A stretch of 48,604 nucleotides of DNA from NCBI GenBank assembly GCA_017959225.1, contig JAGDBD010000043.1:1-48604 (forward strand). Direction: 5' to 3'. The notes under the pieces were generated by a model, which was given only the letters and a program-made list of their open reading frames with translations, did no database searches and had not been told where the DNA came from. The stretch's first letter is position 1, and every line of letters starts with the position of its first letter. Both the position numbers and the translations under genes were made by a program. Source of the DNA: Fibrobacter sp. Its GTDB lineage: Bacteria; Fibrobacterota; Fibrobacteria; Fibrobacterales; Fibrobacteraceae. Shown piece after piece: positions 1 through 48,604 of this stretch.

Positions 1-1
1 C

Positions 2-406
2 AAGATCACCGCCGTGCTCGACAGCTTCGGCATCGTGTGGGAATTCAACATCCTCTCCGCACACCGCACTCCGAACGCCACCGCGAAGTATGCTCGCGAA
101 GCCGCCGGGCGAGGCCTCCAGGTCCTCATCGGTGTTGCTGGCCTCGCTGCAGCCCTCCCGGGCGTGCTCGCAGGGCACACGATTCTTCCGGTCATTGGCC
201 TGCCCTGCGCCGGCGGCCCGCTGAACGGTGTCGATGCTCTGCACTCTATCGTGCAGATGCCCCCGGGAATCCCGGTGGCAACAGTCGGCATCGGTAACGG
301 CAAGTACGCCGGTTACCTCGCCGCCCACATCGTCGCCATCGCAGATCCGGCTGTCCGCGAAAAGCTCATCGCTTACCGCAAGTCGTTAGGAGACATTGAA
401 GCCTAA
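2..406 (+). CDS. purE: PurE, N5-carboxyaminoimidazole ribonucleotide mutase (5' truncated)
   Basis: The reading frame is open from the first bases of the window, so the N-terminus lies outside; 134 residues are visible. PurE converts N5-CAIR to CAIR in cytosolic purine biosynthesis. Class I PurE hallmarks are present: the SAHRTP catalytic segment about 20 residues in, the GVAGLAAALPGVLAGHT segment (family G-AAHLPG-.A..T), PVIGLP, and the MPPGIPVATVGIG stretch before the C-terminal helix. Only the beginning of the protein, with its phosphate-binding loop, is missing. The next gene begins 3 nt after the stop codon, so the two are probably co-transcribed although their functions look unrelated. 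Confidence 0.93.
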   Translation, partial: KITAVLDSFGIVWEFNILSAHRTPNATAKYAREAAGRGLQVLIGVAGLAAALPGVLAGHTILPVIGLPCAGGPLNGVDALHSIVQMPPGIPVATVGIGNGKYAGYLAAHIVAIADPAVREKLIAYRKSLGDIEA

Positions 407-409
407 TTT

Positions 410-1177
410 ATGAAGCGCTTTTTCTTCTTTGCTCTTCTGTTCGCCACGTTTGCTTTTGCAGAAGATATGGTGAACGTTCCATGGGCCAAGGGAGAAAAGC
501 TTTCCTACCGCTTAAGCTGGGGCATCATCACGGCCGGTTCTGCCGACATGTTGACGATTCCCCTTAGCGATGGAAAAATTGAATTTATGAGCATTGCCCG
601 CAACAACGGCGCTTTTAATTCGATTTACCCCGTAGCGGATACGATTCGCACGATTTCGGTTGGGGAGCGTTTTCTTCCGGAATCGTTCAAGAAAATCTTG
701 AACGAAGGTTCTTACCATAGTACTGCAAAAATTTTCTTTGACCGTAAAGCCAAAAAGGCGGTCCTTTCGGATACGGTTTTCGAAAATTCCAAACGGAAAG
801 AAATCAAAAGACGGGTCGATACGACGGTCACGATCCAGGGGTACGAGCATTGCATTATTTCGGCATTCTACCGAGTGCGTAGCATGGACCTTTCTGGTAA
901 AAAGGACACCTATTTTTCGGCGGTCAGCGGAAAAAAACGCTATTCGTTGCAAGTGGTGATCCATGGAAAAGAAACCATCGAAACCGATCTTGGCAAATTT
1001 GATTGTATCAAGGTGGAACCGATGCTTGGGGATGACGGTGCGTTTAAAGCTTCCGGAAGGCTTTTTATTTGGCTGACAGATGACGCAAGACGCTTGCCTG
1101 TGCTTATGACCGTAAAGATCCCCATAGGCTCAATTCGCGGAGAATTGGTGGATTTTCGGCAGGGATCGGTCAAATAA
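410..1177 (+). CDS. DUF3108 family exported protein
   Basis: This is a 255-residue protein with an N-terminal signal peptide (residues 1-17, hydrophobic FFFFALLFATFAFA then a cleavable Ala). The mature start KGEKLSYRLSWGIITAGSADM fits the DUF3108 pattern, in which a beta-rich periplasmic or outer-membrane-associated domain opens with a YxxxWGxxxAG motif. Its biochemical function is unknown. Other members have been placed near envelope or lipid biogenesis genes, but nothing here fixes a role. The start codon lies 3 nt after purE. An AGGAG-like stretch lies inside the end of purE, further upstream than usual, so translation may be coupled. The ATG at 410 is supported by the signal peptide that follows directly. 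Confidence 0.8.
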   Translation: MKRFFFFALLFATFAFAEDMVNVPWAKGEKLSYRLSWGIITAGSADMLTIPLSDGKIEFMSIARNNGAFNSIYPVADTIRTISVGERFLPESFKKILNEGSYHSTAKIFFDRKAKKAVLSDTVFENSKRKEIKRRVDTTVTIQGYEHCIISAFYRVRSMDLSGKKDTYFSAVSGKKRYSLQVVIHGKETIETDLGKFDCIKVEPMLGDDGAFKASGRLFIWLTDDARRLPVLMTVKIPIGSIRGELVDFRQGSVK

Positions 1178-1223
1178 GCCGATGAATGGGGTATTCAATT
1201 TTCTTTTTACACAAATATTTTAG

Positions 1224-1250
1224 TTTACATTCTAGAGAATAAACTATATT
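1224..1250 (+). promoter_or_regulatory. Promoter of the 1293 outer-membrane protein gene
   Basis: TTTACA at 1224-1229 and TATATT at 1245-1250 are separated by 15 bp. The -10 box lies 42 nt before the ATG, which gives a leader of about 35 nt. The spacing is shorter than the 17 bp seen at rpsU, so the -35 assignment is tentative. Confidence 0.5.
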
Positions 1251-1292
1251 GAACACGGAACTATTCTATCTCTAAATAGAGGCTCTTAAGCA

Positions 1293-2165
1293 ATGTTTAA
1301 AAAAGTTTGCATCCTGTTTTTTGCTTTGGCTGTCGCGAGCTTTGCTCAAGACGATTCAGACTTCTACGAGGCCGAAGAATCTTCTAGCGAAGAAGTCGCT
1401 GAAACGGCTGCTTATGCGGCTCCGGCCGAAGACGAAGGTGCTTCCAGTGGCAGTCGTGCTGCGGACCGTGCCAAGCGTCGTGAATTTGAAAAGGATCAGC
1501 GCCTGGATGAATTTGCAAACAACCTCCGCCGTCGTGACTGGCTCAAGGACCGTTTGGTTTTTGAAATCGGTATGGGCTCCCGTCAGCCGGTGATGGGCGA
1601 AACGGGCCTTGGCATGGGCTTCGGTTTCGGTGCAGAATACATTACCCGTTGGCACATCGCTCTCTTCGGATCTTTCGGATTTATTCCTAGCGGCGATGAC
1701 CCGGACTTTTCGAACTTTAAGCTGGAAGGCGGTACCGGTTGGAAGGTCGGTTTGAACTACTACCTCTTCCCGAAGAACCCGCTTCACTTGGGCCTTTCCG
1801 TTTCTTACGGTACGGTTTACTATGATCACGACATCGTTGCCGATTCGACAAACGATTACACCCGTGAACTTCTCACAACGACCGGTTTCCAGTTCGACGT
1901 TCTCATTACATACCTTACCAACGAATGGTATTACCTCCAGTTTGCCATCGGTATGTATTACGCTCCGAAGGCCTACGACGATTCCCACAAGAAGGACGTC
2001 AAGGGTAACGACGTTTCCCGCGTGATCGACGGCGACGGCATCTCCAAGTTCGGTCTCGTCTTCGGTATCACGATCGGTTTCGCTCTGCCTGAATTCTTCC
2101 CGGATGCAACGGAAATCCGCCGTCGCGAACGTGAAAAGAAGTATAGCGCTCAGCAAGACGACTAA
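1293..2165 (+). CDS. Probable outer-membrane beta-barrel protein, unknown function
   Basis: This is a 290-residue protein that I cannot assign to a named family. It has a signal peptide (residues 1-18, ending SFAQ), then an acidic Ser/Glu-rich linker (about 19-55) and a charged helical segment (about 56-88). From about residue 90 to 270 it alternates aromatic and glycine-rich beta strands (for example LGMGFGFGAEYITRWHIALFG and GWKVGLNYYLFP), typical of small outer-membrane barrels. It ends in a basic tail rather than the usual terminal Phe, so the barrel is an inference. It has its own promoter and a strong terminator and is monocistronic. Confidence 0.75.
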   Translation: MFKKVCILFFALAVASFAQDDSDFYEAEESSSEEVAETAAYAAPAEDEGASSGSRAADRAKRREFEKDQRLDEFANNLRRRDWLKDRLVFEIGMGSRQPVMGETGLGMGFGFGAEYITRWHIALFGSFGFIPSGDDPDFSNFKLEGGTGWKVGLNYYLFPKNPLHLGLSVSYGTVYYDHDIVADSTNDYTRELLTTTGFQFDVLITYLTNEWYYLQFAIGMYYAPKAYDDSHKKDVKGNDVSRVIDGDGISKFGLVFGITIGFALPEFFPDATEIRRREREKKYSAQQDD

Positions 2166-2182
2166 TCGCTTCTTAAATTTTC

Positions 2183-2211
2183 AAAAAGGCTGGCTTTTGC
2201 CAGCCTTTTTT
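2183..2211 (+). terminator. Rho-independent terminator after the 1293 gene
   Basis: A perfect 12-bp stem, AAAAAGGCTGGC with GCCAGCCTTTTT, encloses a TTTT loop and is followed by T residues. It starts 17 nt after the stop codon. The A-tract on the 5' arm could let it work in both directions. Confidence 0.93.
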
Positions 2212-2290
2212 GCGTGTGACTCAACTCACTTTACAAATAAGAGACTTCGCTTTTTTAGCCCTGATTTGCGGAAATTCAAAAAAATAGTTC

Positions 2291-2296
2291 TATATT
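2291..2296 (+). promoter_or_regulatory. -10 box of candidate small RNA
   Basis: CTATATT at 2290-2296 is the same -10 sequence found before many genes in this window. A TTGCGG at 2266-2271 could be a -35 but at a long 19-bp spacing. Initiation is expected near 2302. Confidence 0.55.
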
Positions 2297-2301
2297 GTGA
2301 A

Positions 2302-2399
2302 ATGTACAGTAGGAGAGGAATGGTGATAGAAACGATTTAGACGGCTTCTAAATCGTTGTGTTGTGACGGTGTCGATCGGATCGGCACCGTTTTTTTTTT
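2302..2399 (+). ncRNA. Candidate small RNA, about 98 nt, two hairpins
   Basis: This is an isolated transcription unit between two terminated genes. It has a TATATT box just upstream, a 5' single-stranded purine-rich segment containing GTAGGAGAGGAATGG, and a perfect 11-bp hairpin (2331-2341 with 2347-2357, loop CGGCT). A terminator hairpin with ten T residues closes it. The AGGAGAGG segment looks like a Shine-Dalgarno sequence and is followed by ATG and a 6-codon ORF ending at TAG 2340. A 12-codon in-frame version begins at 2302. Either the RNA is an sRNA presenting an SD-like sequence, or it encodes a tiny peptide. I recognise no known RNA family in it. Confidence 0.6.
2366..2399 (+). terminator. 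Terminator of the candidate small RNA
   Basis: A stem of about 10 bp (2366-2375 with 2381-2390, one G-U pair) is followed by an uninterrupted T-tract. Confidence 0.88.
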
Positions 2400-2409
2400 G
2401 CAGTATTCA

Positions 2410-2438
2410 AAGACAAAATTTTGAAAAAAGATTATATT
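2410..2438 (+). promoter_or_regulatory. Promoter of tRNA-Arg
   Basis: AAGACA (2410-2415, 4/6 match to TTGACA), a 17-bp spacer and TATATT (2433-2438) lie 18 nt upstream of the mature tRNA 5' end. Confidence 0.6.
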
Positions 2439-2456
2439 CGGAATGCTTCTAGCGAT

Positions 2457-2530
2457 GTCCGCGTAGCTCAATTGGATAGAGTGTCAGTTTCCGAAACTGA
2501 AGGTCACGAGTTCGACTCTCGTCGTGGGCA
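2457..2530 (+). tRNA. tRNA-Arg, anticodon CCG
   Basis: The cloverleaf folds by eye over 74 nt. The acceptor is GTCCGCG/CGTGGGC with two G-U pairs, and A is the discriminator. The D arm is GCTC...GAGT. The anticodon stem is TCAGT/ACTGA with loop TTCCGAA, giving anticodon CCG, and the T arm is ACGAG/CTCGT with loop TTCGACT. A20 in the D loop and C35 are arginine identity elements. The 3' CCA is not encoded. It reads CGG codons. Confidence 0.95.
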
Positions 2531-2534
2531 CTGA

Positions 2535-2561
2535 AAACGCACCGGGTTTCCCGGTGCGTTT
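2535..2561 (+). terminator. Terminator after tRNA-Arg
   Basis: A 12-bp perfect stem, AAACGCACCGGG with CCCGGTGCGTTT, encloses a 3-nt loop and is followed by TCTGCTTTT. It lies between the convergent tRNA and rimO and may serve both. Confidence 0.9.
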
Positions 2562-2576
2562 CTGCTTTTAGAACTT

Positions 2577-3887
2577 TTAAGCGTGCGAAACGATGCGACC
2601 GGTTAATTCGTGAGGTTCTGCATCGATGATTTTTACCATGTAGAATTCGCCAGGGTTTGCGTCCCCTTCGACGATTTTCACAATGTCGTCGGAATCGAGA
2701 GAATTGCCTTCGGTTCTGCCGATAAAGTGGTAATCGCTTTCTTCGGCCACTTCGTCGATCAGGACTTTGACTTCTTTACCGATCAAAGCTTCGTTCGCTT
2801 CGGAAGAAATTTCTTCTTGCAAGTCCTGAATGGCGTCCAGGCGTGCACGGGCGATTTCTTCTTCCACAGGAGTTTCTTTTAGCTTCATGGCAGGAGTGCC
2901 TTCTTCGGGGCTAAAGACAAAGCCTCCCAAGTGTTCAAAGCGAACGTCCTGGATCAGACGCATGAGCTCTTCAAAATCTTCTTGAGTTTCGCCGGGGAAG
3001 CCCACGAGGACTGTTGTGCGGAGAGTCACTCCCGGAATTTTTGTGCGAATGGCTTCAAGCATTTTGCGCAGGGACTGCTCGTTGTAACTGCGGCGCATCA
3101 ACTTGAGCATGCGGGTGCTTGCGTGTTGAATCGGCATGTCCACGTATTTGCAAATGCGCGGCTCGCTTGCCATCAGTTCCAACAGTTCGTCGTCGATGAA
3201 CTCCGGGTACCAGTAGAGCGTGCGAATCCAAGGAATGTTCGTTTCCTTGAGCACGGCTTTTAAAAGCTTGGCGAGGGAAGGGCCTTTTTTGCCTTGATCG
3301 TGGCCGTAGAAGGTGGTGTCTTGCGCAATGAGCGTCAGTTCTTGAACGCCTTGGGCTTCAAGCTCTTTGGCTTCTTTTACAATGCTTTCCACCGAGAACG
3401 AAATTTGCTTGCCACGGATGTTTGGAATAGCGCAGAATGCGCAACGGCGATCGCAGCCTTCAGCGATTTTCAAATAAGCGTGATGCTTGTAATCGCCCAA
3501 GTTCAAACGGGCAATGTTTTCTGTACCGCTTGCCTTTTCTCCAAGCCCGAGAACTTTTAAAATTTTCCCCGGTTCGTATGTGCCGAGCCAGTAATCCACT
3601 TCGGGCATTTCTTTTGGAAGTTCTTCAATGTAACGGCCCGAAAGACAACCGGAAACGATGAGCTTTTGGGAAGGTTTTTTGGCTTCGATAAACGATAAAA
3701 CCGTATTGATGGATTCGGTCTTGGCGTCTTCGATGAATCCGCAGGTATTGATGAGCATGTAATCGGCTTTATCGGCGTCTTCCGTAGACACAAAACCTGC
3801 CGAATAGAGTTCGGCAAGCATATGTTCGCCATCAACCTGGTTCTTTGCACAACCGAGTTGTGCTGCAAAAATGCGGGGATGTTTCAA
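2577..3887 (-). CDS. rimO: RimO, ribosomal protein S12 methylthiotransferase
   Basis: RimO is a radical-SAM enzyme that adds a methylthio group to the conserved Asp of ribosomal protein S12. The 436-residue protein has the usual three parts. The N-terminal methylthiotransferase domain has cluster cysteines C13 (LGCAKN), C49 (NTCGF) and C81 (SGCLSGRY). The radical-SAM core has C145, C149 and C152 in CDRRCAFC. The C-terminal TRAM domain is at about 370-436. The sequence CAIPNIRGKQISFSVESIV fits RimO better than the tRNA enzyme MiaB. It starts 6 nt after the stop of the SPOR lipoprotein gene on the same strand, so the two probably form an operon. Confidence 0.95.
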   Translation of the reverse strand: MKHPRIFAAQLGCAKNQVDGEHMLAELYSAGFVSTEDADKADYMLINTCGFIEDAKTESINTVLSFIEAKKPSQKLIVSGCLSGRYIEELPKEMPEVDYWLGTYEPGKILKVLGLGEKASGTENIARLNLGDYKHHAYLKIAEGCDRRCAFCAIPNIRGKQISFSVESIVKEAKELEAQGVQELTLIAQDTTFYGHDQGKKGPSLAKLLKAVLKETNIPWIRTLYWYPEFIDDELLELMASEPRICKYVDMPIQHASTRMLKLMRRSYNEQSLRKMLEAIRTKIPGVTLRTTVLVGFPGETQEDFEELMRLIQDVRFEHLGGFVFSPEEGTPAMKLKETPVEEEIARARLDAIQDLQEEISSEANEALIGKEVKVLIDEVAEESDYHFIGRTEGNSLDSDDIVKIVEGDANPGEFYMVKIIDAEPHELTGRIVSHA

Positions 3888-3893
3888 AAGTTT

Positions 3894-4703
3894 TTATTCC
3901 CAGTCGTCGTAAACTTCTTCTGCCGGTTTTGCCGGAGCTGCTTCTGCGGCAGGCGCTTTAGCAGGAGCGGTTTCCTCGACTGCGTTTACAGCGGGAGCTG
4001 GATCTGCGGGAGCAGTTGCTTCTGCTGCAGGGGAGGCTTTTTCGGGAGAGGAAGGTGTAACGACTTCAGATGAAGAAGATTCGGTTTCGGTAGAAGAGGA
4101 GGAAACGATTTCCATCGGTTCCGGACTTGAATATGTTGCGGTGCTGTTTTGAACGTTTTCTGTGGCTTCCGGAGCTCCGACAGTGTCGTTAGCTTTGTTG
4201 TCGATCCACCAGGCGAATTCGAGAGGCTCCAGTGCGGATTTACCATATGCTTTTGCATCTTCCAACTTTTTGAAGTATCCGACGCGGACACGGTAATAAG
4301 TTCCTTCCAATTCTCCCGGGTTTTCGACCTGGGCGAGGTATCCTTTGATGCCCTTTTCTTCCAATTTCTTTAAAATGGCGTTAGCGGCGCTTTTAGACGG
4401 TTGAATGCTCACCTGGATGACGATTGCGCCTTCGTTACCCGGTTGAACGAGACTGCCGTTTGTTTTAAAAGTGCCTTCGGCTTTTGACGTTTCGGCGGAA
4501 AGGGATTCAATAGACTGGAGTTCCGGCATGGATTTGTCTTCGGAATCGCTTACAGCAACGGGTTTAGGAGTTGGGACAGTCTTTTCGACCTTCTTTGCCG
4601 GGTTGATTTCGGGGACGACTTCGTCGTCGCTGTTACAGCCAGCGATCATCATGCCGAAAATTGCGGAACCCGCAATCACGGAGAATTTCAAAATATTCAC
4701 CAT
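3894..4703 (-). CDS. SPOR-domain lipoprotein
   Basis: I start this 269-residue protein at the ATG at 4703 because a GGAGAG ribosome-binding site lies directly upstream and a lipoprotein signal follows: hydrophobic residues 4-20 then lipobox IAGC with Cys23. An upstream in-frame start would lack both. Residues about 92-170 are a SPOR domain (GAIVIQVSIQPSK, then YYRVRVGYFKKLEDAKAY), a fold that binds denuded glycan strands of septal peptidoglycan. The linkers and the long C-terminal tail (about 175-269) are rich in Ser, Glu, Ala and Pro and look disordered. It is probably a periplasmic-facing, division- or wall-associated lipoprotein, first gene of an operon with rimO. Confidence 0.88.
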   Translation of the reverse strand: MVNILKFSVIAGSAIFGMMIAGCNSDDEVVPEINPAKKVEKTVPTPKPVAVSDSEDKSMPELQSIESLSAETSKAEGTFKTNGSLVQPGNEGAIVIQVSIQPSKSAANAILKKLEEKGIKGYLAQVENPGELEGTYYRVRVGYFKKLEDAKAYGKSALEPLEFAWWIDNKANDTVGAPEATENVQNSTATYSSPEPMEIVSSSSTETESSSSEVVTPSSPEKASPAAEATAPADPAPAVNAVEETAPAKAPAAEAAPAKPAEEVYDDWE

Positions 4704-4737
4704 TCTCTCCTTTACCTTAGCCCATGGGCTTTGTAAA

Positions 4738-4766
4738 AATATAACTAAGTCTTTGGTAGAGCGCAA
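4738..4766 (-). promoter_or_regulatory. Promoter of SPOR lipoprotein-rimO
   Basis: On the minus strand TTGCGC (4766-4761), a 17-bp spacer and TATATT (4743-4738) give a leader of about 28 nt that includes the GGAGAG site. Confidence 0.6.
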
Positions 4767-4836
4767 GTTATGAGCTTCAAAAACCAACGAAATTGAAAGG
4801 CTTTAGAACGGGGAATGTTGGAAATCGGGTGAGCCC

Positions 4837-4865
4837 TTGACGAGTTGGATTCTTTTAGGTATATT
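4837..4865 (+). promoter_or_regulatory. Promoter of rpsU
   Basis: TTGACG (4837-4842), a 17-bp spacer and TATATT (4860-4865) make one of the two best housekeeping promoters in the window. It supports reading TATATT as the local -10 consensus. The leader is about 36 nt with GAGG before the ATG. Confidence 0.8.
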
Positions 4866-4907
4866 TGCGGCGCATAACAAAAATTTTTTTCAACCCGAGG
4901 AATCCGA

Positions 4908-5117
4908 ATGATCGGTGTCGTAGTTAAGCCTAATGAACCTTTCGAACGCGCTCTCAAGCGTTTCACTAAGTCTTGCGAAAAGAACGGAATCATTTCTGAC
5001 GTGAAGAAGCGTCAGCGCTATGAAAAGCCGTCCGAAGAAAAGAAGCGCGTTGAAACCGCTGCTCGTCGCAAGCGTTTGAAAGAGCTCGCTGACGCAAATC
5101 GCAAGCGCCTCTACTAA
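4908..5117 (+). CDS. rpsU: 30S ribosomal protein S21
   Basis: A 69-residue basic protein with the S21 signature: the start MIGVVVKPNEPFERALKRFTK, a central KKRQRYEKPSEEKKR and an Arg/Lys-rich helical C-terminus. S21 binds near the platform of the 30S subunit, close to the 16S 3' end, and helps mRNA selection. It is followed by a terminator and then yqeY, a neighbourhood common in many bacteria. The ATG is preceded by GAGG at good spacing. Confidence 0.96.
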   Translation: MIGVVVKPNEPFERALKRFTKSCEKNGIISDVKKRQRYEKPSEEKKRVETAARRKRLKELADANRKRLY

Positions 5118-5141
5118 TTCGTAACTTTTTTAACGGATGCC

Positions 5142-5170
5142 AAGGGAATGTATAGATTACATTCCCTTTT
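5142..5170 (+). terminator. Terminator after rpsU
   Basis: The 11-bp stem AAGGGAATGTA/TACATTCCCTT with loop TAGAT is followed by TT. The T-tract is short, so some read-through into yqeY is likely. Confidence 0.8.
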
Positions 5171-5224
5171 GGTGTTTGTATTTTTGAATCGAACTTAAAC
5201 TCCCAGTCAGGGAAAGGACGTAAT

Positions 5225-5695
5225 ATGGCAGACTCTCTCGTAAAGGCAGAAAGCCCTCTTCTTCAAGAAATTTTGGCAGATATCAAAGCGGCGATGAAGG
5301 CTCACGATACGGTGACCTTGGAAGTGCTCCGCACCCTCCATTCCGACATTAAGAATGTGGCAATCAACGCTAAGAAAGATGTGACGGACGAAGTCGTTCT
5401 CGACGTTCTCGCCAAGAGCATCAAGCAGCGCAACGAATCGATCGAAATGCTTCGCAAGGGCGGTCGTGAAGAAAGCGCACAGGAAGAAGAAAAAACGCTG
5501 GCAGTTTACCAGAAGTATCTTCCGAAGCAACTTTCGGAAGAAGAAGTAAAGGCCTTGATCGAAGAAATCAAGGCCCAGGTAGGAGCTCAAGGTCCCAAGG
5601 ACATGGGCAAGGTCATGAAGGAACTTACCCCGAAGACAAAGGGCCGCTTTGATGGCCGTCGCGTAAGCGACCTTGTAAAAGCAGCTCTTGGTTAA
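5225..5695 (+). CDS. yqeY: YqeY/GatB-YqeY domain protein
   Basis: This 156-residue cytosolic protein matches the YqeY family throughout: an N-terminal helical part (LQEILADIKAAMKAHD, TLEVLRTLHSDIKN), the conserved KSIKQRNESIEMLRKGGREE segment, and a C-terminal helical domain (YLPKQLSEEEVKALIEE to FDGRRVSDLVKAAL). It resembles the tRNA-binding tail of GatB. YqeY is usually linked to rpsU, and its precise role is not established. The start is supported by GGAAAGGA upstream. Its stop codon directly abuts the stop codon of rpiA on the opposite strand, with no intergenic base. Confidence 0.93.
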   Translation: MADSLVKAESPLLQEILADIKAAMKAHDTVTLEVLRTLHSDIKNVAINAKKDVTDEVVLDVLAKSIKQRNESIEMLRKGGREESAQEEEKTLAVYQKYLPKQLSEEEVKALIEEIKAQVGAQGPKDMGKVMKELTPKTKGRFDGRRVSDLVKAALG

Positions 5696-6382
5696 TTAGA
5701 ATTCTTCAAGTCCGTTTGGCGCAGCAAGGATAACCTTGTTCGTCATACCGATGAATAACCCGTGGCCCAAAAGCCCGGGTATTTTATTTAATTCGAAATC
5801 GAGCTTTTCCGGGTCGGAAATCGGACCGAATTTGGCATCGGCGATCAAATTACCGGAGTCGCTGATGACCGGACCGTCTTTGCCGGGAGCGCCCATGCGA
5901 ACGGCCAGGGTTGCACCGAGCTGGTTTACTTTATGCGTAACAGAGCCGATTGCGTTCGGAAGAATTTCCAGCGGTACAGCAAACTTTTCGCCAAGAGTCT
6001 GCACCTTTTTACCGGAATCTGCAATGATGATGTAATTGTCGGCCATGGATGCAACGATCTTTTCGAGAAGGTGTGCGGCTCCGCGTCCTTTGATCAAATT
6101 CTTGTTCGGATCGATTTCGTCGGCGCCGTCGATGGCGATGTCTAAATGGCTTGCTTCACCGAGATCGATCAGGGGAATGCCGAGCTTGCGGCACTGGAGC
6201 GTTGTACTCCAGCTGGTGCTGACGGCGGTCACGTGAATGCCTTCCGTTTTAATGCGTTCGCCGAGGCGTTCCACCATGTATGCTGCCGTGCTGCCCGTGC
6301 CAAGTCCAACGGTCATGCCGGATTCGATCATGTTTGCTGCGCGGACGCCTGCCGCTTTTTTGAGTTCGTTTAAGTCAGCCAT
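5696..6382 (-). CDS. rpiA: Ribose-5-phosphate isomerase A
   Basis: A 228-residue enzyme that interconverts ribose 5-phosphate and ribulose 5-phosphate in the pentose phosphate pathway. The family motifs are in order: the phosphate-binding loop GLGTGSTAAY (26-35), ATDGADE-type IDGADE (84-89), KGRGAAHLLEKIV (98-110, with the catalytic Glu at 107) and the C-terminal GLF motif. KGRGAA replaces the more common KGGGGA, a mild variation. Its ATG overlaps the end of the upstream slyD-like gene by one base, so the two are translationally coupled. Confidence 0.96.
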   Translation of the reverse strand: MADLNELKKAAGVRAANMIESGMTVGLGTGSTAAYMVERLGERIKTEGIHVTAVSTSWSTTLQCRKLGIPLIDLGEASHLDIAIDGADEIDPNKNLIKGRGAAHLLEKIVASMADNYIIIADSGKKVQTLGEKFAVPLEILPNAIGSVTHKVNQLGATLAVRMGAPGKDGPVISDSGNLIADAKFGPISDPEKLDFELNKIPGLLGHGLFIGMTNKVILAAPNGLEEF

Positions 6383-7002
6383 TATCGCCAGTGTCTCCCA
6401 AAGTTATTTTGTTCGTCTTCTGGAAAATCTTCGTCGAAGCCATCGTTTTCATCGCCTTCGTCTTCTGTGTATTCGTCGGGGAGGCCCGTTTCGAGTTCGG
6501 TAATCGAAGGCTCGGTGATGTCTACAATGGTGACTTCGAAGGTTAAATCTTTGCCTGCAAAGGGGTGGTTCCCGTCGAGCGTAACCGTATCGCGCTGAAT
6601 TTCCTTAATCGTGTAAATGTCAGGATCTTCTTCCACTTCGCTTTTGCTGTAAATTTCGCGAGGGTCTTCCGGAATGGTGAATTCGGTGAAGTTGGAATCG
6701 CGAACGAGTTCGAGTTCCATGCCAAGCCAGAGTTCGCCGATGTTTCGGAGCTCCGCTTTGGAAACCTTGATAATGAGATCTTTGCGGTATGGGCCATACC
6801 CTTTGTCGTATGGGACATGGGCAATCACGTGATCTCCGACGCGATGACCTTCCAGTGCGTTTTCAAGCCCTTGGATGACGCTATCGCAACCGTGCATATA
6901 GACAAATGGGAACGCTTCGGGGACTTCCTCGATAATTGCGCCGTTTTCGTCCATTAAAGAATAGCCAATGCTAACTTTTTTGTTTTTCTTGACTGTTTCC
7001 AT
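6382..7002 (-). CDS. slyD: SlyD-like FKBP-type peptidyl-prolyl isomerase
   Basis: I choose the ATG at 7002 (206 residues) because a CTATATT -10 box ends 8 nt upstream, so a longer form starting upstream could hardly be transcribed. The N-terminal FKBP fold (VSIGYSLMDENGAIIEE, MHGCDSVIQGLENALEGHRVGD) with an inserted IF flap domain (about 70-125) and NHPFAGKDLTFEVTIV is the SlyD arrangement: a prolyl isomerase and chaperone in the cytosol. Unlike the E. coli protein, the C-terminal tail (about 165-206) is acidic rather than His/Cys-rich, so a nickel-storage role is not supported. It is co-transcribed with rpiA. Confidence 0.88.
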   Translation of the reverse strand: METVKKNKKVSIGYSLMDENGAIIEEVPEAFPFVYMHGCDSVIQGLENALEGHRVGDHVIAHVPYDKGYGPYRKDLIIKVSKAELRNIGELWLGMELELVRDSNFTEFTIPEDPREIYSKSEVEEDPDIYTIKEIQRDTVTLDGNHPFAGKDLTFEVTIVDITEPSITELETGLPDEYTEDEGDENDGFDEDFPEDEQNNFGRHWR

Positions 7003-7010
7003 CAAGCCCA

Positions 7011-7017
7011 AATATAG
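7011..7017 (-). promoter_or_regulatory. -10 box of slyD-rpiA, leaderless position
   Basis: Minus-strand CTATATT ends 8 nt before the slyD ATG at 7002. No ribosome-binding site fits between, which predicts a transcript starting at or next to the start codon. No good -35 hexamer is visible. Confidence 0.65.
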
Positions 7018-7022
7018 AAAAG

Positions 7023-7029
7023 CTATATT
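7023..7029 (+). promoter_or_regulatory. -10 box of phosphoesterase gene, leaderless position
   Basis: CTATATT ends 7 nt before the ATG at 7037. It lies 5 bp from the oppositely oriented slyD -10 box, forming a compact back-to-back pair. Confidence 0.65.
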
Positions 7030-7036
7030 AATTTCC

Positions 7037-7765
7037 ATGTTATACGGGATCTATTCTGACATTCATGCCAATCTGCCTGCGCTGGAGGTCGTTCTAGAAT
7101 CGATGAAGGCGCACGGGGTGGAGCGACGTGTGTGCCTAGGCGACATCGTTGGGTATGGAGCGCATCCAAACGAATGTGTGGCGCTAGTGAAGGAAAATGC
7201 AGACATCTGCATTTTGGGAAATCACGATAGCGTTGCAATCCAGTGGGATACGGATGCGGGATTCAACCCGTATGCGAAGAAGGCGATCGAATGGACGCAG
7301 AACGCGTTGAACGCGGAATCAAAAGAATATTTGAAATCCCTGCCTTACGTATTTGAAGAAAACGATATTTGCTTTGTCCACGCATCGCCGATGTCCCCGG
7401 CGGACTGGATTTACATTACCGATTTGGAAGACGCGTTGGATGCTTTTGACCATTTCGGTGTGCGCCATTGTTTTGTCGGTCACACCCACAGTCCGGTGAT
7501 TGTGGCCATGCGCGATGGGGAAATTCCCAAGGTGGTTGAAACCGGATCCTATACTTTGGAAAGCGGGGAACGCCTGTTGATGAACGTGGGAAGCGTGGGG
7601 CAGCCGCGGGATCGAGATTCTCGGGCGAGCTATTGCTTGTACGATTCGGAAAAGCACACGGTGAACCTTGTTCGGTTGAATTACGACATTAGCCGCACAC
7701 AAAAGGCGATGCGTGAAGCGGGACTTCCGGACTTTCTTGTGGAACGTTTGGAACTGGGACGATGA
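7037..7765 (+). CDS. Metallophosphoesterase (YfcE/MJ0936-like)
   Basis: A 242-residue cytosolic calcineurin-like phosphoesterase. Metal-ligand motifs are complete and in order: SDIHAN (DxH, about 7-12), GDIVGYG (GDxxGYG), LGNHD, a single His in FVHASP, and GHTHSP. A LMNVGSVGQPRD segment follows, typical of this subfamily, whose members are phosphodiesterases or protein phosphatases with poorly known natural substrates. The ATG at 7037 is chosen because the -10 box ends 7 nt before it; upstream in-frame starts lie before the promoter and inside slyD. It overlaps rlmH by 4 nt (ATGA), so the two are translationally coupled. Confidence 0.9.
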   Translation: MLYGIYSDIHANLPALEVVLESMKAHGVERRVCLGDIVGYGAHPNECVALVKENADICILGNHDSVAIQWDTDAGFNPYAKKAIEWTQNALNAESKEYLKSLPYVFEENDICFVHASPMSPADWIYITDLEDALDAFDHFGVRHCFVGHTHSPVIVAMRDGEIPKVVETGSYTLESGERLLMNVGSVGQPRDRDSRASYCLYDSEKHTVNLVRLNYDISRTQKAMREAGLPDFLVERLELGR

Positions 7766-8223
7766 AACTCGTTCTCGCTGTTTTTGGAAAGCCGGGCTCA
7801 CCTTTTATAAAAGATGAAGTCGAAAAGTATACGAAGCGTTTGCGGTCTTCGAGTGTGCAAGTTGAAGTTGTGGAAATGAAGCAGAGCAAACGCGACGACC
7901 AGGCGAAAAGCCTTGCCGAAGAAGCCGCGGAATTTGCAAAACGCTTTCCTAAAGAAAATTACCAGTGGATCATTATGGCGGAAGAAGGCAAGTTGATGAA
8001 TACAGTGCAGCTTGCGAATTGGATCAAACCGCGTTTGACTTCGAACTGCGTTTTTTTGATCGGTTCTGCTTACGGCATTTCTCCTGAAATCAAAAAGCAG
8101 GCGAACTTGCTCCTTTCACTTTCTCCATTGACTTTTACCCATGACCATGCTCGTGTGATTTTGACGGAGCAGCTTTACCGCTGCCTGATGGTGATCGCCG
8201 GGCATCCTTACCATCACGTTTAA
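7762..8223 (+). CDS. rlmH: RlmH, 23S rRNA pseudouridine-1915 N3-methyltransferase
   Basis: A 153-residue SPOUT methyltransferase that methylates pseudouridine 1915 in helix 69 of 23S rRNA. It is recognised by the C-terminal knot: VFLIGSAYGISPEI, then LTFTHDHARVILTEQLYRC and the terminal GHPYHHV that completes the SAM pocket. Its length is normal for the family. The ATG overlaps the phosphoesterase stop in ATGA. Confidence 0.95.
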   Translation: MKLVLAVFGKPGSPFIKDEVEKYTKRLRSSSVQVEVVEMKQSKRDDQAKSLAEEAAEFAKRFPKENYQWIIMAEEGKLMNTVQLANWIKPRLTSNCVFLIGSAYGISPEIKKQANLLLSLSPLTFTHDHARVILTEQLYRCLMVIAGHPYHHV

Positions 8224-8263
8224 CGGACGCTTGTCGTTCGACCGTATTAAAAGGAAGAACGTT

Positions 8264-9784
8264 ATGACAGCAAAGATGAATGCCTCTCTCGAAAAAAATC
8301 TGAAGACCGTTTATGCGGTACTCGACGAAGTAGAACGTTACAATCACGCAAGTCGCGTTCTGGGCTTTGATCAGCAGACGATTTGCCCGCCTCTTGGCAT
8401 GGAAGAACAGGGGGAAACTTCTGCGTTCCTTTCGAATAAAGCGTTTCAATTGACAAAGTCTAAAAAGTTTATTTCGGCGGCAGAAGATCTGTATGCGAAC
8501 CGGAAACTTTTAAACGAATGGGACCGGGCCTTGGCGGATTCCTTGCATCGGGATTATTTGCGAAATAAAAATGTGACGCCCGCTATGGATAAACAGTTCT
8601 CGCTGATTTTTAACAAGGCGTTTGTGAACTGGATCCAGGCAAAGAAAAATGCGGACTTTTCGATTTTTGCCGATTCGCTTGCTCAGGTGCGAAAGGTGAA
8701 TTTAAAACAGATCGCTCTTGCTGAAAACGCGAAGCGCGTTCCGTACGACAATCTTCTGGACATTTACGAACGTGGCATGACGACGAAGGATTTGAAGAAA
8801 TGCTTTGACGCGTGTAAAGAACGCCTTGTTCCCATGCTCCAAAAAATTCAGAAGAGCAAAAAGAAGATTCGCACGGACTTTCTTTCGCGCAAGGTAACCG
8901 ATGAATCCCAGCGGGAAATGGCAAAGTATTTGCTGCAAACGATGGGTTTTGATTTTAAACGAGGGGCTTTTACAACAAGCGAGCATCCGTTTACTGATGG
9001 CATTGCTCCGGATGATGCCCGAGTGACGACCCATTATTATGAAAACATGTTTGCTTCTAGCATGTTTTCGATTATTCATGAAGGCGGTCACGCACTTTTT
9101 GAAATGAACCAGCCTCGTGAAAATTTTGCCCATCACATTCAATATTGCAAAACTTTAGGCCAACACGAATCGGTTTCGCGGTTTTATGAAAATCGCATTG
9201 GACGCTCCCGCGCCTTTGTGCATTTGATCTTTAAGAAGTGCAAAGAAATTTTCCCGACGGTTTTTGAAGATGTTTCGGAAAAGCAGTTTTATGAAGCGCT
9301 GAACGTGGTGGAGCCGAGCCTGATTCGTACGGAAGCAGATGAATTTACATACACGTTCCACATCATTATCCGTTTTGAAATAGAGCAGATGATCGTAAAC
9401 GGTAACGTGGATATTCAAAGCCTTCCGCAAATTTGGAACGACAAGTATGAAGAATATTTGGGAGTTCGACCAGGAAACGATCGCGAAGGAATTTTGCAAG
9501 ATGTGCATTGGACATCCGGATTTGGATACTTCCCCACATATTCCCTTGGCAACATGTATAACGCCATGTATTACAACAAAATGAAGGAAGAAATCGACGT
9601 GGACGATTGCATTCTTCACGGAGATTTTGGAACGATCAACGGTTGGATGAAGGAATACGTTTGGAAATTTGCCGACCGGATGGATTCAAAAACCTGGATT
9701 AAAAAGATTACAGGCAGAGAATTTACGGTAAATGATTTTTTGGATTACGTCGAAAAGAAGTACGGGGAACTGTACGGAGTTTAA
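8264..9784 (+). CDS. M32 family metallocarboxypeptidase (carboxypeptidase Taq)
   Basis: This 506-residue zinc carboxypeptidase removes C-terminal residues from peptides, presumably in the cytosol since there is no signal peptide. HEGGH at 272-276 is the zinc-binding HExxH. It is followed by the M32 signature HESVSRFYENRIGRS and, further on, EADEFTYTFHIIIRFEIEQ with the third ligand region. The C-terminal GYFPTYSLGNMYNAMYY is also family-typical. The ATG at 8264 is chosen for the AAAGGAAG site upstream. It ends 4 nt inside the tail of the convergent lrgB gene. Confidence 0.93.
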   Translation: MTAKMNASLEKNLKTVYAVLDEVERYNHASRVLGFDQQTICPPLGMEEQGETSAFLSNKAFQLTKSKKFISAAEDLYANRKLLNEWDRALADSLHRDYLRNKNVTPAMDKQFSLIFNKAFVNWIQAKKNADFSIFADSLAQVRKVNLKQIALAENAKRVPYDNLLDIYERGMTTKDLKKCFDACKERLVPMLQKIQKSKKKIRTDFLSRKVTDESQREMAKYLLQTMGFDFKRGAFTTSEHPFTDGIAPDDARVTTHYYENMFASSMFSIIHEGGHALFEMNQPRENFAHHIQYCKTLGQHESVSRFYENRIGRSRAFVHLIFKKCKEIFPTVFEDVSEKQFYEALNVVEPSLIRTEADEFTYTFHIIIRFEIEQMIVNGNVDIQSLPQIWNDKYEEYLGVRPGNDREGILQDVHWTSGFGYFPTYSLGNMYNAMYYNKMKEEIDVDDCILHGDFGTINGWMKEYVWKFADRMDSKTWIKKITGREFTVNDFLDYVEKKYGELYGV

Positions 9785-10473
9785 GCGATCCAATGCAAAA
9801 GAATGGGCGTAATAATCGACGTTAAAACGCCTGTGACGCCGATTGCCAAGGAACTCATAGCGCCTTGAACTTCGCCCATTTCCAAGGCTTTGGCGGTTCC
9901 GACTGCATGGGATGCCGTTCCTACCGCAATGCCTTGTGCAACGGGATGCTTGATTTTGCAGACTTTGCAAATGATCGGGGCGACGACTCCGCCTGTAATG
10001 CCCGTTATAACGATAGATGCGATTGTAATTGCAGGAATTCCACCGATGCTTTTGGAAAGTTCGACTCCCATGGGAATGGTAATAGATTTGGGAAGCAGCG
10101 AAAGATGCAAAACGTCATCAATGTGGAAAAGACTCGCCGAAAGTGAAACGACTGCGAACGAAGTAAAGCATCCCACGAGAATTCCGATGAGAATCGGAAA
10201 AAGATGGGCTTTCAACTGGTTCAGCTGCTTGTACAGGGGAACGGCCAGTACAGCTGTTGCCGGGCCGAGAAAAATGGAAATGTAATCGCCGCCAAGATTG
10301 TAAGTTTCGAGTTCAATGCCGGTGATCATTAAAAATCCGATGATCAGAACGGCGGCGATCATCATCGGGTTGCAAATGGCGAATTTGAATTTTCGACTGC
10401 ATGCGACTCCGATTTCGTATGCGACAATGGTCAGGACGATTCCAAAAAAAGGAGTGTTCAAAACATCATGCAT
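9781..10473 (-). CDS. lrgB: LrgB family membrane protein
   Basis: A 230-residue integral inner-membrane protein with about six to seven hydrophobic segments. The LrgB signatures are visible: FLGPATAVLAVPLYKQL, the LPKSITIPMGVELSKSIGGIPA segment, and HAVGTAKALEMGEVQGAMSSLAIG. LrgA/LrgB pairs were first described as murein-hydrolase or holin-like regulators; homologous pairs in B. subtilis and S. mutans act as pyruvate uptake systems. It overlaps lrgA by 8 nt. Which role applies here cannot be told from the sequence. Confidence 0.93.
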   Translation of the reverse strand: MHDVLNTPFFGIVLTIVAYEIGVACSRKFKFAICNPMMIAAVLIIGFLMITGIELETYNLGGDYISIFLGPATAVLAVPLYKQLNQLKAHLFPILIGILVGCFTSFAVVSLSASLFHIDDVLHLSLLPKSITIPMGVELSKSIGGIPAITIASIVITGITGGVVAPIICKVCKIKHPVAQGIAVGTASHAVGTAKALEMGEVQGAMSSLAIGVTGVLTSIITPILLHWIA

Positions 10474-10831
10474 CTTTTTTTCTCTTTTCTTGAACGTGCA
10501 CGAGAATGTCTGTAATTTTCCCGGTCAGAGCCAGGGTGACGATCGTTGCGAAAATACAGAGTAAGAAGAATACAAGAAGATTTCCTTTTAAAACCCCGTA
10601 AACGGCCAAAATGCCGATGGTGGGCGGAAGGAAAAAGAAGGGAAGCCTCTTCAAAAAGAAATTCGACATTTCTTCGATCTGTTCCACTTTGACGATTTTC
10701 GTACAAAGTAACAGAAAAAGAACCAGCATTGCTAAAATGTTTCCGGGCAGAGGAATTCCGCAAACTCGGTGAAGAAAGTCTCCGATGAAGCAAACAGAAA
10801 GAATCAGAGCTAATTGGAGTAATAATCGCAT
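10466..10831 (-). CDS. lrgA: LrgA/CidA family membrane protein
   Basis: A 121-residue protein with four hydrophobic segments. The CidA/LrgA signature lies near the N-terminus (HRVCGIPLPGNILAMLVLFLLL) and FFLPPTIGILAVYGVLKGNL in the middle. It is the partner of LrgB, with which it forms a two-gene operon with overlapping ends. The ATG lies 9 nt after a TATCTT box and has no obvious ribosome-binding site, so the operon may be leaderless. Confidence 0.93.
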   Translation of the reverse strand: MRLLLQLALILSVCFIGDFLHRVCGIPLPGNILAMLVLFLLLCTKIVKVEQIEEMSNFFLKRLPFFFLPPTIGILAVYGVLKGNLLVFFLLCIFATIVTLALTGKITDILVHVQEKRKKDA

Positions 10832-10840
10832 TGTGCGCCA

Positions 10841-10846
10841 AAGATA
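10841..10846 (-). promoter_or_regulatory. -10 box of lrgAB, near-leaderless
   Basis: Minus-strand TATCTT ends 9 nt before the lrgA start codon. It sits inside a 34-bp divergent region shared with the radical-SAM gene. Confidence 0.5.
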
Positions 10847-10853
10847 AAATTTT

Positions 10854-10859
10854 TATTTT
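10854..10859 (+). promoter_or_regulatory. -10 box of radical-SAM gene, leaderless position
   Basis: TATTTT ends 6 nt before the ATG at 10866, and no ribosome-binding site is present. The region is AT-rich, so chance occurrence is a real alternative. Confidence 0.45.
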
Positions 10860-10865
10860 TGGTTT

Positions 10866-13457
10866 ATGAATATTTTTGACAAGTTGGGACAAGTTTTACC
10901 CTCGGTAGAAAGCCCTGCCCGTTATATGGGCGGTGAAGCGAATAGTGTTGTTAAAGATCCGTCTAAGCTTTTAGCGCGATGCGCTTTCGTTTTTCCCGAT
11001 TTGTATGAAATAGGTCTTTCGAACAACGGGCTCCGGGTGCTGTACCATGTGGTGAATCGTGAACCGGATCTGTTAATGGAAGTGGCCTTTGCGCCTTGGG
11101 ACGACATGGCGGAACAGATGCGCAAACACGATATTCCGCTGTATACGCATGCCACGTGGACGCCTGTCCGTGATTTTGACGTGGTAGGCATGTCGATACA
11201 AACGGAATTGAACTTTACGAATGTTCCTTATGTGCTTGAACTAGCCGGAATCAGCGCCTTTTCTAAAGATCGTAAAGAAGATGATCCGATTATTTTGGCC
11301 GGTGGACCTGCCATGGCGAACCCGGAACCTGTGGCGGATTTCTTCGATGCATTTAACATCGGGGACGGTGAAGAAATGTTCCCGAAGATTATCCGCACAG
11401 TGGGTGAAGGTACAAAGACGGGCCTTCGCCGCGTTGAAAGTTTGGAAGAGCGCTCTAAAATCGATGGCGTATACATTCCCGCATTCCGCAAGGTTGTCGA
11501 AGGAGAATTTAAACAGCTTGTTCCTGCAGAACCGGCAACGGGTTCTTATGAACATACTAATGGCGTTCGTCGCGTTTTCATTCCGGAGCTTAAAAAAGAA
11601 GATTATCCGATTCGAAATTTGATTGCGAACATGCGCCTAGTGCATAACCGCTTTAGCGTTGAAGTGATGCGCGGATGCACTCAAGGATGCCGGTTTTGCC
11701 AAGCGGGCGTTTGGTACAGGCCCTGCCGTGAGCTTAACCCGGACGATGTGATCGACCTTGCGAAGGAAGGTTTAAAAGCGACCGGAGAACGGGAACTTGG
11801 ACTTTTGAGCCTTTCCACTGCCGATTACAAACCGATCGAAGCTTTAACGGATTCGATTATTGATGACGCTTACTTTGATAATGTGGACGTTTCTCTTCCG
11901 AGTATCCGCGTCAGTAGTTTCGGTCAGCATTTGGCCGAAAAAGTCGCTGCATTGAAAGGTGGTCGCAGCGCGACCTTTGCTCCGGAAACGGGTTCGGAAC
12001 GTATCCGCAAAATGATCAATAAAACGATCACCGATCAGGACATGTATAACGCTGCGGAATACGCCTTCTCTTCGGGTCTCAATAAAATCAAGCTTTACAC
12101 GATGATCGGTTTTCCGACAGAAAATGATGAAGACATGGAAGCCTTTTGCAATCTCATCGAAAACCTGGTGAAGATTGGCCGTAAGCATATGCGCGGCATT
12201 CAGATTTCGGTGAGCATGGGCATTCTCATTCCGAAGTCTTTTACCGGTTTGCAGTGGGCGGGCTTTATGGATGAAGAAACCGCGTGGAATCATATCCAGT
12301 ATGTGCGCAAACGCTTTTTTAAGCATCCCAATGTAAAGGTCCAGTGGGCAGACTGGAACACAGCTCGCTTGGAGGCTTTTTACAGCCGTGGCGACCGATC
12401 CCTTGCACCGATGATTTATGAAGCTTATAAGCGGGGCATGATTTTTGAAAGCGATGGTCACCGTATTCGTCCCAAGGATTGGGAACAGATTTGGCAAGAT
12501 TTCCATTATGATGTCAATTGGATTTACGAAACCCGTCAGAAGGAATCCGTATTCCCTTGGGACTTTATGCACATCGGCGTTACCAAGGGCTTCCTTTGGC
12601 GTGAATATCAAAAGGGCTTTAATCCTGAAGTTTTAAAAACGGCGGCACCCGTTCCCAACTGCAAATGGGGCGATTGTCAGCACTGTGGAGTTCCGGGCAA
12701 CGGCAAAGAAGTTCGTTTGGCATGTAACCCGGTTCGGTACGCTGCGCCAAGCCGTACCCCGGATGAAATTCGAAAACTGGTGGCAGAACGCCGCCCGGTT
12801 TACAACCAGCGTTTCGCTTATAAAATCACGTTCCAAAAAACAGGTCTCAGCCGATTCCTGCCGCATCAGAATATGCTGAGCGCATTTGTACGTTCTTTTG
12901 GAAAAGCGGAAATACCGCTCCGCTACAGTGAAGGTTTTAGCCCTAAGCCTCGAATCATCAATATGGGAGCGCTTCCCCTTGGACTCGAAACGGTCTGCGA
13001 AATTCTCGGGGCAGAAACCCTTGTACCGTTAGATCTTTCCCCAGAAAATCTTCCAAAGCTCATGGAAACGTTGAGCGATTCGTTCCCGAAGGGCATGAAG
13101 ATTTTAAACATCGAAGAGCTGACGTATAAACTCTCTTCCCATTTCCCAAAAACGATGACCTATTCCTTTAAACCGGAAATTGTGCCAGAAGGACTTTTGG
13201 AAAAATTCCAGTCAAAGGCTCTGCCGGTGGTTTTGAATCACCGCGGTCAAGAAGTGGATTTGAACGAGCATATCTTGGATTTGCAGATTCGCGATGGTAA
13301 AATTTACATCCGTGTAAAGTGCAACGAACAAGGTGGCACGGCAAGCCCATATCCGCTTTTTGGCGGATTGATGGGGTTCGAAACGGCAACGGCAACGCTA
13401 GACGATGTGACCCGTCAATTCTTAATTCGCAAAGAATCCATGGAATTTGACGACTGA
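10866..13457 (+). CDS. TIGR03960-type B12-binding radical SAM protein fused to DUF2344
   Basis: An 863-residue cytosolic protein. The N-terminal 230 residues are a cobalamin-binding-like Rossmann domain (FPDLYEIGLSNNGLRVLY, then ILAGGPAMANPEPVADFFDAF). The radical-SAM core carries CTQGCRFC at about 271-278, which binds the 4Fe-4S cluster, followed by ETGSERIRKMINK and GFPTENDEDM. A CKWGDCQHCGVPGNG segment near 600 adds three more cysteines. The C-terminal region (about 645-860; FAYKITFQKTGLSRFLPHQNM, YSEGFSPKPRI) is DUF2344. In many genomes the two parts are adjacent separate genes; here they are fused. The substrate is not established; it is often found near rRNA or tRNA maturation genes. 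Confidence 0.92.
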   Translation: MNIFDKLGQVLPSVESPARYMGGEANSVVKDPSKLLARCAFVFPDLYEIGLSNNGLRVLYHVVNREPDLLMEVAFAPWDDMAEQMRKHDIPLYTHATWTPVRDFDVVGMSIQTELNFTNVPYVLELAGISAFSKDRKEDDPIILAGGPAMANPEPVADFFDAFNIGDGEEMFPKIIRTVGEGTKTGLRRVESLEERSKIDGVYIPAFRKVVEGEFKQLVPAEPATGSYEHTNGVRRVFIPELKKEDYPIRNLIANMRLVHNRFSVEVMRGCTQGCRFCQAGVWYRPCRELNPDDVIDLAKEGLKATGERELGLLSLSTADYKPIEALTDSIIDDAYFDNVDVSLPSIRVSSFGQHLAEKVAALKGGRSATFAPETGSERIRKMINKTITDQDMYNAAEYAFSSGLNKIKLYTMIGFPTENDEDMEAFCNLIENLVKIGRKHMRGIQISVSMGILIPKSFTGLQWAGFMDEETAWNHIQYVRKRFFKHPNVKVQWADWNTARLEAFYSRGDRSLAPMIYEAYKRGMIFESDGHRIRPKDWEQIWQDFHYDVNWIYETRQKESVFPWDFMHIGVTKGFLWREYQKGFNPEVLKTAAPVPNCKWGDCQHCGVPGNGKEVRLACNPVRYAAPSRTPDEIRKLVAERRPVYNQRFAYKITFQKTGLSRFLPHQNMLSAFVRSFGKAEIPLRYSEGFSPKPRIINMGALPLGLETVCEILGAETLVPLDLSPENLPKLMETLSDSFPKGMKILNIEELTYKLSSHFPKTMTYSFKPEIVPEGLLEKFQSKALPVVLNHRGQEVDLNEHILDLQIRDGKIYIRVKCNEQGGTASPYPLFGGLMGFETATATLDDVTRQFLIRKESMEFDD

Positions 13458-13460
13458 TAT

Positions 13461-16400
13461 CTACTGCATCCAGGTGTTGTTGAAGTCGAGCCCGAGAGTA
13501 AAAGAAATCTTCGTCGGGGAAATGGACTTTGGCAGCACTGGGATGTCGATAGGTTTAAGCTTTTTTCCGCCTTCGCCATTTTCGTCTTCACCGCTGCGGT
13601 CTAAGCCTCGTGCCAAGTTCAACGAAAGGTTGAAAGGCAGAGTGTAGAAGATTTTATTTGCAACGCGGAATTCGATGCCCACACTTCTGTCCCAGAAATC
13701 CCTGGACTTGAATTTGTCCATGGGAATGCCATGATCATTCCATGCAGCGCCGACTTGAGCGTAAAGGTTCAAGAAAAAGTCTCTTGTGGAGAAAATCCAG
13801 AATTCGTTGCGGAAATCTTCATAAATCGGGAACAGGTAGTGAATTTCTGCCTTCGCCATTTTTCGACCGCTACGGTTAAAATCTTCGCTCGTAATCAGGT
13901 AGGGATATCCTTCTAGCAAAAGAGGCGTGTAATAGTAACTGTCGAGCGTATCTTTCGAATTTTTTGCCTTCCAAGATCCGATGCCTGCAAAGGTTGCTCC
14001 GGCAGCCAATCGGGACCCGTTACGAATGGGAGCGGCAATGCTTCCGTGCAAGTTAAAGTAGAAGTTGTGCAATTGATAGTTCTTATACTTAGGCGTAATT
14101 TTTCCGCTCGGTGAAACAACAAAGCTTTCTGCAAAAGTTCCCGGTCTGTACAAATCGGAATTCGCATATAGATAACTGGCTGAAATTCCATTTCCCACAC
14201 CTGCGGTATTTGTGGCTGTAGCTTCGGATGCTCCTCCGTCAAGAGTAAACCCTGCACCGATGGAAACTCGCTTTTGATAAGTCCATTCCATGTGATCGTC
14301 GTACATGTTGAAGTTTGCCCAGTCGTAGCCACCGTTTACAAAAATACTGTCACCCGCTTTGAAAACGCTGTACATGGCCGAAGCTTGAATGGCGTTCAGC
14401 GGAACAGAGTAATGGGTTGTGTACACGGAATCTTCATAGCTATTGGGATCTTCATAGCGTGCGGTATCTTTTGTGCGGTAGTTCGCATTGGTGTAAGCAA
14501 TACCAAGAGTAATCGGGGTGGAATGATTTTCTAAAGCGATGCCGAATTCCCTTTCGATTTCCGGATTTAATCCGTCGCCATCCACAAACTTCCAACTGCT
14601 GCCGACTTCAAATAGCAATGCTGCGGAAAGTACGTTCTTTTTGAGAGGGTCAGAAACTGCCATGGCAACACCGAGTTTGGGTGTGGCTTTGCCGTCGCCT
14701 TTGACGCCAAAATCCGGGGAACGTTCTTGAATGACAAAAATCGGGACCATTAGGAATTGCGTTGGAATCGGTTTGTAATCCCGTTCGCTGCCAGCAAATT
14801 CGATGTCTGCATATTCAAAGTTCTTTTGAATTTTCTCCGGGAGAGATCCGGTTAAAACAATAGGCGGAGTTGCGGGCTTTTTAAAAACGGAATCCCTTTT
14901 GGAAATGAGCGTGTCGATTTTGCAAGCGGTCATGACAATGAGAGAATCGCTTAGCGTAGAGTCTGTGATGGTTGAATCGTTCGCTAAGGAATCTCGCAGT
15001 GCAACTTCAGGCTCTGGGCATGTTGTATAAGTTGTATCGACAAAAGTAACGATCGAATCTTGGGTTGCGTCGTAATCGGTCAGATTCAACGAATAAAGCG
15101 AAAATCCGTCTTTATCATAATTGGTGTAGTAAATAACTCCGGAATCCACGACTGGCGTAAACGCTCCGCCAAGGACATTGGTCAGCGGATGCTCGGCGCC
15201 ACCGTTCCATTTTTTGGAATACAAATTAAAGATGCCATTTTTATTGCTGGAATAGATCAGAGTTTCGTTATCGATCCAGTTGGGGTCTCGCAAGTCAAAG
15301 CCTTTTTGGGTCAAATCCGTCAAACCGGTGCCGTCGCTATTGATCACAAGAATGCCGCGTACCGAATCGTCAAAATAGCTGAATGCGATCTTCTTTCCGT
15401 CGGGGCTAAATTTTGGAGAAAAAATGTTGTAATAAAGATGTTTCGAATCCGGAATAAAAATGTCTTGGTATTCGGCAGGGCCTTTTGCACCGGAATCCGG
15501 CAAGGTCGTTTTACTCAGAACAAATCGTGTTGAATTGATTTCTCTCCGCACAAAAACAATTTCTTTTCCATCGGGAGAAATGTCCGGGTATACGGCATCA
15601 GCTAGAGCGGTTGCAAATTGAACATTTCCGTTTGTATCGGCAATGGCAATGTCAAAGTGGGCATGTCCTGCACGGTCGCGTTTTTTATAAGTCGTGTAAG
15701 CAAGAACTGGACCTCTGCCTGGAATTTCACGAACAGAAATTCCCTTGTCAAACCAAGGCTTTTCCGGTTTAAATCCGCTTTTTGCAAAAAGGGAAATGTC
15801 CAAAATGGAATCTTGAACTGTAATGGAAATTCCAGAGGCGGAATCTGTTACAGTCGAAGAATCTTCTGCATGGGTTGGAATTTTAAAAATGCCACCGTCG
15901 AACCAAGGACCTCCAAAGTTCGAAACTCCATAGATGTTTTTACCTGCGACAATTGGAAAATCGTTGTAAAACGCGTTCTCGGTCCACTTTTTTCCGGTAA
16001 CAAGAACGCCTAGGCTTTTTTCTTGATCCTTGTAATGTTCCGTGATTTCTGATTTCCAATTTTTATATAGGGAATCTTCGTCTATTCCAATGACTTTTTG
16101 AATTGCAGATGAAAGGGTTGCACGGTAGGGCGTCGAAAGTTCTGCCCAAATTTTCGGCATTGCTTCGGGGCCATATTTTGCATCGATATAGCGCACCAGA
16201 GAAAATCCTTGAGTATACGGACCGAGTTCTGCGTCTAAAGAATTGTCCGCAAAATCGTGCATATATTCGAGGCTTAAAAGATTGTCATTTAATGCGGCTA
16301 CACGCAAAAGCATGTCGCGGTGAGAGTCCCAGCCGTCAAAGCCCATTCGGGAAGATTCAAATTGGGCAGTTCCTTCTGCAAACCAAAGAGGCTGCAATGT

Positions 16401-16904
16401 GAAGGGTACTGCAAAGGTTGCGTTCTGGGTACTGCGTTCGTTAAAATAGTCGATGTATGAAAATTGCAGACCATAAATCCAGTAGGGAAGTTTGCTACCG
16501 CTTTCGATACTGACCAGATGTGAAAATTCATGAGTGACGACATCCGAAATCCACGGGTGGGTACTGCGGATTTTAAAATCCCAATTGGAAAGGAACAGGT
16601 TCATCGCGTTTTCGTTTGGCACTGCTGAACCGTTTGCATACAAAGCGTTCTGAAGCGATACATCGATCTTCAGAGGCATCTCGATTTTATAGCGCGAAAC
16701 GACGGAATCGTAAACCGCTTCGGCGGTTGCCGCAACGATTCCAGCGTGAGTCGTATATTCCGCCGGGTAAGCGTAATTAAAATGGGAAGAAGAAGCGGCT
16801 TTCCAATGGATGTCGCTATTGTTTCCAGAAAAACTCAGTTCCGCTGCAAAAACGGAACAGGAAAGGGCCAGTGCGGCCAAGGAGATCGTACGCAAGTATT
16901 TCAC
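13461..16904 (-). CDS. Secreted metalloprotease / TolB-like propeller / outer-membrane barrel protein
   Basis: A 1147-residue protein. I start it at the GTG at 16904, 9 nt after a TATATT box, which leaves a clean signal peptide (to about residue 20, SCSVFAAE). Residues about 30-290 form a gluzincin-type peptidase domain like the peptidase MA family: HEFSH at 125-129 and Glu177 in WFAEGTA as the probable third zinc ligand. Residues about 300-590 contain beta-propeller repeats of the TolB/PD40 kind (YPDISPDGKEIVFVRR, SPKFSPDGKKIAFSYFD). After a Ser/Thr/Asp linker, about 680-1147 is beta-rich and ends in a barrel-like pattern (FTLGLDFNNTWMQ). It is probably a surface protein that anchors itself in the outer membrane; the substrate is unknown. 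Confidence 0.82.
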   Translation of the reverse strand: MKYLRTISLAALALSCSVFAAELSFSGNNSDIHWKAASSSHFNYAYPAEYTTHAGIVAATAEAVYDSVVSRYKIEMPLKIDVSLQNALYANGSAVPNENAMNLFLSNWDFKIRSTHPWISDVVTHEFSHLVSIESGSKLPYWIYGLQFSYIDYFNERSTQNATFAVPFTLQPLWFAEGTAQFESSRMGFDGWDSHRDMLLRVAALNDNLLSLEYMHDFADNSLDAELGPYTQGFSLVRYIDAKYGPEAMPKIWAELSTPYRATLSSAIQKVIGIDEDSLYKNWKSEITEHYKDQEKSLGVLVTGKKWTENAFYNDFPIVAGKNIYGVSNFGGPWFDGGIFKIPTHAEDSSTVTDSASGISITVQDSILDISLFAKSGFKPEKPWFDKGISVREIPGRGPVLAYTTYKKRDRAGHAHFDIAIADTNGNVQFATALADAVYPDISPDGKEIVFVRREINSTRFVLSKTTLPDSGAKGPAEYQDIFIPDSKHLYYNIFSPKFSPDGKKIAFSYFDDSVRGILVINSDGTGLTDLTQKGFDLRDPNWIDNETLIYSSNKNGIFNLYSKKWNGGAEHPLTNVLGGAFTPVVDSGVIYYTNYDKDGFSLYSLNLTDYDATQDSIVTFVDTTYTTCPEPEVALRDSLANDSTITDSTLSDSLIVMTACKIDTLISKRDSVFKKPATPPIVLTGSLPEKIQKNFEYADIEFAGSERDYKPIPTQFLMVPIFVIQERSPDFGVKGDGKATPKLGVAMAVSDPLKKNVLSAALLFEVGSSWKFVDGDGLNPEIEREFGIALENHSTPITLGIAYTNANYRTKDTARYEDPNSYEDSVYTTHYSVPLNAIQASAMYSVFKAGDSIFVNGGYDWANFNMYDDHMEWTYQKRVSIGAGFTLDGGASEATATNTAGVGNGISASYLYANSDLYRPGTFAESFVVSPSGKITPKYKNYQLHNFYFNLHGSIAAPIRNGSRLAAGATFAGIGSWKAKNSKDTLDSYYYTPLLLEGYPYLITSEDFNRSGRKMAKAEIHYLFPIYEDFRNEFWIFSTRDFFLNLYAQVGAAWNDHGIPMDKFKSRDFWDRSVGIEFRVANKIFYTLPFNLSLNLARGLDRSGEDENGEGGKKLKPIDIPVLPKSISPTKISFTLGLDFNNTWMQ

Positions 16905-16913
16905 AATAGACTT

Positions 16914-16919
16914 AATATA
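16914..16919 (-). promoter_or_regulatory. -10 box of the 1147-residue surface protein gene
   Basis: Minus-strand TATATT ends 9 nt before the GTG at 16904. It overlaps the intergenic gap after mutL, so the gene can be transcribed separately from mutL. Confidence 0.5.
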
Positions 16920-16923
16920 CAAA

Positions 16924-18831
16924 CTAGCGCTTAAAGCGCTTATGAATTTCGCCCAAAGGAAGCCGCATCAGGGTGGGGCGTCCACTCGGCGAACTCATGG
17001 GGTCCTGCGTGGTCAGGAGCGAAGCCATTAACTGCGTCATTTCTTCGGTGCTAAGCTTATCGCCTGCTTGGATGGCATTGCTCTTTGCCCAAGCCTTAGC
17101 CAGGGTTTCATTGGAAGGATTTCCCGGGTTTTCGCCTTCAAAAACGGCAGATACCAGTTCGCGTAAAGACTCCACGGAACGGGAAAACGGCAAGTCTCTT
17201 GGCGTTCCCCGGAGCTGGTACGTATTTTTGCCAAAAAGTTCCAAATGGAAGCCCAAATGGTCGAAGGTTTCAAGCAGTCCCGGAATGACGCTTGCTTCTG
17301 CTGCCGAAAATTCCACAATTTCTGGGAAAAGAAGTTCCTGGCTTTCTAGCGTTCCTTCTGCGCTGAGGGAGTTCAGCGCTTGTTCGTAAAGAATTCTTTG
17401 GTGGGCCGCATTTTGATCGATTAACAAAAGACCTTCGCTGTCTTCGCAAACAAGGTAAGTGTTCGCCAATTGAAAAAACTGCGGAGGCGTTGACTTGTCC
17501 ATGCGGGTGGGTGGCCGCAAATTCTGCGGTGTCAGCGGAATGATATTCCCATTTTCCGGCAAAGAAAAGAGGTCTTGAATGATATCGTCCGGATCATCGG
17601 AACGGTATTTGGAAGGCTTTTCCCGAACCGTTTTTTCTGCGGGCTTCGGACTTTGGAATATCACGGGCTGTGCCGAAGGCGTTTGAACTTCGGGCATTGC
17701 AGGCGCTTCTTTGGGAGTTAAAGGAACCTGCTTTGTAAAGAGAGGTTCGGGGTGAAGTGTCGGCATGCTCGGAGCAGTTCCGCTTTGCAGCGGGGAAGGT
17801 TCCGAAATTTCTGTAAGGCTAATCGTCGGATGGTCTTCTTCCGGCTTTTGGAAGGCATCGCGAATCGCGTGGTGAACCGCCAAAAAAACGTCGTTTTCGT
17901 TGGCAAAACGAACTTCACGCTTGTTCGGGTGCACGTTCACGTCTACAGCCACATCTTCCATTTCCAAAAAAAGAACGGCGATGGGCGCATTTGTAGAACC
18001 GTAAGGTTCATACGCTCGGGTCACGGCTTTTGTCATCACCGGATTCCAGATCGGGCGTTTTTGAACGTAAAAATAAAGCTTGCTTCGTTTGTTCTTTAAA
18101 GCGTCCGGTGGAACGGCAAAACCGGAAACGCGAATGCCGGCTTCTTCATAATCTACAGGAATCATGGAACGGGCCGTTCCCGCGCCCAAAGCTTCGGCGA
18201 TTCGGCTTCGTAAATCGTTTCCTTCGACGCCTGTGAAAACATCCCTGCCATTTACTTTGTAATCAATGCGAACGTTAGGATTCGCCATGGCAAGGCGTGT
18301 TACCGTATCGAGTACCCGGGAGGCTTCTAGCGTATCGCTGCCGAGAAATGTTTTGCGGACCGGAGCGTTAAAAAATAAATCTTCGATGAAAAAGGTCGTT
18401 CCACGAGGGGAGGCGTCCGCTGTTTTTTTGTCGGGAACGCCACCTGTCAAATGCACCAGATGAGCTTCTGTAGCGTCTTCTTCACGGCTTGTAATGGTGA
18501 GCTTTGACACGGCAGCAATGGATGCAACCGCTTCTCCGCGGAAGCCATTTGTCGCCAAATGGAAAAGATCCTCTGCCGTTCTAAGCTTGGAAGTCGTATG
18601 CGGCAAATAGCACATGTCCAAATCCGCTTCGGACATACCGCAACCGTTGTCCCGAATCAAAATGGAGGATTTTCCTCCGTCCGAAATTTGCACTTCTATG
18701 CGGGAAGCTCCTGCATCGAGAGCGTTTTCCATCAGTTCTTTGACGACCGATGCCGGACGTTCCACCACCTCGCCTGCAGCGATTTGGTTGATGACTTCTT
18801 CGGGAAGTGCGTGAATTCGGGATTTTTCCAT
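16924..18831 (-). CDS. mutL: MutL mismatch repair protein with altered endonuclease site
   Basis: A 635-residue MutL. The N-terminal GHKL ATPase is intact (IAAGEVVERPASVVKELMEN, NALDAG, DNGCGM, GFRGEA) and is followed by the transducer domain, a Pro/Glu-rich linker (about 335-435) and the C-terminal dimerisation domain. In the C-terminal domain the endonuclease motif DQHA-x2-E-x4-E reads DQNAAHQRILYE at about 472: His has become Asn and the first Glu has become Gln. The CPHGRP motif near 614 reads SPSGRP. The nicking activity typical of bacteria without MutH is therefore probably lost. The ATG at 18831 is chosen because CTATATT ends 7 nt before it. Confidence 0.94.
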   Translation of the reverse strand: MEKSRIHALPEEVINQIAAGEVVERPASVVKELMENALDAGASRIEVQISDGGKSSILIRDNGCGMSEADLDMCYLPHTTSKLRTAEDLFHLATNGFRGEAVASIAAVSKLTITSREEDATEAHLVHLTGGVPDKKTADASPRGTTFFIEDLFFNAPVRKTFLGSDTLEASRVLDTVTRLAMANPNVRIDYKVNGRDVFTGVEGNDLRSRIAEALGAGTARSMIPVDYEEAGIRVSGFAVPPDALKNKRSKLYFYVQKRPIWNPVMTKAVTRAYEPYGSTNAPIAVLFLEMEDVAVDVNVHPNKREVRFANENDVFLAVHHAIRDAFQKPEEDHPTISLTEISEPSPLQSGTAPSMPTLHPEPLFTKQVPLTPKEAPAMPEVQTPSAQPVIFQSPKPAEKTVREKPSKYRSDDPDDIIQDLFSLPENGNIIPLTPQNLRPPTRMDKSTPPQFFQLANTYLVCEDSEGLLLIDQNAAHQRILYEQALNSLSAEGTLESQELLFPEIVEFSAAEASVIPGLLETFDHLGFHLELFGKNTYQLRGTPRDLPFSRSVESLRELVSAVFEGENPGNPSNETLAKAWAKSNAIQAGDKLSTEEMTQLMASLLTTQDPMSSPSGRPTLMRLPLGEIHKRFKR

Positions 18832-18838
18832 AATGGAT

Positions 18839-18845
18839 AATATAG
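18839..18845 (-). promoter_or_regulatory. -10 box of mutL, leaderless position
   Basis: Minus-strand CTATATT ends 7 nt before the mutL ATG with no ribosome-binding site between. Confidence 0.6.
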
Positions 18846-18926
18846 AAAACTGCAAAAAAACACAAAAAAAGCGATAAAAAGTGTGCCAAAGAGATGATAC
18901 AGTAGCCAAAAGACGAAAAATAAAAG

Positions 18927-18932
18927 TAAATT
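18927..18932 (+). promoter_or_regulatory. Possible -10 box, leaderless position
   Basis: TAAATT ends 6 nt before the ATG at 18939 and no ribosome-binding site is seen. It matches the consensus at only 4 of 6 positions. Confidence 0.35.
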
Positions 18933-18938
18933 ATAAGT

Positions 18939-20249
18939 ATGCAGGACACAGAAATTAAAATTCCGAATGTTTTTTTGAAATTGGCGTATAGCGAGCTTCT
19001 TCTCTCCTACCGGACCGAAGATCTGGTTCCTCTCGTCCAAAATGCGAGTATCTCCAGCCGCAAATTGATCGAAAATGCGTGGCAAGAAGACGAAATGGTA
19101 AGCATTGAAGACAATGCTTTGATCATTGAAGGCTTCTCGAACTGGCTGCTTTCCAAGGGTGAAAACTTGGACGCATTCGCCGACCGCATGTTCGAAAAAA
19201 TGAAACATTTGAATTCTGTGCCAAAACGCGCCATTTTGCGTTCGTATTTACCATTTATCCATGATTTTTACGAAATGCAGGATCAACGCCAAGGGGTTTT
19301 GCGTTATAATGAAAAGCGCAACCTTTTCCACGAAAGCATGACTTTTGTGGAAGGCTCTGTCCAGGAAAATAATCGTCACGATTATTTGCTGGGTCATGAT
19401 ATTGGCGAAAATCATCCTGCTGCGGTCTATTCTTCCTGGTTGTTGCGTTCTTTGCAGCAAGCTCCTTGCCTGCTGGATCTTCCTGCTTATGAAACCATCA
19501 ATACGCTCAGCTGCCAGTATTCCGCAGAAGAAGCTTTGCTCGGTCGTTTGGCCGGAAGTCTTGAAGGTGATACTTTCTATGTCAGCGGTATCGCTGTCGG
19601 TAAAGTGGTGAAATTTGCGGAATGCCTGGCTAAAATTCCGCTGGATCTCGGCCTTTCGGACGTTGCAGACAAACTCTGCGTGCGCGCCGATACGGATGTA
19701 ATCGATACGTTTACAGGAACGCACCTTCTTTTCAAGGATCGTTATTACGGAGCTCCGGTTTCGATTGCGGAATTCGTTTATGCGAAAGATGTCCGCACCA
19801 AGGATCCGTTCTCGGGTTTGATTTCTTCCCTTGTTCAGGAAGAATACAGCGTTTGGCCGCCGGTTCAGAAGGCTCACGACGAACTTTTGCACAAAATCAA
19901 CCATGTGGCTGAAATCGTCTATTACGAAGCGGACGATTCCATTTCGGTGAACGGAAAGCATTTGATGCGCAACGTGCCGGCCCGCATTCTTCGCAATGTT
20001 CTCCGTGAATATTCGAAGACTGGCCGTGAAGAGTTCGAAAATCGCGAATTTAAGCGAGATCCGGAAATTTGTATTGATCCGGTGAACCCGAACTTTGAAA
20101 GCCGTTTGAACCGTGTCGTGGACCATTTGGAAAAGGTTTCGGACGTGATGAGCTTAAACCGCCATCGTCGCGGAGGCTTCCGTTTTGAACCGCATTGCCA
20201 TATCGACTTCCGTGAAGAACCGGCTGTGGCACGCAAACCAAAAAAATAA
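18939..20249 (+). CDS. Hypothetical protein with winged-helix-like C-terminus
   Basis: A 436-residue cytosolic protein that I cannot assign to a family. It has no signal peptide or membrane segment. Residues about 1-320 are mostly helical, with a conserved-looking acidic and aromatic composition. The last 100 residues resemble an OmpR/PhoB-type winged helix: a short beta strand SISVNGKHL, a helix RILRNVLREYSK, then NPNFESRLNRVVDHLEK followed by SLNRHRRGGFRFEP. That last part parallels the recognition helix and wing (family pattern RLRxxL...I.TxRGxGYRL). This is judged by eye only. It is divergent from mutL and appears to have its own promoter. It may be a DNA-binding regulator specific to this lineage. 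Confidence 0.7.
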   Translation: MQDTEIKIPNVFLKLAYSELLLSYRTEDLVPLVQNASISSRKLIENAWQEDEMVSIEDNALIIEGFSNWLLSKGENLDAFADRMFEKMKHLNSVPKRAILRSYLPFIHDFYEMQDQRQGVLRYNEKRNLFHESMTFVEGSVQENNRHDYLLGHDIGENHPAAVYSSWLLRSLQQAPCLLDLPAYETINTLSCQYSAEEALLGRLAGSLEGDTFYVSGIAVGKVVKFAECLAKIPLDLGLSDVADKLCVRADTDVIDTFTGTHLLFKDRYYGAPVSIAEFVYAKDVRTKDPFSGLISSLVQEEYSVWPPVQKAHDELLHKINHVAEIVYYEADDSISVNGKHLMRNVPARILRNVLREYSKTGREEFENREFKRDPEICIDPVNPNFESRLNRVVDHLEKVSDVMSLNRHRRGGFRFEPHCHIDFREEPAVARKPKK

Positions 20250-20284
20250 GCAATAAATAAGAGTGCTCCGCTAAACTTCGATTC

Positions 20285-20290
20285 TATATT
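20285..20290 (+). promoter_or_regulatory. -10 box of the tRNA-like RNA
   Basis: CTATATT at 20284-20290 predicts initiation near 20297. The -35 region is not convincing. Confidence 0.5.
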
Positions 20291-20296
20291 ATAGGT

Positions 20297-20419
20297 GTAG
20301 AATTTGGCGGAAAGGTAAATCCTCTAACAACTCTATCATTGCTCCCCTCCTGGTAAGTTCGGGGTTCGATCCGCCAGCTTTTTAGAGATCCTGTGATACA
20401 TATCGCAGGATTTCTTTTT
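20297..20419 (+). ncRNA. Candidate structured RNA, tRNA-like ends, C-rich loop
   Basis: There is a promoter-like CTATATT before it and a strong terminator at its end. Within it, TGGCGGA (20305-20311) and TCCGCCA (20370-20376) pair over 7 bp, exactly as a tRNA acceptor stem 73 nt long would, and GGTTCGATCC lies just before the 3' strand like a T-loop. The interior cannot be folded into D, anticodon and T arms. It carries GCTCCCCTCCTGG at 20341-20353, which is complementary to Shine-Dalgarno sequences. It could be a C-rich sRNA, a decayed tRNA or a structured leader for the small gene that starts at 20453. Confidence 0.5.
20388..20419 (+). terminator. Terminator of the tRNA-like RNA
   Basis: The 10-bp stem ATCCTGTGAT/ATCGCAGGAT (one G-U pair) with an ACAT loop is followed by TTCTTTTT. 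Confidence 0.88.
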
Positions 20420-20452
20420 ATATAATTGAAAAATAAAGAGGTGGCTGGAAAT

Positions 20453-20722
20453 ATGGTTAAAAAGATTGAACCGATTGGGCTTGATCGCGATGGATATACA
20501 TTCATCGTCGCAAAGGATGGAACTATTTATTATACAGGCGAATTGACGCGTCATTTGTCCTTGATGTGGAGAACGGCCTGTAAAATGGAAGATATTGCTT
20601 GGGGCGGAATTTTAAATGACCGCGGAGACTGGGTTCGGCGCAGCTATGATTTTGGGGACGCTCCCACCCTTGAGATTCGAAATTCGGTGATTTCTGCCAT
20701 TCAAGAAGAAATTTATGCGTAA
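20453..20722 (+). CDS. Small hypothetical protein, 89 residues
   Basis: I recognise no family. The ATG at 20453 follows an AAAGAGG site at about 10 nt. The protein has no signal peptide or membrane segment. It is soluble, with an N-terminal beta-hairpin-like part (GLDRDGYTFIVAKDGTIYYTGEL) and a Trp-rich middle (MWRTACKMEDIAWGGILNDRGDWVRR). The gene sits alone between two terminators, the upstream one belonging to the tRNA-like RNA, so it may depend on read-through from that promoter. Confidence 0.6.
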   Translation: MVKKIEPIGLDRDGYTFIVAKDGTIYYTGELTRHLSLMWRTACKMEDIAWGGILNDRGDWVRRSYDFGDAPTLEIRNSVISAIQEEIYA

Positions 20723-20761
20723 CCTATGGGTTACAAATAAAGTAAAAAACAAAGAAAATGC

Positions 20762-20795
20762 AAAAAATCGTATTCTATCAGAATACGATTTTTTG
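20762..20795. terminator. Terminator after the 89-residue protein gene
   Basis: The perfect 14-bp stem AAAAAATCGTATTC/GAATACGATTTTTT encloses loop TATCA. The A and T tracts on both sides make it bidirectional in principle. Confidence 0.92.
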
Positions 20796-20842
20796 TTATT
20801 TGTGGGCAATGTGCAAAAGGAGATGTTTAGATTTAGTTTGTC

Positions 20843-21694
20843 ATGAAAAGCGTGTTTGAATACGACAATTACCGTGAATATTTGAAAGATGTACATGATT
20901 CCGGGAATCGTGCAAGCTTTTCGTGGCGCGCCATCGCAATGCGGGCAAAAATTTCCAATCCGAATTTTTTACGACAAGTGATGCTTGGCGAAAGAAACCT
21001 CAGCGAAAAGAAAGCCGATACCGTGGGCATGGCTATTGGTTTGCAAGGCGCGGAACTCGAATTCTGGATTTTGCTCGTCAAATATTGCCAAGCGGATACG
21101 GATGCCGCTTGTAAACATTATAAACAGGAGTTGGCTCAGCTTCGGGGACATGTATACCTGACGCAAATATCCGAAGGCTTTTCGGAATATTATGGGCATT
21201 GGTATATTCCCGCTATTCGGGAACTGGTGACCCTTTACGATTTTCACGATGATTATTTGTTGCTAGCCAAGTCGCTTTATCCGCCGATTACGGAAACGGA
21301 AGCAAAATCGGCAGTTCAAGTGCTTGCCCGCTATCATTTTATCCAAAAAGACAAAAATGGGCGATGGGTGGAATCCCATCGGGCTTTGCGCAGTGGATGC
21401 CCGGCGCAACATAAAGCGCTTATCCGCTATCATAGGGACATGCTTGAAAAAGCAGCGGAAGCGATGTTTGCGCTGGATAAAGACAAACGTTTTGTGGGAG
21501 GAATGACGCTTGGAGTATCAAAGGAGTGCTTTCGGAAGATTTTGGCGGAAGTGGAAAAATTCAAGAATCGAGTGGCGACACTCGCTTTGAACGATTCCAA
21601 AGGAGATAGAGTCATTCAAGTGGCTTTACAAATTTTTCCGACAGGATTTTCCCCGGGCGAGACAAGTAAAGGAGAAAATATCACGAAAAAATGA
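20843..21694 (+). CDS. TIGR02147 family protein (Fibrobacter paralogous family)
   Basis: A 283-residue cytosolic protein with the TIGR02147 layout: an opening FEYDNYREYLKDVH, an HTH-like segment (SWRAIAMRAKISNPNFLRQVMLGERNLS, about 27-54), EKKADTVGMAIGL, and a long helical C-terminal domain. Many copies occur in Fibrobacter genomes. The N-terminal part looks like a lambda-repressor-type HTH, so members are probably regulators, but I know of no experimental function. An AAGGAG lies 20 nt before the ATG, too far for normal use. A weak TAGATT box 9 nt before the ATG would make it another leaderless candidate. Confidence 0.9.
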   Translation: MKSVFEYDNYREYLKDVHDSGNRASFSWRAIAMRAKISNPNFLRQVMLGERNLSEKKADTVGMAIGLQGAELEFWILLVKYCQADTDAACKHYKQELAQLRGHVYLTQISEGFSEYYGHWYIPAIRELVTLYDFHDDYLLLAKSLYPPITETEAKSAVQVLARYHFIQKDKNGRWVESHRALRSGCPAQHKALIRYHRDMLEKAAEAMFALDKDKRFVGGMTLGVSKECFRKILAEVEKFKNRVATLALNDSKGDRVIQVALQIFPTGFSPGETSKGENITKK

Positions 21695-21887
21695 TTCAAT
21701 ATGTTTATGGTTCTTATGGCGCAAACAAGACGGGTGGAGTGAGCGAACACGAGAACGTATGACAAGTGTGTTAAATTCGTAAATCGGCGGATTTAGCACT
21801 ATTTGTCGGGTGGATGCCGGCTGCTGGAAGAGCATTGGTTTGGTTGTGTGTTCTAAACAAGTCGGCTCCACTTCGGCTGTAAAAGAT

Positions 21888-21893
21888 TATTTT
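21888..21893 (+). promoter_or_regulatory. -10 box of the 21900 gene, leaderless position
   Basis: TATTTT ends 6 nt before the ATG at 21900, with no ribosome-binding site in between. The preceding intergenic stretch 21695-21887 holds only a short AAATC/GATTT hairpin near 21781-21795 and otherwise nothing I recognise. Confidence 0.45.
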
Positions 21894-21899
21894 TTGACT

Positions 21900-23261
21900 A
21901 TGCGTCAAACGATTTTATTCTTTTTGCTTTTTACGGTGGGACTTTTTGCTGATGAATTAGCGGCAAAAGATTCGACGGTGAATACGCCACAAAACATCGA
22001 ACAGGCGATTCTTGCAGAACCGCTTCCGGCAAGTGAAATGGTTCGCCGTGGACGTGCCTACTTGCTCAAGAGCTTATTGAACGGAGACCGGGAGCAGGCG
22101 GTTCAAACCATTGAATATTTGAATAGTGCCTTTTCGGAAATGCTTTGCCCGTTTTCCGGTATGGAAAAAGGTCTTGCCTATTTGCATGCGGACCGTTATG
22201 ATTCCGCACTGACCGCTTTGATTCAAGCACGACGGTTGTCCGCTCCAAAAGCGAAACGGGCGGTTTCTTTTGAAGATCGATGCGTTGTGGAATCTCAAAA
22301 CGACCGGTTCCGTTCCAAACGGATCATTTTTGACGAATTGTACGCCTACTTGGAAAAAGATTATCCGAAGACCGCTGCGCAAATCGATAGCCTGGTTTCT
22401 GAAATCCAAAATTCTTCTGTGGATTCTTTTTATAAAGATGAAGCCCGGGCTTTTGTTCCTGTGATTTTTACGGCTTCCTTTGGACGGGCAGAAGCTCCGA
22501 TGGTGCAAAAAGTCTGTGATGCGGGGAACGCATTTGTTCAAAAATATCCGGCAAACGAAGACGGTGTTTGGCTTGAAGCGAACTTTGTTAAACCTTTGCA
22601 AAAAAGGATTTCCCGTTCACCGGAAGATTCACCGGAAGATCCCATTAAAAGTCACTTGTATACAAGCGGCGTTGGCTTTGAATTTTTAAGCGGAATGGGA
22701 ATGCTTACGGGAGATCTGAAAGATGAATTCCACCACAAATATTTAAGCTATTATGCTGCGATTCCGATTCAGCTGTACCGGGTAGTCTTTACGCCTTTCC
22801 TTTCTTTTGGAACCCTTGAAACTCGCAACAATCGCCGTTTTGAAGATGTTCTTTGGGAAGAAAACAGTGACCTTTCTGTTTATTCGGCAGGCATCACGCT
22901 CGGATTTGTGCTGTTCGATAGCCGCTATGTCAAGTTTGAACCCTTTGTGGGCATCGGTTCTGCGGAATCGATGCTCCCGGATGATAGTAACGACTATTAC
23001 TATTATGCGAATAAATCGTATAACAATTATCACCGTTTAAAGCGCTATGTGAAACACGAAAATTCCGTGGAATATTTGTTGGGCGTTACGGGTGAACTTC
23101 GCCTGTGGACTCTTGCGTCTAGGAATCCCCGAGCTCCCTTAAGCTCTATTTCGTTACGTGGCAAGTATATGGCGCAGTTCATTGACCATGACTTTGGATA
23201 CAAATCCATGGAAGGCGTTTCCCACAAGATTCTTTTGGGCGTGGGCTTCTTTATTTGGTAA
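21900..23261 (+). CDS. Exported hypothetical protein, probable outer-membrane C-terminus
   Basis: A 453-residue protein with no recognised family. I start it at the ATG at 21900, directly followed by a signal peptide (QTILFFLLFTVGLFADE). Residues about 45-230 are helical with TPR-like periodicity (ASEMVRRGRAYLLKSLLNGDREQ, GMEKGLAYLHADRYDSALTALIQA). From about 255 the sequence becomes beta-rich and aromatic, with tracts such as NDYYYYANKSYNNYHRL, and ends LGVGFFIW, a typical terminal barrel strand. This suggests a periplasmic helical domain attached to an outer-membrane barrel. The longer upstream extension lacks a signal peptide and is not used. Confidence 0.72.
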   Translation: MRQTILFFLLFTVGLFADELAAKDSTVNTPQNIEQAILAEPLPASEMVRRGRAYLLKSLLNGDREQAVQTIEYLNSAFSEMLCPFSGMEKGLAYLHADRYDSALTALIQARRLSAPKAKRAVSFEDRCVVESQNDRFRSKRIIFDELYAYLEKDYPKTAAQIDSLVSEIQNSSVDSFYKDEARAFVPVIFTASFGRAEAPMVQKVCDAGNAFVQKYPANEDGVWLEANFVKPLQKRISRSPEDSPEDPIKSHLYTSGVGFEFLSGMGMLTGDLKDEFHHKYLSYYAAIPIQLYRVVFTPFLSFGTLETRNNRRFEDVLWEENSDLSVYSAGITLGFVLFDSRYVKFEPFVGIGSAESMLPDDSNDYYYYANKSYNNYHRLKRYVKHENSVEYLLGVTGELRLWTLASRNPRAPLSSISLRGKYMAQFIDHDFGYKSMEGVSHKILLGVGFFIW

Positions 23262-23272
23262 AAATCGGTGAA

Positions 23273-23566
23273 TTATTCGTCGATGAACTGGTAAACGGCT
23301 TCGCCTTTTTTCGACATGCCATATTTGGAACGGGCAATGGATTCGATGTAGAATGAATCCTTGAGAAGGCGTTCGCCTTCGTGCTTGCGGAATTCCAAAA
23401 TCGCTTTAAGGGAATCGGTTTCAAATTCGAGATGTTCGATCTGGCGTTTGAGTTTGTGCTGATTCCAAAGTCCATTATCTCCAAATGTAAAGGACCACAA
23501 AGACGACGCGATGAATGCAAGCAGCACGACGCATGTGATTTGGATGATAATCTTTCGAAAATTCAA
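23273..23566 (-). CDS. ftsB: FtsB/DivIC-like septum formation initiator
   Basis: A 97-residue bitopic membrane protein: a short cytosolic N-terminus, one membrane segment (about 7-28), a coiled coil (about 36-65) and a C-terminal YIESIARSKYGMSKKGEAVYQF segment that matches the FtsB/DivIC family ending (ARxxxGMxxPGExxY). Family members bind FtsL and FtsQ in the divisome. It lies 4 nt downstream of dprA on the same strand, so the two are co-transcribed. Confidence 0.85.
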   Translation of the reverse strand: MNFRKIIIQITCVVLLAFIASSLWSFTFGDNGLWNQHKLKRQIEHLEFETDSLKAILEFRKHEGERLLKDSFYIESIARSKYGMSKKGEAVYQFIDE

Positions 23567-23570
23567 AGGT

Positions 23571-24470
23571 TTACTCCGCCACTGAAAAATGAAACCAGTT
23601 TCCGTCTTTGGAATGGACGATCCCTGCGATTTCCATTTCTGTCAATATAGTTAAAAGCTCGGAAATCGGAAGACCGGAATTTGTGCATAACTCGTCTAAA
23701 GAATGCGTAAATCCTGCGTTTTCGGAAAAGAGCTTTTGCGCTTTAGGGGAAAGAGAAATCCCCATGTGCAAAAGGTCGGCTGTCGAAGGGTCGGAAAGAC
23801 GCTTTGCTCCGCACAGGTCCGAAAAATCCTCTGGATTCCAAATGGCGTTTGCAATTCCTTTTGCGATGCAACAATTGGGGCCTTCCGCCTGGGGAACAAG
23901 AATTCCCCCGGGAACGGCAAGGATTTTTCTCGAAAATTTTTGGGCGTAATCCACGGTGATCATCCCGCCCCCGTGCCTTTTGCTTTCTACAAGGGTGACG
24001 CTTTTAGAAAGTCCTGCAATGATGCGGTTTCGGGTGGGGAACATAAACTTGAGGGAGGCTGTGTCTCCGGGGTATTCCGAAAGGATTGCTCCGCCGGCTT
24101 CTAAAATGCGGTGGGCGAGGATTTTTCTCGAACCTGTGATTTCGGCTTCGATTCCTTGGGCAATGACAGCGACTGTGGGAATATGAAAATGGAGCGCTGC
24201 ATTGTGACAAAAAGTGTCAATTCCTTGGGCGAGCCCGGAGACGATAACCCCATCGGTCCCGCGCAGATTTTGAACAAGCTTTTGACAGATGTCTTCTGCT
24301 TGCGGGCTTGCGCGCCGCGTTCCCACCATTGCGATCCATGAACTTTGAAAACTCGGTAGATTTCCGCGGTAATAAAGAATTTCGGGTGCGCCTGGAATTT
24401 CGGCGAGGGCTTTGGGAAAGTCTTTTCGCTGTAATTCGCGGACGGGAAAATTATTACTTTTGATTTCCAT
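23571..24470 (-). CDS. dprA: DprA/Smf DNA-processing protein
   Basis: A 299-residue DprA, which loads RecA onto incoming single-stranded DNA during transformation. It lacks the N-terminal SAM-like domain of many homologues and opens almost directly with DFPKALAEIPGAPEILYYRGN. The Rossmann core follows: VGTRRAS (49-55), SGLAQGID (78-85), ILSEYPGD, FPTRNRIIAGLS and the VTLVESKRHGGGMITVDYA segment. A C-terminal winged helix is at about 235-295. A GCAAAGGA site lies 8 nt before the ATG but inside mazG. The ATG overlaps the mazG ATG of the opposite strand, so the promoter must lie within mazG. Confidence 0.94.
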   Translation of the reverse strand: MEIKSNNFPVRELQRKDFPKALAEIPGAPEILYYRGNLPSFQSSWIAMVGTRRASPQAEDICQKLVQNLRGTDGVIVSGLAQGIDTFCHNAALHFHIPTVAVIAQGIEAEITGSRKILAHRILEAGGAILSEYPGDTASLKFMFPTRNRIIAGLSKSVTLVESKRHGGGMITVDYAQKFSRKILAVPGGILVPQAEGPNCCIAKGIANAIWNPEDFSDLCGAKRLSDPSTADLLHMGISLSPKAQKLFSENAGFTHSLDELCTNSGLPISELLTILTEMEIAGIVHSKDGNWFHFSVAE

Positions 24471-25290
24471 GAAATATTCCTTTGCTGATTTGGTGAAGAT
24501 TATGCAGCGGCTTCGTTCGCCGGAGGGCTGCCCGTGGGACAGAAAGCAGACAACGCAAAGCCTTCTCCCTTATTTGATAGAAGAATCTTCGGAATTTATC
24601 GATGCGGCACAGGCAAACGATAAAGCTCACATGTGCGAAGAGCTCGGAGACGTTCTTTTGCAGGTGGTGTTCCATGCTCAAGTGGCAAGTGAACAGGGGG
24701 ATTTTGATATTTGCGATGTGACGGATTCCATCTGCTCCAAAATGATGCGTCGCCATCCCCATGTGTTTGGAAGTTCCCACGTGGAAAACGCAGGTGAAGT
24801 TTCGAAGCGTTGGGAAGAAATCAAAGCGACGGAAAAGAACAATCTCGGAATGAAGGACAAGTCTGCCATGGACAAGGTGTCGCGCAGTATGCCGACTCTT
24901 GCTCGGGCCCAGGACATGGGACGCCGTGCTGCCAAAAACGGTTTTGATTGGGCAAGTACCGCTCCGGTTTTGGAAAAGGTCCACGAAGAGTTCGGTGAAT
25001 TTTTGGAAGAATACAAGAAGTCCACGGAAGAATTCCCGAATCGCGACCGCATGGAAGAGGAATTTGGAGACTTGCTGTTCACGCTTTGCCATTTGGCGCG
25101 TCATGTGGGCTTGAATGCGGAAACGGCGCTGAACCGTGCCACGCATAAATTCGATTTCAGATTCCGCTGCCTTGAAAAGCTTGCCAAGGCAAAATACGCT
25201 GAAAAATCCCTGCAGGAACTGACTCCCGAGGAATTGCTCGCTCTTTGGAGCGAAGCCAAAGCGGAGACTAATCAAAAATCAGATTATTGA
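24469..25290 (+). CDS. mazG: MazG nucleoside triphosphate pyrophosphohydrolase
   Basis: A 273-residue two-domain MazG that hydrolyses NTPs or dNTPs to monophosphates and pyrophosphate in the cytosol. The N-terminal domain has the signature SPEGCPWDRKQTTQSLLPYLIEE with metal-binding EESSE (38-42) and EELGD (57-61). The second domain repeats the pattern (HEEFGEFLEE, EEEFGDLLFTLCHLAR). Its start codon shares two bases with the divergent dprA start. No ribosome-binding site is visible before it, and the promoter must overlap dprA. The gene's tail overlaps the small minus-strand membrane gene by 23 nt. Confidence 0.94.
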   Translation: MKYSFADLVKIMQRLRSPEGCPWDRKQTTQSLLPYLIEESSEFIDAAQANDKAHMCEELGDVLLQVVFHAQVASEQGDFDICDVTDSICSKMMRRHPHVFGSSHVENAGEVSKRWEEIKATEKNNLGMKDKSAMDKVSRSMPTLARAQDMGRRAAKNGFDWASTAPVLEKVHEEFGEFLEEYKKSTEEFPNRDRMEEEFGDLLFTLCHLARHVGLNAETALNRATHKFDFRFRCLEKLAKAKYAEKSLQELTPEELLALWSEAKAETNQKSDY

Positions 25291-25483
25291 CGGAAAGACC
25301 TACGAAAAAGACGAGCAGGTAGCCGTACCAGAGAACCGTCAGCGGATAATTCAAAATGCGCTTCGGTTTGCTTTCAATTGTCTTGTTCTTTTCGGCAATA
25401 CGGATCAAGTTCCGTCTAAAGTAATAGACGGTGATGGCTGTGCCAATGAGACTTGCCAAGATGCAGAGAAGTATCGAAAGCAT
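25268..25483 (-). CDS. Small membrane protein, 71 residues, unknown
   Basis: Two hydrophobic segments (about 2-22 and 48-66) flank a basic cytosolic-type loop (YFRRNLIRIAEKNKTIESKPKR). I recognise no family. Support for it being real: a TATCTT box lies 6 nt before the ATG, the membrane topology is coherent, and the basic loop fits the positive-inside rule. It ends 23 nt inside the convergent mazG gene. Confidence 0.65.
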   Translation of the reverse strand: MLSILLCILASLIGTAITVYYFRRNLIRIAEKNKTIESKPKRILNYPLTVLWYGYLLVFFVGLSVNNLIFD

Positions 25484-25489
25484 GATTCA

Positions 25490-25495
25490 AAGATA
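25490..25495 (-). promoter_or_regulatory. -10 box of small membrane protein gene, leaderless position
   Basis: Minus-strand TATCTT ends exactly 6 nt before the ATG at 25483, so initiation would fall on the start codon. Confidence 0.5.
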
Positions 25496-25610
25496 GATAT
25501 TTTTCCGGTTTGAGAAGCGCTAAAGCAAAATCCGCACGAAAAAGCCCCAATTTGGATCTCTCATGTTGCCTAGTTTCGTCAAATTTTCTCTATTTGTTGC
25601 CGTTGACGGT

Positions 25611-25626
25611 TCGTTTATGTAAACGA
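25611..25626. promoter_or_regulatory. 16-bp palindrome upstream of the rimP operon
   Basis: TCGTTTATGTAAACGA is a perfect inverted repeat of 7 bp with a 2-bp centre, 17 bp before the rimP start. It could be an operator or a leader hairpin. I do not recognise the binding protein. Confidence 0.35.
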
Positions 25627-25642
25627 TCCTTTCTTTTATGAG

Positions 25643-26098
25643 GTGTATTTGGATAACCGGGAAAATCTGAATTCCTTGATTGCCGCGGCTTGTGAAGCCG
25701 TCGGGGCCGAACTTGTCGAATTCGACATGTTCAAGGCCGGCAAACGCGAAGTCCTTCGCATCTATATTGATAAAGCAAACGGTGTTGACGTGGAAGATTG
25801 CGCTGCGGTAAGCCGCCGTCTTTCCGATGCACTGGACCAGGATGAATCCCTGATTGAAGGCGCTTTTACATTGGAAGTCTCTTCGCCCGGGATCGACCGT
25901 CCCCTCAAGTCCACTCGTGATTTTGAACGCAACCTGAACCAGCTGGTGCGCATTACCCGCGAAACGGGAAAGCCTTTGACCGGCACCCTGACCGCGGTGG
26001 ACGAACAAAGTTTAACCCTGTCTGTAAAAGGCGTGACAGACGCGGTCTTGGTTCCTCGGTCCGAGATCCTCTCTGCCAAAGTAGAAGTTCAATTCTAA
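25643..26098 (+). CDS. rimP: RimP, ribosome maturation factor
   Basis: A 151-residue protein needed for 30S subunit maturation. The N-terminal domain contains LRIYIDKANGVDVEDCAAVSRRLSDALD and LEVSSPGIDRPLKSTRDFERNLNQLV, the RimP signatures. The SH3-like C-terminal domain follows (GTLTAVDEQSLTLSV). The start is uncertain: GTG at 25643 has no ribosome-binding site, while TTG at 25649 has GAGG just upstream and gives a protein two residues shorter. No ATG is available. It is the first gene of the nusA-infB operon. Confidence 0.93.
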   Translation: MYLDNRENLNSLIAAACEAVGAELVEFDMFKAGKREVLRIYIDKANGVDVEDCAAVSRRLSDALDQDESLIEGAFTLEVSSPGIDRPLKSTRDFERNLNQLVRITRETGKPLTGTLTAVDEQSLTLSVKGVTDAVLVPRSEILSAKVEVQF

Positions 26099-26112
26099 AA
26101 ACAAAGGCTCTT

Positions 26113-27396
26113 ATGACAACGAAGAATAAGGAACCACAAATCAATTTGATCGAAGCGTTTAAGTCCGTCGTCGACACAAAGAATATCGACAACTCCATTG
26201 TCGAAGGCGCTTTGAAGGATGCCTTGATTACGGCTGCTCGCAAGTACTTGAACATTGACAAGCACTTCGACGTGAAGATTGATGAAGAAACCAATGAAAT
26301 TTCGATTGCGCTGGTGGTCGATATTGTAGACGATTATCCGGACTACGACCCGTCGCTCGATGCCGAAGCTGTTCAGGAAATGGACGAACATTACATGCTC
26401 GTGGAACAGGCTCGCGACTTGAACCCGGATGTTCAGCCGGGTGACCATCTCGAAATGGAACTTCCGGTCTCCGCATTTGGCCGTCAGGCTATCCAGACTG
26501 CTAAGCAGTTCCTCATTCAGCGTATTCGCGATGCAGAACGCAACAAAATCGTCGACACTTACCGCAGCCGTAGCGGTTCGATCGTGAATGGCGAAGTGCT
26601 CCGTATCGAAAGCCGCAATGCAATTGTTTCTATCGGTCGTCAGACCGAAGCTGTTCTTCCGTTCAAGGAACAGCTCCCGAAGGAACGTTTTGCTCAGGGC
26701 AGCTCCGTGAAGGCTGTGATCAAGGATGTGACGGATTCTGCAAAGAACGGTGCACAGGTGATCCTTTCCCGTACAAGCGAAATGTTCCTTTATGAACTCT
26801 TCCGTCAGGAAGTTCCGGAAATCTTCGACGGTTCTGTGGAAATCCGTGGCGTTGTCCGTGATCCGGGCTTCCGCGCCAAGATTTCCGTTGCAGCTCATGA
26901 CGCTCGCATTGACCCGGTCGGCGCTTGCGTCGGCATGAAGGGTGCTCGTGTCCAGGCTGTGGTCCGTGAACTCGGCAATGAACGCATCGATATCGTTCAC
27001 TGGGATCCGGATCTGATCACGTTTGTCCGTCACGCACTTTCTCCGGCGAACATCGTGAAGTTCTTTGAAGTCCCGGGCTCTCGCCGTCTTGTCATTGTGA
27101 TTGCAGACGAAGATCTCGCCCAGGCAATTGGCCGTAACGGTCAGAACGTGAAGCTCGCTTCCCAGCTTGTGGAACACGATCTCGACGTCTTCGGTGAAAA
27201 GGAATGGTCCGAAAAGAGCGATGACGACAAGCAGAGAATTTTGACGGCTCGTCCGAATGAAATCGCTAAGGCAGAAGAATTCCGTGCCAACGAAACCGCT
27301 CTGTTTAAGGATGCGGTTGCAAGTCAGGTCGAACCGGCCCCGGCGGATGAAGCTGCAGCAGTTGAAGAAACACCGGATCAGGATGGTCAGGTTTAA
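26113..27396 (+). CDS. nusA: NusA transcription elongation/termination factor
   Basis: A 427-residue RNA polymerase-binding protein. The N-terminal domain starts INLIEAFKSVVDTKNIDNSIVEGALKDAL and includes the DxxP-type acidic loop. The S1 domain (about 137-200; GSIVNGEVLRIESRNAIVSIGRQTEAVLP) and two KH domains follow (ARIDPVGACVGMKGARVQAVVREL, then IADEDLAQAIGRNGQNVKLASQL). The C-terminus (about 380-427) is a short acidic Ala/Glu tail without the E. coli-type acidic repeats. It lies 14 nt after rimP and 31 nt before infB, the conserved gene order. Confidence 0.95.
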   Translation: MTTKNKEPQINLIEAFKSVVDTKNIDNSIVEGALKDALITAARKYLNIDKHFDVKIDEETNEISIALVVDIVDDYPDYDPSLDAEAVQEMDEHYMLVEQARDLNPDVQPGDHLEMELPVSAFGRQAIQTAKQFLIQRIRDAERNKIVDTYRSRSGSIVNGEVLRIESRNAIVSIGRQTEAVLPFKEQLPKERFAQGSSVKAVIKDVTDSAKNGAQVILSRTSEMFLYELFRQEVPEIFDGSVEIRGVVRDPGFRAKISVAAHDARIDPVGACVGMKGARVQAVVRELGNERIDIVHWDPDLITFVRHALSPANIVKFFEVPGSRRLVIVIADEDLAQAIGRNGQNVKLASQLVEHDLDVFGEKEWSEKSDDDKQRILTARPNEIAKAEEFRANETALFKDAVASQVEPAPADEAAAVEETPDQDGQV

Positions 27397-27427
27397 GGAA
27401 AAGAAGCTTATTGGAGCAAAAGCATAG

Positions 27428-30400
27428 ATGAGTAATGAAATCAAAATCACCCCGGGTGAATGGGCTAAGAAACATGGCGTAGATGCCAGCCGAGTCGTTG
27501 CGCTGTTGCACGAAAATGGAGTGCAAGTGTTGACGCCGTTTACCCCTGTTCCCCAAATGGCTTTTGCTTCGATCGAAGCTCAAGTGATGGACGAGAAGGC
27601 AAAGGCTGATGCCCGCAGAGCGAAGGCCAGCGGTCTCCGCAAAAATCTGAAGAAGAATTCTCCGGAAGAAAAAGAAAGCGAAGTAGCAGCTAAGCCTGCC
27701 GCTCCGGCACAACCGGCCGGTCGTCGTACCATTACGGGTAAATTTATGGGTGGAAGCGTCAAGGTGACGCGTTCTGCAACGGCTCGTCCGGCTGTGAAGG
27801 TTACAAAGCCGGCCGTCACTTCGACCCCGAAGCCCGCTGCACCTCAGGTCGCTCCCGCAGTAAAACCTGCCGCGCCTGTTCAAGCAGCCCCAGCTCCGGT
27901 TGCAAAGCCCGAAGTCCAGGCTGCACCGGTAGAAAAGCCGGCAGTGGCACAGGCCCCGAAGCCAGCTGCACCTCAGGCCGCTCCCGCAGTAAAACCTGCC
28001 GCACCTGTTCAAACAGCACCAGCCCCAGCTCCGGTTGCAAAGCCTGAAGCAAAGCCTGAAGCAAAGCCTGAAGTTAAGGCAGCTCCGGTAGAAAAACCGG
28101 CTGTCGCTCCGGCCCCGAAGCCCGCTGCACCACAGGCTGCTCCAGCAGTAAAGCCTGCTGCTCCTGCACAGGCTCCGGTTGCAAAGCCGCAAGAAGCCAC
28201 TACCAAGCCCGCTTCTACGGTGAAGGCTGCCCCGGTGGGTGAACTTCGCCAGGTCGAAATGAAGGCGAAAGTCTTTAAGCCGGATGCTGCAATTCTTGCA
28301 CGTATTGAAAAGTCCCGTCAGCAGGCTGCTGCCCAGCATCGTTTCCGCGGAAACAACAACGGATCGGGCCAGGGTTATACCGGTCATTTTGGACCGGGTT
28401 CAAATAATGGCGGCAACTATCGCGGTGGTGCAGGCAATAACCATTACCGTGGCGGATCTGACAACAACGCAAATGCAGGTGCACGCTCCTTTGGCGGTAG
28501 CCAGCCGCGGGGTCAGCGCTTCCCGGGTCAGAATATGCAAGACGTTTTTGCCAATGCGCAGAACAATGCGAATGGCGGAAACAACCGTTTTGGCAACAAC
28601 AATAAGCCGGGCCAGAACCGCGGCGGTAACAACGACCGCTTCGGCAAAAACAAGTACGGTGGCAAGAACGGTCGCGATAGCAAGGATAACCGCTTTGAAC
28701 AGAGCGAACAGCAGGATTCCATTCGTCAGAATGTTTCCCGTGTGATGGCTTCGCTTTCGAAGAACCCGGTGAAGAAGGTCTACCATAAGGATAAGGCCGC
28801 TTCCAATGACGGTGAACAGAAAAAGATTTTGAAGACCTCTGACTTCATCACGGTCGGTGAACTCGCCGGTATGATGGATCAGATGCCCGCACGTGTCATT
28901 GCAAAGTGCATGGAAATGGGCATGATGGTCACCATCAACGCTCGCTTGGATTTTGAAACCATCCAGGTGCTTGCCGATGAATTTGGCTATGAAGCTCAGT
29001 TGATGGAAGAATATGAAGAAGAAGTCCTCGGCGTGGAAGAAGAAAAGGCCGAAGATCTGGAACCGCGTCATCCGGTGGTGACCGTGATGGGCCACGTGGA
29101 CCATGGTAAAACTTCTCTTCTCGACTGGATCCGTAAGACCCATGTGGTGTCTGGCGAATCGGGCGGTATTACCCAGCACATCGGTGCTTATGAAGTCACG
29201 ACTTCTGTGGGTAAGGTGACGTTCCTCGATACTCCGGGTCACGAAGCGTTCAGCGCAATGCGTGCTCGTGGTTCTCAGGTGACGGACGTGATCGTGCTCG
29301 TAGTCGCAGCAGACTCCATGGTGATGCCTCAGACGGTGGAATCCATTGAACTTGCTCACCGTGAAAACGTGCCGATGGTCGTCGCCATTACAAAGATTGA
29401 CCTTCCGACAGCAAACCCGGACAAGATCCGTGCTCAGCTCGCTGAACGCGGCGTGGAAGTGGAACAGTGGGGCGGTAGCGTGAGCTGTATCGAAGTCTCT
29501 GCCCGTACTGGTCAGGGCATGCCGCAGCTTTTGGAAACCCTTGCTCTCGAAGCGGAAGTTTTGGAACTCAAGGCTTCGAAGTCTGCACGTGCTCGTGGTG
29601 CTGTTGTGGAATCCAAGCTGGATGCCGGTAAGGGTTCTATGGCTACCGTGTTGATTCAGAACGGTACGTTGCATGTGGGCGATCCGTTAGTTTGCGGTGT
29701 CTATGCAGGCCGTGTCCGCGCCATGTTTGATGACCGCGGTAAGCAGATGAAGGAAGCGGGTCCTTCCGCTCCGTGCCAGGTTCTTGGCTTTGACGGTACT
29801 CCGCAGGCGGGTGACGAATTGAGCGTGGTGGAAGATGAAAAGACCGCACGCGAAATCGCTTCTAAGCGCCGTATGGCTGCTCGTGAACGCGATCTCCGCG
29901 CTCGTAGCACCATTTCTTTGGAATCCAAGTTCAACGAACAGAAGGAAGGCAAACTCTCCGAACTCAACTTGATCGTCAAGGCTGACGTGGGCGGTTCTGC
30001 AGAAGCTCTCGCCGCATCTCTTGAAAAGTTGACCAACAGGGAAGTGAAGGTGAACATCATCCGCAAGGGTGTGGGCGCCATTACGGATTCCGATATTCTG
30101 TTTGCGACGACCGCTCAGGCGATTATCGTTTCGTTCCACTTGATGCCGTCCCTTTCTGTCCGTGAAATGGCTCAGAAGGAAGGCGTCGAAATCCGCAATT
30201 ACCGCGTGATTTACGACTGCATTGAAGACATCAAGAACGCAGTGGAAGGCTTGTTAAAGCCGACTCTCAAGGAAGAACTTGTGGGCGAAGCCGAAATTCG
30301 TCAGGTGTTCAAGATTCCGAAAGTTGGCCTTATCGCCGGCTGTATGGTTACCGATGGCGAAGTGGACCGTACAAGTCATGTGCGCGTTTACCGCAACGGT

Positions 30401-30625
30401 GTGGAACTCGGCTCTACCGTGGTGCAGTCGCTTAAGCGTCACAAGGACGATGTCAAGTCCGTTGCCCGTGGCTTCGAATGCGGTATCGGTCTTAAGGGTT
30501 ATGACAACCTCCAGGAAGGCGATACGCTTATGTTCTTCAAGGAAGTTACCGTTGCCCGTACCCTTGCAGACGTTGCACGTGATGAAGCTGCCGCCAAGGC
30601 TGCTGCAGAAAAGAAGGATGCTTAA
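27428..30625 (+). CDS. infB: Translation initiation factor IF-2 with long disordered N-terminus
   Basis: A 1065-residue GTPase that places initiator tRNA on the 30S subunit. The N-terminal IF2N domain (about 1-60) is followed by a Pro/Ala/Lys/Val-rich repeat region (about 132-258) and then a Gly/Asn/Arg-rich region with RGG-like elements (about 300-420). A second IF2-N type domain (about 475-535) precedes the G domain. GHVDHGKT is at 555-562, followed by DTPGHEAF and TKIDLP. Domains II to IV complete the protein ([29 protein letters not shown]). It overlaps rbfA by one base. Both low-complexity regions are unusually long. Confidence 0.97.
27827..28200 (+). repeat. Tandem repeats in infB coding a Pro/Ala/Lys-rich spacer
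   Basis: Three related units begin with CCGAAGCC at 27827, 27956 and 28115. Units are 129 nt (43 codons) and 159 nt (53 codons), the longer with an extra triplication of KPEA-type codons. Near-identical nucleotide blocks (CCGCAGTAAAACCTGCCGC) recur, which suggests recent duplication or copy-number slippage. Confidence 0.8.
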
Positions 30626-31008
30626 TGCCCCGCAATTCTCACAGCCATTCTAACCGTCGTGTGCCGCGTACCGTCCGTTTGGACGAACAGTTCCGCGAAG
30701 AAATCAGTAAGCTTTTGATGAAAGGCTTGAAGGATCCGCGGATCGGTTTTGTGACGATTAGCCGTGTGGAAATCACGAACGATCTGAGTTATGCGAAAGT
30801 CTATATTTCGGTTCTTGGATCGGATCGTGAAAAGGCGGCGTCCTTGATAGGACTTCGCAATTCCGCCGGTTTTATTCGCACGTACTTGGGCAAAGCCTTG
30901 AAGATTCGCAAGATTCCTCTGCTTTCGTTTGTTTTGGACGAAAGTCTTGATCATGCGATGCATATTGAAGAAATTCTTGCAGAATTAAAGGAACAGGGTG
31001 AACTCTAA
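30625..31008 (+). CDS. rbfA: RbfA, ribosome-binding factor A
   Basis: A 127-residue KH-fold protein for late 30S maturation. The family pattern is clear: VRLDEQFREEISKLLMKGLKDPRIGFVTISRVEITNDLSYAKVYISVLG and ALKIRKIPLLSFVLDESLDHAMHIEEIL. A His/Arg-rich N-terminus precedes it. Its ATG overlaps the last base of infB's stop codon, and truB overlaps its end by 11 nt. Confidence 0.95.
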   Translation: MPRNSHSHSNRRVPRTVRLDEQFREEISKLLMKGLKDPRIGFVTISRVEITNDLSYAKVYISVLGSDREKAASLIGLRNSAGFIRTYLGKALKIRKIPLLSFVLDESLDHAMHIEEILAELKEQGEL

Positions 31009-31918
31009 CCTTCCTCCTTCAGGACTGATTCTTTTAGATAAAATAGCGGGTGTTACCTCGTGTAACGCCCTTTTCCCTATTCGCAAAATTTTTAAAACCC
31101 GTCGCGTAGGTCATGCGGGTTCGCTGGATTTGCGGGCTTCTGGTTTGATCGTAGCTGCGGTTGGCAGAGCCACTCGCCTTTTGCCTTTTGTGGAAGCTGG
31201 GGAAAAGACTTATTCGTTTTTTGCGCATTTTGGCTATTCCACGGTGACCGATGAATGGGATGGTGAACTTTTGGAACAGGACGATAATACCTCTCCTATT
31301 TCTGAAGAAGATGTTCGCCGTATTTTGCCGCAGTTCATTGGTGAAATCGATCAAGTGCCCCCTGATTTTAGCGCTATCAAGTTGAACGGCAAACGAGCAT
31401 CTGACCTAAAACGCAAAGGCCGCGAAGTAGAATTGAAAGCTCGCAAAATCACCATTAAAGATTTGCGCTTTGAAGGTGCCGCAGAGGCTCCTGAAGGCGC
31501 TACGGGACGGATTCGCAGTTCATTCAAGTTCTCTTGCGATTGTTCCAAGGGAACTTATATCCGTTCCTTGGTTCGCGATATGGCGAAGGCTTTGGGCACT
31601 GTCGGTGCGGTTTCTGGAATCCGTCGAACTCGGATTGGCCATTTAAGCGTGCTTGACGCTGTCAAGTCGGAAGATCTTTGTGAAGCTTCTTTGATGAAGC
31701 CTCAAGATTGTATGAAGTTTCCCGTGGTGACTTTAACCGACAAGCAAGTGGAAGCTGTGCGGCAGGGCCGCGAAATGACGTGGAACAAAGAGCCGATTCA
31801 AATAGAAGATGGCGCTCCGAATATGGTTCTTGCGTTGGACAAAAATGGAGAACTCAAAGCGGGCTGCTCCTTCGAAAATGGAAAGCTCTCCCCTAAATTT
31901 TACTTGGGATCGGACTGA
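30998..31918 (+). CDS. truB: TruB, tRNA pseudouridine-55 synthase
   Basis: A 306-residue enzyme that makes pseudouridine 55 in the T-loop of tRNAs. The start is GTG at 30998, preceded by AAAGGA inside rbfA. The catalytic motif reads GHAGSLDLRASGLI (38-51) with Asp44; the common form is GHAGTLDPLASGLL, so the Pro is replaced by Leu-Arg. The KTY segment (AGEKTYSFFAHFG), DFSAIKLNGKRA and CSKGTYIRSLVRDMAKALG follow, with a C-terminal PUA-like part. Its stop overlaps the ribF start in TGATG. Confidence 0.95.
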   Translation: MNSNLPPSGLILLDKIAGVTSCNALFPIRKIFKTRRVGHAGSLDLRASGLIVAAVGRATRLLPFVEAGEKTYSFFAHFGYSTVTDEWDGELLEQDDNTSPISEEDVRRILPQFIGEIDQVPPDFSAIKLNGKRASDLKRKGREVELKARKITIKDLRFEGAAEAPEGATGRIRSSFKFSCDCSKGTYIRSLVRDMAKALGTVGAVSGIRRTRIGHLSVLDAVKSEDLCEASLMKPQDCMKFPVVTLTDKQVEAVRQGREMTWNKEPIQIEDGAPNMVLALDKNGELKAGCSFENGKLSPKFYLGSD

Positions 31919-32799
31919 TGACGGAAAAAGTTCTGCGCGCAGCGACTGTGGGAAATTTTGACGGATGCCATTTGGGGCATCAGCAGATTTTCCAGATTTT
32001 AAGAACGGAAGCCAAAGCGCATGGACTCGTTCCCACTGTTATTTCTTTTGAACCGCATACCCGTCATGTTCTTGGAATTCCGGGACATCCGTCGTTGTTG
32101 ACGACAACCGAAGAAAAGGGAGCTTTTGTCCGTTCCTTAGGGCTGGATTTTATTGCGCTTCCGTTTTCAAGGGAAGTGGCGGAACAGCCATACCAGACTT
32201 TTATTCAAAACGAAATTCTGAATACGCTGAACGTAAAATTTTTGGTGCTAGGACACGATCACCGTTTTGGCGCAGCTGGCAAGGGAAGCTTTGACGCCAT
32301 TTTGCAAACGTTCCCGGAGCTTCCGGCGATCCAGGTTTCTGCAAAGTATAAAGATGGGGAAGTTTTAAGTTCCTCCCGAATCCGCGATGCGCTGGAAAAG
32401 GGTGCTGTGGAACGTGCGACGACTTTTCTCGGTCGCCCTTACCGCATGCATGGAATTGTGGTTTCGGGAAAACGCTTGGGTAGAACCATCGGATTTCCGA
32501 CTGCAAACGTGCAGACCGGCATGTATAAATTGATCCCCAAATACGGCGCTTACGCAGCTGTGGTAAGGCTTCAAGATGGAACGGCTCACCGGGCTGTGGT
32601 AAACATTGGACTTCAACCTTCCATCGGCGACTTACCTTTGGCAGTAGAAGCTCACATCTTGGATTTTAACGCCGACATTTACGGTCAAACGATTGACGTG
32701 GATCTGCTCACGTTTATTCGTGCGGAACAAAAGTTTTCATCTTTGGACGATCTCAAACGTCAGATCGGCATGGATGCGGATTTTGCACGGAACTATTAA
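31918..32799 (+). CDS. ribF: RibF, bifunctional riboflavin kinase / FAD synthetase
   Basis: A 293-residue enzyme that makes FMN and then FAD from riboflavin. The nucleotidyltransferase domain has VGNFDGCHLGHQQIF with HLGH at 18-21, LGHDHRFGAAGKGSF and SSSRIRDALEKGAVERA. The kinase domain begins near 170 with GKRLGRTIGFPTANV and includes HRAVVNIGLQPSI. It is the last gene of the rimP-ribF operon, and its last 47 nt overlap the 3' end of the convergent P-type ATPase gene. Confidence 0.95.
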   Translation: MTEKVLRAATVGNFDGCHLGHQQIFQILRTEAKAHGLVPTVISFEPHTRHVLGIPGHPSLLTTTEEKGAFVRSLGLDFIALPFSREVAEQPYQTFIQNEILNTLNVKFLVLGHDHRFGAAGKGSFDAILQTFPELPAIQVSAKYKDGEVLSSSRIRDALEKGAVERATTFLGRPYRMHGIVVSGKRLGRTIGFPTANVQTGMYKLIPKYGAYAAVVRLQDGTAHRAVVNIGLQPSIGDLPLAVEAHILDFNADIYGQTIDVDLLTFIRAEQKFSSLDDLKRQIGMDADFARNY

Positions 32800-34681
32800 C
32801 GGAACTTACCCACAGGTTTCGTGCGGCATTTAAAACGGCGAGAACCATAACGCCCACGTCGGCAAAAATCGCCATCCACATGTTGGCAAATCCTAAAGCG
32901 CCCAGTAACAAACAGGCGATTTTAATGGCAAGGCTAAAGGTGATGTTTTCTTTGACGATGCGCATGCATTTTTTTGCCGTGCGGATCGCGGTGACGATTT
33001 TTAACGGGTCGTCATCCATAAGCACGATGTCTGCGGCTTCGATAGCGGCGTCAGATCCCAAAGCTCCCATGGCGATGCCAATGTCTGCACGGGAAAGGAC
33101 CGGTGCGTCGTTGATGCCGTCTCCGACAAATGCCAAAGTTTCACGGGGGGACTTTTTGGCGTTCAGCAGCTCTTCTAATTTTTGAACTTTACCTGCGGGT
33201 AAAAGTCCCGCATAAAAATGGTCCAGCCCGAGTTCCTCCGAAACACTTTCGGCAACTTTGGGAGCGTCGCCGGTTAACATGACCAGCTGATCGATTCCGC
33301 TTTTACGCAGTTCGGAAATCGCCTGTTTGGAATTTATTTTAATGACGTCTGCAATGACGATGTGGCCTGCATATTCCCCGTCGATTGCTACATGGATGCA
33401 AGTTCCTGTGCGATGACAGCTGTGCCATTTTGCACCGATGTCATCCATCATTTGGCTGTTTCCGACGCAAACGATTTTCCCATTGACAAAGGCTCGAATT
33501 CCGCGGCCAGGGATTTCTTTTACGTCGTCCACTTCACAGCCATCGGCTTCTGCGCCGTAAGCTTCTCGGAGCGAAAGGGCGATGGGATGTTTGGAATAAC
33601 GTTCTACATGAGCTGCCAAATGCAGAAGTTCTTTTTTGTCCAGCTTTTCCGGGTGAATCGCTGTGACTTCAAAATTGCCCTGGGTCAGGGTTCCCGTTTT
33701 ATCGAAGACTACGGTGTGGATGTTGGCCAAAATTTCTAGATAGTTGGCGCCTTTAATGAGAATGCCTGCGCGAGAAGCTCCGCCGATTCCAGCAAAGAAG
33801 GAAAGAGGAACGCTCACCACCAAAGCGCACGGGCAGCTGATCACCAAAAAGATGAGAGCGCGGTACAACCATTCTGTCCACTGGGGATCTCTACCAATGG
33901 CTAAAAGGAAAAGCGCTGGGAACGTCGCAAGGGCAAGTGCCGAAAGCGTGACGATCGGAGTATAGACTTTGGCGAATTTGGAAATGAATTTTTCGGACTT
34001 GGATTTTTGCGAACTAGCATCTTCAATGAGTTCAAGAATTTTTGCCACCGTGGACTCTCCGAAGTCTTTGGTGGTGCGTACTTTGAGAACGCCTGTCAGA
34101 TTGATGCAGCCCGAAATGATTTCGTCGTTTACGTTTACGTCTCGCGGTAAAGATTCCCCGGTGAGAGCTGCCGTGTTGAGAGTCGAAATGCCTTCCACCA
34201 CAACACCGTCGATGGGAACTTTTTCACCGGGTTTGATAACGATGATCGTGCCGATTGCTACGTCGTCCGGATCAACTTGCTCCAGTTGACCGTCATCGGT
34301 TTCGATGTTTGCATAATCGGGGCGAATGTCCATGAGTTGGGCAATGTTTTGACGGCTTTTTCCCACGGCGTAACTTTGAAACCATTCTCCGATCTGGTAA
34401 AAGAGCATGACTGCGATGGCTTCTACGTAATCACCTGTTTTTAAAACTCCAAGAAGAATTGCGCCAACCGTTGCAATGGCCATTAAAAGATATTCGTCAA
34501 AAGGTTGCTTGTGCCAAATGCCTTCTACCGCTTTTTTCAACACGTCATAGCCAACGATCAGATAAGGAACAAGGTAAAGAGCAAAACGCGGCAAACCTTC
34601 CACCGGTAAAAAGTGCAGTAGAATTAACAGCGCCGCTGCGATAAGAATTCGGATAAGATTCTTCTTTTGCTTTTTACTCAT
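32753..34681 (-). CDS. Heavy-metal P1B-type ATPase (Zn/Cd/Pb class)
   Basis: A 642-residue metal exporter of the inner membrane. Key sites are TGES (174-177) in the actuator domain, the transmembrane metal site CPC (283-285, in SCPCALVVS), the phosphorylated Asp327 in DKTGT, and the TGDAPKVAESV and GDGINDAPVLSRAD motifs. CPC with this context fits Zn/Cd/Pb transporters such as ZntA or CadA, though metal choice cannot be fixed. It lacks the usual N-terminal metal-binding domain, which is encoded by the separate gene just upstream. The C-terminus continues about 18 residues past the normal end into the convergent ribF gene. AAAGGTG precedes the ATG. Confidence 0.93.
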   Translation of the reverse strand: MSKKQKKNLIRILIAAALLILLHFLPVEGLPRFALYLVPYLIVGYDVLKKAVEGIWHKQPFDEYLLMAIATVGAILLGVLKTGDYVEAIAVMLFYQIGEWFQSYAVGKSRQNIAQLMDIRPDYANIETDDGQLEQVDPDDVAIGTIIVIKPGEKVPIDGVVVEGISTLNTAALTGESLPRDVNVNDEIISGCINLTGVLKVRTTKDFGESTVAKILELIEDASSQKSKSEKFISKFAKVYTPIVTLSALALATFPALFLLAIGRDPQWTEWLYRALIFLVISCPCALVVSVPLSFFAGIGGASRAGILIKGANYLEILANIHTVVFDKTGTLTQGNFEVTAIHPEKLDKKELLHLAAHVERYSKHPIALSLREAYGAEADGCEVDDVKEIPGRGIRAFVNGKIVCVGNSQMMDDIGAKWHSCHRTGTCIHVAIDGEYAGHIVIADVIKINSKQAISELRKSGIDQLVMLTGDAPKVAESVSEELGLDHFYAGLLPAGKVQKLEELLNAKKSPRETLAFVGDGINDAPVLSRADIGIAMGALGSDAAIEAADIVLMDDDPLKIVTAIRTAKKCMRIVKENITFSLAIKIACLLLGALGFANMWMAIFADVGVMVLAVLNAARNLWVSSVNSSVQNPHPCRSDV

Positions 34682-34717
34682 GTCGTCACCTTTAAAAGGT
34701 CGTTTAGCGATTCTCGT

Positions 34718-34936
34718 TTAGAAGAAAACTTCGCAGTCGGATTCCACTTTTTTGCAGTTTTCCCGGACGGCGGTCATGACCGTTTTTTCGTCTGCATTTT
34801 CGTCGAATTCCACTTTCATTTTAAGCAGCATGAAATTGACGGATGCGTCTTTAACTCCCGCGGTCTTTTTGGCTGCGGTTTCCATTTTCCCAGCGCACAC
34901 GGGGCAGTCCACATCGATTTTATAACTCTTCTTCAT
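34718..34936 (-). CDS. Stand-alone HMA heavy-metal-binding domain protein
   Basis: A 72-residue ferredoxin-like HMA domain: MKKSYKIDVDCPVCAGKME with metal-binding Cys11 and Cys14, then AAKKTAGVKDASVNFMLLKMKVEFD. The DCPVCAGK form resembles the N-terminal domain of ZntA-type Zn/Cd ATPases. I start at the ATG at 34936 because GAGG lies 7 nt upstream; a GTG four codons earlier would lack a good site. It lies 36 nt upstream of the ATPase gene and probably delivers metal to it, or regulates it, as a detached N-terminal domain. Confidence 0.9.
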   Translation of the reverse strand: MKKSYKIDVDCPVCAGKMETAAKKTAGVKDASVNFMLLKMKVEFDENADEKTVMTAVRENCKKVESDCEVFF

Positions 34937-34970
34937 GGGTAACCTCACAATGGATGAAGTTCATAATAAA

Positions 34971-34990
34971 GATTAAACAAATGTTTAATC
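34971..34990. promoter_or_regulatory. ArsR-type operator 1
   Basis: A perfect 20-bp palindrome has arms GATTAAACA and TGTTTAATC with a 2-bp AA centre. It lies 34 bp upstream of the HMA start, over the probable promoter of the minus-strand operon. The imperfect TTTAA-centred form is typical of SmtB/ArsR-family repressor sites. Confidence 0.75.
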
Positions 34991-35023
34991 GTTTGTTTTT
35001 AAGATAGATTTAGCAAGGGAGTT

Positions 35024-35052
35024 TTGGCAAGACGATTAAGTAAATATTTAAT
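35024..35052 (+). promoter_or_regulatory. Promoter of arsR
   Basis: TTGGCA (35024-35029), a 17-bp spacer and TTTAAT (35047-35052) each match the consensus at 5 of 6 positions. Operator 2 covers the spacer and the -10 box, so binding would block polymerase and give autorepression. Confidence 0.7.
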
Positions 35053-35054
35053 CG
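35033..35054. promoter_or_regulatory. ArsR-type operator 2
   Basis: A 22-bp near-palindrome has matching CGATTAA and TTAATCG ends and a core resembling operator 1. Its centre is 63 bp, about six helical turns, from the centre of operator 1. Confidence 0.7.
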
Positions 35055-35106
35055 TTTGGAGCGGAAAACGCCTGAATTTGCTATTTTGTTAAAGGAGCGG
35101 ACTCCT

Positions 35107-35472
35107 ATGAAAGAAAAAAAACATGAGCATCCTGTTACCGAAGAAGAATTGATCCTTGCCAAGCGTATGCCTACGGAAAAGGCTGCTGTACAGGTGGCGG
35201 AGGCTTTAAAGCAATTGGGGGATGTTTCCCGGTTGCGTATTTTTTGGCTGTTATGCCATGCTGAAGAATGCGTTACGAATATTGCAGAACTGGTGAATAT
35301 GTCTAGCCCGGCGGTTTCCCATCATTTGCGCCTTTTAAAAACCGCGGGACTCATCGCTTCAAAACGTGTGGGAAAGGAAATGTTTTATACCGCATCGGAC
35401 ACGGCCCTTGTGCAGCAGTTGCACCACACGATTGAATCCGTAGCTGAAATTACATGCCCGGAAGAAGAGTAG
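35107..35472 (+). CDS. ArsR/SmtB-family metal-responsive repressor
   Basis: A 121-residue winged-helix regulator. I start at the ATG at 35107 because AAAGGAG lies 9 nt upstream. The recognition helix region is VTNIAELVNMSSPAVSHHLRLLKTAGLI, followed by the wing VGKEMFYTASD. Candidate metal ligands are Cys50 and Cys55 near the third helix (CHAEEC), the His-His pair of the fifth helix (LVQQLHHTIESVAEIT), and His6 and His8 at the N-terminus. The classic ELCVCDL cysteines of CadC are absent. It is divergent from the HMA-ATPase operon with two palindromes between, so it probably represses both directions and is released by Zn, Cd or a similar ion. Confidence 0.92.
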   Translation: MKEKKHEHPVTEEELILAKRMPTEKAAVQVAEALKQLGDVSRLRIFWLLCHAEECVTNIAELVNMSSPAVSHHLRLLKTAGLIASKRVGKEMFYTASDTALVQQLHHTIESVAEITCPEEE

Positions 35473-35473
35473 A

Positions 35474-36400
35474 ATGAAAGGGATTCAGAAAGTTGCCGTT
35501 ATCGGTTTGGGTGCTGTAGGCGCTGTTGTGGCAGAACAGCTTCAAAGCGTTTTAGGAAATGAACTTTACTGCGTTATGGATGCAGGTCGCAAAGCCCGTT
35601 ATGAAACAAACGGAATGTTTATCAACGGCAAAAAGATGGAATTCCATTATGTGACGCCATCCGAAGTGCCTCAAGTGGACCTTGTGATTTTTGCGACTAA
35701 AAATTTGCAGTTCAAAGAAGCCCTTGCCGAAGCGAAAAATGCGGTGGGTCCTCACACCGTTCTGCTTTCGCTTTTAAACGGAGTCCATTCCGAACTTGAA
35801 ATGGAAAAAGCTTTTGGGGCAGAAAAAACGCTCTACGGATTTATTGTGAATTTGCAATCCATTAACCGGAACGGCGTTATCGATTGCGCTGCAAAAGGGA
35901 TTATTCTTTTTGGTGAAAAGGATAATCGCGTTTCGGAACGTGTGCAGGCGATTTCAAACCTTTTTGACGCTGCACAGGTAAAGCACAAAGTCCCGGAAAA
36001 TATCCGCTTTGAAATGTGGAAAAAATTGCTGATGAACACAGTGTTCAATTCGTTAGGAGCTATTTGTAGATCTCCATTTGGCGGCTTTATGTCTCCGGTG
36101 ATGCAGCAGATGGCTCGAAAGGTTGGCCGTGAAGTCATAGCTGTTGCCAATGCGGAAGGATTTCCGCTGACCGAAGAACATTTAGAAGAAGATCTGCGCA
36201 TCACTTGCCATTACACGCCTCTTGGCAAATGTTCCATGTTGCAAGATGTGGAAGCGGGCCGCAAAACGGAAAACGCTTTTTTCTGCGGCACGATCTGCGA
36301 ACTTGGAAAACGGCACGGAATTCCCACGCCCTACTGCGAATTTTTAAGAGGTCTCTTGGAAGGCACGGAATTCGCAGCGGATCTGCGGAAAAAGAATTAA
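35474..36400 (+). CDS. panE: Ketopantoate reductase-like protein (ApbA/PanE family)
   Basis: A 308-residue NADPH-dependent reductase family member. The Rossmann start VAVIGLGAVGAVVAEQL (8-24) has the GxGAxG nucleotide motif. The family's C-terminal helical domain follows (NIRFEMWKKLLMNTVFNSLGAICRSPFG with the catalytic Lys region, CSMLQDVEAGRKTE, HGIPTPYCEFLRGLL). True PanE makes pantoate for coenzyme A synthesis, but this family is broad, so substrate assignment is tentative. Its ATG begins one base after the arsR stop, giving a tight operon. The 3' end overlaps ilvA by 4 nt. Confidence 0.85.
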   Translation: MKGIQKVAVIGLGAVGAVVAEQLQSVLGNELYCVMDAGRKARYETNGMFINGKKMEFHYVTPSEVPQVDLVIFATKNLQFKEALAEAKNAVGPHTVLLSLLNGVHSELEMEKAFGAEKTLYGFIVNLQSINRNGVIDCAAKGIILFGEKDNRVSERVQAISNLFDAAQVKHKVPENIRFEMWKKLLMNTVFNSLGAICRSPFGGFMSPVMQQMARKVGREVIAVANAEGFPLTEEHLEEDLRITCHYTPLGKCSMLQDVEAGRKTENAFFCGTICELGKRHGIPTPYCEFLRGLLEGTEFAADLRKKN

Positions 36401-37620
36401 ATCAAAGTCCGCACCACTTGGGGCTTGTAACCCGCAGCGTCGAGCTGCTTCAAAATCTGCTTTTTGTGCTCTGGCCCATAGGCTTCCATGGTAATCTGAA
36501 GTTCTACAGCCGATTGCCGGTTGATTGTGAAGAACTGATTATGTTCCAGTTTAATAACGTTTCCATTTGCTTTGGCAACGACATCGGCCACTTTAGAAAG
36601 AGTGCCCGGTCGATCTGGCAAATGTACGGCTACAGTAAAGATTCGGTCGCGCAAAATCAATCCTTTCTGCACCACGGACGACATGGTGATCACGTCCATG
36701 TTTCCGCCGGAAAGAATCGAAACGATCTTTTTCCCTTTGACGTTTAAATGCTTGATGGCTGCTACAGAAAGCAACCCAGAGTTTTCCACCACCATCTTGT
36801 GATTTTCGACCATGTCAAGGAAGGCGAGCACAAGCTCTTCATCTTTGACGGTAATGATGTCGTCGAGATTTTTACTTACATAGGGGAAAATTTTTGAACC
36901 CGGTGTTTTGACTGCGGTACCGTCGGCGATGGTGTTTACACTCGGAAGGGAAACCACTTTGCCTGCTTTGATGGAACTTAGCATGCACGCAGCGCCTTCC
37001 GGTTCAACGCCGATGACTTTGATATTCGGGTTTAAAAGTTTTGCAAGGGTGGAAACGCCGGTAGCAAGTCCGCCACCGCCGATGGGAACGAGAATGTAAT
37101 CGACCAATGGAAGCTCTTTAAAAATTTCCATGGCGATCGTTCCTTGTCCCGTTGCAACGGCAAGATCGTCAAAAGGATGGATAAATGTGTAACCGTTTTC
37201 CTTGGCAAGTTCTAAGGCTTTTGCCGAGGCGTCGTCGTATACGTCTCCGTGCAAAACGACTTTTGCCCCATAGGATTTGGTACGGTTCACTTTGATTAAC
37301 GGCGTTGTCGTCGGCATGACGATGACCGCTTTAGCTCCGAAGGATTTTGCCGCATAGGCAACACCTTGTGCATGGTTTCCGGCGGATGCGGTAATTAAAC
37401 CTTTGGAACGTTCTTCGTCAGAAAGCGTGCTGATTTTATAGTAAGCACCGCGGAGTTTATAAGCTCCGGTAAGCTGCATGTTTTCCGGTTTAAAAAAGAC
37501 TTTGTTTCCAGTACGCTTGGAATAAAAATCGGAATAGATCAGCTTGGTTTCCAACGCAACTTTTTTGACGGCTTCAGAAGCTTCTTCAAACGCTTCCAAC
37601 GAAAGCATGTTTTTACTCAT
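36397..37620 (-). CDS. ilvA: Threonine ammonia-lyase with ACT domain
   Basis: A 407-residue PLP enzyme that deaminates threonine to 2-oxobutyrate, the entry to isoleucine synthesis. The cofactor lysine is Lys55 in TGAYKLRGA. ASAGNHAQGVAYAA binds the substrate region, and PIGGGGLATGVS binds the PLP phosphate. Residues about 330-407 are a single ACT domain (FTVAVHLPDRPGTLSKVADVVAKANGNVIKLEHNQ), the allosteric type of about 400 residues rather than the long two-ACT IlvA. It could serve biosynthesis or catabolism. GGGAG precedes the ATG, and there is a canonical promoter. Confidence 0.93.
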   Translation of the reverse strand: MSKNMLSLEAFEEASEAVKKVALETKLIYSDFYSKRTGNKVFFKPENMQLTGAYKLRGAYYKISTLSDEERSKGLITASAGNHAQGVAYAAKSFGAKAVIVMPTTTPLIKVNRTKSYGAKVVLHGDVYDDASAKALELAKENGYTFIHPFDDLAVATGQGTIAMEIFKELPLVDYILVPIGGGGLATGVSTLAKLLNPNIKVIGVEPEGAACMLSSIKAGKVVSLPSVNTIADGTAVKTPGSKIFPYVSKNLDDIITVKDEELVLAFLDMVENHKMVVENSGLLSVAAIKHLNVKGKKIVSILSGGNMDVITMSSVVQKGLILRDRIFTVAVHLPDRPGTLSKVADVVAKANGNVIKLEHNQFFTINRQSAVELQITMEAYGPEHKKQILKQLDAAGYKPQVVRTLI

Positions 37621-37642
37621 AGAACTCCCTTTTTACACTTGG

Positions 37643-37671
37643 AATGTAGTTTTACAAAAACAAAATGTCAA
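37643..37671 (-). promoter_or_regulatory. Promoter of ilvA
   Basis: On the minus strand TTGACA (37671-37666), a 17-bp spacer and TACATT (37648-37643) form the closest match to the sigma-70 consensus in the window. The leader is about 17 nt with GGGAG. Confidence 0.85.
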
Positions 37672-37727
37672 CTTGGCTTGTAGGAGTTAGACTCTTCAAA
37701 CTTTAAAAGGGTGAAGTTGGATCGCTA

Positions 37728-37750
37728 GAACCTTTTTCAAAGAAAGGTTC
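37728..37750. promoter_or_regulatory. Inverted repeat upstream of the flippase gene
   Basis: Perfect 8-bp arms GAACCTTT and AAAGGTTC are separated by 7 bp. It ends 21 bp upstream of the TATCTT box, so it overlaps the -35 position of the flippase promoter and could be an operator. Confidence 0.4.
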
Positions 37751-37771
37751 AATCCCTGTGAAAGAAAAAGC

Positions 37772-37777
37772 TATCTT
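37772..37777 (+). promoter_or_regulatory. -10 box of flippase gene, near-leaderless
   Basis: CTATCTT ends 9 nt before the ATG at 37787, and no ribosome-binding site is present. Confidence 0.5.
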
Positions 37778-37786
37778 GCTTGGCAA

Positions 37787-39220
37787 ATGAATAATTTAGA
37801 AGACGATAGCAAGTTTCTTAAAAAGAGCGTCATCATTAATGTTGTCGGGACGATCCTTAAAGTTTGCGGACCGCTCCTCACATTTGTAATGGCCCGCATT
37901 TTTGGCGCCGCAGAATTTGGCGTTTTTGTTTCTACCCAAACCCTTTTGCTGACGATTTCCCGTTCATCGACCTTAGGACTCGATAAAGGCCTTTATTGGT
38001 ATTTGCCGCAGAACCGTTTGAAAGGACGTGCGCCGTATGAAGGCGTAATGGAATCTTTTTGGTTGACGGCAGTTGTGGCGTTATGCTGCACGGGCGTGAT
38101 TTTTGCAGGATCTTTTATGGATTACTTTGCAAAGGAGCTTCCGTGGTATGCGCTTTCGCTCTTGTTTTATGCGGTGTCCTATGTTTTTAGCAACACGTCG
38201 GAAGGTAACCGTAAACCGCAAAATGCAGTGTTTATCAATTCGTTTTTTGTTGCAGTGCTTTCTCCGGCGTCTTCGATTGCAATGCACTATTTGGGGATTC
38301 CCCATGCCCTTCCCCTTGGCCTTTTGGTCGGGCAGATCTGCGGATTCCTGTTGCATTATATGCTCGTACGCAGGCAGTTTCCGGACATGCCGCTTAAGCC
38401 GAAGAATCGAATTTCCAAGTCGCTTTTGGTTTATTCGTTGCCGCTGGGCTTTAATGAATTTGTGGCGTCATTCTTGATTCGTTCGGGACTTTGGATGGTG
38501 ATGCTTTTCCTCGGTCCTGAAAAAGCGGGAGCTTACGGCATTATGGTGACGGTTTCAAATGCTTTGCAGACGATCCGCGTGGGATTTACTCCGATTTTAA
38601 CGCCTGTTGTCGCCGGAATGGACAAGGATCGTTTACATACGGATCTTAAACCGGTCTATTCTTATTGCGTTTCGATGGTGACGTTCATTCAGTTGCTGAT
38701 CGGATTCTTTATCATTCTTTTCCCCGATGAAATTTTAAGTATTGCGGGTAAGGATTTCATTGTGCAGCCGGAAACCCTTGGCATTTTGCTGCTTGTGCAT
38801 TTGCTTGCCGGATTCTGGGGAATGTCCATTGTGATTATGAACGGTCTCGGTAAGAGCCTGTACACGCTTAAAATGAATCTATTTTCCCTTGGCATAGCCC
38901 TCGGTTCGGGATATTTTTTGGTGCCGGCATTTGGGCTTGTGGGTGCGGCTCTTTCGATGCTCAGTTACAACGTGGTTTCCATGATTTGGAACAACGTCTA
39001 TTTGGCCAAAATGGGACTTTGGCCATATTCGAGCAAGCTCATCAACCGTTTCGTTTGGATTTGCGTGCTGATCGCTTGCTACGTGGTACTCAGCGTGGGA
39101 AACTTTGAACTGAATCTTTGGCAAAAATCGCTGGCCTATTTGGTTTCGCTGATCGCCCTTGGAATCCAGTGGCTTTACGACAAAAAGACGGCGAAAGTTA
39201 TTCCTTCCACCAAGCGTTAA
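37787..39220 (+). CDS. Polysaccharide flippase (Wzx/oligosaccharide flippase family)
   Basis: A 477-residue inner-membrane protein with about 12-14 hydrophobic segments spread over its whole length. The start SKFLKKSVIINVVGTILKVCGPLLTFVMARIFGAAEFGVFVSTQTLL is typical of Wzx/MurJ-like lipid-linked oligosaccharide flippases, and GLVGAALSMLSYNVVSMIWNN near the end is also common. It would move undecaprenyl-linked glycan units across the membrane. It has its own promoter-like box, and its last 23 nt overlap the licD gene on the opposite strand. The neighbours are glycan-decorating enzymes, which supports a surface-polysaccharide role. Confidence 0.9.
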   Translation: MNNLEDDSKFLKKSVIINVVGTILKVCGPLLTFVMARIFGAAEFGVFVSTQTLLLTISRSSTLGLDKGLYWYLPQNRLKGRAPYEGVMESFWLTAVVALCCTGVIFAGSFMDYFAKELPWYALSLLFYAVSYVFSNTSEGNRKPQNAVFINSFFVAVLSPASSIAMHYLGIPHALPLGLLVGQICGFLLHYMLVRRQFPDMPLKPKNRISKSLLVYSLPLGFNEFVASFLIRSGLWMVMLFLGPEKAGAYGIMVTVSNALQTIRVGFTPILTPVVAGMDKDRLHTDLKPVYSYCVSMVTFIQLLIGFFIILFPDEILSIAGKDFIVQPETLGILLLVHLLAGFWGMSIVIMNGLGKSLYTLKMNLFSLGIALGSGYFLVPAFGLVGAALSMLSYNVVSMIWNNVYLAKMGLWPYSSKLINRFVWICVLIACYVVLSVGNFELNLWQKSLAYLVSLIALGIQWLYDKKTAKVIPSTKR

Positions 39221-40007
39221 AGTCGTGAGTGATGCGCTTTTCTTCGGAAGGGAGCTTCATATAGTCGCCATATAGCTGCGTCAGGTAGGCGTCATAGTTT
39301 TTAAAACTCGTGTACGTCCTGTTTTCAAACGGATATTCCGCCTGAGGCAAAAGCTTGTCCTTTTCAAAAATCGCATCGAAATTGTGACCCGAAAAAAGAA
39401 TGGCGACAAGCCTTGAATCGCTTACCTTGTAACGGTGGAAAACCCATTCCACAAAACGGCAAACGCGCTTTTTTCCGATGATGGAAGAAAGGGTGCAGAA
39501 GAATCTCTTGTAAAGGAGAGTCCACTTGCTGAGCGTCTTAGACGAAAAATCGGTGCTCATGGCGAGCCCTACAACCCGTAAAAAACTACAGAAGAAGATA
39601 AAAGCCTTGGCTTTGAACATCGAAGAGGGTAAACCGTCGATGGGGAAAACATCTACCCAAATGCCCTGGTAACCTTGGTGACGGTCGCTTTTAATTTCTG
39701 TGCGGCTGTCGATGGCCTTGGAAAACGGGTAATAGTAATCGGGAGCGGTGTCATCAATGACGGTGAGCCATGCCGGCTTGTTTGAATTCTTGTCTTTTAA
39801 AATGGCCAGAAGTTTGTCGTAATCTTCACGGACCATGGCGATGTCCACGTCATCGTCCCAAGGAATGTAACCTTTGTGACGCACCGATCCGATCAGAGAA
39901 CCGTAAGCGAGATAATACTTGAGATTGTTTTCTTTGCAGATTTGTGCGATGCTGTCCAAAATGGACATTTGAATTTCGCGGATTTCTTGCGTATCGATTT
40001 TTCTCAT
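39198..40007 (-). CDS. licD: LicD-family phosphotransferase
   Basis: A 269-residue member of the LicD nucleotidyltransferase-fold family. LicD proteins transfer phosphocholine or related phospho-alcohols from a CDP-activated donor to surface sugars. The signature YYLAYGSLIGSVRHKGYIPW followed by DDDVDI (51-56) holds the metal-binding aspartates. It lies 2 nt downstream of a CTP-dependent cytidylyltransferase, which would make the CDP donor. Whether the alcohol is choline, ethanolamine, glycerol or another cannot be read from the sequence. Confidence 0.9.
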   Translation of the reverse strand: MRKIDTQEIREIQMSILDSIAQICKENNLKYYLAYGSLIGSVRHKGYIPWDDDVDIAMVREDYDKLLAILKDKNSNKPAWLTVIDDTAPDYYYPFSKAIDSRTEIKSDRHQGYQGIWVDVFPIDGLPSSMFKAKAFIFFCSFLRVVGLAMSTDFSSKTLSKWTLLYKRFFCTLSSIIGKKRVCRFVEWVFHRYKVSDSRLVAILFSGHNFDAIFEKDKLLPQAEYPFENRTYTSFKNYDAYLTQLYGDYMKLPSEEKRITHDFNAWWKE

Positions 40008-40009
40008 GA

Positions 40010-40411
40010 TTACTTCTTTAAAATTTCTTTGATCAGAGACGTGGAAATGCCTTCGGTTCGCGGAAGAACCACCACTTCCTTGTTATGTTCCTTGCACCAC
40101 TTTTCGGCAGCGATAAAACTGGAATTCGTTTGATCAGGGCCGTGGGCAAAAATGTCGAAGTCCACTTGCTGGACGATGCTTTCGGCAGTCTTGTAAAGAA
40201 CGACTTGGTCAACGTAACGGATGGAGGCGACCATATAGCTGCGTTGGTCTTCCGTGTAAGTGAGTTTTGTCCCCGGCTTGAATTTGGTGACGAAAGCGTC
40301 TTCTTGGACGGCGACGATCAAAAAGTCGCCGAGGGCCTTGGCCTTGCGGAAAAGCTCCATATGGCCGAAGTGCAGAAGGTCAAAAACTCCAACGGTAAGA
40401 ATTCGTTTCAT
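40010..40411 (-). CDS. Cytidylyltransferase (TagD-like, CTP:phospho-alcohol)
   Basis: A 133-residue cytidylyltransferase with HFGH at 14-17, the conserved RYVDQVVLYKT segment and the C-terminal GISTSLIKEI (family motif ISTS-IK). Size and motifs match TagD (glycerol-3-phosphate cytidylyltransferase) and ethanolamine-phosphate cytidylyltransferase-like proteins. The substrate is uncertain. GAGG precedes the ATG by 7 nt, and a TATATT box lies at 40437-40432. It forms a two-gene operon with licD, so it most likely makes the CDP-alcohol that LicD uses. Confidence 0.88.
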   Translation of the reverse strand: MKRILTVGVFDLLHFGHMELFRKAKALGDFLIVAVQEDAFVTKFKPGTKLTYTEDQRSYMVASIRYVDQVVLYKTAESIVQQVDFDIFAHGPDQTNSSFIAAEKWCKEHNKEVVVLPRTEGISTSLIKEILKK

Positions 40412-40431
40412 ACAAACCTCAAATCATCTTA

Positions 40432-40437
40432 AATATA
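40432..40437 (-). promoter_or_regulatory. -10 box of the cytidylyltransferase-licD operon
   Basis: Minus-strand CTATATT lies 20 nt before the ATG, with GAGG in between. This is a normal leadered start, unlike the leaderless cases. Confidence 0.55.
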
Positions 40438-40523
40438 GAATCGGAAAAAAGATTGTCGTTCATAAAAAAGACAAGGGGGTGAATTTCTGGCCTGAAACGC
40501 TTTGTTTTCGGCAAATTCCTTTT

Positions 40524-40529
40524 TATCTT
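40524..40529 (+). promoter_or_regulatory. -10 box of first GT8 gene, leaderless position
   Basis: TATCTT ends 7 nt before the ATG at 40537. Confidence 0.5.
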
Positions 40530-40536
40530 TAGAAGT

Positions 40537-41553
40537 ATGGTAAAGTATCTCTTTGTTCTGACAAGCAGCCCGAAGGATTTTTTTTGTGAACAAACGCTGG
40601 TGGCGATTGCGTCGTTGCGTGACCATAATCCGGGCGCATTTGTAACCCTCCTAACGGATGACAAAACCGCGGAAACGCTCACCGGCCCGCGCGCTGTGCT
40701 CAAAGACGCTGTGGATGAGCTCAAAGTTTTGACTCTTGACGAAAAATTCACCCCGATGCTCCGTTCCCGTTATTTAAAAACGGTCATGCGCAATGTGATC
40801 GATGGGGACTTCCTTTACATGGATTCAGACATTGCGGTTGTAGGGGATCTTTCGATTCCCGAAGAATGGGCTGGTGGTATTTATGCGGTGCTTGATTTCC
40901 ACACGAACCTGTCGAAGGCCATCAACCGTAAAAAAGTTCTCGACAACGCAAAGAGAATGGGATTTTCGCCCATCTTAAATGATGAAATTTTTAACGGGGG
41001 TGTCATGTTTGCCGCAGACACTTCCGAAGCCCGCAAGTTCTTTGAAACCTGGCACGAACTGTGGCTTTACTGTGTATCCAAAAACTTCCCCTATGACATG
41101 GCAAGCCTTGCCGAAACAAATTTCAAATTCGGCTACGTGACGCAGAAAATGCCTGGCGGCTGGAACTGCCAATTGGCTTACGGAAACCGCTTTTTACCAA
41201 CGGCCAAAGTTCTGCACTTTTTTGGATCTCGCATTGTAGATACCTGTGGGCACAAGGTGCCGGCGAGCATGGACCTGTTCCTTCCGAAAATTCTTCGCAA
41301 GGACTTTTATACCAATTTGAAAAATATTCCGGTGACAGTGAATGCAGACAAGTCCATTCATATCAACGAATATTACGACGATGTGATTCTCCATGCGAAA
41401 GAAGCTTTCGAATTTCAGACTCGTAAAGTTGGGGCTAAAGGCGCATACATCATTCGCAGTTACGCCTTTGCTAAGTCGCTCGCTTGGCTGTACAAGAAAA
41501 TGCCTTTCGTTGTCAAGTTGCTGCATGTTTTGGGAACGATCCTTGGGAGGTAA
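40537..41553 (+). CDS. Glycosyltransferase, GT8-like
   Basis: A 338-residue glycosyltransferase with a GT-A fold. The nucleotide-sugar metal motif is DSD at 96-98 (FLYMDSDIAVVGD). IFNGGVMFAADTSEARKFFETW and FGYVTQKMPGGWNCQLAYGNRFL follow, with an H-containing ILHFFGS-like segment (KVLHFFGSR) near 225. The last 40 residues are basic and hydrophobic, perhaps a membrane-associating helix. The donor and acceptor are unknown. It begins an apparent operon (spacing 5 nt to the next GT8 gene) of glycan assembly genes. Confidence 0.83.
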   Translation: MVKYLFVLTSSPKDFFCEQTLVAIASLRDHNPGAFVTLLTDDKTAETLTGPRAVLKDAVDELKVLTLDEKFTPMLRSRYLKTVMRNVIDGDFLYMDSDIAVVGDLSIPEEWAGGIYAVLDFHTNLSKAINRKKVLDNAKRMGFSPILNDEIFNGGVMFAADTSEARKFFETWHELWLYCVSKNFPYDMASLAETNFKFGYVTQKMPGGWNCQLAYGNRFLPTAKVLHFFGSRIVDTCGHKVPASMDLFLPKILRKDFYTNLKNIPVTVNADKSIHINEYYDDVILHAKEAFEFQTRKVGAKGAYIIRSYAFAKSLAWLYKKMPFVVKLLHVLGTILGR

Positions 41554-41558
41554 ACAGA

Positions 41559-42497
41559 ATGGAAACGGTTCACATCCCGGTAATCCTTTCGAGCGATAAC
41601 AACCAGGTTTTTGCCATGGCCGTCGTCATGACTTCTGCGGTGCAGACGGCTTCCGAAAATACCTTTTACGATTTTTACTGTTTTCTTTCGAACGATGTGA
41701 CCGCTGAAAATCGGGAACGTTTGAAACGTTGCGCCGATAGCAAAAATTGCTCCGTCACTCTGATGGATATGTCGGAGTATTTTAAAAACGGCATTCAGTA
41801 TAACGGAGCCGTGGGAATGGTCCATTCGGTAACGACTCCTGCGCTTTACAGGTTAAAAGCTCCATCTGTTCTTCCCCAGTATTCCAAAGTGCTTTATTTG
41901 GATACCGATACCCTTGTCCGAGCTGATTTGCGGGAGCTTTTTGAAACGCCGATGGAAGATGTTTACATGGCGGGAGTTCCCGTTGTGTGGGCGCAAATCA
42001 AAAAGAGCGATCGCAATCGATGGCTTCGTCAAAGCGGAATTCCCGGCATGGATTATTACGTGAACAGCGGAGTGCTTCTGATGAATTTAGACGCCATGCG
42101 TAAAGATGGCGTGGAAGAAAAATGCTTGTCGCTTGTGGGAAAAAAAGAATTTGCACCTCTCGATCCTGCGGATCAGTTGATTTTGAATTACGCATGCTAC
42201 GGAAAAATCGGTTTTGTTCCTTGCCGTTATAATGTGACCATGAGCAATATGAAGCATGCCAAGCGGATGACTGCGCTGTATTCTTTGAAGGAAGTGCGGG
42301 ATGCTTTTGAAGATCCTTATGTAATCCATTGGACTGGCGCAGGAAAACCTTGGAAATATTACGACGTACTTTTGGCGCATGAATGGTGGCGTCGCTATGT
42401 GCAATCGCCCTTTGGCGATATTCCGCTAAACCGTTCCGCCAAACCGGGAATGTTTGGAAATTGGTGGAGACTTTTTAAGAAAGCGGTTTTGAAGTAA
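41559..42497 (+). CDS. Glycosyltransferase family 8
   Basis: A 312-residue GT8 enzyme, resembling LPS galactosyl- or glucosyltransferases. It starts METVHIPVILSSDNNQVFAMAVVMTSAVQTA (the GT8 opening), has DTD at 115-117 (VLYLDTDTLV), YYVNSGVLLMNLDAMR, DPADQLILNYACYGKIGFVPCRYNV and YVIHWTGAGKPWKYY. The ATG at 41559 is supported by GGGAGG. It follows the preceding GT gene by 5 nt and precedes the LTA-synthase-like gene by 18 nt. Confidence 0.92.
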   Translation: METVHIPVILSSDNNQVFAMAVVMTSAVQTASENTFYDFYCFLSNDVTAENRERLKRCADSKNCSVTLMDMSEYFKNGIQYNGAVGMVHSVTTPALYRLKAPSVLPQYSKVLYLDTDTLVRADLRELFETPMEDVYMAGVPVVWAQIKKSDRNRWLRQSGIPGMDYYVNSGVLLMNLDAMRKDGVEEKCLSLVGKKEFAPLDPADQLILNYACYGKIGFVPCRYNVTMSNMKHAKRMTALYSLKEVRDAFEDPYVIHWTGAGKPWKYYDVLLAHEWWRRYVQSPFGDIPLNRSAKPGMFGNWWRLFKKAVLK

Positions 42498-42515
42498 AAA
42501 ATTGCTTGTAATTCT

Positions 42516-44462
42516 ATGAAAAAGAAATTTGAACTGTTGAAAAATCCGTTTATCCTGATTACGCTTTTTGCGTTCATTTTACAAACGTTCTTGTTTGTAT
42601 GTTTTTATTCGTTGCCAGATCCCCTTGGACTATCCATGCTCGAAATGTTTTCGGGGAAAATGCTTTGGCAATTCACGATGACTTATGGCGCAATTCTTGC
42701 GCTTTCTGCATTGTTCGCGTTCGCTAAATCTCCGCGGGCGCTTTCGATTTTTTACGTGTTCTACTTCTTTTATGCAATCGTCGATTATGAAGTCTTTCGC
42801 TTTACGCATCAGAGACTTTCTTATTCCTATATTCGCACGTACTTTCATTGGTCCAATGTTTCGGATCCGACGACGTCAGCAACTCTTGGGGGGGAACCTG
42901 GAACGGTTTTGTTTTTGGGAGCGCTGTTTGCGGCGATTGCTGCAGCGGTTTCTTTCTGCGTATACTGGACAAAACGCAAACGTCGGTTAAAAAAGGCGGG
43001 AAAATCCGCGAAGCTTGTTTTTAGCAAAAAGATCCCGGTGGTCATGCTCGTTTCGGGGCTAATCCTTTCGATTATACCATTGATTCTTTTCCTTGCGGGA
43101 ACTCGTGGCACTGTAAAAGTTCCGGTGATTGATTTTCCGATCGATATGCGTTTTACGCTGGGAAAACACACGATTACAGCTCCGATTTTGCATATTGCCG
43201 CGGAAGAATCTTTTGAATTTGTGCGGGACGATTATAAAATCACGGATGAACTCGTTCAAAATTTGGACGCATTTTTGCCCGCTGATTTTTCGAAAAATCG
43301 CATGGATTCTAAATATCCCGGATATCGCAAAGCATCGGCTCTTGCATTCAAAGCGGATCACCCGTACAACGTGGTGTTTATTTTCGGAGAATCTTTTAAG
43401 GGACGTATTTTTAATCAGATGTTAGAAGGGGATACCTCTCTTGCCCCGAATATTTGGAAGTTGGCAAATCGTGGTGCCATCTGGTTCAAAAATGCGTTCA
43501 GCGGCGGATATCCGACAGTACGCGGAACCATGGCAACGTATCTTGGATTCCCTTCGCATCCGAATCGCGATCTGCCCAGTTTTTATGCTTCGAATCATTT
43601 TAAGGGATTTCCGGAATATTTGACGGATTACACCCGAGCTTATGTGACGATTTCAAATCCGGTTTTTGACCACACGCTTCCATTTATTGAACGTTTTTAT
43701 GGAAATAATTGGAAAGTCGCTTCGGACCCGGAAATTCCGGGCACAATGGATAGTTTAGGAGCTAGCCTTGCAATGGAAACCCTTTCGGAAATGCCGACGG
43801 ACAAGAACTGGTTCTTGCTTTTTAACACCATCGCTTCGCACATTCCTTTCCAAAATTATCCGGATTCTTTTGATGCAAAACCGGAAGATGCCATGTACCG
43901 CTACCGTGCGGCTGTGCGTTACACCGACCAGCAGCTTGGCAGGTTCTTCGATGAACTTTCCAAACGCCCGGATTATGAAAATACGGTGGTGATTCTGCTG
44001 GGAGACCATGATACTCCTGTAGATTCCGTTGATTACCGTGTGCCGCAGCCGCTAGGCGTTTCCACGTCACGAATTTTTATGGGAATTTTTTCCACGGATA
44101 CGGCTCTCGTGAAAGGGTTGGAAGTTCGGGAAGACGTGGCTTCTCAACATGACATTGGCCCGACCGTGATGGATTTGGCCCAAGTTCGCGGGGAAAATCA
44201 TTTTTGGGGTTATGATCTTTTGACGCAAAAGCGACCGGCGGAACAGCCGTCTATATTCCTCACCCAGAATTCTTATTTCCTCGGTTTTCAAGACTCCGTT
44301 CTTGTTGGCGGGCTTGAAAATGACGAAGTTTTTGTCGGAAAAAATGAAGAGTATCAAGTTTCTTCCGATGCAAATGCGAAAGCGTGGAGAAACCATGCCA
44401 TTGGCGCAAGTAAAGTTTTAAGAGCTCTACTTCGCAATGACCAAATGATGCCCGTGAAGTAG
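42516..44462 (+). CDS. LTA synthase-like membrane sulfatase/phosphotransferase
   Basis: A 648-residue protein of the alkaline phosphatase superfamily. Four to five N-terminal membrane segments (about 12-190) anchor a periplasmic catalytic domain starting near 285. Metal and nucleophile motifs are FGESFKG (Glu), GGYPTVRGTMATYLGFP (nucleophile Thr) and LLGDHDTP (Asp-His). The layout matches LtaS and phosphoethanolamine or phosphoglycerol transferases, which move phospho-groups from phospholipids to surface acceptors. No ribosome-binding site is visible, so it may be translated after the GT8 gene by coupling. The acceptor is unknown. Confidence 0.9.
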   Translation: MKKKFELLKNPFILITLFAFILQTFLFVCFYSLPDPLGLSMLEMFSGKMLWQFTMTYGAILALSALFAFAKSPRALSIFYVFYFFYAIVDYEVFRFTHQRLSYSYIRTYFHWSNVSDPTTSATLGGEPGTVLFLGALFAAIAAAVSFCVYWTKRKRRLKKAGKSAKLVFSKKIPVVMLVSGLILSIIPLILFLAGTRGTVKVPVIDFPIDMRFTLGKHTITAPILHIAAEESFEFVRDDYKITDELVQNLDAFLPADFSKNRMDSKYPGYRKASALAFKADHPYNVVFIFGESFKGRIFNQMLEGDTSLAPNIWKLANRGAIWFKNAFSGGYPTVRGTMATYLGFPSHPNRDLPSFYASNHFKGFPEYLTDYTRAYVTISNPVFDHTLPFIERFYGNNWKVASDPEIPGTMDSLGASLAMETLSEMPTDKNWFLLFNTIASHIPFQNYPDSFDAKPEDAMYRYRAAVRYTDQQLGRFFDELSKRPDYENTVVILLGDHDTPVDSVDYRVPQPLGVSTSRIFMGIFSTDTALVKGLEVREDVASQHDIGPTVMDLAQVRGENHFWGYDLLTQKRPAEQPSIFLTQNSYFLGFQDSVLVGGLENDEVFVGKNEEYQVSSDANAKAWRNHAIGASKVLRALLRNDQMMPVK

Positions 44463-44567
44463 TCAAATCCGGCCCTATTTTTTATTGGAATAGGTAAGTC
44501 TCGGTAGAGAAGATGACCCTTTATCGGGGGAAATCCCGTCTTTGAATTGCCAAAATGGGAATATTTA

Positions 44568-44573
44568 TATATT
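44568..44573 (+). promoter_or_regulatory. -10 box of MMPL gene, leaderless position
   Basis: TATATT ends exactly 6 nt before the ATG at 44580. TTGCCA at 44547-44552 is a possible -35 with a short 15-bp spacer. The gap 44463-44567 also holds a 6-bp hairpin (CCTATT/AATAGG). Confidence 0.6.
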
Positions 44574-44579
44574 TGCATC

Positions 44580-47159
44580 ATGGATATTCAAAAGTCGCTT
44601 ATCGAAAGATTTTCCAATTGGTACATCCCACTCATTTGCAAGCACCAGTATAAGGCGCTTGTTTTTTACATTGTGCTCGCGCTCCTCCTCGCATTCCCGA
44701 TTCTCGTTTTTCCGGGGCTCAAGCTGGATGCGGATCTTGCACATTTGCTGCCGGAAGAAACTCCAAGTGTTAAGGCGCTGAACGAATCTTACGAAAGATT
44801 TGGAAGTACCGACAAATTCATGATTGCAATCCAAAGCGAAGACGTGGAACTTGTCGCTGCGCTGCAAGACTCCATTGCGGATTACATTCACAAAAATTGG
44901 GAAGGCGATTACGTTTCCACGCAAGTGGACAACGAAAATCAGTTCTTTAAAGACAATGGACTTTTGTACCTTCCGCTGCACCATTTGGAATCCCTGCGGG
45001 ACAACTTAGAAGATGTGCAACAGGAAATCGGGCGGCAGAACGGCCCGCTGGTCGTTGACCTTTTGGGAGACATGGCGACTGAAAAAAAAGAACGTGTATG
45101 GTTTGATGCGAGCATTCCACAGGAACTTGGACTTCCAGAAGAAGCGCTTAGCGCATTCGACACCTTTTTCAAAAAGGATTCGTCAAAAGTCGAAGAAAAA
45201 ACTTCAGACGAATGGAATGCAAAATCCACAGTTCCTTCCCATTTGAAAAATCGCTTGATCGGATCTCCGAACCCAGAAAATTTTGATGGCAAAATTCTTT
45301 TTAACGGCGTTGTGAATGCGAAGCTTTTAAAGCCTTCGACGGATTATGAATTTGTAACGCACATTCTTGCTCGCACCGATACGCTGCTGCAATATTTCAA
45401 CAGCAAAACGTATCCTGTGCCCACCCGCTTTACCGTGGAAGGAACCTACGAAGGCTTAAAAGAAGTGGACGACGTGGCAAACGATAGCATCTTTTCGTTT
45501 GGCATTAGCCTTGTACTCATCTTTTTGCTGACGGCATTCTTCTTCCGCAGCGTTAAAGGCCCGATTCTTGTGACCGCGTCTGTTTTGTACGCTTGCATTC
45601 CGACTCTTGCTTTTACGGCGATTTTCTACGGCAAATTCAATCCGTTTACGGTATTTGTCGCATCGATTATTTTGGGAATCGGCATTGACTATTCGATTCA
45701 CATTTTGGGTACCGCTCAAAAATTGCTGCACAAGTATGCGACTTTGGAAGAAGTCCTTGAACATGCCCAAAAGAAGATGATTAAACCTTTCATTTTGGCG
45801 AGTTTTACAACGATTGCCGCTTTCCTTACGCTGCTTGCATCTAGCTTCCGGGGATTTTATGAATTCGGCATTGTGGCTTCGACAGGCGTGCTTTTTAGCA
45901 TGCTTACGTCGGTGCTTGTTCTGCCGGTTTTTGTGAAGTGCATGGGAGGCATTCCGAAAGCTCCCCATAACAGTTTGCTTCCGAAATCTTGGAGCGAAAA
46001 GCAGATCTTCAAGTTCTTCAAAGTGGCTGCTGTTATTGGATTTGTCATCGGCGCACTTTCGCTGTATTACTGCCACTATGTGGATTTTGAACACAATCTG
46101 CGGAACTTGCGTCGCATCTCCACCGAAAAAACGCAAAAGAAAAATAAAATTTCGACCAAGGTTACAACGGCTTCGGGAAAAGCAAAAACATCGACACCGG
46201 CGGCTGTCATGGGATCAAAACCGGAACAGCTCGACAAGCTTTACGATACGTTGATGTACCGCCTGCTTGTAGAAAAAGATCCGATGCTCGGTAGCTTTTT
46301 AACGCTCAAAACCTTTGTTCCCCCGAAGGATTCCCAAGAAGCCCGTTTGGAAGTGATTGAAGAAATCCGTGAACTCGCCAATGCCCGTGTCTTTGACCGT
46401 GCAACGGGTGAAGATTCGGCAAATATCGCGACGCTTCGAAAGCTTTCCCTGGTAGAAGATACCTTTGGACCGGAAGATATTCCGGCTTGGACATTGGATA
46501 TTCTTCGTGAAAAGGACGGTTCTTACGGTAAAATCGGCTTTATTTACGGGGATTTCCCGAGTTGGGACGCTCATGCGTTGCACGAATTCCAGAACCGATA
46601 TGGGCATTGGAATTTTGACGGTGAAAACCTGCGCACATTCTCGTCGCAGTTCATTCTTTCGGATGTGATTGAATCGGTGAAAGCGGATAGCTTTAAACTG
46701 GCAACAGCGATTATTGTGGTCATTTTTGCAACGCTTGCGATTTCGTTCCGCAAACCGAAACTCTTCATTACGGGCTGCATTTCCTTTGGCCTTGGATTTT
46801 TGATTACGATGGGCCTTCTTGGATTTTTAACCCATGCCTTCGAATTTGGAAAGATCAGCATTTACAATGTGATCGTGATTCCGATGACTCTTGGAATTGG
46901 AATCGATGCGACGATTCACTTCATTTCGGCTTGGATTTCGGATAAAAATATGACGCTCCGTCAGCTTTTGGACAATACAGGCCGAAACGTGATGGCGAGT
47001 TCCACGACGACGATTGCAGGCTTTGTGGGATTCCTCTTTACGACGCACCGCGGATTGCAGGGCATTGGACATTTGGCTTGTGTAGGTCTTGCGGTATTTT
47101 TGCTAACGAGCGTTGTTTTTAGTATGTTCTTGTGCGGCAGCTTGCTAAAGAAAAATTGA
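44580..47159 (+). CDS. MMPL/RND-family lipid exporter
   Basis: An 859-residue inner-membrane transporter with the RND duplication. One N-terminal membrane helix (about 28-47), a periplasmic domain and five helices make the first half; the second half repeats the pattern. The RND signature in helix 4 appears twice: GIGIDYSIH near 367 and GIGIDATIHF near 771. The charged sequence between the halves (KKNKISTKVTTASGKAKTSTP) is a linker. I start at the ATG at 44580, 6 nt after TATATT. MMPL members export lipids, glycolipids or hopanoids in envelope building, and neighbours here suggest a glycolipid. The cargo is not known. Confidence 0.9.
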   Translation: MDIQKSLIERFSNWYIPLICKHQYKALVFYIVLALLLAFPILVFPGLKLDADLAHLLPEETPSVKALNESYERFGSTDKFMIAIQSEDVELVAALQDSIADYIHKNWEGDYVSTQVDNENQFFKDNGLLYLPLHHLESLRDNLEDVQQEIGRQNGPLVVDLLGDMATEKKERVWFDASIPQELGLPEEALSAFDTFFKKDSSKVEEKTSDEWNAKSTVPSHLKNRLIGSPNPENFDGKILFNGVVNAKLLKPSTDYEFVTHILARTDTLLQYFNSKTYPVPTRFTVEGTYEGLKEVDDVANDSIFSFGISLVLIFLLTAFFFRSVKGPILVTASVLYACIPTLAFTAIFYGKFNPFTVFVASIILGIGIDYSIHILGTAQKLLHKYATLEEVLEHAQKKMIKPFILASFTTIAAFLTLLASSFRGFYEFGIVASTGVLFSMLTSVLVLPVFVKCMGGIPKAPHNSLLPKSWSEKQIFKFFKVAAVIGFVIGALSLYYCHYVDFEHNLRNLRRISTEKTQKKNKISTKVTTASGKAKTSTPAAVMGSKPEQLDKLYDTLMYRLLVEKDPMLGSFLTLKTFVPPKDSQEARLEVIEEIRELANARVFDRATGEDSANIATLRKLSLVEDTFGPEDIPAWTLDILREKDGSYGKIGFIYGDFPSWDAHALHEFQNRYGHWNFDGENLRTFSSQFILSDVIESVKADSFKLATAIIVVIFATLAISFRKPKLFITGCISFGLGFLITMGLLGFLTHAFEFGKISIYNVIVIPMTLGIGIDATIHFISAWISDKNMTLRQLLDNTGRNVMASSTTTIAGFVGFLFTTHRGLQGIGHLACVGLAVFLLTSVVFSMFLCGSLLKKN

Positions 47160-47170
47160 TTTTATCGCAA

Positions 47171-47200
47171 AAAAAGTTCTCCCGTTGCGGAGAACTTTTT
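47171..47200. terminator. Terminator after the MMPL gene
   Basis: The 12-bp stem AAAAAGTTCTCC/GGAGAACTTTTT encloses a 6-nt loop. A and T tracts on both sides suit both the MMPL gene and the convergent LTA-synthase-like gene. Confidence 0.92.
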
Positions 47201-47224
47201 GCATTTAAACAGATTTTTAAGATT

Positions 47225-48604
47225 TCAAAAACCGGTTTCTAAAGTGTAATCAGAAATTCGGATTAGCGTATCGATCAAGCTTTCGAGCTTTTTAACGACG
47301 TCTTTTTTATCTGCGGAAAGGTCTTGCTTTTGATGGGTGTCGCTTTCTGCAAAAAGTCCGTCCACACTTCCGGAATTCAACGGATACCGGTCGATTAAAC
47401 GGTATCCTTCAAATCCGATATCGGCCACTTTGGAATAAGCGCCGAGGGAAAGTCCGCTGCCGTAGCCTCGCAAAAGATTGTGTCCCATGGAAATGCTTGG
47501 GACGGCTATACCGGCGAGTTCAAGAATGGTAACGCCGACGTCGATCTGCGCCGCGGTAGTTGTATCGATTGCCTGCTCCATGTTTTTTCCATGGATAAGG
47601 AACGGAATCCATGTGGCGTTGGAATAAGCGCTACCGTTCATGGTGGAAACATCGTTTTCGCCGAGAGGGAATCCGTGGTCCGCCATGATGATCACGTACG
47701 TGTTCTGGTACCAGGGTTCATTTTCGATGGAATGGATAAAACGGGCCAGCTGACGGTCGGTATAACCCATGGTCACTTTGATGCGTTCTTGGAGCGGTCG
47801 GTTCTTTTCTTCATCTGTCATTCCGGCGGCGAAGTTGAACGGATAATGGTTGGAACGGCTCATGACCGTTGCGAGGAAAGGCTTGTCCTGTAAAACGAGA
47901 GAGTCCCGGATTGCGGAAACGGTCTTGTCGAAGAAGCTCGAATCGTCTTCAAAGTTGCGGTCGTAATGCTCAGCCGTGTACCACTTGGCCATCCAGACTC
48001 CGAGATTGTCCCAAGCCGGATCGGCGGCAGAAAAATAATGGGTGGTGTAACCGGAATCCGTGAGCACGGAGGCGAAGCTTGGCAAATTAACGTGGGCAAG
48101 ATCGGTTGCTTGTGCGAGACGGGAATGGTGCGGAATTCCAATGTGCGTAGAAAGAACTCCGCCGGTTGTAGGAAGACCGCTTGCATGCATGCGTACCCAG
48201 GCGTGGGAATGCTTGGCAATGGAATCGAGGAAGGGTGTGGGGGAAGTTTCGTCTGGATTCATGAATCCCACATTCAATCCACGGTGCGATTCCAGTAAAA
48301 ACAGAATGAAGTTCGGCTTCTCGGCCCGGCGCGCTTTTAACGCTTCGCTTTCGGCTAGCGACTTTTGGGGAATCCGGTAAAGAGGAAGCTTTTTTCCGAC
48401 TTCCGAAGAATCGAAAATCCAAAGGGAATCCCCTTCTATTTTTTGCCACAGATTTTGGTACGCCTTTCCCAAAATCAAGATGTCGTCGGAATTCAGATGT
48501 TCCAGTTTTTTTTCTGGGAAGAGTTCGTTGTAAACGAGAGTCACCACGGGGCGAAGCTTTGCCATTCGAGCGTTGCCCGTCCAGATGACATAAACGAACA
48601 GGTA
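47225..48604 (-). CDS. LTA synthase-like sulfatase/phosphotransferase (5' end outside the window)
   Basis: The frame stays open to the window edge, and the first residues seen (YLFVYVIWTGNAR) look like the end of a last membrane helix, so the start lies further right; 459 residues are visible. Catalytic motifs of the alkaline phosphatase superfamily are present: LFLLESHRGLNVGFMN (Glu), GLPTTGGVLSTHIGIP (nucleophile Thr) and IIMADHGFPLGEND. The pairing of two such enzymes about the MMPL exporter hints at two steps of phospho-group addition. A long helical tail (about 415-459) is rich in Lys and Asp. Confidence 0.9.
   Translation of the reverse strand, partial: YLFVYVIWTGNARMAKLRPVVTLVYNELFPEKKLEHLNSDDILILGKAYQNLWQKIEGDSLWIFDSSEVGKKLPLYRIPQKSLAESEALKARRAEKPNFILFLLESHRGLNVGFMNPDETSPTPFLDSIAKHSHAWVRMHASGLPTTGGVLSTHIGIPHHSRLAQATDLAHVNLPSFASVLTDSGYTTHYFSAADPAWDNLGVWMAKWYTAEHYDRNFEDDSSFFDKTVSAIRDSLVLQDKPFLATVMSRSNHYPFNFAAGMTDEEKNRPLQERIKVTMGYTDRQLARFIHSIENEPWYQNTYVIIMADHGFPLGENDVSTMNGSAYSNATWIPFLIHGKNMEQAIDTTTAAQIDVGVTILELAGIAVPSISMGHNLLRGYGSGLSLGAYSKVADIGFEGYRLIDRYPLNSGSVDGLFAESDTHQKQDLSADKKDVVKKLESLIDTLIRISDYTLETGF

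Follow-up and report, generated by a model that had tools for sequence, protein, structure and literature searches.

A predicted hairpin RNA family of the Fibrobacteraceae with a conserved loop complementary to Shine-Dalgarno sites

Background

C-rich single-stranded seeds directed against Shine-Dalgarno (SD) regions occur in RsaE/RoxS of the Firmicutes. In the Rhizobiales, the NfeR1/alpha-r14 RNAs (SmelA075/SmelA099) display an anti-SD motif that is ultraconserved, in loops whose stems vary, are independent of Hfq and act by occlusion of the ribosome-binding site (PMC10746234, PMC3927594). NmsRA and NmsRB of Neisseria meningitidis are sibling copies whose anti-SD regions are UC-rich, single-stranded and complementary to SDs; one of these regions is located in a loop (PMC5362039). 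For the class Fibrobacteria, 37% SD use and the anti-SD sequence CCUCCUUU have been published (PMC10783764). Literature searches found no trans-acting sRNA described for the phylum Fibrobacterota. The Fibrobacteraceae, a family of this phylum, are cellulose degraders in herbivore and termite guts.

The current study concerns one locus in a stretch of 48,604 nucleotides from Fibrobacter sp. (contig JAGDBD010000043.1), the whole of which is referred to as the window. A preliminary description, made from the letters alone, had called a structured RNA at this locus.

Results

Organization of the locus

The predicted RNA gene (20285-20419, + strand) begins with a -10-like box, continues with a single irregular hairpin of about 75 nt and ends in an intrinsic terminator (Table 1). 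It lies between the end of a gene for a 436-residue protein (18939-20249) and a small gene that begins at 20426 or 20444 and ends at 20722. A simple consensus scan of the + strand at the locus found no sigma-70 promoter, and the promoter was called because a TATATT-type box recurs in most relatives, where it is found 24-30 nt upstream of GGTA. Five loci of the type seen in Ca. Fibrimonas (genus g6, which we infer to be this candidate genus) have an additional TTGACA-like box. A terminator-like stem with a T-run usually follows the RNA outside Ca. Fibrimonas (by eye, in most other genera), and in Ca. Fibrimonas T-rich sequence often comes directly after P1 itself. Both the promoter-like box and the terminator of the preliminary description are present in the window.

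Two features were observed nearby. The loci of genus g2 (for example L021, L071-L073, L091-L094 and L097) have an almost invariant CU-rich sequence, TATTTTCTCCTTCTTAGGAA, just 3' of P1, where the terminator region begins. In the window, a near-perfect inverted repeat after the small gene (20760-20796) has the form of a terminator in either direction, with stems of 17 and 16 bp on the two strands.

Table 1. Parts of the predicted RNA in the window, and second copies at other loci
Feature	Position	Strand	Remarks
-10-like box TATATT	20285-20290	+	no clear -35 in the window's genome
P1, 5' strand UUGGCGGA	20304-20311	+	covariation within Ca. Fibrimonas
TGGCGGA	20305-20311	+	spans 72 nt with TCCGCCA
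Internal-loop sequence GGUAAAU	20314-20320	+	near-invariant in 35 members
P2, 5' strand CCUC	20321-20324	+	double changes with 20361-20364, C-G to U-A among them
P3, 5' strand, one bulged base at 20333	20329-20337	+	89.9% of cells paired; double changes in 5 of 8 pairs
Apical loop AUUGCUCCCCUCCU, 14 nt	20338-20351	+	proposed seed; includes anti-SD core CCUCCU
C-rich string GCTCCCCTCCTGG	20341-20353	+	
Near-invariant nonamer UCCCCUCCU within the apical loop	20343-20351	+	identical in 69 of 74 genomes
P3, 3' strand GGUAAGUU	20352-20359	+	covariation
P2, 3' strand GGGG	20361-20364	+	covariation
Internal loop, 3' side UUCGA	20365-20369	+	makes the T-arm look-alike GGTTCGATCC, window's genus only
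P1, 3' strand UCCGCCAG	20370-20377	+	fold and covariation
TCCGCCA	20370-20376	+	
Intrinsic terminator, 14-bp stem 20384-20415 plus T-run	20384-20419	+	terminator-like stem
Second, diverged copy, L007	1795-1883		
Second, diverged copy, L033	4479-4561		
Second, diverged copy, L087	2093-2149		
Second, diverged copy, L088			just after the first copy

Covariation supports the fold

Alignments of 35 and later 31 distinct members gave a single irregular hairpin, in which P1, P2 and P3 are stacked beneath an apical loop of 14 nt (11 nt in Ca. Fibrimonas). The folding energy of the whole transcript had a z of -4.4 against shuffles, to which the terminator contributed part, while the 75-nt core alone had a z of -1.2. 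In P2 and P3 together, 86.8% of the cells were paired and 8 of the 12 pairs had changes on both sides (26 cells, against 11.5 in shuffled alignments); in P1, tested within Ca. Fibrimonas, 97.3% were paired with 12 double-changed cells against 4.0 shuffled, figures that are not probabilities because the counts share ancestry between sequences. The slide control, in which shifting the partner of P2 and P3 by 1-3 columns left only 19-48% of the cells paired, and the clear replacement of stems below the C-rich loop in L071 (CAGUUG/CAACUG), in the second copy of L087 (GAUAUUCAG/CUGAAUAUC) and in L091 are stronger evidence than the shuffle counts. The sequence and register of P1 vary between genera, which is why RNAalifold, run on the raw alignment, missed this helix.

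Two other foldings were considered. Moving the P3 register by one base gave a lower score than the register chosen. In the window's genus, minimum-energy folding of the single sequence preferred an alternative CCCC-GGGG fold, with a predicted advantage of about 3 kcal/mol over the conserved one; however, it showed no covariation and only 55% of its cells were paired, and P2/P3 was preferred.

Distribution of the family

By DNA search, the region was recovered from all 37 of the sampled Fibrobacteraceae genomes, and 24 genomes of other families gave no match. A covariance model, R1, built from the hairpin matched 103 of 111 Fibrobacteraceae genomes, representing all 11 genera; 57 genomes from elsewhere in the phylum gave no match. 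Of the eight R1-negative genomes, five (G071, G096, G109, G118 and G133) have a diverged copy that lies near the gene for the 436-residue protein and precedes the same 3' element, and the remaining three have a completeness of 62-81%. Nearly all genomes of the family carry one copy. Family-wide conservation together with covariation in all three helices is the decisive evidence that the locus is more than a chance structure, and it bears out the structured small-RNA gene that the preliminary description had called.

Outside the family, a 19-nt string of loop and stem was sought in 84,980 species genomes, and the matches were records of Fibrobacterota plus two others, from Desulfobulbaceae and Bacteroidetes. 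Both look like chance because GGTAAAT and P1 are missing, and they were rejected as homologs; the Desulfobulbaceae match sits within an open frame of 727 codons. A marginal match of model R2 in G045 (E 0.016) was unconvincing by eye. The viral contigs searched contained no match. No family of Rfam 15 matched the RNA at the gathering cut-off, and five other loci of the family were likewise negative; a permissive Rfam scan of 20250-20430 gave scores far below the gathering cut-offs. Judged by its sequences, this is a real, previously uncatalogued RNA family that is near-universal in the Fibrobacteraceae.

The apical loop and the internal loop

The stems vary in a compensatory manner while the loop nonamer remains identical in all but five of the 74 genomes inspected, a count that includes L089 as read by eye. 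The exceptions, five Fibrobacter genomes of which three lack CCUCC, are G095 (UCCCCAUCU), G071 (UCCCCUCUU) and G109, G118 and G133 (UUCCCUC). The exposed C-rich anti-SD segment noted in the preliminary description corresponds to this loop, the most conserved part of the molecule. Since the letters of the loop are kept and the stems only by their pairing, function probably centres on the apical loop, with the stems serving to hold it. A conserved anti-SD motif in a loop on variable stems is the pattern of the anti-SD-loop sRNA class.

The sibling copies follow the same rule. They lie within about 250 nt of the first copy in genus g10 (L007 and L008) and in Ca. Fibrimonas (L033, L087 and L088), and they retain a CCCC-containing loop with changed flanks and covarying stems.

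The internal-loop sequence GGUAAAU is near-invariant in the main set and was lost in several divergent members, which keep a CCC-containing loop. It is a possible site of protein binding or tertiary contact, and since both GGUAAAU and the loop flanks are near-invariant, the RNA may well bind an additional partner.

Shine-Dalgarno sites and Hfq

The CCUCCU of the loop is the core of the published anti-SD CCUCCUUU (PMC10783764). The family uses SD sites: upstream of 349 starts in the loci analyzed, GAGG was found 45 times at -20 to -5 and 6 times at -55 to -40. The expected 3' end of 16S rRNA, TGGATCACCTCCTTT, was present in none of eight genomes, one of them complete (G000, G002, G005, G008, G009, G010, G033 and G100), probably because the rRNA was not in the searched sequences or because the tail differs. 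The anti-SD was therefore taken from the published work (PMC10783764) and not from the 16S tails of these genomes. A search for Hfq (PF17209) in 26 genomes of the phylum, among them that of the window, gave no match, while control genomes were positive.

Search for mRNA targets

GGAGGGG or AGGGGAG occurred 2-11 nt before ATG at about 6 to 57 sites per genome, and the 9-nt complement of the loop before ATG at 0-5 sites per genome beyond the antisense strand of the gene itself. In G002, six matches to the 9-nt complement were listed; five sites lie outside the antisense strand, four of them in one gene array. No one target that carries AGGAGGGGA before ATG was found to be conserved among the genera searched, and the proteins behind 40 fetched sites were mostly unrelated between genera. 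In the window's genus, four of six genomes had one further site for the exact 10-mer AGGAGGGGAG besides the antisense strand, none of them at a plausible gene start. The sole site in the window's own genome precedes a STAS-domain-like protein, of which the genomes searched yielded no close ortholog.

Some recurrences were seen. Different Fibrobacter species had sites before four lipoprotein-like paralogs, probably FISUMP-domain proteins, and two Ca. Fibrimonas genomes had them before chemoreceptor-like proteins. A further recurrence was the array in G002 (L212, G002:C1:2994000-3003000) of tandem paralogous exported proteins of about 260 residues, each gene of which follows AGGAGGGG(A/G)AGATG. 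The array may consist of sRNA targets, or may merely have copied a strong SD. In two genera rpsR is preceded by AAGGGGAGG, but the sequence overlaps the end of the preceding gene.

sRNAs of this kind commonly act through short seeds on more than one mRNA, and the failure to find an orthologous, fully complementary target therefore neither supports nor excludes an sRNA. The target results leave room for a protein- or ribosome-directed role.

Discussion

A possible mode of action

The reading that we favor, and hold to be somewhat better than an even chance, is that the RNA is an Hfq-independent, trans-acting sRNA that would block the translation of mRNAs with G-rich SD sites, much as the unrelated rhizobial NfeR1 does. 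The loop would be a seed presented on the hairpin formed by P1, the GGUAAAU internal loop, P2 and P3. Its 3' half, CCUCCU, could pair with the SD sequence GGAGG or AGGAGG of an mRNA, and the pairing could run on into GGGA toward the start codon, the full complement being the 10-mer used in the target search. A loop paired in this way would cover the ribosome-binding site and lower translation, and Hfq would not be needed. The extension on the start-codon side, which lies beyond the reach of the ribosome's own anti-SD, might provide selectivity over the general SD (AAAGGAGG). This reading is favored by the near-universal distribution in one family, the covarying stems under a frozen loop, the C-rich loops of the sibling copies, the promoter-like box and terminator, the use of SD sites and the negative Hfq search. 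Against it stand the lack of an orthologous target in the genera searched, the near-invariance of GGUAAAU and the loop flanks, the stability predicted for the CCCC-GGGG fold in the window's genus and the altered loops of five Fibrobacter genomes. The preliminary description had proposed a C-rich sRNA that could bind SD regions; this idea holds as the best explanation, while binding to ribosome-binding sites stays conjectural, with no orthologous target in the genera searched.

Alternative explanations

The RNA could instead serve as a sponge or scaffold, in which a protein, or the 30S platform at the seat of the 16S anti-SD, binds GGUAAAU and the C-rich loop, and the RNA titrates this factor and does not pair with mRNA. 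Several observations are in its favor, 1) GGUAAAU and the whole 14-nt loop are more conserved than a short seed requires, 2) nearly every genome has one copy, 3) no mRNA target is orthologous between the genera searched and 4) Hfq was not found. However, the divergent members have dropped GGUAAAU yet keep the CCC-containing loop, the loop is complementary to SD sites, which are in use, and no candidate protein was identified. We regard this explanation as unlikely, though it retains some weight. A broader and more doubtful proposal is that the RNA might be a family-wide partner of the translation-initiation machinery, with its copy of the anti-SD core and the internal loop as a docking site; its effect would then be on SD-dependent initiation as a whole, or on a protein involved in handling the 16S tail, and not on a few mRNAs.

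A cis-acting element of a neighboring gene, such as a riboswitch, an attenuator or a 3'-UTR element, is improbable. The usual order is mutL (divergent), the gene for the 436-residue protein and then the RNA, and in Ca. Fibrimonas the RNA lies upstream of a gene for a small exported protein at 8 of the 12 loci inspected, both of which would suit such an element. However, the neighbors differ between genera, and not the fixed 5'-UTR position before one gene family of a riboswitch or leader was seen. No gene for the 436-residue protein was found beside the RNA in L009, L017 and L020 (genera g8, g11 and g7), where the RNA adjoins mutL, nor in Ca. Fibrimonas, where the RNA occupies other, varied loci, some of them without a close co-oriented gene downstream. 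Because it has its own promoter-like box, a terminator after it in the window and changing neighbors, the RNA appears to behave as an autonomous gene, an independent transcription unit that is not tied to one neighbor.

Regarding the neighbors themselves, the 436-residue protein has no Pfam or NCBIfam match and is conserved in most Fibrobacteraceae as well as in f2, another family of the same taxonomic order. The small protein of about 92 residues (20444-20722) also matches no family and follows the RNA in two genera. A paralog of TIGR02147 (Fsuc_second)/DUF4423 is encoded just downstream, at 20843-21694.

The tRNA-like ends of the preliminary description had a factual basis in the window. The pair TGGCGGA/TCCGCCA is present, its span within one base of the tRNA distance that had been claimed, GGTTCGATCC does sit beside the 3' strand, and there is, as stated, no cloverleaf: ARAGORN and Rfam found only a genuine tRNA-Arg at 2457, and no tRNA was among the permissive Rfam matches. 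The span and the string are features of the window's genus. Within that genus F. intestinalis has the version GGTTCAATCC; elsewhere in the family the position reads GGTTCTG, GGTTCC, GGTACC or GGTGCC, and the T-arm motif GGTTCGANTCC of tRNAs (RF00005) is not kept among the relatives. Neither of the two outcomes that the preliminary description had named as refuting it was seen, as there was no tRNA score and the C-rich segment proved to be retained. The outer stem was wholly different between genera and shifted in register, and tRNA-like ends are not supported. Identity as a present-day tRNA is refuted by the negative tRNA searches, the one-genus T-arm and the covariation of a single hairpin, and a decayed or unusual tRNA, for which the similarities in the window's genus speak, is exceedingly improbable, since the covarying fold is not a cloverleaf and the proposed descent gained no positive evidence.

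Comparison with described anti-SD RNAs

The RNA shares with NfeR1 a conserved anti-SD loop, variable stems and about the same transcript length (123 nt in NfeR1) (PMC10746234, PMC3927594). NfeR1 is independent of Hfq (PMC10746234), and the phylum of the RNA described here is the one in which the Hfq search was negative. However, NfeR1 belongs to another phylum, has three hairpins each with CCUCCUCCC and has proven targets, whereas the Fibrobacteraceae RNA has one hairpin with the loop CUCCCCUCCU and a conserved internal loop, and no sequence relation between the two was seen. With the NmsR RNAs it shares an SD-complementary loop and sibling copies (PMC5362039). The NmsR RNAs differ in having three stem-loops, two anti-SD regions and tandem siblings as a rule, whereas siblings are found in only some genera of the Fibrobacteraceae. 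The RNA also differs from RsaE/RoxS in that it matches no Rfam family at the gathering score. The architecture of RsaE/RoxS is likewise different.

There is also a likeness to the ribosome, as the 3' tail of 16S rRNA, with the anti-SD CCUCCUUU (PMC10783764), shares CCUCCU with the loop. The loop extends the core on the 5' side with CUCC, whereas the 16S anti-SD extends it on the 3' side with UU, so that the two would read mRNA bases on opposite sides of that core.

Conclusions

The Fibrobacteraceae have an RNA family, predicted from conservation and covariation, that had not been catalogued, in a phylum in which 26 genomes yielded no Hfq. The variable stems beneath a frozen loop show where the site of function would be. 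If the loop does not act on SD sites, the RNA is something less familiar; if it does, the anti-SD loop would be a solution that evolved in this family independently of the rhizobial and neisserial cases.
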